From contig JAJPIS010000029.1 in assembly GCA_021324635.1 (NCBI GenBank), positions 1 to 45,749 of the forward strand: a DNA stretch of 45,749 bases, written 5' to 3'. Every line of letters begins with the position of its first letter. Positions within the stretch are counted from its first letter, which is position 1. The stretch is from Gemmatimonadota bacterium. GTDB taxonomy: Bacteria > Gemmatimonadota > Gemmatimonadetes > Gemmatimonadales > Gemmatimonadaceae. Both the position numbers and the translations under genes were made by a program. Positions 1 through 45,749 of the stretch are shown piece after piece. The notes under the pieces were generated by a model. The model searched no databases and had not been told where the DNA came from. It saw only the letters and a list, made by a program, of their open reading frames with translations.

Positions 1-1907
1 CCGGCCGCCCCGCCGCCGGCCCGACCGGCGACATCCGCGGCGCGCCGAGCCGCCCGCTCCTCGCGATCGGTCCGGGCGTCGGCGACCCGGGTGATGAATC
101 TCACCTGGTCGACGCTCTTGACCACGCTCCGAGCGGTGATCCCATTCGCGACGTTGTGCGCCTGCTGGAGGGTGCGTCGGCGCGAGGTCTCCTCGAGCGC
201 GCGCTGCATCGAGCCGGTGATGCGGTCGGCGTAGAAGATCGCCCGTCCGGAGACGTGCCGCGCGGCCCGCCCGACGGTCTGGATCAGCGATCGATCGCTC
301 CGCAGAAAGCCTTCCTGATCGGCATCGAGTATCGCGACGAGGGACACCTCGGGCATGTCGAGTCCCTCGCGTAGCAGGTTGATCCCGACGAGCACGTCGA
401 ATTCGCCGAGTCGCAGCCCGCGGACGATCTCCATCCGCTCGATGGCGTCGATGTCGGAGTGCATGTAGCGCACGCGCACCCCGACCTGTTGCAGGTAGTC
501 GGTCAGGTCCTCGGCCATTCGCTTGGTGAGCGTGGTCACCAGCACGCTCTCGCCCAGCCGCTCGCGCAGCCGGATCTCGTGCAACAGGTCGTCGACCTGC
601 CCGCGCACCGGCCGCACCTCGATCTCGGGATCGATGAGGCCGGTCGGCCGAATGATCTGCTCGACGACCGCCCCCTGCGACAGCTCGAGCTCGAGCTCCC
701 CCGGGGTGGCCGACACGTTGATCGCCCGCGGGGTGAGCGCGAGGAACTCGTCGAAGACGAGCGGGCGATTGTCGAGCGCGCTCGGCAGCCGGAAGCCATA
801 GTCGACCAGGGTGAGCTTGCGGGCTCGATCTCCGTTGTACATCCCGCGGACCTGTGGCAGCGTGACGTGGGACTCGTCGATGACGACGAGGAAGTCCTCG
901 GGGTAGTAGTCGAACAGACACGCCGGCCGCTCCCCCGCCGAGCGACCGGAGAGGTGGCGGGAGTAGTTCTCGATCCCGGCGCAGGTCCCGATCTCGAGCA
1001 TCATCTCGATGTCGAAGTTGGTGCGGGACTCGAGCCGCTGGGCCTCGAGCAGCTTGTTCTCCCGGCGCAGCTCGGCCAGCCGTTCCGCCAACTCGGAGCG
1101 GATGAGCCCCACGGCGCGCTCCAGCGTCGGCCGGGACGTGATGAAGTGCTTGGCCGGGTAGATGGCCGCCCGCTCGAGGGTGGCGATCGTATCGCCGGTG
1201 ACGACGTTGATCTTCGAGATGCGCTCGATCTCGTCCCCCCACATCTCGACCCGGACACCCTGCTCCTCGTACGCCGGGAAGATCTCGACCGTGTCACCCC
1301 GCACCCGGAACGTGCCGCGCTCGAACGCGACATCGTTGCGCGCGTATTGAATGCGCACGAGCGCGCGCAGCACGTCGTCGCGGGCAATGTGCTGTCCGCG
1401 CGCCAGCGTCACCATCGTCTCCCGGTAGGTCACCGGGTCGCCGAGGCCGTAGATCGCCGAGACGGTCGACACGATGATGACGTCCTCGCGCTCCATGAGG
1501 CTCGACGTGGCGCGGAGGCGTAGCCGGTCGATGTCCTCGTTGATCGACGCGTCCTTCTCGATGTAGGTGTCGGTCGTCGGGACGTAGGCCTCGGGCTGGT
1601 AGTAGTCGTAGTACGAGATGAAGTACTCGACCGCATTGCGGGGGAAGAAGCTTTTCAGCTCCCCGTACAGCTGGGCCGCGAGGGTCTTGTTGTGCGAGAG
1701 CACGAGGGTCGGCCGGCCGTGCGCCTGGATGACGTTCGCGACCGTCATGGTCTTCCCCGACCCGGTCACGCCCAGGAGCGTCTGGAACCGGTCCCCCCGC
1801 TCGAGCCCGCGCGTCAGCTCGGCGATCGCCTTGGGCTGGTCGCCAGCCGGCGCGAAAGGCGCCTGGAGATCGAAGGCGGCGCGGGCGGCGCCGGCGGCAC
1901 GGGCCAT
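1..1907 (-). CDS. uvrB: UvrABC system protein B, 3' end cut by window
   Basis: Damage-verifying helicase-like subunit of nucleotide excision repair; it is loaded by UvrA and recruits UvrC. Reading down from the ATG at 1907, the protein begins [20 protein letters not shown] and continues with [10 protein letters not shown]. Next come Walker A (GVTGSGKT), the conserved [10 protein letters not shown] block, the beta-hairpin region ([12 protein letters not shown]), a DESH Walker B and the helicase motif [15 protein letters not shown]. About 635 codons lie in the window, so roughly the last 30-50 residues, including the UvrC-binding UVR motif, fall outside it. It is the only gene of its unit visible here. 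A TATATT box sits 6 bp before the ATG with no Shine-Dalgarno site, which suggests a leaderless message. Family assignment is certain. Confidence 0.96.
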
Positions 1908-1913
1908 GGTCGA

Positions 1914-1919
1914 AATATA
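1914..1919 (-). promoter_or_regulatory. candidate -10 box of uvrB, leaderless configuration
   Basis: On the minus strand TATATT is followed by TCGACC and then the ATG of uvrB. A -10 hexamer this close would place the transcription start at or within one or two bases of the start codon, leaving no room for a ribosome binding site. It is an AT-rich island in an otherwise very GC-rich stretch. No convincing -35 hexamer is seen at the usual distance. Confidence 0.45.
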
Positions 1920-2032
1920 CGCCGGGCCGGGCGGGGCGGCCCGGCGACCGCAACGGCCCGCGCACGTCGGCGTGCGCGCGCGGCGGTCCCGACGTCGGGG
2001 GGCGCGGGACGCGGGCGGCGCGACATGCCGGG

Positions 2033-2122
2033 CCAGGCATCCGTGCGGGATGCGATCCGCGGGCGGCATGAATGCCGCCCCGACGCGGTGGCGGCGGGAC
2101 GCGGGCGGCATGAATGCCGCCC
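2033..2122. repeat. two copies of a short palindromic (REP-like) repeat
   Basis: The perfect hairpin GGGCGGCAT-GA-ATGCCGCCC occurs at 2061-2080 and again at 2103-2122. The first copy is preceded by a diverged version of the GGCAT..GTGCGGGATGCG.. segment that also accompanies the copies at 5336-5604. The second copy lies 15 bp past the relA/spoT stop codon, so it could also act as a transcript end or stabiliser. The rest of 1908-2137 is GC-rich DNA in which I see no gene. Confidence 0.85.
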
Positions 2123-2137
2123 CGACGGGCCGGGCCG

Positions 2138-4306
2138 TTATTCCTCGGGGAGGTGTTCGCGGCGAGCGACTTCGGAGACGCCTTTCACCTTGCGGGCCGC
2201 CTTCATGATCTTCTCGAGGTGCGCGAGGTTCTCGACCTCGACGAGCGCCGATCCGGTGACCCGCCCGTCCACGGTGCGCAGCTCCATGCTCTTGATGTCG
2301 GTGCCGGTCGCGCTCACGGCGGCGGCGACGTCGGCGTACAGCCCCCGGCGGTCGTTCGCCGAGAGCGTCAGTCGAACGGTGAAGCGCTCCCCCTCCATCT
2401 CCTGCCAGTCGATCTCGAGCCGCCGCTCGGGCTCGTGCGCAAGCACGAGGAGATTCGGACAGTCGCCCCGGTGGATGCTGACGCCGCGGCCGCGGGTCAC
2501 GTAGCCGACGACCGGGTCGCCGGGCACGGGCTGGCAACACTGCGCGTAGCGGACCATGAGCCCGTCGGCGCCCTGGATCCGCACGCCCTTGGAGGACCGG
2601 CGGAGCCGGTCGACCAGCCGCTCGACGGCGGTCGGCCGGCCCGGGTCGCCCTGCTCGAGTCCCGGGTGGAGGATCTTGAGCACCTGGAGCACGTTGACGT
2701 CGCCCTGCCCGATCGACGCCAGCAGGTGCGTGACATCGGTGAGCGACAGCGCTTGCGCGGCCCGCGCGAGGTCGGAGTCTTCGGGCTTGGCCAGCCGGCG
2801 CCGCTTGACCTCGCGGTCCAGGATGTCTCGACCGAGCTTGGTCGACGTCGCCTGCTCTTCGTGCTTGAGCCACTGCCGGATCTTGTGCCGGGCCCGCCCC
2901 GTCCGGACGTGCGCGAGCCAGTCGCGACTCGGTCGCGCCACCGCCGCCGTCAGGATCTCGACCGTCTCCGAGTTCTTGAGCGCGCGGGAGAGCGGCGCGA
3001 TCTTCCCGTTGACCTTGGCCCCCTGACAGTGCAGTCCGACTTCGGTGTGCACGGCGAACGCGAAGTCGATCGGGGTCGCGCCCTTGGGGAGCTGGATCAC
3101 GTCGCCCGTCGGCGTGAAGACGAAGATCTCGTCCTGATACAGGTCGAGCTTCAGGAACTCGAGGAACTCGTCCGGCGTCCGGGCGTCGAGCTGAAGCTCC
3201 AGCACCTGGCGGAACCAGGAGAGGTGTCGCTCGAGCTCGTCCCCGCTCTTGGTCCCGTCCTTGTACAGCCAGTGCGCGGCGATCCCGAACTCCGCCGTGC
3301 GGTGCATCTCGCGGGTGCGGATCTGGATCTCGAACAGTTGCCGGCCCGGCCCGAACACGGTCGTGTGGAGCGACTGATAGCCGTTGGATTTGGGCTGGGC
3401 GATGTAGTCCTTGATCCGCTCCTGGAGCGGCGTCCACCCATCGTGGATGATGCCGAGCGCGTGGTAACAATCGGCCACCGTCTTCACGAGCACGCGGATC
3501 GCGAGGAGGTCGTAGATCTCGTCGTACGGCTTCCCCCGCTTCATCATCTTCTTGTGGATCGACCACAGATGCTTGGGCCGGCCGGTCACCTCGACGTCCC
3601 GAATCCCGGCCGCACGCAACTCGCGCTCGAGCGGACCCGCGAGCTGGGCGATCAGGGACTCGCGTTCGCCGCGCTTCTGGGCCACGAGCTTCGCGAGGGC
3701 GCGATAGTCCTCGGGCTCGAGATGCTTGAACGCGAGATCCTCGAGCTCCCACCGCATCTTCGCCATACCGAAGCGATGGGCGAGCGGGGCGTAGAGGTCC
3801 CGCGTCTCCTGCGCGATCCGCCGCTGCTTCTCCGGCCGCAGGTACTCCAACGTCCGCATGTTGTGCAGACGGTCGGCCAGCTTGATCAGGATGACGCGGG
3901 CGTCCTTGGCGATCGAGAGCAGCAGCTTGCGGTAGTTCTCGACCTGCCGCTCCTGCGACGAGTGCGCCGGCAGCGTGCCGATCTTGGTCAGCCCGTCGAC
4001 GATGGCGGCGATCTCCCGCCCGAACTCCTGCTCGACCTCGGCGATGGTGACGGAGGTGTCCTCCACCACATCGTGGATGAGGCCGCTGGCGACCGTGATC
4101 GAGTCGAGCTGAAGGTCGGCGAGGATCTTGGCGACCTCCACGCAGTGCGAGACGTAGTCCTCCCCGGAGAGCCGCTTCTGACCCAGGTGCGCGCGCTCGC
4201 TGAAGCGATACGCGCGAACGAGCAGGTCCTCGTCGAGCCGCTCGGGGGCGCGCTCGGCGGTGAGCCGCCAGTTGGGGATGATCTCCTGGAGCGCGACTGC
4301 CGTCAT
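2138..4306 (-). CDS. bifunctional (p)ppGpp synthetase/hydrolase (RelA/SpoT, RSH family)
   Basis: Makes and breaks the alarmone (p)ppGpp, the stringent-response signal. The 722-residue length is typical of long RSH proteins. The hydrolase domain is intact: His54, the HDVVED motif at about 78-83 and KLADRLHNM at about 142-150. The synthetase domain carries [13 protein letters not shown] followed by [12 protein letters not shown] and [12 protein letters not shown] (about 240-320). A TGS domain follows ([20 protein letters not shown]), then a paired-cysteine zinc-finger region ([11 protein letters not shown]) and a C-terminal ACT domain. Both catalytic centres look complete, so it should be bifunctional like Rel rather than a synthetase-only RelA. 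Its ATG overlaps the radC stop codon (ATGA), implying co-translation. A palindromic repeat follows its stop. Confidence 0.96.
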
Positions 4307-5133
4307 GCGCGTGCCGCCGATCGCGCCGGCCGTCCGGCGTCCGAGCGCCCGCCCCCCGCCGGGGCGCCCGGGCGCTGGGCCCCGCCGACGTGGCGGCCGG
4401 GCTCACGGGCCCCGAGCAAGCGGTGCTCGGCCAGGCTGACGTGCCCTCCGCGCGCGATGATCACGTGGTCGAAGACCGGGATGTCGAGCACGCGCCCCGC
4501 CGCCATGAGGTCCGCCGTCACACGCAGGTCGTCGGCGGACGGTGTCGGGTCACCGCTCGGATGATTGTGGACGAGCACGACGGCGGCCGCCGACTCGGCG
4601 ATCGCCTCGCGGAAGACTTCACGTGCATGCACGGGCGACGAGTTCAGCAGTCCGCGTGTCACGGTCACATCACGCGCCATCCGATGCTGAGAATCGAGTA
4701 TCAACACGTGAAGTTCCTCTGCCGCCAGATCCGCCAACCGCGGCCCGACCGCCGCGGCGACATCCGCCGGTCCCCGGATGCTGGGCCGCGGCCCGGCCGC
4801 CTCCTCCGCCCACCGCCGCGCCAGCTCCAGCGCCGCGTGCACCACCGTGGCCCGGGCCGGCCCGATCCCCGGTATCGCCGTGAGCTCGGCCACCGGCCTC
4901 GATCCGAGGGCGCGGAGCGACCCCCGGCATCGGCGCATGATCTCGAAGCCCAGGGCCATCGCGGAATGCCCGCTTCCACCGCTCCCGATCAGCAGTGCCA
5001 GCAGTTCCGCCGTCCCGAGCTGCCGCGCGCCGAGCTGACGCAGCCGCTCCCGCGGCCGCTCGGCCACGGGGATCTCTCGGATAGCTAACCGGCCGGCGCC
5101 CGGCTCGCCAGCACCCTTCGACTCACACGCCAT
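4303..5133 (-). CDS. radC: RadC family JAMM-domain protein
   Basis: A 276-residue member of the RadC (UPF0758) family. The name comes from an old DNA-repair link that is disputed, so the true role is unknown. The N-terminal half contains [13 protein letters not shown] and a helix-hairpin-helix segment (IPGIGPARA). The C-terminal half is a JAMM/MPN metalloprotease-like domain with [14 protein letters not shown], which supplies the H-x-H-x7-8-D metal ligands. A short disordered tail rich in Gly, Ala, Pro and Arg (about 35 residues) extends beyond the usual end. The ATG at 5133 is the best start because it gives the expected N-terminus. It is the first gene of a radC-relA pair with a 4-bp overlap and begins just inside a repeat-filled gap. 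Confidence 0.93.
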
Positions 5134-5297
5134 GCCGGCAGCATCGCCGGGGCCCGCCCTCCGCCCCCCATCGGCCGCCCCCGCCCGCCATCACCCCGAC
5201 GCGTCGCGCACGTCCCCTGCTCCCCGCCATCGTGCCCGTCGTTGCCGGGCCCGGCGCCGGCCGCACCCACGCGCGAAATTGCGGGGCAGGCATCGGT

Positions 5298-5614
5298 GCG
5301 GGACGCGGGCGGCGGGCGGCATGATGGGCCGCCCCGGCATTGGTGCGGGATGCGGGTCGCGGGCGGCATGAATGCCGCCCCTACGCGCGGGGCGCGGGAC
5401 GCGAACGGCGGGCGGCATGACGGGCCGCACGGCGAACGGCGGGCGGCATGAATGCCGCCCCGGCATTGGTGCGGGATGCGGGTCGCGGGCGGCATGAATG
5501 CCGCCCCTACACGGGCCGCGGGACGCGGGCGGCGGGCGGCATGATGGGCCGCCCCGGCATTGGTGCGGGATTCGGGTCGCGGGCGGCATGAATGCCGCCC
5601 CTACGCGCGGGGCG
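5298..5614. repeat. palindromic repeat array with a 97-bp direct duplication
   Basis: The gap between radC and secA (5134-5633) contains no gene I can support. It holds four copies of the perfect hairpin GGGCGGCAT-GA-ATGCCGCCC at 5361-5380, 5441-5460, 5487-5506 and 5581-5600. Two variant hairpins (7-bp arms GGGCGGC/GCCGCCC, loop ATGATGG) lie at 5314-5334 and 5534-5554, and one decayed copy near 5410. A 49-bp unit ending in CCGCCCCTAC recurs at 5336-5384, 5462-5510 and 5556-5604; the first two are identical and the third differs by one base. A larger block, 5298-5394, recurs at 5518-5614 with one mismatch. The same family occurs at 2033-2122. The segment 5134-5297 is GC-rich with no clear feature. 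Confidence 0.9.
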
Positions 5615-5630
5615 GCCTGGCGGCCGCCCC
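5609..5630. terminator. hairpin immediately after secA
   Basis: A perfect 9-bp stem, GGGGCGGCC / GGCCGCCCC, with a 4-nt loop starts 3 bp beyond the secA stop codon. It has no T-run, so it is a candidate factor-dependent or hairpin-only transcript end. It overlaps the last repeat unit of the neighbouring array. Confidence 0.5.
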
Positions 5631-5633
5631 TGC

Positions 5634-9072
<3,439 letters not shown>

Positions 9073-9095
<23 letters not shown>

Positions 9096-9717
9096 TGCCT
9101 TCCCCTCGATCGTCCGGAGCGCGGTACAGCGTCGCCTCCGCGATGTACGCGCGCACGGCGTCGGGCACGAATCCATGAATGGATCGACCCGCGCGGACCC
9201 GTGCGCGCACTTCTGTCGAGGACACGTCCACGCGGCGCGTGTCGAGCACCCGATACCCCGGGCGCGAGGTCCCCGCACCGCCCGGTAGCCACCCCGCTAT
9301 CTGACTCGCCCCGATATCGCCCCGCCGCCAGATCACGAGCTCCGCCAGCCGCATGATGGTCAGCGGATCCCGCCAGCGAGCGAACGATCGGACGACATCC
9401 GCACCCATGAGCAGGAACCGCTCGTCGCCGGGCGCCCGACGGGCCCACTCGGTCAGCGTATCCACGGTGAAAGATAACCCCGCCCGGTCGATTTCGATCG
9501 AGTCGACGGCCAGCCGCGAGTCGTCCGCGGCCGCCAGTCGCACCATCGCGAGCCGCTGCGCCGGGCTGGCGCCGGTGCCGTGCCGCTTGAGGGGTTGGGT
9601 CGAGGCCGGCACGAGCACGACCCGGTCGAGCCCAAGCGCGTCGATCGTGTCCGCCGCCGCGATCAGGTGCCCGACGTGCGGCGGGTCGAAGGTTCCCCCG
9701 AGGATGCCGACGCGCAC
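9073..9717 (-). CDS. nadD: nicotinate-nucleotide adenylyltransferase
   Basis: Converts nicotinate mononucleotide and ATP to deamido-NAD in NAD synthesis. The protein reads (M)[17 protein letters not shown], the standard N-terminal nucleotide-binding block with the H-x-G-H motif. Further family signatures follow: [12 protein letters not shown], then FLLMGADVV, then [18 protein letters not shown] near the C-terminus, the last corresponding to the ISST motif of nucleotidyltransferases. I chose the GTG at 9717 because it gives the usual N-terminus and a 214-residue length normal for the family. The frame is open further upstream, but only across the end of the preceding gene, and no good ribosome binding site is visible. 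The 3' end overlaps the secA start and carries its Shine-Dalgarno sequence. Confidence 0.93.
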
Positions 9718-9775
9718 CGGGCGGACGTGGAAGGGCGCGAGTGCTACGCGGCGCGCGGCGCCGCGCCGTGTGGCA

Positions 9776-10567
9776 TCACGGGTGCTCGGCGGTCGTGTTC
9801 GCCGTCCCCGTCCCGCACCGCTCGCGGACGCCCGGGTCCTGGGGATAGGTGATCCGGAGGGTGTTGCACACGTCCGCCGCATCGTCCTTGTAGCGGATCG
9901 CCCGGTACGAGTCCACGAGCCGCAGATAGGCGTCGCGCGTCGCCGGCACGTTGGGGTAGTTCTTGATCACGTCCTTGAAGTAGATGATCGCCGAGTCGTA
10001 GGCCTTTCGGTGATAGTAGTGGAGGCCGTTCTTGTAGTCCTTTTCGGCGAACCACTCCTGAAGGTGGGCGACACGGCGGTCGGTGCGGTCCTTGAGCGGC
10101 GATGACGGATAGAGCGCGAGCAGGGTCTGGTACTCCGAGAGCGCCGACTGGCCGTAGGTTGCGTCGAGATCCGGGCGCCGCCACATGTGCTCGTACGACC
10201 GTCCGGCGGCGAAGAGCGCCGGCGCCGCCAACGAGTCGTCCGGGAACGCGTCGGCGAGGCGCGAGAAGGACTGCGCCGCCAGCAGCGGCTCGCCCTTCTT
10301 CTCGTGCGCGACGCCGAGGTAGTAGTAGGACCGTGCGAGCAGCGTGTCGTGGGCCGGGAGCTCCAGCGTGAGCTTCTCGAATCCGGCCACGGCGTCGTCC
10401 CACCGATGGCGCTGATACGCCCGATACGAGACGTCGTAGAGCCGCTCCGGCGACCCCTGAAACTTCTTGACGTCGACCGGCGTGTGGCACCCGGCGAGCG
10501 CCGCGGCGGTGCTCACCAGCGTGGCGAGCACCACGGCGCGCCGTCCCGCGAGGGCGACCGACGGCAT
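9776..10567 (-). CDS. BamD-like outer-membrane assembly lipoprotein
   Basis: A lipoprotein with tetratricopeptide repeats resembling BamD (YfiO), the essential partner of BamA in inserting beta-barrel proteins. From the ATG at 10567 there is a 26-residue lipoprotein signal ending in LAGC, with the lipidated cysteine at position 27. TPR-type segments follow (LYDVSYRAYQRHRWDDAVAGFEKL, shortened here to its start LYDVSYRAY; then SYYYLGVAHEKKGEPLLAA; YHRKAYDSAIIYFKDVIKNY). The spacing and the final region match BamD. Earlier in-frame ATGs at 10597 and 10657 are possible. The latter overlaps the previous stop by 8 bp but would give an implausibly long signal. Downstream neighbours are nadD and secA. 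Confidence 0.82.
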   Translation of the reverse strand: MPSVALAGRRAVVLATLVSTAAALAGCHTPVDVKKFQGSPERLYDVSYRAYQRHRWDDAVAGFEKLTLELPAHDTLLARSYYYLGVAHEKKGEPLLAAQSFSRLADAFPDDSLAAPALFAAGRSYEHMWRRPDLDATYGQSALSEYQTLLALYPSSPLKDRTDRRVAHLQEWFAEKDYKNGLHYYHRKAYDSAIIYFKDVIKNYPNVPATRDAYLRLVDSYRAIRYKDDAADVCNTLRITYPQDPGVRERCGTGTANTTAEHP

Positions 10568-10649
10568 CTTCACGGCGTTGCGCGGACCTGAGGCCATCAC
10601 CCGGAGATCGAGAAGTCGGACTGTGGTACCCGCGGCTCGCCTGAAGAGT

Positions 10650-11411
10650 TCAGGCATGCGTCTCCGCGGCGCCGGCATCGCGCCGGCTCAACATGGAACG
10701 ATAGACCTCGACACGGCCGTCGTCAGGGTGAAGCGACGCCGCCCGGTCCCAGGCAGCCCGGGCCGCGTCGGTAGCGCCCAGGAAGTAGGCCGCCAGGCCA
10801 CGCAGCAGGAGCGGCTCCAGCCAGTCGGGCCGGGCCGCGAGCACGCGGTCCAGCTCGTCGGCGGCGCCGTCGTACCGGTGGGCATCGAGGAGCGTCCGCG
10901 ATAGGGCGAGCCGAACGTCGAGGTACGTTGGCCGCAACTCCAGCGCGCGGCGGTACTGGGCGATCGCCTCGTCCCAGGCCCCCGCCCCCCGGTACTCGTC
11001 GGCGAGGGCGGCGTGGGCGTTGGCGAGCCGATTGCCGACGACCGTCGGATAGCCGGTCGCGTCCGGGCGTCCGAACTCCTCCGCCAGCGCGAACGACTGC
11101 TCCGCCTCCTGGGTGCGGCCCAGCCCGTTGAGCAGGACCGCGCGGTTGAGGTGGGCTTCGACGTAGCGCGGATTCTGCGCCAGCGCGCGGTCGAACGCCG
11201 CCAGCCCCTCGACCGGCCGATCGGCCATCGCCAGCGAGAGCCCGAGCAGGTTGAAGGCGTCGGCGTACACGCAGCCGCCCCCGATCGCCTCCTCGAGGAG
11301 CGCCACGGCTCCCACATAGTCCCGGGCCGCGAACCGCTCGCGCGCGCGGTCCACCGCGTCCGGCACGAGCTCGACCAGCTCGCGCAAGGTCCGTCCGCCG
11401 GTCGCCGTCAT
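10650..11411 (-). CDS. tetratricopeptide repeat protein
   Basis: A 253-residue protein built almost wholly of TPR helix pairs, for example AFNLLGLSLAMADRPVEGLA, AHLNRAVLLNGLGRTQEAE and AIAQYRRALELRPTYLDVRL. No signal peptide, membrane segment or catalytic domain is evident, so it is probably a cytoplasmic scaffold. The ATG at 11411 (MTATGGRTLRELVELVPDAV) is preferred because it has GAGGGG about 10 nt upstream and removes an unstructured arginine-rich lead. It sits between the sugar-nucleotide genes and the bamD-like gene, all on one strand. The exact role cannot be read from sequence. Confidence 0.82.
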   Translation of the reverse strand: MTATGGRTLRELVELVPDAVDRARERFAARDYVGAVALLEEAIGGGCVYADAFNLLGLSLAMADRPVEGLAAFDRALAQNPRYVEAHLNRAVLLNGLGRTQEAEQSFALAEEFGRPDATGYPTVVGNRLANAHAALADEYRGAGAWDEAIAQYRRALELRPTYLDVRLALSRTLLDAHRYDGAADELDRVLAARPDWLEPLLLRGLAAYFLGATDAARAAWDRAASLHPDDGRVEVYRSMLSRRDAGAAETHA

Positions 11412-11442
11412 CCGACGCGTCGCCCCTCGCCGGCCGGCACGG

Positions 11443-12402
11443 TCATGCGGCGCGCGGGCGCATCCGATCGGTGCCGACCAGGGCGCGGAAGTACTCGACC
11501 GTCCGCACGACGCCATCGCGGAGCGGCACGCGGGGCTCCCACCCGAGCATCGTGCGGGCCCGGGTGATGTCGGGGCGCCGCACCTTCGGGTCGTCCTCGG
11601 GGAGGGGGCGATATTCGATCGCCGAGCGCGAGCCGGTGACCTCGATCACGACTTCGGCGAGCTGCCGGACGGTGTACTCGTCCGGGTTCCCGACGTTCGT
11701 CGGCTCACTATCCCCGCCCATGAAGAGCCGGAAGATGCCCTCGATCTCATCCTCGACGAAGCAGAAGCTGCGCGTCTGGCTGCCGTCGCCATAGACGGTC
11801 AGCGGCTCGCCGCAGAGCGCCTGGACGATGAAGTTGGAGACGACCCGGCCGTCGCGCGGCCGCATGCGGGGGCCGTAGGTGTTGAAGATCCGGACGATGC
11901 GCGTGTCCATACCGTGATATCGATGATACGCCATCGTCATCGCTTCGGCGAAGCGCTTCGCCTCGTCATACACGCCGCGGGGGCCGATCGGATTCACGTT
12001 CCCCCAGTACCGCTCCGTCTGAGGGTGGACGAGCGGATCGCCGTACACCTCGGATGTCGACGCCAGAAAAAATCGCGCGCCCTTGGCCTTCGCGAGTCCC
12101 AGCGCGTTGTGCGTCCCGAGCGCCCCCACCTTGAGCGTCGGAATGGGATGCTCGAGGTAGTCGACCGGACTCGCCGGCGACGCGAAATGCAGCACCCCGT
12201 CCAGCGGCCCGGCCACGAAGGTGTAGGTCGAGATGTTGTGCCGGATGAACTCGAATCCCTTCCGCCCGATCAGGTGGGCGATGTTGTCCGCGTGACCCGT
12301 GACGAAGTTGTCCAACCCGACGACGGCGTGGCCGTCTCGGAGAAACCGGTCCGCGAGATGGGAGCCCAGAAACCCCGCGGCTCCCGTGATCAGGACGCGC
12401 AC
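11443..12402 (-). CDS. UDP-glucuronate decarboxylase (UDP-xylose synthase)
   Basis: A short-chain dehydrogenase/reductase-fold enzyme that converts UDP-glucuronate to UDP-xylose with bound NAD. It starts at a GTG ([20 protein letters not shown]) with the Rossmann GxxGxxG motif. The substrate region [16 protein letters not shown] and [14 protein letters not shown] are hallmarks of the UXS family. The catalytic Y-x3-K is in [12 protein letters not shown], and the C-terminal half has IFNTYGPRM and [14 protein letters not shown]. The 319-residue length is normal. It begins 13 bp after ugd, which makes its substrate, so the pair forms a two-step route from UDP-glucose. A bifunctional UDP-apiose/xylose enzyme is less likely. 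Confidence 0.93.
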
Positions 12403-12415
12403 GGTCGGCCGCGCG

Positions 12416-13756
12416 TCAGGCGACGAGCGTCGCCGGCCGGGCGACGGGGCGCGCGACCGGGCGGCCCATGGAGTCGTACCGGAACCCCAGCTCGACCATC
12501 TTCACCGGATCGTACAGGTTCCGGCCGTCGATCAGGATCGGCTGGCGCAGCGCCTGTCTGATCCGCTGGAAGTCCGGGTGCCGGTACTCGTTCCAGTCGG
12601 TCACGACGACGAGCGCGTCGGCACCGGCGACGGCATCGTAATTGGACTCGACGAACGCCACCCGGTCCCCGAGCCGGCGCCGTGCCTCCTGTGTCGCCAC
12701 CGGGTCGTGGGCACAGACGCGCGCCCCGGCCTCGAGCAGCTCCTCGATCAGGGTCAGCGACGGCGCCTCACGCATGTCGTCCGTCTGCGGCTTGAAGGCG
12801 AGCCCCCACACGGCGATCTGCGTTCCGCGCACGCTGCCGCCCAGCGCGGTCGAGAGCTTCGTGAACAGCCGCCGCTTTTGCCGCTCGTTCACGTCCTCGA
12901 CCGCCTGGAGCACGTCGAGCGGCACACCACATTCCTCGGCGGTCCGGATGAGCGCCTTGACGTCCTTGGGGAAGCACGAACCTCCGTATCCCGGCCCCGG
13001 GAAGAGGAACGACGCGCCGATCCGCGGATCGCTCCCCACGCCCTTGCGGACATGGTCGACGTTCGCGCCCACCCGCTCGCACAGGCTCGCGACCTCGTTC
13101 ATGAAGGAGATGCGCGTCGCCAGCATGGCATTGGCGGCGTACTTCGTCATCTCCGCCGACGGGATATCCATGAAGATGATCGGCTTGCCCGTCCGCACGA
13201 ACGGCGCGTACAGCTCCGCCATCACGCTCCGCGCGTGGTCGGTCTCCACCCCCAGCACGACGCGGTCGGGCTTGAGGAAATCGTCGACCGCGGCCCCCTC
13301 CTTGAGGAACTCCGGGTTGCTGCACAGGTGGAAGGGGTAGCGGGCATGGCGGGCGACGGCGGCGCTGACCTTGGCGGCCGTACCGACCGGCACGGTCGAC
13401 TTGGTGACGACGACCAGCTCCCGGGTCATGTGCCGCCCGATCTGCTCGGCGACCGCCAGCACATGGCGCAGGTCGGCCGACCCATCCTCGTCGGGCGGCG
13501 TGCCCACGGCGATGAAGATCACGCTCGCCGAGGCGACCGCCGCGGGAACGTCGTCGGTGAAGATGAGCCGCTCGTGCTGCTGGTTGCGCTCCACGAGCGG
13601 GGCGAGCCCGGGCTCGTAGATCGGGAGCTGGTTGCGCTTCAATCCTTCGATCTTCCGCCGGTCCACATCCGCGCAGACCACGGAGTTGCCCGTCTCGGCC
13701 AGACATGCTCCGACTACCAGGCCGACGTAGCCCGTGCCAATCACTGAGATGTTCAC
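12416..13756 (-). CDS. ugd: UDP-glucose 6-dehydrogenase
   Basis: Oxidises UDP-glucose twice with NAD to UDP-glucuronate. It starts at a GTG at 13756 with GGGGAA just upstream and reads [20 protein letters not shown], the NAD-binding domain. The motif [13 protein letters not shown] and the catalytic cysteine motif [12 protein letters not shown] are intact. The UDP-binding C-terminal domain contains [17 protein letters not shown]. At 446 residues it is full length. It is distinct from the second nucleotide-sugar dehydrogenase at 18657-20105, which belongs to the UDP-GlcNAc branch. It lies 46 bp after wzc and directly before the decarboxylase. Confidence 0.95.
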
Positions 13757-13802
13757 GAGTTCCCCGTGTGAGTCAGAACTCCAAGTGCGACAGCAAGTTA
13801 GT

Positions 13803-16253
13803 CTAACGCGGCCGGCCGGGCAAACGTCCGGAGACCTTTCCCCGGAGCCGCCGCCACCGTTTCCCTTGCATGTCGCTTGCCGACTCGGCGCCGTAGAACT
13901 CGTGATAGTAGTAGCCGTACCCGCCGTAGTAGACCCCGCTCCGGAAATTGACGTCGTTCAGGACGGCGCCCAGGATCCGGCCGTTGACGATCCGAAGCTG
14001 GGCCACGGCCCGCTGCACGGCGTCCCGCGCCGTCTTCCCCAGGCGCACGACGACGATCGTGCCGTCGACCAGGGAGGAGATGACCGAGGCGTCGGTCACC
14101 GCCAGCACCGGGGGCGCGTCGATCACGACCATGTCGAAGACGCGGGTCGCCTCCTCCAACACGGCCCGCATCTGCCGTGATCCGAGCAGCTCCGAGGGGT
14201 TGGGGGGGAACTGGCCGCTCGCGAGGACCGAGAGGTTGGGGGCATCGGTGGCCCGCACGGCGTCGCCGAACGGGGTGACGCCGACCAGCACTTCGGTCAG
14301 CCCCGGCGACTGCGGCAGCTCGAAGCTGGTGTTCACCACGGCCCGCCGCAGGTCGGCGTCGATCAACAGGGTGCGCTGCCCCTGCTGCGCGAAGGTCGTA
14401 GCGAGGTTACAGGCGACGGTGGACTTGCCGTCACCCGGGCCGGGGCTCGTCAGCACGATCGTCCGCAGGTCGTGGTGCGCGCGCGCGAACGCCAGGTTGG
14501 TGCGGAGCGACCGGAACGCCTCGGCGATCATCGACTGCGGCTCGACGTGCGAGATGATGCGGAACCGATCGCCCGCCGATCCGCCGAACCGGATCCCGGC
14601 CCCGGCCCGCGGGATCGAGCCCAGGATCGCCAGGCGGAGCCGGTCGCGCACTTCGTCGGGCGTCCGGACCGAGCCGTCCAGGCGGTCGGCGACGGTCGCG
14701 ACCAGCATCCCGAGGAGGAGGCCAATGATGGCCGCCAGGAGCACCGCGCGCTTGCGCTGCGGGGAGACCGGCGTCAGGGGGCGCGTGGCCGGATCGATGA
14801 CCCGCACGCCGCCGGTCTCGCCGCCTTCGCTGATCCGGGCCAGCTGATACTGTCCGAGCAGGTTGTCGTAGCCGGTCTCGCGCGTCTTCACGTTCGCCGT
14901 CAGGCGCGCCTGCTCGGCGACCATCGGCGGATAGTGCTCGCTCTCCCGCCGCAGTTCGGCGACACTGCTGTCGATCGACGCGATCCGGGTGGCGAGGCTC
15001 TGGAGGTACAGCTTGCTCGCGAGCTGGAGGTTCCGCTTGGTGGTCGCGATCGAGCTGTCGAGCGCCTGCATGTCGGCGTTCCGATCATCGCGCGACAGGC
15101 TGAGACGCTGCCGCGCGGTCTCCAACTCGAACCACGTCTGATAGAGACCGGCCACGCTCTTGTTGTGCTCGACGGCATCGGTCGCGACGAGCCGCCGGAG
15201 CTCGTCGTCGCTCGTATCCGTCTGGGCCAACCGGCCGACGAGCGCCAGATACACCTGCTGCTCGACGCTCAGTGCCGAGCGGTCATCCTCCAGCTTGTAC
15301 ACCCGCTTGAACAACTCGGTCTGCTCGTCGGTCACGTCGGACGTCCGGTTCCGCGATTGGAAGTCGCGGAGCGAGTCCTGGCTGCGCTGGAGCGACCGCG
15401 CCTGTTCCTCGAGGCTTTGCGCGATGAACTCGCTCCGCTTGCGCGCCCGGGACTGCGCACCCTCCCGGGCGTAGTCGGCGTAGACCTGCGCCAGCATGTC
15501 CGCCGCCCGCTGCACGCGCACGGGGTCGGGCCCACTGACGGTGATCTCGACGATGTCGGTCTGGGGCAGCACGCGCGTCACGATCGCGCTCCGCAGCTCG
15601 CGCGCCGCAGCGTCGAGCGAGAAGAGCGTCAGCTCCACGCTCGGCTCCCGAACAGGCGGACGGCGTGGAATGACGAGCACGAACGCCCCGACGTCGAGCG
15701 TGTCGCCGTAGCGCGCCGTGCGCCGAACGCCCGGTCCCGCGATCGTATACCCCTCCTGGCCGAACCGGAGCTCGTACCGCCCAGGGAGCGCCTCGCGCCG
15801 GACGACGGGCATCTCCTCACCGACGATCGTGCTGAGCAGCGTGTGCGCCGGCCGCGTCACGTCCAACTGCAACCCCGCCGCGAGCGCGGCCCGTGCGGCG
15901 ACCGTCTGGCTGCGGATCACCTGCTGCTCCGAGACCAGCGGGTCGACCCGGAAGTCGAGCTGCGGGCCGGCCGAGGGGGCGTTGCTGATCGGATTGCCGT
16001 CCCGCTCCACGCGCACGGTGACCGACGACGCGTACACGCGTTGCTCGGCGATCGTGCGCCAGGCGCCGATGCCGACGGTGGCGAGGAAGACGAAGGCCAC
16101 CACCCACCGCTGCCGGACGACCGCGGCGGCGAGGTCCCGGAGCGTTGGCTCGCTGGCCGGCCCGCCGGTCTCCGCGGCCGCACCGGACGCGCCCGCGGCT
16201 CCGCCTCCCGCGGCGGCGGCCGGCGACTCGAGGGACAGACGGACGTCGGTCAC
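13803..16253 (-). CDS. wzc: polysaccharide co-polymerase with tyrosine autokinase domain (Wzc-like)
   Basis: Inner-membrane protein that controls chain length and export of capsule or exopolysaccharide, cycling through autophosphorylation. The GTG start at 16253 lies one base after the wza stop and gives 816 residues. A first membrane segment lies at about 50-65 (WVVAFVFLATVGIGAW). A long periplasmic coiled-coil Wzz/GNVR region follows, then a second membrane segment (AVLLAAIIGLLLGMLVATV). The cytoplasmic BY-kinase domain has Walker A (TSPGPGDGKST), A' (LLIDADLRRAV) and Walker B (MVVIDAPPVL). The C-terminus ends in a tyrosine cluster (SGVYYGGYGYYYHEFYG), the expected phosphorylation tail. The N-terminal 45 residues are Ala/Gly rich. 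Confidence 0.95.
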   Translation of the reverse strand: MTDVRLSLESPAAAAGGGAAGASGAAAETGGPASEPTLRDLAAAVVRQRWVVAFVFLATVGIGAWRTIAEQRVYASSVTVRVERDGNPISNAPSAGPQLDFRVDPLVSEQQVIRSQTVAARAALAAGLQLDVTRPAHTLLSTIVGEEMPVVRREALPGRYELRFGQEGYTIAGPGVRRTARYGDTLDVGAFVLVIPRRPPVREPSVELTLFSLDAAARELRSAIVTRVLPQTDIVEITVSGPDPVRVQRAADMLAQVYADYAREGAQSRARKRSEFIAQSLEEQARSLQRSQDSLRDFQSRNRTSDVTDEQTELFKRVYKLEDDRSALSVEQQVYLALVGRLAQTDTSDDELRRLVATDAVEHNKSVAGLYQTWFELETARQRLSLSRDDRNADMQALDSSIATTKRNLQLASKLYLQSLATRIASIDSSVAELRRESEHYPPMVAEQARLTANVKTRETGYDNLLGQYQLARISEGGETGGVRVIDPATRPLTPVSPQRKRAVLLAAIIGLLLGMLVATVADRLDGSVRTPDEVRDRLRLAILGSIPRAGAGIRFGGSAGDRFRIISHVEPQSMIAEAFRSLRTNLAFARAHHDLRTIVLTSPGPGDGKSTVACNLATTFAQQGQRTLLIDADLRRAVVNTSFELPQSPGLTEVLVGVTPFGDAVRATDAPNLSVLASGQFPPNPSELLGSRQMRAVLEEATRVFDMVVIDAPPVLAVTDASVISSLVDGTIVVVRLGKTARDAVQRAVAQLRIVNGRILGAVLNDVNFRSGVYYGGYGYYYHEFYGAESASDMQGKRWRRLRGKVSGRLPGRPR

Positions 16254-16254
16254 G

Positions 16255-17004
16255 TCAGTGATGGGAGATCTGCGCGAGGGTGACGATCGACAGGGCGAGG
16301 CCCGCCAGCGTCGCCGCCAGGCCGATGTTCTCGCGGGAGAAGATGGATCGGCGCTCCGGCAGGTAGACGACGTCGTTGGAGTAGAGCGCGACGCGTCCGG
16401 CCGCGCTGCCCCCGAGCGCGCTCTGCAAGTCGATCGTGAAGGCGCGATTGTCACGCACGACCTGCGCGCGGCGCAGATTCGCGCGGTCGGTCGGCCCCCC
16501 GGCGAGCGTCAGGAGCTGGATCACGCTCACTCCCGGGTCGACCGGGTAGAGCCCGGGCGCGCGCACCTGCCCCAGCACCGACACCCGGATGAGCGGCTGC
16601 ACGGCAAGCTCCGGCGTCCGAAAGCCCCGCGCCCGCAGGGCCTCGACGAGCCGGTCCTGGACCTGCACCGGATCGAGCCCGGCCGCCCGCACCACCCCGA
16701 GCCCCGGGATCTGCACGTTCCCCTGGGCGTCGATCAGGTACTGGCCACTGAGCTCCGAGTCGCGATAGACGCGGATCTTGAGGAGGTCACCCGAGCGGAG
16801 TGTGCCGGTCGGTCGAACGATCGTATCACCGGTCGCCGCCGGCTGTCCCTGGGGCGCGCCCTGCGCCGCGGCGCCCCTCGCCAGGATGGTCCCGGGGCCA
16901 GCCGCCACGACCGCGGACAGGAAGGTCAGCGTCGCCGCGCGCCGAAGAGCGCGGACCGGGGGCCCGGCGGGCCAGGGCGGGCAATCAGGGATAGCGAAAC
17001 GCAT
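16255..17004 (-). CDS. polysaccharide export protein (Wza/SLBB family)
   Basis: Periplasmic or outer-membrane component through which the polysaccharide leaves the cell. The signal-like N-terminus (RAATLTFLSAVVAAGPG) precedes a Poly_export domain (TLRSGDLLKIRVYRDSELSG, then YLIDAQGNVQIPGLGVV). An SLBB domain follows (VSVLGQVRAPGLYPVDPG, then VIQLLTLAGGPTDRANLR). The protein ends with a hydrophobic helix (NIGLAATLAGLALSIVTLAQ), consistent with a transmembrane anchor. No lipobox cysteine is evident, unlike classical Wza. At 249 residues it is shorter than E. coli Wza (379) and has one SLBB unit. It overlaps the end of wzi by 20 bp and abuts wzc. Confidence 0.9.
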   Translation of the reverse strand: MRFAIPDCPPWPAGPPVRALRRAATLTFLSAVVAAGPGTILARGAAAQGAPQGQPAATGDTIVRPTGTLRSGDLLKIRVYRDSELSGQYLIDAQGNVQIPGLGVVRAAGLDPVQVQDRLVEALRARGFRTPELAVQPLIRVSVLGQVRAPGLYPVDPGVSVIQLLTLAGGPTDRANLRRAQVVRDNRAFTIDLQSALGGSAAGRVALYSNDVVYLPERRSIFSRENIGLAATLAGLALSIVTLAQISHH

Positions 17005-18658
17005 ATGTCACGGCGAGTTGGGCCCGGACGTAGGTCGTGGCGGCGAGTGGCAGATTGTTCGCCCCGCGGATCCGCGCGACGGCGACGCTGCCGGTCACCG
17101 GCATGATCGGGGTGAGGATCTGCATCGAGACATCGCCGATCGCCGCGGTCTGGGCGGGGCGCCCGGCGAGGGCGGTCGGAAAGGGCTCGCCGACGTGGCG
17201 GGCGGCCGACTGCCCCGGCCGTTCATCGATCCGTTGGAGCCCGCGCCGCCAGACGCCGGCGTCGGCGGCCAGCCGGAGCCATCCGGTCGGAAAGAGGTCG
17301 GCGGCCACGCGCGCGTAATCTGCGTCGGGTCCGAGGGCGGACCCGAGGGGCACGTTGTACTGCTGGTACACTTCGCTGTAGTACCCGCGCATGTAGGTGT
17401 AACTGTCGATGCGCTGGTACTCCACGGCGAGGGTTGCCGGGAGCGGCAGCGGGACCGGCGCCGCGAGGACGAGGTCGTAGCCAAGTTGGTCCGGCGTGTC
17501 GAGTCGACGCGCCGCATCGACCTGAATGTCATCGATCAGCAGCTCGGCGGACGCCGTGATCGGGCCGAGTCGTGTCCTCGCCGCGGCGAACGCGGTGAGA
17601 TTGTCACGCGCGTCGTCGCCGGTCCGCCCGCTGTCGTGCTGCGTGATCTGGTAGGGAATGAAGGGATTGAGATAGTAGAAGTCGACCGTCGCCGACCCAC
17701 GCGAGAGGAGCGCGGTCTCGCCGGCGGTCAGCTCGAAGGCACGGCCCGGCCGCCAGGTGATGCTGTGCCCCGCGATGTAGCGGTAGACGCGCTGCGGGCC
17801 GATGGTCGACGTGAGGCCGTCGCGTGCCGAGTCCAGCACGACGTCGTCCAACGACCCGAACAGCGCGCGCCCCTCGACGTGGGCCGTGTGAAAGGCCGCG
17901 GCCACCCGATCGATCGGCGGCCCGTTGGCGGAGAGGATCTGGGAGTCGTTCCCCTCCCCCAGCCACGCTTCCGGCCCGCGGCCCAGGGTGAAGGTGAAGA
18001 CTCCCGCCCGCGCGGTGACGTACGCCTCGCTGAAGTCGAGCACGCCCGCCGACCGCCGGAGCGGTCGTGCCCGCGCCGTCGGGTCGTTGCGGACATTGCT
18101 CTCGCCGTACCCGTCGACCACGACGGCGACCCGGTCGCCGGCCGCGTAGGTGACCCGCCCGTGGACGATGCCGACGGCCGGGGGGTCGCCAGCGGCCCTC
18201 GCCCGCACGTCGTTCCAGAACGGCACGAACTCGCCGTTCGAGAGCGCCGTGCCCCGCATGGTGACCGCCCCTCCGAGGCGGATCCCATCGCCGGAGTCGG
18301 CCCGGAGTGTCCCGCGACCCTGCCCGACGAATCGGCGCGCGAGCGCCGTCAGGATCGGCCCGTCGCACGCCGGCTGCCCACGCGCGGCGACGATCGCCGC
18401 CCGCACGAGCCGCACGTCGTACGGCCGGTCGACGGAGACCCGGGCCGCCGCACAGCCACCCCGCTCGAGGGCCGCGAGCTGCTCGTACGCCGGGTCGGCG
18501 AGCGGGAGCGCGGCGAGCGGCGCCTGCGCGCCGGCGGCGGGCGGTACGCCGATGGCGGCCACCCAGATGATCAGACACCCGAGCGATGTCGCGAGGCCCG
18601 GTCGTCCGCCGCGGGGCCCACACCGCGCCGCGAGGCGTCCGGCCGGCGCGGCGTGGTC
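16985..18658 (-). CDS. capsule assembly protein Wzi family, start uncertain
   Basis: Outer-membrane beta-barrel-type protein of the Wzi family, which helps anchor or assemble capsular polysaccharide. Recognisable parts are HSITWRPGRAFELTAGETA, FYYLNPFIPYQITQHDSG, the aromatic EYQRIDSYTYMRGYYSE segment and a C-terminal strand ending in an aromatic-proline pair (AVTYAFRYP). The export signal appears to be RRGRPGL-type basic residues, then SLGCLIIWVAAIGVPPAAGAQ. Upstream of that signal there is no ATG, GTG or TTG in frame until 18835 (TTG) or 18958, both deep inside the previous gene; the only nearer one is a GTG at 18562, inside the signal. The 5' boundary given is simply the end of wbpA. A rare start codon or a sequence error is possible. 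Confidence 0.75.
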   Translation of the reverse strand, partial: DHAAPAGRLAARCGPRGGRPGLATSLGCLIIWVAAIGVPPAAGAQAPLAALPLADPAYEQLAALERGGCAAARVSVDRPYDVRLVRAAIVAARGQPACDGPILTALARRFVGQGRGTLRADSGDGIRLGGAVTMRGTALSNGEFVPFWNDVRARAAGDPPAVGIVHGRVTYAAGDRVAVVVDGYGESNVRNDPTARARPLRRSAGVLDFSEAYVTARAGVFTFTLGRGPEAWLGEGNDSQILSANGPPIDRVAAAFHTAHVEGRALFGSLDDVVLDSARDGLTSTIGPQRVYRYIAGHSITWRPGRAFELTAGETALLSRGSATVDFYYLNPFIPYQITQHDSGRTGDDARDNLTAFAAARTRLGPITASAELLIDDIQVDAARRLDTPDQLGYDLVLAAPVPLPLPATLAVEYQRIDSYTYMRGYYSEVYQQYNVPLGSALGPDADYARVAADLFPTGWLRLAADAGVWRRGLQRIDERPGQSAARHVGEPFPTALAGRPAQTAAIGDVSMQILTPIMPVTGSVAVARIRGANNLPLAATTYVRAQLAVTYAFRYP

Positions 18659-20105
18659 AGCCGGATGAGGAGAGAGAGACGATCCGCGCCCGCGGCCGAA
18701 CGACGCGCGCGGTCGCGTTGCGGGTGTCGACGACGACGGGGGCGTGGTCCACCACGAGCTGGTAGTCGACGTCGCTGTGGTCGGTGACGATGACGGCGAC
18801 GTCGCTCCGCGCGAGCTCCTCGGCGGTGAGGGCAACGCCGCGCCGAGCGTGTCCGTCCTCGGTGAATGTCGGGATGTAGGGATCGTGGTACACGACGAGC
18901 GCGCCTCGCCCCTCGAGGAGCCGGATGACGTCGAGCGCGGGGCTCTCGCGGATGTCATCGATGTTGCGCTTGTAGGCGACGCCGATCACGAGGACGCGAC
19001 TCCCTTTCACGGCCTTGCACACGTCGTTCAACGCGTGGGCCACCTTCTCGACCACGAAGTCCGGCATCTGGCTGTTGATCTCGCTCGCCACGTCGATGAA
19101 GCGCGTCCGGTAGTTCAGGGTGCGCATCTTCCACGCGAGGTAGTGCGGGTCGAGCGGGATGCAGTGGCCGCCGATGCCGGGGCCGGGGGTGAAGCGCATG
19201 AAGCCGAAGGGCTTGGTGGCCGCCGCGTCGATCACTTCCCAGACGTTGACGCCGAGGCGATCGCAGACGATCGCCATCTCGTTCACGAGCCCGATGTTGA
19301 CCGAGCGGAACGTGTTTTCCAACAGCTTCACCAGCTCCGCCGCTTCGGGCGACGAGACCGCGACCACCGACTCGATGCATGTGCCGTAGAGTGCGGCCGC
19401 CACCCGGAGGCACGCGGGCGTGATGCCGCCCACGACCTTAGGTGTGTTCCGCGTGTTGAACCGCTCGTTCCCCGGATCGACCCGCTCGGGGCTGAAGGCG
19501 AGGAAAATGTCCCGCCCGACGGTCAGCCCTCGGCGCTCGAACTTCGGTTGCACGAGCTCCCGGGTCGTTCCCGGATAGGTCGTGCTCTCCAGGACGACCA
19601 AGGTGCCGGGTCGGCAATGCAACGCTATAGTATCGGTCGCCTTGTCGACGTAGCTCATATCCGGGTCGCGGGTCTTCACGAGCGGGGTCGGGACGGCGAT
19701 CGAGACGGCGTCGACCTCGCCCAGACGACCGGCGTCGGTGGTGGCCGTGAGGGCCCCCCGCTCGACGAGGGTCGCGACGTCCGCCGACGGCACGTCCTGG
19801 ATGTGCGACCGGCCCGCCGACAGGTGCTCGACGACACGGCGGCTGACGTCATAGCCGACGACCCGGAACCCGGCCCGCGCAAACTCCACCGCCAGTGGGA
19901 GCCCGACGTACCCCAGTCCGACGACGCCGATGACGGCGCTCCGGTCCCCGACCCGGTCGATGAGCTGGCGCTCGTAGTCGGGCGCCGGGCCCTCGGCGTG
20001 GCTCCGAGGAGACGCGGAAGGCGACACGGCGGGGGCCGGCGGCGGGGCGGGAGCCGCCGGGGAGCGGGAGGAGCGGGAGGAGCGGGGAGAGGCAGGTCGG
20101 GTCAT
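18657..20105 (-). CDS. wbpA: UDP-N-acetylglucosamine 6-dehydrogenase (WbpA-like)
   Basis: Nucleotide-sugar dehydrogenase that oxidises C6 of UDP-GlcNAc, the first step toward UDP-2,3-diacetamido-2,3-dideoxy-glucuronate. The Rossmann motif is GVVGLGYVGLPLAVEFARAG, followed by AVPTPL, VVLESTTYPGTT and AFSPERVDPG. The catalytic motif GPGIGGHCIPLDPHYLAWK is characteristic of the WbpA/WecC branch rather than UDP-glucose dehydrogenase. The first 40 residues are low complexity (Ser/Arg then Ala/Pro) and include a 9-bp tandem repeat at 20061-20087. The true functional start may therefore be nearer residue 40. It overlaps wbpE by 4 bp (ATGA). Assignment to WbpA over WecC rests on its wbpE, wbpB and wbpD neighbours. 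Confidence 0.9.
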   Translation of the reverse strand: MTRPASPRSSRSSRSPAAPAPPPAPAVSPSASPRSHAEGPAPDYERQLIDRVGDRSAVIGVVGLGYVGLPLAVEFARAGFRVVGYDVSRRVVEHLSAGRSHIQDVPSADVATLVERGALTATTDAGRLGEVDAVSIAVPTPLVKTRDPDMSYVDKATDTIALHCRPGTLVVLESTTYPGTTRELVQPKFERRGLTVGRDIFLAFSPERVDPGNERFNTRNTPKVVGGITPACLRVAAALYGTCIESVVAVSSPEAAELVKLLENTFRSVNIGLVNEMAIVCDRLGVNVWEVIDAAATKPFGFMRFTPGPGIGGHCIPLDPHYLAWKMRTLNYRTRFIDVASEINSQMPDFVVEKVAHALNDVCKAVKGSRVLVIGVAYKRNIDDIRESPALDVIRLLEGRGALVVYHDPYIPTFTEDGHARRGVALTAEELARSDVAVIVTDHSDVDYQLVVDHAPVVVDTRNATARVVRPRARIVSLSSSG

Positions 20106-21217
20106 GGGCGGTAGAAGGCGCGCACGGCGTCGATCACTTCGTCCTGCTGGGCGCGTGTGAGCTCGGGGTACACGGGAAGCGACAGGACCTCACCCGCCGC
20201 CCGCTCGGCCTCCGGCAACTGGCCGGCACGGTACCCGAGATAGACGAAGCAGGGCTGAAGGTGCAATGGGACGGGATAGTAGATCGCCGTGCCGATGTGC
20301 CGGGCGGTGAGGTGCGCCTGGAGCGCGTCCCGGCGCTCGGCGCGGATGGTGTACTGGTTGAAGATCGATTCGTTCTCCGGCGCGACGACGGGCGGGCAGA
20401 CGTGCGGCGCCAGCTCGGCGAACGCAGCCGAGTAGTACGCGGCGTGCGCCCGCCGCCGCGCGCTCCACTCCGCGAGGTGCGGCAGCTTCGCGCCGAGCAC
20501 GGCCGCCTGGAGGGCATCGAGCCGTGAGTTGTAGCCGACCTCGTCGTGAATGTACGTCTTCACGCCGCCGTGGGTCCGGAGGCGCAGCAGCCGGCGGTAG
20601 AGCCCCTCGTTCTGGGTGAGCATCATCCCGCCGTCGCCGTACGCCCCGAGGTTCTTGGAGGGGAAGAAGCTCAGCGTGCCGATGGCCACCGCCTCGCCGG
20701 CCATCCGCCACTCGCCGTCGATCGATCGGCGGGCACCGATCGATTGGGCCGCATCCTCGATCTGCGGGACGCCCGGCGCCGCGGCCGCGATCCGCTCGAG
20801 TGCGGCCATCTGCCCGAAGAGATCGACCGGGATGATCGCCCGGGTCCGTGGCGTGACGGCCGCCGCGACCCGCTCGGGGTCGATGTTGAAGGTGACGGGA
20901 TCGATATCGACGAAGACCGGCGTGGCGCCGGCGTTGTGGATCGTCCCCGCGGTCGCGAAGAAGGTGAAGGGCGTCGTGATGACCTCGTCGCCCGGCCCGA
21001 CGTCGAGCGCGCGGAGGGCGAGGAGGAGCGCGTCGGTCCCGCTCGCGCAACCGACGGCGAACCGCGTGTGCGAGAGCGCCGCGATGTCTCGCTCGAGCCG
21101 ACTGACCGGCTCGCCCAGGATGAACGTCTGGGCGTCGACCACCTCCATCATCGCCCGGAGGACACCGTCCTTGATGGCCGCGTGCTGCGCGCGCAGGTCG
21201 AGTAAAGGAACCGCCAT
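20102..21217 (-). CDS. wbpE: DegT/DnrJ/EryC1/StrS aminotransferase (WbpE-like)
   Basis: PLP-dependent sugar aminotransferase, predicted to put the 3-amino group on the 3-keto sugar made by the neighbouring oxidoreductase. It begins MAVPLLDLRAQHAAIKDGV with an ATG at 21217. The PLP pocket is visible: GCASGTDALLLALRAL, TPFTFFATAGTI, EDAAQSIGA and the lysine motif TLSFFPSKNLGAYGDGG. The 371-residue length is normal. It lies 32 bp after wbpB and shares a 4-bp overlap with wbpA. The exact sugar is inferred from the four-gene set rather than from residues unique to WbpE. Confidence 0.92.
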   Translation of the reverse strand: MAVPLLDLRAQHAAIKDGVLRAMMEVVDAQTFILGEPVSRLERDIAALSHTRFAVGCASGTDALLLALRALDVGPGDEVITTPFTFFATAGTIHNAGATPVFVDIDPVTFNIDPERVAAAVTPRTRAIIPVDLFGQMAALERIAAAAPGVPQIEDAAQSIGARRSIDGEWRMAGEAVAIGTLSFFPSKNLGAYGDGGMMLTQNEGLYRRLLRLRTHGGVKTYIHDEVGYNSRLDALQAAVLGAKLPHLAEWSARRRAHAAYYSAAFAELAPHVCPPVVAPENESIFNQYTIRAERRDALQAHLTARHIGTAIYYPVPLHLQPCFVYLGYRAGQLPEAERAAGEVLSLPVYPELTRAQQDEVIDAVRAFYRP

Positions 21218-21249
21218 GACGAGGTCGCCCGGAAGAGGTCAGGGGTCGA

Positions 21250-22296
21250 TCAGATCCGAGCCCGGAGCGGGAGCGGCACCTCCCGACCCGACTTGGCCGA
21301 TTCGTAGATCCCGAGGATGAGCTCCAACGATTTGCGTCCCGCTCGGCCGTCGGTGTCGGGTTTGGCCTCCCCGCGCAGGACGGCGAGCACGTTGCGATAG
21401 TACGCCTCGTGCCCGAACCCGTAGACCGTCGGTGGGTTGGTGTTCACCGCGTCGACGAGCTTGTCGTCGTCGTCGTAGGCCGCGAACGACCAGTGCTCGA
21501 TGCGGTTGACGGCCGTCCCGCCGATCTTCACCGTCCCGGTCTCGCCCAGGATCGTGATCGAGCCCTCGAAGTTTCGAGGGTAGGTCAGCATCGTGACTTC
21601 GATGCACCCGAGCGCGCCCGAGCGGAACTTCAGCACGGCGACCCCCGAGTCCTCGGTCTCGATACGGCGGGCCAGGGTGGCCGTCTTGGCCACCACGCTC
21701 TCCACCGGGCCCACCAGCCACTGGATCAGATCGACGTAATGCGACGCCTGATTCATGAAGGCGCCGCCGTCGAACTCCCAGGTGCCGCGCCACGGCGCCT
21801 GGTCGTAATACTCCTGCGGCCTGGCCCACCGCACGGTGCAGTTGGCCATGTAGATGCGTCCGAAGCGTCCCTTGTCGACCGCGCGCCGGAGGAGCTGCAC
21901 GGTGGCGTTGAGTCGGTTCTGCTTCACGACGAAGAGGAAGACGCCGGCCGCGTCACAGGCATGCACGAGATCATCCGCCGCCGAGAGCGTGATCGCCATC
22001 GGCTTCTCGACGATCACGTGCTTGCCGGCGGCCGCCGCGAGCATCCCCTGCTCGGGGTGCATGCCGGAGGGCGTGGCGATGGTGACGATCTCGCACGGGG
22101 CGTGGGCGAGCATCTCCTCGTACGACCGGAACCAGGGCACGCCCTGCTGCTCGCCGGCCGCGCGCGCACGGTCGGCATCGACGTCGCAGACGGCGCTCAG
22201 CGTGAGCCCCGGCACCTTGGCCAGCGCCTCGAAGTGATTGCGGCTGATGCGGCCGCACCCGACGAGCGCGACCCGGAAGGTCGCTGGCCCGCTCAC
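21250..22296 (-). CDS. wbpB: Gfo/Idh/MocA oxidoreductase (WbpB-like)
   Basis: NAD-linked dehydrogenase predicted to oxidise C3 of the UDP-GlcNAc-uronate so that WbpE can aminate it. I chose the GTG at 22296 ([20 protein letters not shown]) because it overlaps the wbpD stop as GTGA and gives 348 residues. The cofactor domain contains [16 protein letters not shown] and the conserved [12 protein letters not shown]. The substrate domain has [20 protein letters not shown], with the family's conserved His in an active-site helix. A longer open frame upstream is an artefact of reading through wbpD. Neighbours on both sides complete the pathway. Confidence 0.91.
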
Positions 22297-22904
22297 GACT
22301 CGGCCCCGACCGGCGTGATCCCCGCGCCCTCGCGCACGTAGGCCGCCCCGCACGCGGCGCAGCGGCCGATGTCGGCGAGGCGCACCCCACACGCACACAC
22401 CCAGCCGACCCGCCGGGCCGGGACCCCGACCACGAGGCCGTACGCCGGGACGTCGCGGGTGACGACGGCGCCCGCGCCGACGAACGCATACCGGCCGAGC
22501 GTCACGCCGCAGACGATCGTGGCATTGGCGCCGATGCTGGCCCCGCGGCCCACCAGCGTCCGACGGTACTCGTGCTTCCGCGAGACATGGCTGCGCGGAT
22601 TGACGACGTTGGTGAATACCATCGACGGTCCGCAGAAGACGTCGTCCTCGAGCTCGACCCCTTCGTAGATCGAGACGTTGTTCTGCACCTTCACGTTGTC
22701 GCCGAGGCGCGTGCCGCCCATGACGACGACGTTCTGCCCGAGGTTGCACCGGGCGCCGATCACCGCGCCCGGCATGATGTGACAGAAGTGCCAGATCCGC
22801 GTCTCCGGACCCACGATCGCGCCGTCGTCCACATAGGCGGACTCGTGGATCCGCGCCGAGGGGGCGACGCCCGGCGCGGAAGCGCGGACCGCGTGTCCCG
22901 TCAT
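22293..22904 (-). CDS. wbpD: left-handed beta-helix N-acetyltransferase (WbpD/WlbB-like)
   Basis: Acetyl-CoA-dependent transferase expected to acetylate the new 3-amino group. The hexapeptide-repeat pattern is clear ([60 protein letters not shown]). [20 protein letters not shown] carries the loop typical of WbpD/WlbB. After the helix domain there is a small zinc-ribbon-like tail, [17 protein letters not shown], with a C-x-C-x9-C-x2-C arrangement, found in some members of this branch. The 203-residue length is normal. Its ATG overlaps the carB stop (ATGA), and its own end overlaps wbpB. Confidence 0.92.
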
Positions 22905-25900
22905 GGTGATGCCCCGGCACCCTGCGGCAGGGCGAGCTCCCGCGCCGCGTGCGGCTCGGCGTCACCGCGCGCGAGCGCCTGCCACTCCTGGAGCGACCGC
23001 ACCGAGGGCTGGCGCGACCGGAGCGCGATGACCGCATCGAGGGCGGCGTTGGCCGCCGACAGGGTGGTCGTGTACGGCACGCGATGGGCGATCGCCGCCT
23101 GCCGCAAGGAGTAGTCGTCCCGGTGGGCGTGCTTGCCCAGCGGCGTGTTGATCAGGAGCTGCACTTGCCGGTTGACGATCAGGTCGATGGCGTGCGGCCG
23201 CCCGTCGTGCACCTTGAACACCCGATCGGCCGGGATGCCGCGGAGCCGCAGGTATCGCTGCGTTCCCTCGGTCGCGAAGAGCCGGAACCCGAGCTCGTGG
23301 AACCGGCGGGCGATCGGGACGACGGTCGGCTTGTCGCTGTCGTTCACGGTGACGAAGATCGCCCCGTGCATCGGGAGGCCATTGTCGGCCGCGATCTGTG
23401 CCTTGGCGAACGCGGTGCCGAACGAATCGGCGATCCCCATGACTTCGCCGGTCGAGCGCATCTCCGGGCCGAGGATCGGATCGAATTCCCGGAACTTGCT
23501 GAACGGGAAGACGGCCTCCTTGACGGCCACGTACGGCGGCACGACCTCCTCGGTGTACCCGATCGCGTCGAGCGTCTCGCCACCCATGACGCGCGCGGCG
23601 ATCGACGCCAGTTGGACGCCGACGGCCTTGGAGACGAAGGGCACCGTCCGGCTGGCGCGCGGGTTGACCTCGAGGACGTAGACGACGCCGTCCTTGATCG
23701 CGAACTGCACGTTGATCAGCCCCACGACGCCGAGCGCGCGCGCGAGCGCCATCGTCTGCTCGCGCATCAGGGTGAGGTCCCGCTCGCCGATCAGGTACGG
23801 CGGCAGCACGCACGCCGAGTCCCCGGAGTGGATGCCGGCGTCCTCGATGTGCTGCATCACGCCGCCGATCACGACCCGCTCCCCGTCCGCCACCGCATCC
23901 ACGTCGGCCTCGAAGGCGTCCTCGAGGAACCGGTCGATCAGCACGGGCCGCTCCTCCGATGCGCGAACCGCGCGCGCGAAGTACGCCCGCAGCGACGGCT
24001 CGTCGTAGACGACCTGCATCGCCCGCCCGCCGAGCACATACGACGGCCGGAGGAGGACGGGATAGCCGACGCGAGCCGCGATGCCCGCCGCCTCGTCGAC
24101 ACTCGTCGCCGTTCCGCTGTCGGGCTGCCGGAGGCCGAGCTGGCGCGCGATGGCCTCGAAGCGCTGTCGGTCCTCGGCCGTGTCGATCGCGTCGGGCGGC
24201 GTGCCGAGGATCCGGACGCCGGCCTCGGCCAGGCCGTGCGTGAGCTTGAGCGGTGTCTGGCCGCCGAGCTGGACGATCACGCCCTCGGGCTGCTCCCGGT
24301 CGACGACTTCGAGGACGTCCTCGAGCGTCAGCGGCTCGAAGTACAGCTTATCGGAGATATCGAAGTCGGTCGAGACGGTCTCCGGGTTGGAGTTGATCAT
24401 GATCGTCTCGAACCCGCGCGCGCGGAGCGCCATGGCCGCCCGCACGCAGCAGTAGTCGAACTCCACTCCCTGCCCGATCCGGTTCGGCCCACTGCCGAGG
24501 ATCGCGATCGACCGCCGTCCGGTGCGGGGCGCCTCGCTCTCCTCGTCGTAGCTGCCGTAGAGATACGGTGTCGACGACGGGAACTCGCCGGCACAGGTGT
24601 CGACCATCTTGTACACGGGCCGGACCCCCGCCGCCCAGCGCCACCCCCGGACCACCGCCTCGCTCACGGCGCGGCCGCGGAGCGCCGCGAGCTGGCGGTC
24701 GGAAAACCCCATCCGCTTCATCGATCGCAGGGCGTCCGCGCCCGCGGCCTCATCGGGCGAGAGCGCGGCGTAGCGGCGCTCGGCCTCGACGAGCTGCTCC
24801 ATCTCGGCCAGGAACCAGGGGTCAATGCCGGTGAGCTCGTGCAGGTCGCGCAGGCTCATCCCTGCCTCGATCCCCCGCTTGACCTGGAACACGCGCTCCG
24901 GCGTGGGCCGGCGCAGTGCTGCGCGGAGCGCCTCGAGCGAGGCGTCGGGGAGCCGGTCGTCGTCCGGCACCGCACCGACCGCCCACCCACTCCGTCCCGC
25001 TTCGAGCGCGCGCAGCCCCTTCTGGAACGCCTCCTTGAAGGTGCGGCCGATCGCCATCGACTCGCCGACCGATTTCATCTGCGTCGTGAGGTGCGGGTCC
25101 GCACCGGCGAATTTCTCGAACGCGAACCGCGGCACCTTGACCACCACGTAGTCGAGCACCGGCTCGAAGGACGCGGGCGTCTGCTCGGTGATGTCGTTCC
25201 GGATCTCGTCGAGCCGGTAGCCGACCGCGAGCTTGGTCCCGATCCGCGCGATCGGGAACCCGGTCGCCTTGGAGGCGAGCGCCGACGACCGGGAGACGCG
25301 CGGATTCATCTCGATGACCAGCATCGTGCCGTCCCGCGGATTGACGGCGAACTGGATGTTGCACCCGCCGGCGTCGACGCCGATCTCGCGGATCACGGCC
25401 AGCGCGGCATCGCGCATCCGCTGGTACTCGCGATCGCTCAGGGTCATCGCCGGCGCGACGGTGATCGAGTCACCGGTGTGCACGCCCATCGGGTCCAGAT
25501 TCTCGATCGAGCAGACGATCACGACGTTGTCGTCACGATCGCGCATGACTTCCAGCTCGTATTCCTTCCACCCGAGCACGCTCTGCTCGATCAGCACCTG
25601 GTGGGTCGGGGAGAGATCGAGCCCACGACGCACCACGGCCTCGTACTCGTCGCGATTGTACGCAATCCCGCCGCCCGTCCCGCCGAGGGTGAACGACGGC
25701 CGGATGATCGCCGGAAAGCCGATGCGCTCGAGCAGCGCCTCGGCCTCGGCCCAGCTCGTGGCGATCCCGCCGGTCGGCACCGCCAGCCCGATGCGCCGCA
25801 TCGCGTCGGCGAACTCCTTCCGGTCCTCGGCGACCCGGATCGCGCGGGCGTTGGCGCCGATCAGCTCCACGCCATATCGCTCGAGCACGCCGCGCTCGGC

Positions 25901-26206
25901 GAGCGCCATCGCGACGTTGAGCGCCGTCTGCCCGCCCATCGTCGGCAGGAGCGCCTGCGGCCGTTCCCGCTCGATCACGAGCTCGACGAACTCCGGCGTG
26001 ACCGGCTCGACATAGGTACGGTCCGCGAACTCCGGGTCGGTCATGATCGTGGCCGGATTGGAGTTCACGAGCACGACCTCGAACCCCTCTTCCTTCAGCG
26101 CCTTCGCCGCCTGGGTGCCGGAATAATCGAACTCGGCTCCCTGTCCGATCACGATCGGGCCAGAGCCGAGGAGCAGAATCCGGTGCAGATCGGTCCGTCG
26201 GGGCAT
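22901..26206 (-). CDS. carB: carbamoyl-phosphate synthase large subunit
   Basis: Makes carbamoyl phosphate for pyrimidine and arginine synthesis with the small subunit CarA, which is not in this window. The two homologous ATP-grasp halves are plain: the first begins [20 protein letters not shown] and the second [40 protein letters not shown] in the first half and [20 protein letters not shown] in the second are the metal/ATP regions. A C-terminal MGS-like allosteric domain ([17 protein letters not shown]) ends the protein. At 1101 residues it is slightly longer than the E. coli enzyme because of an Ala/Pro-rich tail. It starts 44 bp after rmd and overlaps wbpD by 4 bp, an unusual location inside a polysaccharide locus. 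Confidence 0.97.
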
Positions 26207-26250
26207 GGCGTCAGCCAGCGGATCGAGTCATGTGCGCCCGCGGGCCCGCG

Positions 26251-27291
26251 TCACGGGTGCGCCGCCGGCCGCGCGGACCAGTACTTCACGAGATCGTCGA
26301 TCAGGTCCCGCACGGTGTGCTCGGGCGCCCATCCGACGGCGTCGCGGAGCCGCGTGCTGTCTCCCACCAGCGCCGGCACGTCGACCGACCGGGCGAGCTC
26401 GGGATCGGTCGTGAGCGGCGCCTTGACGCCGGTCGCCGCCAGCACCTGTACCGCCAACTCCTTGACCGAGACCCCGACGCCACTCGACACGTTGTACACC
26501 TCCCCGGCTCGCCCCCGTGCCGCCAGCGCAATATACGCCGCCGTCACGTCGGCGACGTGCAGGAAGTCCCGAACCGATCCCGCGTTCCCCAGCACGAGCG
26601 CACCCCGCCGCTCGGTCGCCCCGCCACCGGCGGCCCCGGCGGCCCCGGCGGACCCGGCCCCGGGTCCGCCTCCGCCCCGGAGGGCGAGCGCCCGGCGGAC
26701 GAGCGCGGGCAGGAGGAACGCCGGCGACTGTCCCGGGCCGCTGTGATTGAAGCTCCGGGTCGCGACCACGCGCACCCCCTCGCTCCGGAACGCCTCGAGC
26801 GCGATCACCTCCTGCGCGGCCTTGGTGGCGGCATAAACGGTCAGCGGGCGTTGCTCCGCATCCTCGTCGAGCGGCAGGGCACTCCTGTCGTGCCGTCCGT
26901 ACTGCTCGCCGCTCCCGACCACGAGGACGGCGGGATCGAGGACCCCGACGCGCCGGCGGACCCGGACCTCGCCGAGCAGCCGCGCGATCCCCACGACATT
27001 GACCTCGGCCGCCGTCCCCGGGTCGCCGCTCGCGCCGCCGACCGAGCTGACACCGGCCAGGTGGAAGATCGCGTCCGGTGTCGCCAGATCGAGTGCGCGG
27101 CGCACATCCTCGACCCGCCGGACGTCCCCCAGTACCCACTCGACCGATGCCTGCTCGTCGGTCGAGAGGAGTGTCGGCCCGTCGGTCGGGTCCACTGGTG
27201 TGAGCCCTGCCACGTCGTGGCCCGCCTCGAGCAGATCGCGCACGAGCCACTGGCCGACGAAGCCGGCGGCGCCGGTGACGAGCGCGCGCAC
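26251..27291 (-). CDS. rmd: GDP-4-keto-6-deoxy-mannose reductase (Rmd-like), GDP-D-rhamnose synthesis
   Basis: SDR-family reductase predicted to convert GDP-4-keto-6-deoxymannose to GDP-D-rhamnose. The GTG start at 27291 gives MRALVTGAAGFVGQWLVRDL. The catalytic Y-x3-K is in LTVYAATKAAQEVIAL, and ATRSFNHSGPGQSPAFLLPA is the signature that separates Rmd from the fucose-forming GMER. A Gly/Ala insertion (GGGGPGAGSAGAAGAAGGG), encoded partly by three 9-bp repeats at 26627-26653, interrupts the middle of the protein. It follows gmd by 37 bp, and gmd makes its substrate. Another NDP-sugar reductase of the same family cannot be excluded. Confidence 0.85.
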   Translation of the reverse strand: MRALVTGAAGFVGQWLVRDLLEAGHDVAGLTPVDPTDGPTLLSTDEQASVEWVLGDVRRVEDVRRALDLATPDAIFHLAGVSSVGGASGDPGTAAEVNVVGIARLLGEVRVRRRVGVLDPAVLVVGSGEQYGRHDRSALPLDEDAEQRPLTVYAATKAAQEVIALEAFRSEGVRVVATRSFNHSGPGQSPAFLLPALVRRALALRGGGGPGAGSAGAAGAAGGGATERRGALVLGNAGSVRDFLHVADVTAAYIALAARGRAGEVYNVSSGVGVSVKELAVQVLAATGVKAPLTTDPELARSVDVPALVGDSTRLRDAVGWAPEHTVRDLIDDLVKYWSARPAAHP

Positions 27292-27328
27292 TCAGCGGCC
27301 TCCGCGTCGGGCCGAGCCCATACCGCGG

Positions 27329-28408
<1,080 letters not shown>

Positions 28409-28633
28409 CTACGCGACTCGTGCCCCGCCCCGCGGTGCCCGCTGGATCTTCCCGGCATGCAGACACCGCGTGCACACCTTGACCTTGGTAATCGTCCCGT
28501 CGATGACGACGCGTGCGACCTGAAGGTTGGGCTTCCATACCCGGCGTGTCTTGTTGTTCGCGTGCGAGACGTTGTTCCCAAAGGCAACGCCGCGGCCGCA
28601 GACGAAGCACCGATTGCGCGCAATCGACTTCAT
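28409..28633 (-). CDS. rpmB: 50S ribosomal protein L28
   Basis: Structural protein of the large ribosomal subunit. The 74-residue product has the diagnostic GNNVSHANNKTRRVWKPNLQ block. Two CxxC pairs (CFVCGRG near the start and CTRCLHAGKI near the end) make it a zinc-binding C+ form. Its ATG overlaps the stop of rplQ (ATGA), so it is the last gene of the alpha ribosomal operon here. In many bacteria it is paired with rpmG instead. Confidence 0.97.
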   Translation of the reverse strand: MKSIARNRCFVCGRGVAFGNNVSHANNKTRRVWKPNLQVARVVIDGTITKVKVCTRCLHAGKIQRAPRGGARVA

Positions 28634-29157
28634 GCCTTCTGTCCTCCCTTGGCGGTCCTGGCAGCCGGCTTCGCCGCCCTGGCGGTCCTGGCCGGCTTCG
28701 CGCGTTTCCGCCCACCTGCGCTCGCGCCCTCCCCCGCGCTCCCCTCGCGTGGGGCGGCCTGGCTGGCGGCGCCCGCGCCGCCCGCGCCGTTGCCGGCGGC
28801 GACTCCGATCAGCTCGATGCGCGCCATCTCCGCGCCATCGCCCTTGCGGTGTCCCACCTTGAGGATGCGCGTGTACCCACCGGCGCGGCTGGCGAACGCC
28901 GGCCCGACGTCGCGGAACAGGGTGTCGGCGGCGCGGCGCACGTGGACGTCCCGGGCGGCGAGCCGCCGGTCGTGCAGCGTGCCGCGCTTCGCCTTGGTGA
29001 TCAGTTTCTCGACGAACGGGCGCAACTCCTTGGCCTTCGCCTCGGTCGTCTCGATCGCGCCGTGCTCGATGAGCGAGATGGCGAGGTTCCGAAGCAGCGC
29101 GAGCCGCTGCTCGCTCGTCCGCCGGAGCTGCCGCCCGGCCTTTCGGTGATGCGTCAC
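28630..29157 (-). CDS. rplQ: 50S ribosomal protein L17 with long basic tail
   Basis: Large-subunit protein near the peptide exit tunnel. I chose the GTG at 29157 (THHRKAGRQLRRTSEQRLAL) because GGGAG lies 7 nt upstream and the sequence begins as L17 should. The conserved core contains LLRNLAISLIEHGAIETTEA and, near its end, GGYTRILKVGHRKGDGAEMA. After about 125 residues there is an extra tail of about 50 residues rich in Ala, Lys, Arg and Gly, making 175 in all. It lies 11 bp after rpoA, the usual neighbour, and overlaps rpmB by 4 bp. Confidence 0.96.
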   Translation of the reverse strand: MTHHRKAGRQLRRTSEQRLALLRNLAISLIEHGAIETTEAKAKELRPFVEKLITKAKRGTLHDRRLAARDVHVRRAADTLFRDVGPAFASRAGGYTRILKVGHRKGDGAEMARIELIGVAAGNGAGGAGAASQAAPREGSAGEGASAGGRKRAKPARTARAAKPAARTAKGGQKA

Positions 29158-29168
29158 TGGCGTCTCCC

Positions 29169-30236
29169 TTACTCTTCCTCGTCGTCCGGCGCGTTGGCGG
29201 CCGCCCGGCTGGGTGGCGTCCCCCAATCGAGGATCCGAACCCCGTCCGGACTCTCTTCGTACCGCATCCCGAAGTTCAATCCCTTCCGCTCGAGCAGGTC
29301 GGCGATCTCCTGGAGGGACTTCTTCCCGAAGTTCTTGACCTGAAGGATCTGGCTCTCCGTCTGGCGGACGAGATCGCCGAGCGAGCGGATGTTGGAGTTC
29401 TTGAGCGAGTTCACCGAGCGGACCGACAGCTCGAGATCGTCGATCGGCGTCTGGAGCTCGGCGAGCCGCACCGAGTCGCCGCCCGTGGCTTCACCGCCGG
29501 GGGTCACCGGGGCCGACGTGTGCGACCCGAACCCGACGAAGTACTGGAAGTGCGTCTGCGCCAGCGCGGCGGCGTAGCTGACCGCCTCCTCGGGCGTGAT
29601 GGTGCCGTTCGTCTCGACGGTCAGGGTCAGCCGGTCGTAGTCGGTGCGTTGCCCGACGCGGGTCTCGGCGACGGAGAAGTTGGCCCGCCGCACGGGATTG
29701 TAGATCGCGTCGATGCGGACGACGTCGATCGGCATGCCGCGCTCGAGCACGTGCTGGTCGGCCTCCGTGTAGCCACGACCCTGCTTGGCGTAGAGATCCA
29801 TATGGATCTCCCGCTCGTCCTGGAGCGTGAACAGGTGGTGTCGCGTATCGATGACGCGGACGCCGGTCCCGAGGACGATGTCGGCCGCAGTCACGGCGCC
29901 CGGCCCGGTCTTCTGGATCCGGAGCAGGGCGTCCTCGAGTCCGTTGTCGAGGCTGAGCGTCAGCGTCTTGAGGTTCCCGATGATCTGGTGGACGTCCTCG
30001 ACCACTCCCGGGATCGTCTGGTGCTCGTGCACGACGCCGTCGATCCGGAAGGCCCAGATGGCGGAGCCGCGGAGCGACGACAGGAGCATGCGCCGCATCG
30101 CGTTGCCGAGCGTATGACCGAACCCGCGCTCCAGCGGTTGGAGCCGGAACTCGGCGACATTGGGGTTGTCCTCGCGCTTCGTCGCCTCGACGAGCTGCGG
30201 CCGGACGAGCCCGCGAAGATCGATCGTCTGTGCCAT
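29169..30236 (-). CDS. rpoA: DNA-directed RNA polymerase alpha subunit
   Basis: Alpha subunit that dimerises to nucleate RNA polymerase assembly and whose C-terminal domain contacts upstream promoter DNA and activators. The ATG at 30236 gives MAQTIDLRGLVRPQLVEATK. The N-terminal domain has RLQPLERGFGHTLGNAMRRM and LLSSLRGSAIWAFRIDGVVH. The alpha-CTD has NSLKNSNIRSLGDLVRQTES and LQVKNFGKKSLQEIADLLER. At 355 residues it is full length with a short acidic end (APDDEEE). It is separated from rpsD by a 140-bp structured spacer, discussed separately, and followed closely by rplQ. Confidence 0.98.
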   Translation of the reverse strand: MAQTIDLRGLVRPQLVEATKREDNPNVAEFRLQPLERGFGHTLGNAMRRMLLSSLRGSAIWAFRIDGVVHEHQTIPGVVEDVHQIIGNLKTLTLSLDNGLEDALLRIQKTGPGAVTAADIVLGTGVRVIDTRHHLFTLQDEREIHMDLYAKQGRGYTEADQHVLERGMPIDVVRIDAIYNPVRRANFSVAETRVGQRTDYDRLTLTVETNGTITPEEAVSYAAALAQTHFQYFVGFGSHTSAPVTPGGEATGGDSVRLAELQTPIDDLELSVRSVNSLKNSNIRSLGDLVRQTESQILQVKNFGKKSLQEIADLLERKGLNFGMRYEESPDGVRILDWGTPPSRAAANAPDDEEE

Positions 30237-30294
30237 GTGTGCGAATCCTATGGAGGTCCTACCGGACACCGCGCCCGGCAACGTTCCACCCCGC

Positions 30295-30356
30295 CCCTAA
30301 CGCGCGGTGGCTCCGTACGGGGGTTAGGGCCCCGACCAGGCGGCGCGAGGCGCCGC
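30295..30356. promoter_or_regulatory. structured leader between rpsD and rpoA
   Basis: The 140-bp gap is long for this tightly packed operon. It contains an inverted repeat CCCTAAC (30295-30301) / GTTAGGG (30323-30329) and a hairpin GCGGCGC-GAG-GCGCCGC (30340-30356). On the transcript these lie between the rpsD stop and the rpoA ribosome binding site. They could be an attenuator, a processing site or a translational control element; no T-run is present. Confidence 0.4.
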
Positions 30357-30376
30357 GCGTGCCCAGCTCGTTCCCG

Positions 30377-31009
30377 CTACTTCGAGTACAGCTCGACGAC
30401 GAGTTGCTCCTGCGCCGCGATCGGGATGCTGGCCCGCTGCGGGCGCTCGAGCATCCGGCCGCTGAACGACTCGCGATCCACGGCGAGCCAGGTCACCGGC
30501 GCCCCGCGCGAGGCCTGATCCATCGCCGCGAGCACCGACACCTGCTCGCGCGACTTGATCCGCACGCGCACCTCTTCGCCGGGCCGCACGAGGTAGCTCG
30601 GGATATCGACGGCGCGCCCGTTGACCTCGACGTGCCGGTGGCGGATGAGCTGCCGCGCCGCCTTGCGGCTCGGCGCGAATCCCATCCGGTACACGAGGTT
30701 GTCGAGCCGACTCTCGAGGGCCGCCAGCAGGTTGTGTCCCGTGACGCCAGGCAGCGGGTTGACGCGCTCGAACACGTTCCGGAACTGGCGCTCACTCAGT
30801 CCGTAGATGCGCTTGATCTTCTGCTTCTCGCGCAACTGCCGCGCGTACTCGGACGACTTCCGGCGCCGGGCGGTGCTCTGCCCGTGCTGCCCCGGCGCGT
30901 ACGGCCGCCGCTCGACCGGGCACTTCTCGGTGAAGCACTTCGTGCCCTTGAGGAAGAGCTTCGTCCCTTCCCGCCGGCACTGCCGGCAGCTGGGTCCCAG
31001 ATACCGCAC
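30377..31009 (-). CDS. rpsD: 30S ribosomal protein S4
   Basis: Primary assembly protein of the small subunit; in many bacteria it also represses its own operon. It starts at a GTG ([20 protein letters not shown]), 3 bp after rpsK. The N-terminal cysteine set CRQC plus CFTEKC identifies the zinc-binding (C+) form. [20 protein letters not shown] and the S4 RNA-binding domain ([20 protein letters not shown], then [21 protein letters not shown]) are standard. The length of 210 residues is normal. Confidence 0.98.
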
Positions 31010-31012
31010 CGC

Positions 31013-31390
31013 TCAGACCCTCCGCCGCTTCGGCGGCCGGCATCCGTTGTGCGGGATCGGGGTCACGTCCTTGATCGACTTCACCTGAAGCCCGGCCGTG
31101 GCGAGCGCCTGGATCGCCGACTCGCGACCGCTGCCGGGACCCTGCACGCGCACGTGCACCCGGCGGACGCCGAGCGTCATCGCCTCACGCGCCACCTGCT
31201 CGGCCGCGACCGTCGCCGCGAACGGCGTCGATTTCTTGGAGCCCTTGAAGCCGGCCTTCCCCGCCGAGCCCCAGGCGACCGCGTTGCCCCGGCTGTCGGT
31301 GATGGTGACCGTCGTGTTGTTGAACGTCGCGCTCACGTGGGCGATTCCCTCCGCCTCGATCACGCGCTTCGCCTTCTTCGCAGTTGCCAT
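31013..31390 (-). CDS. rpsK: 30S ribosomal protein S11
   Basis: Small-subunit platform protein. It starts at the ATG at 31390 and reads [20 protein letters not shown], followed by [20 protein letters not shown]. The [13 protein letters not shown] segment and the basic end [18 protein letters not shown] are fully conserved. The 125-residue length is normal. It lies 27 bp after rpsM and 3 bp before rpsD, in the standard alpha-operon order. Confidence 0.98.
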
Positions 31391-31417
31391 GACTGGATGA
31401 GGTGGTGAGCTACGCCG

Positions 31418-31795
31418 CTACTTGGTGACTTTCTTCTTGCCGGCGATCGCGCGGCGCGGGCCCTTCTTGGTCCGCGCATTGGTGTGCGTCCGCTGCCCCC
31501 GCACGGGGAGTCCCCGGCGGTGCCGGATACCGCGATAGGAGCCGATATCCATCAGTCGCTTGATGTTCATCGCGATTTCGGTCCGGAGCGCACCCTCGAC
31601 GCGGAAATCGCGCTCGATCGCCTGGCGCAGCCGGTTGACGTCGGCGTCCGACAGCTCGCGCACGCGGAGCGCGGCGTTGACGCCCGTCGATGCCAGGATC
31701 CGCCGCGCTGACGTGCGGCCGATGCCGTAGATGTACGTGAGCCCGATCTCGACCTTCTTCTCCCGGGGGAGGTCGATGCCTGCGATACGCGCCAT
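31418..31795 (-). CDS. rpsM: 30S ribosomal protein S13
   Basis: Small-subunit head protein that contacts tRNA and forms an intersubunit bridge. The ATG at 31795 gives [20 protein letters not shown], followed by [19 protein letters not shown]. The C-terminus has [20 protein letters not shown] and the basic [11 protein letters not shown] tail. The 125-residue length is normal. It starts 3 bp after the rpmJ stop codon. Confidence 0.98.
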
Positions 31796-31798
31796 GGC

Positions 31799-31915
31799 TC
31801 AACCCTGCCGCTGCTTGTGCTTGGGGTTGCGCTTGCAGATGATGCGCATGACCCCGTTGCGCTTGATCACCTTGCAGTGCTCGCAGATCGGCTTCACACT
31901 GGTACGCACTTTCAC
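31799..31915 (-). CDS. rpmJ: 50S ribosomal protein L36
   Basis: The smallest ribosomal protein, 38 residues, bound in 23S rRNA through a zinc ribbon. The GTG at 31915 has AGGAG 7 nt upstream. The product reads (M)[20 protein letters not shown] and then [17 protein letters not shown], with the C-x2-C-x12-C-x4-H zinc set of the C+ form. It is the first gene of the alpha operon here. The usual upstream gene, infA, is absent, and the sequence before it is an intergenic region with a promoter candidate and a tandem repeat. Confidence 0.97.
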
Positions 31916-32046
31916 AGACGGACTCCTGACACAACGGGACCCATTCCCGGGCGCGAACGACCCGGGACGGTCAGCTATGGATCGAAGGGACCGCACCCGC
32001 GCGGACGCCCGCGCGAGTGCTTGGATCGAACCGGGACAAGCTTTGT

Positions 32047-32075
32047 AACGTATTGGGCTTAGCCGACGCACGCAA
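32047..32075 (-). promoter_or_regulatory. candidate promoter of the alpha ribosomal operon
   Basis: On the minus strand TTGCGT (32070-32075) is followed after exactly 17 bp by TACGTT (32047-32052), a plausible sigma-70-type pair. It would begin a leader of about 125 nt before rpmJ. It is the best candidate in the 361-bp gap between pyrF and rpmJ. Confidence 0.4.
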
Positions 32076-32138
32076 GGCGCGGCGCCCCCCCGCTGTCCCC
32101 CGCGGCCGCGCTCGGCGCGGAGGCCCGTCAGGCAGGGC

Positions 32139-32285
32139 GCGTCAGCCGGGTGCGTCAGCCGGGTGCGTCAGCCGGGTGCGTCAGCCGGGTGCGTCAGCCG
32201 GGTGCGTCAGCCGAGATGCGTCAGCCGAGATGCGTCAGCCGAGATGCGTCAGCCGAGATGCGTCAGCCGAGATGCGTCAGCCGAG
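32139..32285. repeat. 13/14-bp tandem repeat fused to the pyrF stop codon
   Basis: Five exact copies of the 13-mer GCGTCAGCCGGGT (32139-32203) are followed by five exact copies of the 14-mer GCGTCAGCCGAGAT (32204-32273) and a partial copy that runs into pyrF. The pyrF stop codon lies inside the last unit (32277-32279). On the coding strand each unit repeats the GGCTGA (Gly-stop) end of pyrF. This looks like a slippage-prone array that grew from the gene's own 3' end. Confidence 0.95.
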
Positions 32286-33086
32286 CTCGGCGATGACCCG
32301 CTGCATGGCCGCGCGCGGATCGGAGGCGCCGGTCACCGTGCGGCCCAGCACGACGTAGCGGGCCCCCGCCGCCGCCGCCTCGGCGGGCGTCACGACGCGG
32401 CGCTGGTCGTCGGACCCGCTCTCGCCCAACCGCACGCCAGGCACGAGCAGCTCCAGCGCCTCGCCATGGGCGGCCCGCACGGCGGCCGCCTCGGCTCCGC
32501 CGCACACGACGCCGGCGACGCCGGCCGCCCGCGCCAGCCCGGCGAGCCGCACGACCTCGTCGACGACACGCAGGGCCGACGCCCGGCCGGGCGAGCCTCG
32601 TCCCCACGCCTCACCCAGGCCGTCCCGGTCGAGCGACGTCAGCACGGTCACCGCGAGCACCGTGCAGGCCCCGGCCGCGCGCTCACCCGCCGCGGCCCTG
32701 TTGCGCTCCGCGTCCCCGGCGCGTGCGCCCTCCACCGCCGCCTCCATCATCGCCCGGCCCCCGCTCGCGTGCACCGTCAGCAGCCCGACACCCAGGCGCG
32801 CCGCGCTCCGGCAGGCGCCGCGGACCGTGTTGGGGATGTCATGGAACTTGAGGTCGAGAAAGACCGACGCGCCGCGCTCGCCGAGAGACTGGACGGCCGC
32901 CGGGCCGACGGCCGTATAGAGCTCGCTCCCGACCTTGTAGAAGCGGCAGAGCTCATCCAGCTCGGCGGCGATCGACAGCGCCCGGGCGACGGACGGAACG
33001 TCGAGCGCGACGATCGGGGTCACGCAGGTCGAGCGGCGCGAGCCGTCGACGGGGCCGACCCGGCCGGCGGCGGGGTCCGTGCTCAC
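32277..33086 (-). CDS. pyrF: orotidine 5'-phosphate decarboxylase
   Basis: Last step of UMP synthesis: decarboxylation of OMP. The GTG at 33086 overlaps the pyrD stop as GTGA and has GGAG 8 nt upstream. The protein contains TPIVALDVPSVARAL, the catalytic Lys-Asp set in FLDLKFHDIPNTVRG, VLAVTVLTSLDRDGLGEAW, and the phosphate-binding end VPGVRLG then YVVLGRTVTGASDPRAA. It is 269 residues, a little longer than average, with an N-terminal extension of about 18 residues and an Ala/Arg-rich loop. Its stop codon is built into a tandem repeat. Confidence 0.95.
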   Translation of the reverse strand: MSTDPAAGRVGPVDGSRRSTCVTPIVALDVPSVARALSIAAELDELCRFYKVGSELYTAVGPAAVQSLGERGASVFLDLKFHDIPNTVRGACRSAARLGVGLLTVHASGGRAMMEAAVEGARAGDAERNRAAAGERAAGACTVLAVTVLTSLDRDGLGEAWGRGSPGRASALRVVDEVVRLAGLARAAGVAGVVCGGAEAAAVRAAHGEALELLVPGVRLGESGSDDQRRVVTPAEAAAAGARYVVLGRTVTGASDPRAAMQRVIAELG

Positions 33087-34018
33087 GATGGCCACTCCAG
33101 TCGGCCGACGACATCGCCGAGCCCGCGGACACCGCTCCGCTCGCACCAGCGCGCGAGCCCGCGGACGAGCCGCTCGGGCAGACGCGGGTCCTGGAGCGCG
33201 GCCGTCCCGACGCCCACGAGCGTCGCCCCGGCGAGCAGGTACTGGAGGACATCGTCGACCGTCGCGACCCCGCCCACTCCCATCACCGGAACGGTGACCG
33301 CCTGCGCGACCCTCCACGTCGCCAGGACGCCCACCGGCCGGACCGCGGCGCCGCTCACGCCCCCGGTCCCGAACCCGACCGCCGGCCGCCGCCGGGCGAC
33401 GTCGATCACGAGCCCTGGGATGGTATTGATCACGGTGATCCCGTCGGCGCCGGCGCTCACGGCCACGCGCGCGGTCGCCGCAATGTCCGGGAGCGTCGGG
33501 GCGAGCTTCACGAACAGCGGCCGAGTCGATACGGCTCGGACGCGGCGCACGAGCTGGGCGAGCACGATCGGATCGAGGCCGAACTCCGTGCCGCCGGACT
33601 CCACGTTGGGGCAGCTCACATTCAGCTCGAACGCCGCCACGCCGGGTCGGTCAGTCAGCCCGTGGACGACCGTCGCGAAATCTTCGATCGAGTTACCGAC
33701 CACGTTGACGAGCACGCGGGCGTGCCGCAGGTGGTCGGCGAGCCAGGGCAGGTGCTCGCGCCGGACGGCGTCGAGCCCGGGGTTGGCGAGGCCGATGGCG
33801 TTCACCATCCCGCCCGGGAACTCGGCCACCCGCGGCGGCCGAGCCCCGCCCCGCGGCTCAACGCTCACCGCTTTGGTGACCATGCCGCCCAGCCGATCGA
33901 GGGCCGTCACGCGCGCCAGCTCGCGCCCGTACCCGGCCGTCCCGGCGGCGAGGATGATCGGGTTCTGAAACGCGAGTCCCGCCGCCTCGACCCGGAGGGA
34001 GGGCGGGGAGCCGGTCAC
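33083..34018 (-). CDS. pyrD: dihydroorotate dehydrogenase, class 1 type
   Basis: Oxidises dihydroorotate to orotate with bound FMN. The sequence has NPIILAAGTAGYGRELARV, the PRVAEFPGGMVNAIGLANPG block and the catalytic cysteine in AFELNVSCPNVESGGTEFG. The FMN-binding end is VPVMGVGGVATVDDVLQYL. Class 1B enzymes use a Cys base and work with an electron-transfer partner (PyrK); no pyrK is in the window. The 311-residue length is typical. It overlaps both the amidase (34015-34018) and pyrF by 4 bp. Confidence 0.95.
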   Translation of the reverse strand: MTGSPPSLRVEAAGLAFQNPIILAAGTAGYGRELARVTALDRLGGMVTKAVSVEPRGGARPPRVAEFPGGMVNAIGLANPGLDAVRREHLPWLADHLRHARVLVNVVGNSIEDFATVVHGLTDRPGVAAFELNVSCPNVESGGTEFGLDPIVLAQLVRRVRAVSTRPLFVKLAPTLPDIAATARVAVSAGADGITVINTIPGLVIDVARRRPAVGFGTGGVSGAAVRPVGVLATWRVAQAVTVPVMGVGGVATVDDVLQYLLAGATLVGVGTAALQDPRLPERLVRGLARWCERSGVRGLGDVVGRLEWPS

Positions 34019-35445
34019 TGCCCGGCGGCGCTCACGCGGCGCTCGTAGCGCGCCAGATAGGCCGCCGTGGCCCCGGCGATCGCGTCGGCGATCTTCCGTT
34101 GCGAGGCAGGCTGCGTCAGGTAGTGCGCTTCCGCCGCGTTGGTGCCAAAGCCGATCTCGACCAGCACCGCCGGCATGTACGCCGTGACGAGGACGCGGAA
34201 TCCGGCCTGCTTGACCCCACGGTCCGGACCCGGATGAAAGCTCGCGAGTCGGCGCTGGATCATGTCGGCGAGCTCCGCCGATTCCCGCAGGTGCTCGTTC
34301 TGCGCCATGTCATTGATGATGAAATTAAGCGGGTCATGCTGTGGCGCGTTGGCACCCGTCTCGAACCGCACGGCCGCGTTCTCCATCTCCTCGACGCGCC
34401 GCGCATCCTCGGTGCGCGCCTCGGCGAGAAAGTACGTCTCGAAGCCACGTGCGCCAGCCGGGTCGTGCCAGGCGGGATTGGCGGCGTTGACATGGATCGA
34501 GAGAAACAGGTCGCCATGGTGCGCGTTGGCGATCCGCCCGCGGTCGGACAGCGCGATCAGGGTGTCGCGCGTCCGGGTCTGGAGGACGTCGATCCCGCGG
34601 CGGCGGAGTGCGGCACCCACATCGAGGGCGACGGCGAGCGTGATGTCCTTCTCCAGGACCGGATGTCGTGCGCCGATCGGCCCGGTCATCCCCTTGTCCG
34701 GCCCGCCATGCCCGGCATCGACGACGACCAATCGGTGGTGCCCCGTCCCGATCCTGCCCTCCCCCACCCCCACCCCCTCCCCCCCGTCTGGTGCCGCGCT
34801 GGAGGCCGACCGCTCCCGTTCGCCGTTCCCCAGGAGCACATCGCCGGACGGGGCAACGCCGAGCACGTCCGGCCGCTCGTCAGTCGCCGGGGGGGCGCCG
34901 CCGGGCCGGGCCGAGCCCGGGTCGGCGGGGAGGGCGGCCGGCTCCCGGCTCGCGACCAGGTCGGGGACGCTGCCCGCCTGGCGGCGGCCGGCATGCCGTT
35001 CCGAGCCGGGCGGGAGCGCACGAAAGAGGCGAAGCTCCTGCCGGGCGGGGTCGTAGAGGACTCCGCTCGCGACCCGGGGCAGCACATCGGCGACGATCGC
35101 CAACGGGATGTACAGGACCGGTCCGTCGGTCCATGCTGGCGCGGGCAGCGGTACCGTGCCCGCCCAGGACGTCGCGAACCCACTCTGGTCGACCAGCTCG
35201 AGGGTGGCGCCGGGGACGGTGAGCGCGAAGTGCCCGTTGGGGAGGCGTCGCGATCGGCCGCCGAGTGCGGCCGCGAGCAGGTCGGCCCGCATGGCGAGCT
35301 GGCCATCCGACCGGGTCACGAGCGGGATCTGCTCGCCGCGGGCGGCGCCCGCCGCGCGGACGGTCAGCACGCGTGGCGCCCGTGCGGGTGTGGCGAGGAG
35401 CGAGACCGCCTGGAGCGCGCAGGCGAGCGCGGCGACCAGCATCAC
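34015..35445 (-). CDS. N-acetylmuramoyl-L-alanine amidase (Amidase_3)
   Basis: Zinc amidase that cleaves the peptide from peptidoglycan glycan strands. An N-terminal hydrophobic signal (MMLVAALACALQAVSLLATP) precedes a domain of about 130 residues resembling copper-amine-oxidase-N/AMIN-like modules. A disordered linker follows, then the catalytic domain from about residue 245. Catalytic features are VVVDAGHGGPDKGMTGP (zinc His), the EKDITLAVALDVG segment with the zinc Glu, DLFLSIHVNAA (zinc His) and the final VEIGFGTNAAEAHYL catalytic Glu. The linker is encoded by a long G-rich tract (see findings). It is 476 residues and overlaps smpB by 4 bp. Confidence 0.93.
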   Translation of the reverse strand: MMLVAALACALQAVSLLATPARAPRVLTVRAAGAARGEQIPLVTRSDGQLAMRADLLAAALGGRSRRLPNGHFALTVPGATLELVDQSGFATSWAGTVPLPAPAWTDGPVLYIPLAIVADVLPRVASGVLYDPARQELRLFRALPPGSERHAGRRQAGSVPDLVASREPAALPADPGSARPGGAPPATDERPDVLGVAPSGDVLLGNGERERSASSAAPDGGEGVGVGEGRIGTGHHRLVVVDAGHGGPDKGMTGPIGARHPVLEKDITLAVALDVGAALRRRGIDVLQTRTRDTLIALSDRGRIANAHHGDLFLSIHVNAANPAWHDPAGARGFETYFLAEARTEDARRVEEMENAAVRFETGANAPQHDPLNFIINDMAQNEHLRESAELADMIQRRLASFHPGPDRGVKQAGFRVLVTAYMPAVLVEIGFGTNAAEAHYLTQPASQRKIADAIAGATAAYLARYERRVSAAGQ

Positions 35446-35924
35446 CGGGTCCGTGCGGCGCGGGCGGCGGCCCGCGCCATGTCGCGCTCGTCGGCCCGTT
35501 TCCGCGCATCCGCGCGCTTGTCGTGCAGCTTCTTGCCGCGACCCAGCCCGAGCACGACCTTCGCCCGCCCACGCTTGAAGTACAGGTCGAGCGGAATCAG
35601 CGTCAGCCCCTGTCGCTCGACGGCCCCGATCATCCGCCGGATCTCCTTGCGGTGGAGCAGCAGCTTCCTCGTGCGCGTCGGCTCGTGATTGAACTGGTGC
35701 CCTTGCTCGTAGGGGGCGATGTGGAGATTGAGCAGAAACACCTCGCCGTCCCGCACGATCGCGTACGCATCCGACATCGTCGCCTTGCCGTTGCGGAGCG
35801 CCTTGACCTCGGTTCCGGTCAGGACCATCCCCGCCTCCCAGGTCTCCAGGATCTGATACTCGTGCCGCGCGCGCCGGTTGCGCGCGATCGGCTGGGTGTT
35901 AGGCTCGCTCGTCTCGCGGGCCAT
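35442..35924 (-). CDS. smpB: SsrA-binding protein SmpB
   Basis: Binds tmRNA and brings it to stalled ribosomes. The ATG at 35924 gives MARETSEPNTQPIARNRRAR, followed by the core HEYQILETWEAGMVLTGTEV and KALRNGKATMSDAYAIVRDG. FLLNLHIAPYEQGHQFNHEP and RKLLLHRKEIRRMIGAVERQ complete the barrel. The basic C-terminal tail (GRGKKLHDKRADARKRADER) is the part that mimics the missing mRNA. At 160 residues it is normal. It heads the run smpB-amidase-pyrD-pyrF, each joined by a 4-bp overlap. The tmRNA gene is not in this window. Confidence 0.97.
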   Translation of the reverse strand: MARETSEPNTQPIARNRRARHEYQILETWEAGMVLTGTEVKALRNGKATMSDAYAIVRDGEVFLLNLHIAPYEQGHQFNHEPTRTRKLLLHRKEIRRMIGAVERQGLTLIPLDLYFKRGRAKVVLGLGRGKKLHDKRADARKRADERDMARAAARAARTR

Positions 35925-35966
35925 GGCGCCATCTCTCGGTGACGGGGAAACCCATGAAAGGGCAAC

Positions 35967-35972
35967 AATATA
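35967..35972 (-). promoter_or_regulatory. candidate -10 box of smpB operon
   Basis: TATATT on the minus strand, about 42 bp before the smpB ATG. At 17 bp upstream the -35 position (35990-35995) is GC-rich and overlaps the left edge of a 30-bp palindrome, so the promoter may rely on an activator. Confidence 0.4.
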
Positions 35973-35992
35973 GCGTGCGACGCCGCGCGGCC

Positions 35993-36022
35993 CGGCTCGC
36001 GCCCGCGCGCGGGCGCGAGCCG
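35993..36022. repeat. perfect 30-bp palindrome between smpB and tRNA-Leu
   Basis: Arm CGGCTCGCGCCCGCG followed directly by its exact reverse complement, with no spacer. It is centred between the divergent smpB and tRNA-Leu genes, just upstream of the candidate smpB -10 box. It could be an operator for a dimeric regulator or a cruciform-prone site. Confidence 0.9.
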
Positions 36023-36078
36023 TCGCAGCGGCGGAGCGTCGCAGGCTGCCGCGCCTACCAACAACTGCAAATGCCGCA

Positions 36079-36084
36079 TATACT
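36079..36084 (+). promoter_or_regulatory. candidate -10 box of tRNA-Leu
   Basis: TATACT, one base from the consensus, ends 9 bp before the mature tRNA 5' end. No good -35 hexamer is seen. The call is based on position and AT content only. Confidence 0.35.
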
Positions 36085-36093
36085 TCGCGGGCG

Positions 36094-36178
<85 letters not shown>

Positions 36179-36186
36179 CTCCGAGA

Positions 36187-36216
36187 CGCGCAGGCTGGTG
36201 CGCACCAGCCTGCGCG
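36187..36216. terminator. perfect 30-bp palindrome after tRNA-Leu
   Basis: Arm CGCGCAGGCTGGTGC and its exact reverse complement with no spacer, beginning 9 bp past the tRNA. Its position fits a transcript end for the tRNA. There is no T-run, so termination on the hairpin alone is inferred. It is unrelated in sequence to the palindrome upstream of the tRNA. Confidence 0.6.
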
Positions 36217-36242
36217 GCCCGCGATGACAGCACCAACCTCGC

Positions 36243-36263
36243 TCGGACGGGCTGACCGTCCGA
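36243..36263. terminator. hairpin following the permease gene
   Basis: TCGGACGG - GCTGA - CCGTCCGA, 21 bp past the permease stop on its transcript. Partial pairing of the flanks (GCACCAACC near 36230 with GGTCGGTGC near 36269) could lengthen the stem. It is a likely bidirectional transcript barrier between the convergent tRNA and permease genes. Confidence 0.6.
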
Positions 36264-36284
36264 ACGGGGTCGGTGCCTTCGGTC

Positions 36285-38723
36285 TCACTCGGAGCGCATC
36301 GCGATGATGGGGTCGACGCGCGCGGCGCGACGGGCGGGGAGCCAGGAGGCGATTGCGCCGACGGCGCCGAAGGCGACGCACACGACCGCGAACGTCCACG
36401 GGTCGAGCGGTTCGACGCCGAACAAGAGCCCGCGGATGACACGCGTGAGGAAGATCGCGCCCAGAATGCCGGCCGCCAGGCCGGGGCCGATCATGAACAC
36501 GCCGCGGCGAACCACGAGGGTGACGACATCGCTGGATCGCGCCCCCAGCGCGATGCGGACGCCGAAGTCCCGTGTCTGCTGGCTCACGGCATACGACACG
36601 ACCCCGTAGACGCCAAGCGTGGCGAGCAGCAGCGCGACGCTCGCAAAGCCCGTGAGCAACATCGTGTACAGCCGCGACTGTGACATCGAGTCGGCCACGG
36701 CCGCATTCATGGTGCCCAGCTCGAACGTCGGTACGTCCGGGTCGACCGATGCGACCGCGCGCCGGATCTCGCCCTCGAGTCCCGCCGGCGGAAGGGCGGT
36801 GCGAAGGACGAACGTCGCGCCGAGCGGGAACCGTCGGTACGGGAGGAATGTCGCCGGCTCCGGTGCCGCCGCGAGCGAAGTGTAATACGCGTTGCGGACG
36901 ACGCCGATGATCTCCCCGCTCGGGTGCACGGTGCTGTCTGCCGACCCGCTGTGCCAGAACGCGTACGTGAGGTGCTTCCCGACGGGGTCCTGCCCCGGGA
37001 AGTAGCGGTCCGCGAGCGCCTGGTTGATCACGAGCACCCGGGCGGCATCGGTCCGGTTCTCGCCGTCGGTGAAGGTGCGACCGCTCACGACCGTCATCCC
37101 CATGGTGCGAAAGAAGTCCGGGGAGACCGGGCGAAGCCGGGACTGGGGCTCGGTGCCCGGTGTGGGCGGCGGGGCGCCATCGATCGTGAAGAACGTCGAC
37201 GGACCGAACTGCTCCGGGTCGAACGGGCGGTTGGCGGCCACGGCCACGCTCTGCACACCCGGGAGTGCCGCCAGCCCCGCCTGCACGCGATCCGCGAACT
37301 GGTTCCTCGGCGGGTCGGCATCGTACTTCTGACCGCTCAGGGCGACATCGAACACCACGAGATGATCGGGCCTGAAGCCCGGGTCGACCTCGGCCAGGCG
37401 CTGGAAGCTGCGGATCAGGAGCCCGGCGCCCACGAGCAGCACGGTGCCGAGCGCGAGCTCCGCGAACACGAGCACGGATCGCGTGCGCCCGGCTCCCGGG
37501 GTGCCGCCGGCCCTGCCCGACCGGAGTGTGCGCGCGACGTCCCAGCTCGAGGCGTGGAGCGCGGGGAGGAGGCCGACGACGAGACCCGTGGCGACGGCCA
37601 GCGCCGCCGAGAAGGCGAGCACTCGTACATCGATCCCCACCTCCTGTGTGCGCGGGAGCGCGAGCGTCCCGCCCGCCGTCAGCACACGCACGACGAGCAC
37701 GGCGAGGAGCGTGCCCAGCAACGCCCCCCCCAGGGCGATGAGCGTGCTCTCGGCAAAGGATTGGCCGAGCAGTTGGCGGCGCGCGGCGCCCAGCGCGGTG
37801 CGGACGGCCACTTCGGGGGCCCGCGAAGCGGCACGAACGAGCAGGAGGTTGGCGACGTTCGCGCAGGCGATCAACAGTACGAACATCACGGCGCCGAGCA
37901 TCGCCCAGAGCGGACGCTCGACGTCGCCCACGACCGCTTGCCGAAGCGGAACGGCCGCCACGCCGATGCCTGCGTCTTGGGGGAACGCCTGAGCGATGCG
38001 GCGCGCGACCGTGCCCAGATCGCGCTGCGCGCTCGCGAGCGTGACCCCGTCGCGGAGCCGGGCGATCGCAACGGCGTTGTGATTGCCACGGCCGATGTCG
38101 CCGATCTCCCAGTCCTCCCAGACCGCCGGGTACCAGAGCTCGGCGTTGTCGGGGAAGGTGAAGCGAGGTGGCGCGACACCCACCACGACATACGGCTTGT
38201 CGTCGAGCGTGACCTGGGTTCCGACGATCCGCGGGTCGGCTCCGAAATCGCGCCGCCACGCGGCGTCGGACAGCACAACGACTCTGGTCGCCGTCCGTGC
38301 ATCCTCGCCGGAAGCAAACATTCGGCCGAGCTGTGCGCGCGTGCCCAGCACGGAAAAGAACTCGGCGCCCACCCGAGCCGCGTTGACGCGCAGTGGCGGA
38401 GCCGTGGGACGAAGCAGGTTGAGGCTCTGCCGACTCTCGATGGCAACGACGGTCGTGAAGCTATGCGTTTGGTCGCGGTAATCGATCAGGTCCTGCGGCG
38501 CGAGATCGATCCTCCCTCGCCGCGGATCGGTTCCGTGCAAGTACACGAGTCGGCTCGGCCGCTCGAAGCCGAGTGGCTTGAGGAGCACACCGTTCACGAG
38601 GCTGAAGGCCGCGGTGCCGGCGCCGATCGCCAGAGCGAGGGTCGCGAGCGCGATCAGCGTGAACGCCGGCGTTCGCGCCAGTCGGCGCGCGGCGTACCGC
38701 AGCTCCTGGATTGCCGTCTCCAT
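36285..38723 (-). CDS. ADOP-family duplicated ABC permease (MacB/FtsX-like)
   Basis: An 812-residue inner-membrane protein with two FtsX-type permease units in one chain and no ATPase domain, the layout called acidobacterial duplicated orphan permease (ADOP). It begins METAIQELRYAARRLARTPA, a typical ADOP start, and then a first membrane helix (FTLIALATLALAIGAGTAAF). A MacB-type periplasmic core follows (VSPDFFRTMGMTVVSGRTF is the second copy). Further helix groups lie near residues 275-390 and 680-800, and it ends with PARRAARVDPIIAMRSE. No partner ATPase is adjacent, so its substrate and energy source are unknown; family members are often found as many paralogues. The protein looks complete. 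Confidence 0.93.
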   Translation of the reverse strand: METAIQELRYAARRLARTPAFTLIALATLALAIGAGTAAFSLVNGVLLKPLGFERPSRLVYLHGTDPRRGRIDLAPQDLIDYRDQTHSFTTVVAIESRQSLNLLRPTAPPLRVNAARVGAEFFSVLGTRAQLGRMFASGEDARTATRVVVLSDAAWRRDFGADPRIVGTQVTLDDKPYVVVGVAPPRFTFPDNAELWYPAVWEDWEIGDIGRGNHNAVAIARLRDGVTLASAQRDLGTVARRIAQAFPQDAGIGVAAVPLRQAVVGDVERPLWAMLGAVMFVLLIACANVANLLLVRAASRAPEVAVRTALGAARRQLLGQSFAESTLIALGGALLGTLLAVLVVRVLTAGGTLALPRTQEVGIDVRVLAFSAALAVATGLVVGLLPALHASSWDVARTLRSGRAGGTPGAGRTRSVLVFAELALGTVLLVGAGLLIRSFQRLAEVDPGFRPDHLVVFDVALSGQKYDADPPRNQFADRVQAGLAALPGVQSVAVAANRPFDPEQFGPSTFFTIDGAPPPTPGTEPQSRLRPVSPDFFRTMGMTVVSGRTFTDGENRTDAARVLVINQALADRYFPGQDPVGKHLTYAFWHSGSADSTVHPSGEIIGVVRNAYYTSLAAAPEPATFLPYRRFPLGATFVLRTALPPAGLEGEIRRAVASVDPDVPTFELGTMNAAVADSMSQSRLYTMLLTGFASVALLLATLGVYGVVSYAVSQQTRDFGVRIALGARSSDVVTLVVRRGVFMIGPGLAAGILGAIFLTRVIRGLLFGVEPLDPWTFAVVCVAFGAVGAIASWLPARRAARVDPIIAMRSE

Positions 38724-39079
38724 CGGGGCCCCGCCCTCTCGGAAGATCCGGACACCGCAGACGAACGAACCGTGCCGGCAGCCGACATCGATCGAAATGC
38801 CGGCGCAGCATCGACTTGCAGTTCGGCCGCCGCGGGCGCGCGACCCTCGCGCCGTCCGGTCCTGACATGCCGCGTCTCAGAATCGGACAGGCGGGCCAGG
38901 GTTGAGCTGCAAGGACTGCCGGTGATCCCGGCGGTCGACGGAGACCCACGCCTGGTCGCCGTACCGGCGAAGAGCAGGGTCGGGGCTGACCGCAGTCACC
39001 GGGTCGCCCGTGGAACGAGACGGGCATCGTCCACTGCCGAGCCCTCGACCGAGCGTCGACCGCCCGAGAGTGCCTCCCG
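38724..39079. other. intergenic region with no supported gene
   Basis: This 356-bp gap separates the hydrolase stop from the permease start. Frames remain open here because of base composition, but none has a family-like product or a ribosome binding site. A weak hairpin GCCCGT (39006-39011) / ACGGGC (39020-39025) lies beyond the hydrolase stop. I see no clear promoter for the permease. Confidence 0.6.
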
Positions 39080-40063
39080 TCAGTACCGGCCGAGGTCGTG
39101 GCCCACCACGACGCGCCCGCCGAACCCGCCGCTCCGGACGCCGGCGAGCAGCGTGCTGTCGGACGCCCCGGCGCGGATGATATGCGTCAGGATGAGCAGG
39201 CCGGGCCGAGCGTCGGCGGCGAGGTGGCCGAGCTCCACGTCGGATGTGTGGAAGCTGTGCATGTAGCGCGGCCAGTCGCGGCCGCCGGGGCGCGACTCGG
39301 GCCGCAGGGTCGCGGCCGCGTAGACCTCGTGCACGAGCACGTCCGCGCCCGCCGCCGCCCGCGCCAAGGCGGCCGACGGCCGGGTATCCCCGGAGATGAC
39401 CACCACTCGGCCCGGCGTATCGAACCGGTACCCGAACGACCAGGGCCAGCTTCCGTGCGATACTGCGATCGCCGTGACCCGCACGCCCGCGCTGTCGTAG
39501 ACCATGCCGGGCCGGACTTCGTGCACCGACACGGCGAGACCCGCCGCGCGCTCGTGCTCGAGGCCGTCGGTCCGCACGCGAATGTCCTCGCGGTACCCGG
39601 CCAGAATGTGATTGGTCATCCAGCGGAGTCCGGGCGGCCCGAAGACGGCGAGCGGTCGGGAGCGGCCCATGACCCATGACGTCAGGATCAGGTCGGGGTA
39701 CCCGAGTGTGTGATCACTGTGCAGGTGCGTGATGAACGTCGCCTCGGGCCCGTTGATCGGCAGGCCCGCGGCCGCGAGCTGACGCTCGACTCCCGACCCC
39801 GCATCCACGAGGAAGAGGCGTTTGCCGACGACGACCGCCGTCGCCGGACCGGACGCCGACGGGTCGGGCCGGGGCATCCCGGTACCGAGGAGGACCACGA
39901 CGGTGCTGTCCGACGATTTTCCGAGCCCGCGGGCGGGCCCGGCCACGCCGGATTCAGCCGGAGGGGTGATGAGGGCGAGCGCAGCGGTGGCACGGCCGAT
40001 CCACCATCGCGCCCGCGCGATCGGCGCCCGGGCCCGGGTCGTCGGAGGGCGAAGGCGCCGCAC
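39080..40063 (-). CDS. exported metallo-beta-lactamase-fold hydrolase
   Basis: A zinc-dependent hydrolase of the MBL superfamily, 327 residues. The N-terminus from the GTG at 40063 is arginine-rich and then hydrophobic (WWIGRATAALALITPPAESG), resembling an export signal, so it probably acts in the periplasm or outside. Metal motifs are THLHSDHTLGYPD (H-x-H-x-D-H), ISGDTRPS, VLVHEVYAAA and the late LILTHII. The arrangement resembles RNase Z/arylsulfatase-type members rather than true beta-lactamases; the substrate is not predictable. No ATG is in frame nearer the signal and the GTG has no clear ribosome site. It begins 8 bp after susD and should be co-transcribed with it. Confidence 0.85.
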   Translation of the reverse strand: MRRLRPPTTRARAPIARARWWIGRATAALALITPPAESGVAGPARGLGKSSDSTVVVLLGTGMPRPDPSASGPATAVVVGKRLFLVDAGSGVERQLAAAGLPINGPEATFITHLHSDHTLGYPDLILTSWVMGRSRPLAVFGPPGLRWMTNHILAGYREDIRVRTDGLEHERAAGLAVSVHEVRPGMVYDSAGVRVTAIAVSHGSWPWSFGYRFDTPGRVVVISGDTRPSAALARAAAGADVLVHEVYAAATLRPESRPGGRDWPRYMHSFHTSDVELGHLAADARPGLLILTHIIRAGASDSTLLAGVRSGGFGGRVVVGHDLGRY

Positions 40064-40071
40064 GCGAGCCG

Positions 40072-41616
40072 CTACGGACAGGACACGACACCATTCCCGT
40101 GGCGGCCATCGATCTCCGACTGCGGGACCGGAAGGGTCGTGGTGTGCAGATCGGTCACCGGCCCTCCGAGTGCGGCTTCGGCATTCGCGATGCCGGTCGA
40201 GTCCGGCCCTGGTCCGCGGGCCACCCACGTGGTGTCGGCCACCGAGGCCATGCCGTACATCCGGATCGCGATGGTCCGGTCGGTGCTCGCCTCGAAGGCG
40301 GTGGAGATCCGCTGCTCGCGGAGCAGGGCATCGCGCACGTGGATGTAGTCGGCCGGGATCGTGAGGGGCGTCGAGAACCCACCCGCTTGCTGGTGGACCG
40401 TGTTGATGAGGGCCGCGGCGGCAGCATATTGCGCGAGCCCGAGCTGGATCTGCGCGTCGACGAGGGTCAGCTCCTCGTTGCGCACGATCGGGACCGGGGC
40501 CGATGGCGACGCATAGTAGGCAAAGACAAACGGCGATGCAACGGCGGCGAACGCCTTCTCCTGCACGGGATTCGGGTTCAGCGCGAACTTCGCGCGCCAC
40601 CGGGCGTCGGTGGTATCGACGTCGACCACGAAATCCCACATCACCGGGAACGTGCCGAGGAATTCGCTGACGGGATTGCGGATGTCGCCCGACTGGCCGC
40701 TCCAGACATGGTATACCGCGAACGGGTCGTTCAGCGCGAACGTCCCGAGCGACGGGGGCGTGATCGCCGCCGGGTCGAACAGGGCCGACGCTTGCAGGGC
40801 ACTGTCGGCCCGGAGGAGGGCCGGGCGGTCGGGCGCGCCGGCGGTCGTGGGGGTCGGTCCCGCCCCCGCGCCCCGCGCGATCGCATACGCCAGTTCCAGT
40901 CCGGCCTTGCCGGCCAGGGCGCGGTTGAAGGCCGCGAACGAGCCCGGGCTCGTACTCGGGCCGCCGAAGCCGCCCACGGCGGCGAATCCCGACGGCAGGA
41001 TGACGGGCATCGGCGTCGCACCGGCCGCGCCGAGCGCCACGTTGGCCGAATCGAGTAGCGCGACGATGTACCGCCACACGTCCGCGTTGCACAGGATGGG
41101 GGCGGGCGTGGTGCTCGTGATCGAGGCCACCGGCACGCCGGTCGAATCGTGGCTCTCGGCGATCATCATGAACTGCAGCGCCTTCATGGTCTGCACGACG
41201 CCGGTGAGCTCCGCCACCTGCGCGGGTGTGTACGCGGGCCGCACCTGCGCGATCGAGGCCAGGATGGTATTGGCCAGCTTGGCGTTCGAGAACTCCTGGT
41301 CCCAGAGCGAGAAGAGCTGATCCTGGGGCAGGATCGGCACCAGCCCCAACCCCTGGGTCACCCAGCGGGGCTCGGTGTTCGTGAAGTCGCCGGCATCGCG
41401 CGCGAACGCCGACATGGCGAGGATCGACGAGCCCACGTCGATGCGGGCCGCGAAGAACAGGCCCGTGACCGCGTTCTGGAGTCCCGTCGGGGTCCTGGCG
41501 ATCGCGGTCGGGGCGGTGAGGAACGGCACGTTGGTGTCGGTACACCCGAGGGCCGCGGCACAGATCGCAGGCAGCGCGACGCGTCGGGCGTGGCGGACGA
41601 GCGCAGGGTACCCCAT
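40072..41616 (-). CDS. SusD/RagB-family nutrient-binding outer-membrane lipoprotein
   Basis: Surface lipoprotein that caps a SusC channel and binds its ligand. The ATG at 41616 overlaps the susC stop (TGATG), so translation is coupled. A signal peptide ends at the lipobox AALGC. The protein shows the SusD pattern: an N-terminal TPR-like helical part (YTPAQVAELTGVVQTMKALQ, LALAGKAGLELAYAIARGAG-like helices) and a C-terminal end with LTLVDAQIQLGLAQYAAAAAL and RDALLREQRISTAFEASTDR, the RAB-type helix conserved in the family. It is 514 residues. The ligand is unknown; no glycosidase or peptidase neighbour points to one. Confidence 0.87.
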   Translation of the reverse strand: MGYPALVRHARRVALPAICAAALGCTDTNVPFLTAPTAIARTPTGLQNAVTGLFFAARIDVGSSILAMSAFARDAGDFTNTEPRWVTQGLGLVPILPQDQLFSLWDQEFSNAKLANTILASIAQVRPAYTPAQVAELTGVVQTMKALQFMMIAESHDSTGVPVASITSTTPAPILCNADVWRYIVALLDSANVALGAAGATPMPVILPSGFAAVGGFGGPSTSPGSFAAFNRALAGKAGLELAYAIARGAGAGPTPTTAGAPDRPALLRADSALQASALFDPAAITPPSLGTFALNDPFAVYHVWSGQSGDIRNPVSEFLGTFPVMWDFVVDVDTTDARWRAKFALNPNPVQEKAFAAVASPFVFAYYASPSAPVPIVRNEELTLVDAQIQLGLAQYAAAAALINTVHQQAGGFSTPLTIPADYIHVRDALLREQRISTAFEASTDRTIAIRMYGMASVADTTWVARGPGPDSTGIANAEAALGGPVTDLHTTTLPVPQSEIDGRHGNGVVSCP

Positions 41617-44600
41617 CAGAAGCTCAGGTCCAGGGAGAGGAAGTAGCTGCGTGCCGGCGGATATGGCGTGACATCCTGGCCCCGTGCGACCTGCTGCGGA
41701 CCGATATACGTGACCTCGGGGTCCAGCCCCAGGTATCCGGTCCACATGAGGAGGTTGCGGCCAGTCAATGACAGGGCAGCGTTCGAGATCCGCCCGCCGG
41801 TCCATTTCAGCCATCCGATCGGGACGGTGTAGCGCAGCGCGACCTCGCGCAGCTTGACGAAGCCTCCGGACTCGAGGTAGGGCGTGCCGTTGGCGTTCAA
41901 CTGGGCGATGCGGCGGCTGGTGAGCGTCGTGTCGGCGAGCAGCCCCGGGCCGATGTCGTAGAGGAAATCCGTGAAGTTGGAGGTGTTCCCGCCGCGGTTC
42001 CACTGCACGACCGCGGAGCCGCGGACGGGGCCGAGGGTGACTTCGTTCGCGAAGTTCATGACGAACGACGGCTGGCCGTCGCCGACCTGCACGGGCTGTC
42101 CGTCGGCGCCCGGCCGGTTGCCGACGATCTGCGAGACCGACCGGCCCACCTGGATCCGGTACGTCCCGTACAGCGCCGTGCCGTTGAAGTTGAAGTTCGG
42201 CACCGGCAGGCTGTTCACCACGCTGTAGTTGCGGTAGAAGCTCGTCGTGGTCACCCACTGGACGCTCCGGGTCTGGATCGGCGTCGCCTCCAGCCGGACT
42301 TCGATCCCCTGATTCGTGAACTCGCCGCCGTTGATCCACTGCAAGTCGTACCCCAGCGACGGCGCGGGCGCGGCCAGGAGCAGCAAGTCCGTGAGCCGCT
42401 TCTGATAGACGGTGACGCCGAGCACGGCCCGGGAGCCGAGCAGGGTCGCGTCCAGGCCAGTCTCGATCTCCGTCTCGCGCTCCGGCTTGACGGCGGAATC
42501 GCCGAGGAGGAGCGGCAGATACGCGCCGACACCGCCATCGGACACGCCGATGTTGAACGGCGTGTACTTGACGCCGTAGTCCGGCTGCGTTCCCGATTGA
42601 CCGTAGGCGGCGCGGAGCTTGAGCTCATCGACGCCGCGGAGGAGCGACGGAAACCGATACGAGCCGGAAAAGCGCGTGTACGGGTAGTACTTCCCGATCC
42701 TGCCGTCGTTCGTCGTCCGCTCGGCAGTGACCCCGCCCGTCAGGGCGGCACGCTCCCCGAAGAGCAGGAGTTGCTCCTGCGCGTAGACCGACTGATCCCT
42801 GGAGTCGGTCGCGTCGTAGCCGACCGTCTGGATGGCACCGACGGTCGGGTTGTTGGTGCCGGCGAGCAGCGCGCGGCCGGCGGCCAGCGGCTGGTCGAGG
42901 GTCCGTCGTTCCCGGACGTAGCCGATCGAGGTCGTCGCGTCCAGTTGCCGGGACGCCGCATAGTGGTGCACGACGTTGAGTGAGTAGTTGATGTGCGTCG
43001 TCTTCCCGTACTGGTCCTGCGCCACACCCGGCAGCCCGGTCGGGATCTGCTGTTCGACCTGGAGGTCCGGCGGGGCGTAGAACTTGTCCTGCTGAGTCGT
43101 GAGGTCGGTGCCGCCGATCAGCGTCACCCGCAGCGCCTGGTTGGCCGACTGATATGGGCGCCAGTCGACGGTTCCACCGCCCACGAACCGGTTGACGTAC
43201 TCGGGGGTCTGGATCTCGACGGCATCGGCGAACGGATTCGCGGGCCCGAAGGGATTGATCGGCCAGCTTCCGTCCGGCCGGCGGCCGAGGGTCACGAACT
43301 GCGGCGTGTACGAGAAGACATCGTACGGGCTGATGCCGATGTTGTCGTTGCCGGTGACGCCACGGCGCGTGGTCGAGTTCGCGTACAGCAGGTTGGCGCT
43401 CACCGACAGGGCGCCACCCAGTCCCTGCGTGACATTCGAGCGGACGGTCTGCTTGTTGTAGCCGGTGTTCGTCAGGATGCCGTTGTCGTACTTGGTCATC
43501 CCGGACAGGAAGTACTGCGTGTGCCCGGACGTGCCGCCGACGCTCAGATCGGACTGATAGGACGCCTCGCGATTGCCGAAGAGCTGCGACTGGTAGTCCT
43601 GCGGCCCCGCGTAGGTCGTCGCGATGAAGCCCGAGTCGACGCCGAAGGACCGGCCCCACGCGATCGCGCTCGCCAGGGTCGGGAACGTCCGCAGACCGTA
43701 TCGGTTCGCGAGCGCGAAGTGTCCGACGCTCTGGGAGGCGGACCACCTGGCCGCCCCGTTCGAGCCCCGCTTGGTCGTGATGATGATCACGCCGGACGAC
43801 GCCTTCGACCCGTAGATGGCCGACGCCGACGCGCCCTTCAGCACTTCGATGCTCTCGATGTCCGAGGGGTTCAGATCCGCGACCCGATTGGGGCTGTTGT
43901 CCTGCTGGCTCGGGCCGACGCCACCCTCCGAATGGCTGATCGTATTGAGCCCGCTGTTGACGGTCCCGTTGTTGATCATGATGCCGTCGACGACGTACAA
44001 CGGCTGCGCGTTGGCGTAGATCGAGGTGATGCCGCGAACCTGGATCTGCATCCCGCCCCCGGGCGCGCCGCCGTTGTTCTGCTCGATGAGCGCACCCGGG
44101 ATCTTCCCCTGGAGCGCGTTCTCGACCGTCGGGGCGGGTACCCGCGACACGTCCTCGGCGCCGAGGACCGCCACGTCGTTCGCGGCGTTGGCCGCGGAGA
44201 TGCTCGTCACCACGCCGGTCACGACCATGGCGTCCAGCCGGAGCACGTCCTTCTCGAGGCTCACGACGATCTCGCTCGTGTCGGCGGGTATCGGGACGGT
44301 CGCTTGGAGGTACCCGATCCGGCGGACCGTGAGCGTGGTCGCCCCCGGCGGGAGCACGAGTGCGAAGGTGCCGCTGTCGCTGCTCGCCGTGGTCACGGCC
44401 GTGCCGGCAACGAGCACCTGGGCGGCCGCCACCGGCCCGCCGGTGGCGCGGTCCAGCACGCGGCCACGCGCGTGGCGCACGGCGGGCTGGTGGCGGGTCA
44501 CCTCCGGCACGAGCAGCACCTGGTCGCCGCCGACCACCTCCACATCGATCCGCGAACCCATGAGGATGTCCGTCAGTACCGCCCCGACGCTGATGTCATC

Positions 44601-44891
44601 GGCCTGGAGTGAGACGTGCGCGGTGAGGTCCACGACGCGGGGACTGTAGGCGATGTGCAGCCCGGCCTGGGCGGCCAGGGTGTCGAGGGCCTCGCCCACG
44701 GTGCCGGGCGCCAGGTGCATCGCTACCCGTCGCTCGAGCACCGCGGCCCCGCGCGCATCGATCCGCTTCCGGCCGCCGCTGGACCGGGTGAAGAACGCGG
44801 GGCCGGTGCCCGCGTGGTCCGCCAGCCGGGTGGGTTGTTGCGCGCCGAGGGCGGAGCCGGTGAGGAGAACGATGAGTACGAGGGGACGCAT
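41616..44891 (-). CDS. SusC/RagA-family TonB-dependent transporter with STN domain
   Basis: Outer-membrane channel that imports a ligand delivered by SusD, powered by TonB. The ATG at 44891 has AGGAG 5 nt upstream and a signal peptide (MRPLVLIVLLTGSALGAQQP). Residues of about 55-125 form a secretin/TonB N-terminal (STN) domain (GEALDTLAAQAGLHIAYSPR), the part that signals to FecR-type regulators. A carboxypeptidase-like beta-sandwich follows (RVLDRATGGPVAAAQVLVAG), then a TonB-box-like LDAMVVTG and the plug (VQGI-type region GGGMQIQVRGITSIYANAQP, then ESIEVLKGASASAIYGSKAS). The 1091-residue barrel ends in SYFLSLDLSF with the expected terminal Phe. It lies 7 bp after fecR. Confidence 0.94.
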   Translation of the reverse strand: MRPLVLIVLLTGSALGAQQPTRLADHAGTGPAFFTRSSGGRKRIDARGAAVLERRVAMHLAPGTVGEALDTLAAQAGLHIAYSPRVVDLTAHVSLQADDISVGAVLTDILMGSRIDVEVVGGDQVLLVPEVTRHQPAVRHARGRVLDRATGGPVAAAQVLVAGTAVTTASSDSGTFALVLPPGATTLTVRRIGYLQATVPIPADTSEIVVSLEKDVLRLDAMVVTGVVTSISAANAANDVAVLGAEDVSRVPAPTVENALQGKIPGALIEQNNGGAPGGGMQIQVRGITSIYANAQPLYVVDGIMINNGTVNSGLNTISHSEGGVGPSQQDNSPNRVADLNPSDIESIEVLKGASASAIYGSKASSGVIIITTKRGSNGAARWSASQSVGHFALANRYGLRTFPTLASAIAWGRSFGVDSGFIATTYAGPQDYQSQLFGNREASYQSDLSVGGTSGHTQYFLSGMTKYDNGILTNTGYNKQTVRSNVTQGLGGALSVSANLLYANSTTRRGVTGNDNIGISPYDVFSYTPQFVTLGRRPDGSWPINPFGPANPFADAVEIQTPEYVNRFVGGGTVDWRPYQSANQALRVTLIGGTDLTTQQDKFYAPPDLQVEQQIPTGLPGVAQDQYGKTTHINYSLNVVHHYAASRQLDATTSIGYVRERRTLDQPLAAGRALLAGTNNPTVGAIQTVGYDATDSRDQSVYAQEQLLLFGERAALTGGVTAERTTNDGRIGKYYPYTRFSGSYRFPSLLRGVDELKLRAAYGQSGTQPDYGVKYTPFNIGVSDGGVGAYLPLLLGDSAVKPERETEIETGLDATLLGSRAVLGVTVYQKRLTDLLLLAAPAPSLGYDLQWINGGEFTNQGIEVRLEATPIQTRSVQWVTTTSFYRNYSVVNSLPVPNFNFNGTALYGTYRIQVGRSVSQIVGNRPGADGQPVQVGDGQPSFVMNFANEVTLGPVRGSAVVQWNRGGNTSNFTDFLYDIGPGLLADTTLTSRRIAQLNANGTPYLESGGFVKLREVALRYTVPIGWLKWTGGRISNAALSLTGRNLLMWTGYLGLDPEVTYIGPQQVARGQDVTPYPPARSYFLSLDLSF

Positions 44892-44898
44892 GATGCTC

Positions 44899-45749
44899 CT
44901 ACGGCCGGGAGCCGGTTGGAACGATGAGGAGGGTCGATCCGCGGCGTGCAACTCGTGCATCGACCGCGCGGGCGAGAACGAGTGCGACATCGTCGAGGCG
45001 CTCATCCTCGAACGACGCGGTCACCGGAACGGATCCGAGCGACGGATCGCCGACGGCGAGATCGGCGTCGTACCACCGGGCGACGGCCGTGACGACATCG
45101 CGCAGTGGGGTCGCCCGGAACACCAGTCGCCCGCCCGTCCAGGCGCTGAGTTCCGTCACGTCGGCGCCGTGCGCAACCGCGAGGACGGTGTCGCGAGTCA
45201 CGGTCGCCAGGTCGCCGGCTCCGAGGGACACCGGTCGGGCCCGCGACGTCGCGGGGGCGGCGAGCGAGACGCGTCCGTCGCGCACGGCCACCGCGACCGT
45301 GCGGTCGCCGGCGTACGCGCGGACATCGAAGCTCGTGCCGACGTCGGTCGCGACCACGTTCCCGGCCCGGACGGTGAACGGCGCCCGTGCGTCGTGCACG
45401 ACGGAGAAGAACGCCTCTCCCTCGAGCGCGACGGTCCGGTGCCCGGCATCGAAGGTCGACGGGACGGTGAGGCGGGTCGCGGGCGCGAGCGCGACGCGCG
45501 TCCCGTCGCGGAGGAGCACACTCGCGCGCTCGCCGCGCGAGGTGACGAACGTCCGTCCAGGAACCGGTGCGACCGGTCGGGAGGTGGAGAGGGTGACGCC
45601 GAGGGCGACGGCGAGGACGATGCCGGCCGCCAGCGCTGCCTGCCGCCAGATCCCCGGGGCACCCGGCGCCGCCATCGGACGGCGCGCAGGACGCTGGCGG
45701 GCGGGGCGCACGGCCATGGGGAGCGACGGCACCGAGGGCGGCACCGAGG
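44899..45749 (-). CDS. FecR-family anti-sigma/regulatory protein, 5' end cut by window
   Basis: Inner-membrane sensor that relays a signal from the STN domain of a TonB-dependent transporter to an ECF sigma factor. A single membrane helix (QAALAAGIVLAVALGVTLST) is followed by the periplasmic FecR domain (GERASVLLRDGTRVALAPAT, then VALEGEAFFSVVHDARAPFT, then VVATDVGTSFDVRAYAGDRT). A C-terminal STN-like region (RDVVTAVARWYDADLAVGDP) ends the protein. The usual cytoplasmic N-terminal part would lie beyond the window edge, so the gene is probably incomplete; an in-frame GTG at 45744 and an ATG at 45717 are not convincing starts. The matching sigma factor is expected just outside. Confidence 0.88.
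   Translation of the reverse strand, partial: SVPPSVPSLPMAVRPARQRPARRPMAAPGAPGIWRQAALAAGIVLAVALGVTLSTSRPVAPVPGRTFVTSRGERASVLLRDGTRVALAPATRLTVPSTFDAGHRTVALEGEAFFSVVHDARAPFTVRAGNVVATDVGTSFDVRAYAGDRTVAVAVRDGRVSLAAPATSRARPVSLGAGDLATVTRDTVLAVAHGADVTELSAWTGGRLVFRATPLRDVVTAVARWYDADLAVGDPSLGSVPVTASFEDERLDDVALVLARAVDARVARRGSTLLIVPTGSRP

Follow-up and report, generated by a model that had tools for sequence, protein, structure and literature searches.

In Flavobacterium, phosphate depletion induces SusCD complexes that sit beside periplasmic phosphodiesterases, according to the available part of that report (PMC8115612). The secreted Lactamase_B_2 enzymes Mblp01 and Mblp02, as far as the accessible part of their description goes, act on the majority of the phosphorylated substrates tested (PMC6584368). 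SusCD importers of Gemmatimonadota seem to be little described in the open literature searched, where three papers on the phylum name SusC and SusD once each. Here we analyzed a 45,749-nucleotide stretch of a Gemmatimonadota genome (hereafter the window), in which a FecR-SusC-SusD row is followed by a gene for an MBL-fold hydrolase. The reading we favor, with a probability of about one in two, is that a FecR-regulated importer has acquired a periplasmic phosphoesterase-type hydrolase.

Read directly from the sequence, the four genes lie on the minus strand in the order FecR, SusC, SusD, and MBL. The stop codon of FecR (44899..45747), an anti-sigma/sigma-regulator, ends 7 bp before the ATG of SusC (41616..44891; 1091 amino acids, SusC/RagA TonB-dependent transporter). 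The SusC stop and the ATG of SusD (40072..41616; 514 amino acids) share base 41616 in a TGATG overlap, and 8 bp separate the SusD stop from the GTG at 40063 of the MBL gene (39080..40063; 327 amino acids). These spacings bear out the tight coupling of four genes proposed in the initial annotation; its remarks that the MBL protein is the only enzyme and that the ligand cannot be read from the sequence also hold, the former for the stretch between FecR and the permease. This permease, of the MacB/FtsX type (36285..38723, minus strand; PF12704 120 bits, PF02687 76.8 bits), is encoded by a fifth codirectional gene 356 bp beyond the MBL gene, and its membership in the operon is not clear. No phosphate-related gene was recognized beside the operon.

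FecR was identified by PF04773 (62.7 bits) and PF16344 (33.3 bits), both above the Pfam cut-offs, and in a FecR search of its own genome. Because the window is a whole contig (C35), the 5′ end of this gene is cut, and the N-terminus of FecR and any accompanying sigma gene lie off the contig. A sigma-gene search of the same genome gave 22 places. The place around C126 was rejected as the missing sigma gene since an intact gene follows in mid-contig and no broken FecR lies at the contig end, and the places on C9 and C4 belong to two other loci, L114 and L216.

An STN domain had been assigned to SusC. The N-terminal extension of this SusC scores 22.1 bits against a Pfam cut-off of 28.4, but its homology to the extension of L114, a second FecR-linked SusC of the same genome, is clear; L114 also stays below the cut-off (24.0 bits), and L213 scores 29.8 bits. 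In alignments, the extension scored 224 with L114, 95 and 88 with L213 and L214, and 25–54 with 19 other SusC proteins, three of which (L117–L119) are cut at the N-terminus. L114 lies in a complete sigma-FecR-SusC-SusD set. We refer to the extension as STN-like.

The remainder of SusC passes the curated cut-offs of TIGR04056 (395.4 bits; cut-off 368.25) and TIGR04057 (56.5 bits; cut-off 46.2), and its plug and carboxypeptidase-regulatory (CarboxypepD_reg) domains are above the Pfam cut-offs. SusD had no match in Pfam, even at an E-value of 10. A profile built from 19 sequences, when compared with solved structures, matched the SusD proteins 3qnk (8e-11), 3kez (1.2e-8), and 3jq1 (4.1e-8). The leader of SusD, read by eye, is lipobox-like and ends in Cys25, which is kept in at least 90% of the 19 sequences. 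The structure-profile match, the lipobox cysteine, and the position behind SusC assign the protein, as judged from its sequence, to the SusD superfamily as a predicted surface lipoprotein.

The MBL protein scores 66.2 bits against PF12706 (cut-off 27), 100.5 bits against tRNase Z TIGR02651 (cut-off 292.95), and 138.5 against GntH NF041257 (cut-off 333); a literature search gave no matching paper for GntH. The initial annotation had raised the possibility of a general housekeeping RNase Z-like enzyme. We rejected it: the protein falls below the tRNase Z cut-off, a true RNase Z is encoded elsewhere in the genome, on C87 (326 bits), and only 13 residues lie between Tyr212 and Asp226, where that RNase Z has a long arm, which we take to be the exosite.

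Multiple alignments of the family (one of 25 of the 59 homologs, another of 54 of the 80 collection loci) revealed that H113, H115, D117, H118, H203, D226, and H294, presumably the metal ligands, are invariant. Glu246 and His272 are likewise invariant and His245 is at least 90% conserved in 55 MBL sequences. Family members share 57–70% identity across several phyla. The solved structures nearest to the confident AlphaFold2 model (mean pLDDT 88.5) were the arylsulfatase of P. atlantica (8gyg, Z 33.6), PNGM-1 (Z 32.7), and RNase Z (Z 31.8). Since the nearest enzymes by fold include both an arylsulfatase and a beta-lactamase, the fold leaves the chemistry unfixed.

That the MBL protein is secreted had also been claimed, and for the family this is probably so, judging from leaders seen by eye and from a crude hydropathy index above 1.6 in 58 of the 59 homologs. 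This index covers up to 60 residues ahead of the catalytic domain and may reach past the true start; it is also unspecific, because 1.6 is exceeded as well by at least six window genes whose products are presumably cytosolic. The window copy carries a possible signal peptide, but its leader is only weakly hydrophobic, with the lowest index of all (1.46 vs. a median of 2.36). Its start is uncertain between the GTG at 40063 and position 39946, preferred by the gene caller, and a shorter form lacking the leader is possible.

To place the importer, we compared it with other SusCD pairs of its genus. Its own genome has at least eight close paralogs, counting the window pair itself, and 16 SusC proteins above the cut-off; scoring covered the 12 or 8 best candidates in each genome, so that the number of paralogs is a minimum and a weak match could have been missed. 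The closest pairs are those of the congeners G131 (64% SusD identity) and G132 (62%), and both lack an adjoining MBL or FecR gene and an STN-like extension; a PQQ-type propeller protein follows in G131 (by Pfam) and in G132 (similar by eye). Neither congener has a strong match to the window MBL among the best 12 candidates scored per genome. Among the three genomes of the genus compared, the MBL gene is joined to the window copy only. An MBL gene missing beside orthologous SusCD pairs was what the initial annotation had named as grounds against its reading, and the view of the four genes as one self-contained module does not hold.

The segment that carries these genes begins at a break in gene order. 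smpB and tRNA-Leu(CAG) (36094..36177, plus strand) are conserved in the window and both congeners; the tRNA is the last position common to all three, and the genes that follow differ. The 3′ end of the tRNA occurs only once in the genome at up to one mismatch, and a flanking repeat of the tRNA end was not found. In the congeners, the next two genes encode, as named by eye, a 187-amino-acid protein and an Rrf2-like protein; a search of the window's own genome, run without a positive control, found neither. An island at this tRNA is possible.

We then analyzed the neighborhoods of the MBL family. The sample comprised the best 80 of 589 places in a genome collection and 59 places from a further search; after 15 of 140 loci were dropped as duplicates, 125 remained, 36 of which have less than 5 kb upstream. 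Gene calls were made with our own script, and MBL genes that it missed in nine loci were recovered by a six-frame scan. Linkage was counted by SusC, because the SusD profile misses distant SusD proteins such as those of L037/L038. SusCD lies directly upstream in 3 of the 125 distinct loci (about two independent cases), the second and apparently independent arrangement being that of genus g7 (L037/L038). With 16 SusC genes among an assumed 3,700, a hand estimate gives about 0.5 cases expected in 125, so that the roughly two independent cases observed do not clearly exceed chance. In L033/L034, a codirectional SusC gene follows the MBL gene at a distance of about 4.4 kb downstream, and the remaining SusC matches are farther away or on the opposite strand. 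A conserved SusCD-MBL module, and with it the repeated co-occurrence that the initial annotation had suggested looking for in a genome survey, was rejected on these counts. No operon partners common across phyla were seen by eye, and we conclude from sequence comparison that the window protein belongs to a widespread exosite-less RNase Z-like family without fixed neighbors. Small sets of loci do share neighbors, for example a transporter-type group (L144, L150, L152, and L156), and a GMC/Gluconate_2-dh3/Gfo-Idh neighborhood occurs in some genera of this family.

Directly upstream, neither SusC nor SusD was seen at 122 of the 125 loci, or at 86 of the 89 whose upstream sequence reaches 5 kb or more, and the MBL protein may therefore have no functional tie to the importer. 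The strongest alternative, somewhat less probable than our reading, is that an insertion or rearrangement beside tRNA-Leu recently brought the genes into one operon and that the MBL protein does an unrelated job. The break at the tRNA, the lack of fixed neighbors, and the congeners, whose closest pairs have no MBL gene beside them, are consistent with this, as is L136, the sister of the window MBL in the tree (99/90), where no SusCD was seen within the 0.9 kb upstream that is present. Against it stand the 8 bp that separate the MBL gene from SusD on the same strand and the apparently independent arrangement in g7.

If the importer has indeed acquired a phosphoesterase-type hydrolase, SusD and SusC would capture a ligand and import it across the outer membrane, and the STN-like domain of SusC may signal binding through FecR to an ECF sigma factor encoded off the contig, which would switch the operon on. 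The MBL protein, a dinuclear metal hydrolase that belongs to the short RNase Z-like group and is probably periplasmic, would cut the imported ligand, most likely as a broad phosphodiesterase or phosphomonoesterase. A phosphoester is our tentative first choice of substrate bond; a chemistry outside those considered here is much less likely, a sulfate ester is unlikely, and a lactone or a lactam or other amide would each be quite surprising.

The importer itself is best explained as a member of a SusCD family expanded in the genus, whose members adjoin differing enzymes or none. Five of the 17 SusCD places inspected in the genome adjoin peptidase- or esterase-type enzymes (S15/CocE, S9, S12, M55, or M13) and one (L115) an AHL-lactonase-like MBL unrelated to that of the window. 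This would fit importers of peptides or of amide or ester compounds, with the MBL protein cleaving amides or esters as an atypical partner. We regard this as improbable, since at seven of the 17 places no enzyme is evident alongside and our searches found no RNase Z-like-group MBL with peptidase activity. A role as type III arylsulfatase for a sulfated ligand is less probable again: 8gyg is the best PDB match by both structure and sequence, but identity is only 28%, the HEVY site of the window protein keeps the His-Glu pair of RNase Z where 8gyg has SEMM, and no sulfate-related neighbor was recognized. A bolder extension of the phosphoesterase reading, which we consider doubtful, is that SusCD is an importer chassis of the genus, re-paired with different periplasmic hydrolases, and that the FecR/STN-controlled copy with the MBL is a phytate- or nucleotide-type phosphoester scavenger, PUS-like but of independent origin outside Bacteroidota.

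The locus is mostly ordinary, because all its parts are of known kinds and the MBL protein is no regular partner of such importers; it adds a member to known kinds and no new kind of part. It is nevertheless a concrete test case for SusCD pairs swapping enzyme partners, and the MBL family, widespread in many phyla, probably secreted, and without a described function in the literature searched, is directly assayable.

Compared with sigma-FecR-SusC(STN)-SusD loci, of which L114 has the full set with sigma, the window is alike in gene order, FecR, and STN-like extension; it differs in that the contig ends before any sigma gene, the STN score is below the Pfam cut-off, and an MBL gene follows. Its MBL protein shares a fold with 8gyg and PNGM-1 over about 280 residues (Z 32–34) at 26–28% identity, and shares the MBL fold, a His-x-His-x-Asp-His-type motif, and the His-Glu pair with its own RNase Z, which differs by the long arm between its GY and GDT motifs. 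By description, it resembles the phytases/phosphatases Mblp01 and Mblp02, which are Lactamase_B_2 proteins of 312 and 355 amino acids with a signal peptide and an RNase Z-like model; unlike in the window, SusCD is not mentioned in the accessible part of that report (PMC6584368). PusCD of Flavobacterium, as far as the available part of its description goes, likewise sets a SusCD pair beside a hydrolase, presumed periplasmic and possibly phosphoester-cleaving in our case; the phosphodiesterases of PusCD are members of pf00149 and pf16670, families other than that of the window enzyme (PMC8115612).

FecR, SusC, SusD and an MBL-fold hydrolase gene (MBL) form a contig-terminal row on the minus strand. 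The initial annotation had described this row correctly, and the spacings it claimed (7 bp, a TGATG overlap, and 8 bp) hold. Contig C35, one of 127 in this 4.09-Mb genome, extends no further than the window, so FecR is truncated where the contig stops and any sigma partner lies outside the visible sequence. In a family profile search, FecR and SusC passed their curated cut-offs. The window SusD had no Pfam match, and a profile of this copy and 18 relatives retrieved solved SusD proteins (best 8e-11). The STN domain claimed for SusC scores below the Pfam cut-off, although the N-terminal extension of this SusC can be aligned to its counterpart in L114. The latter, a locus of the same genome with sigma, FecR, SusC, and SusD genes that reaches a contig end behind SusD, likewise has an STN below the cut-off. 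A FecR-linked SusC in the congener G131 (L213) has an STN domain over the cut-off (29.8 bits). The FecR of a sigma-FecR pair on contig C12 of the same congener (L215:8766-10602) shares 48% identity with that of the window; no SusC was found near this pair within the stretch opened.

In SusCD/FecR systems, ligand binding and import are the task of SusD and SusC, and the STN domain signals ligand arrival via FecR to an ECF sigma factor. In the window, the SusCD pair would take up a ligand, the STN-like extension would relay its arrival by way of FecR to such a sigma factor, and MBL would cut the imported ligand in the periplasm. Signal peptide-like leaders were seen by eye ahead of most MBL family homologs. 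A crude hydropathy index of these leaders exceeded 1.6 in 58 of 59 homologs, although it is unspecific, as six or more genes of the window with presumably cytosolic products also exceeded this value. The index of the window leader (1.46) is lower than in all 59 homologs; the window MBL is likely, though not certain, to be exported.

Residues H113, H115, D117, H118, H203, D226, and H294 of MBL, which we take to be the complete dinuclear-site set, are invariant in two partly overlapping sets of 55 and 26 sequences. Glu246 and His272 are also invariant in both, and His245 is invariant in the smaller set and reaches 90% conservation or more in the larger one. The predicted structure is confident (mean pLDDT 88.5, with most of residues 1–46 below 50). 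Among solved structures, it comes closest to P. atlantica arylsulfatase (Z 33.6), followed by PNGM-1 (Z 32.7) and RNase Z (Z 31.8). MBL falls far under the curated RNase Z and GntH cut-offs. A housekeeping RNase Z can be dismissed on this score, because the long arm is missing (the Tyr212–Asp226 spacer has 13 residues) and because a separate true copy (L092), over the cut-off and with the long arm at this place, exists in the same genome. Neither congener contains a strong MBL match; the best ones (2.5e-10 in one and 1.0e-11 in the other, from 12 scored candidates per genome) are, by their strength, probably the RNase Z of these organisms.

To what extent MBL is linked to SusCD was surveyed in 140 MBL loci (the window, 59 in family genomes, and 80 from a genome collection), 125 of them distinct and 89 with at least 5 kb upstream. 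A self-contained FecR-SusC-SusD-MBL module, as initially proposed, was not borne out: a same-strand SusC is directly upstream of MBL in just 3 of the 125 distinct loci, namely the window and two loci that come from a single genus, g7 (L037 and L038). The SusC of the latter is only 26% identical to that of the window, indicating a separate pairing. At L033 and L034, a same-strand SusC is downstream of MBL, with two genes between them; the clusters of these genes include an amidohydrolase-type and an S9-type protein. Roughly calculated by hand, SusC-MBL linkage does not clearly exceed chance expectation.

The importer pair itself belongs to a larger family. At least seven paralogs of the window SusD are present in its own genome (50–56% identity; 8 of 28 candidates scored), and the best matches in the two congeners are 64% and 62% identical. 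Phylogenetic trees group the window pair with both congener pairs (SusD 99/96, SusC 100/99). Behind each congener pair lies a gene for a PQQ-type propeller protein (by Pfam in G131, by eye in G132). No FecR, STN-like extension, or MBL was found to go with these closest pairs, so the proposed tie of MBL to orthologous SusCD fails in both congeners, and FecR-linked control and MBL are peculiar to the window copy among the three genomes.

We opened 17 SusCD places in the window's own genome, comprising all 16 over the SusC cut-off and a partial one on C81; a C80 fragment and sub-threshold places were left unopened, except C4:65242 (L216). Peptidase- or esterase-type enzymes are next to or near 5 of the 17: S15/CocE (L113, L116, and L233), S9 (L116 and L232), S12 (L113 and L233), M55 (L113), and M13 (L231). 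A multicopper oxidase accompanies SusCD at L117 and a short-chain dehydrogenase at L119. L115, on C78, has a different MBL-fold gene (L115:12965-13879; SusC at L115:9759-12728), which is upstream of SusCD and closest to AHL lactonases, though far below their cut-offs; the window, with its own MBL, also counts among the 17. At seven places (L118 and L225–L230), no obvious degradative enzyme was seen directly beside SusCD on the same strand; most of these neighbors were assessed by eye. A contig end is reached at several of the 17 places. The close paralogs at L113–L119, at least eight with the window copy and located near varied enzymes or none, represent a lineage-specific expansion.

The window and both congeners share smpB and tRNA-Leu(CAG) (window 36094-36177). 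Past this tRNA, the window has a MacB/FtsX-type permease, 356 bp downstream of the MBL gene, followed by MBL, SusD, SusC, and FecR, whereas the congeners share another gene set. As no second copy of the tRNA-Leu end was found elsewhere in the genome, the permease-to-FecR stretch is regarded only as a possible genomic island. By eye, window 1-36000 looks like core genome (including UvrB, SecA, CarB, RpoA, and ribosomal protein genes), and a polysaccharide-type gene group is also located there.

A scan of the genome collection with one short conserved pattern gave 589 coding places. Among the best 80 kept, homologs with 57–70% identity to MBL occur in bins of Bacteroidota, Ignavibacteriota, Acidobacteriota, Verrucomicrobiota, Myxococcota, and Pseudomonadota, which may include foreign contigs; a named strain, Yeosuana aromativorans JCM 12862, has a homolog with 63% identity. 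In a tree of 75 rows, the nearest sister is from a Gemmatimonadales bin (L136; 99/90). No neighbor gene common to MBL loci across phyla was seen, although small groups of loci do share some. A setting of GMC oxidoreductase, Gluconate_2-dh3, and Gfo/Idh recurs around MBL in some Gemmatimonadaceae genera. At L046, L048, L050, L052, L055, and L058, MBL lies amid genes with cluster representatives of these three types and of xylose isomerase-like and nucleoside-symporter proteins, suggesting that its role in these genera is related to sugars or nucleosides.

With regard to chemistry, a phosphoester would be our first choice of substrate for the window MBL, because the RNase Z-like His-Glu pair is kept, because secreted enzymes of a similar general kind hydrolyze phosphoesters (excerpt of PMC6584368), and because SusCD paired with phosphodiesterases is known (excerpt of PMC8115612). 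The fold also serves lactams (PNGM-1) and sulfates (8gyg), according to titles among the structural matches, and an excerpt of PMC6882493 describes the activity of PNGM-1. Among the literature matches listed, no title or abstract opening mentions a SusCD-MBL system in Gemmatimonadota. The locus joins known parts in a pairing specific to this lineage and does not amount to a new module.
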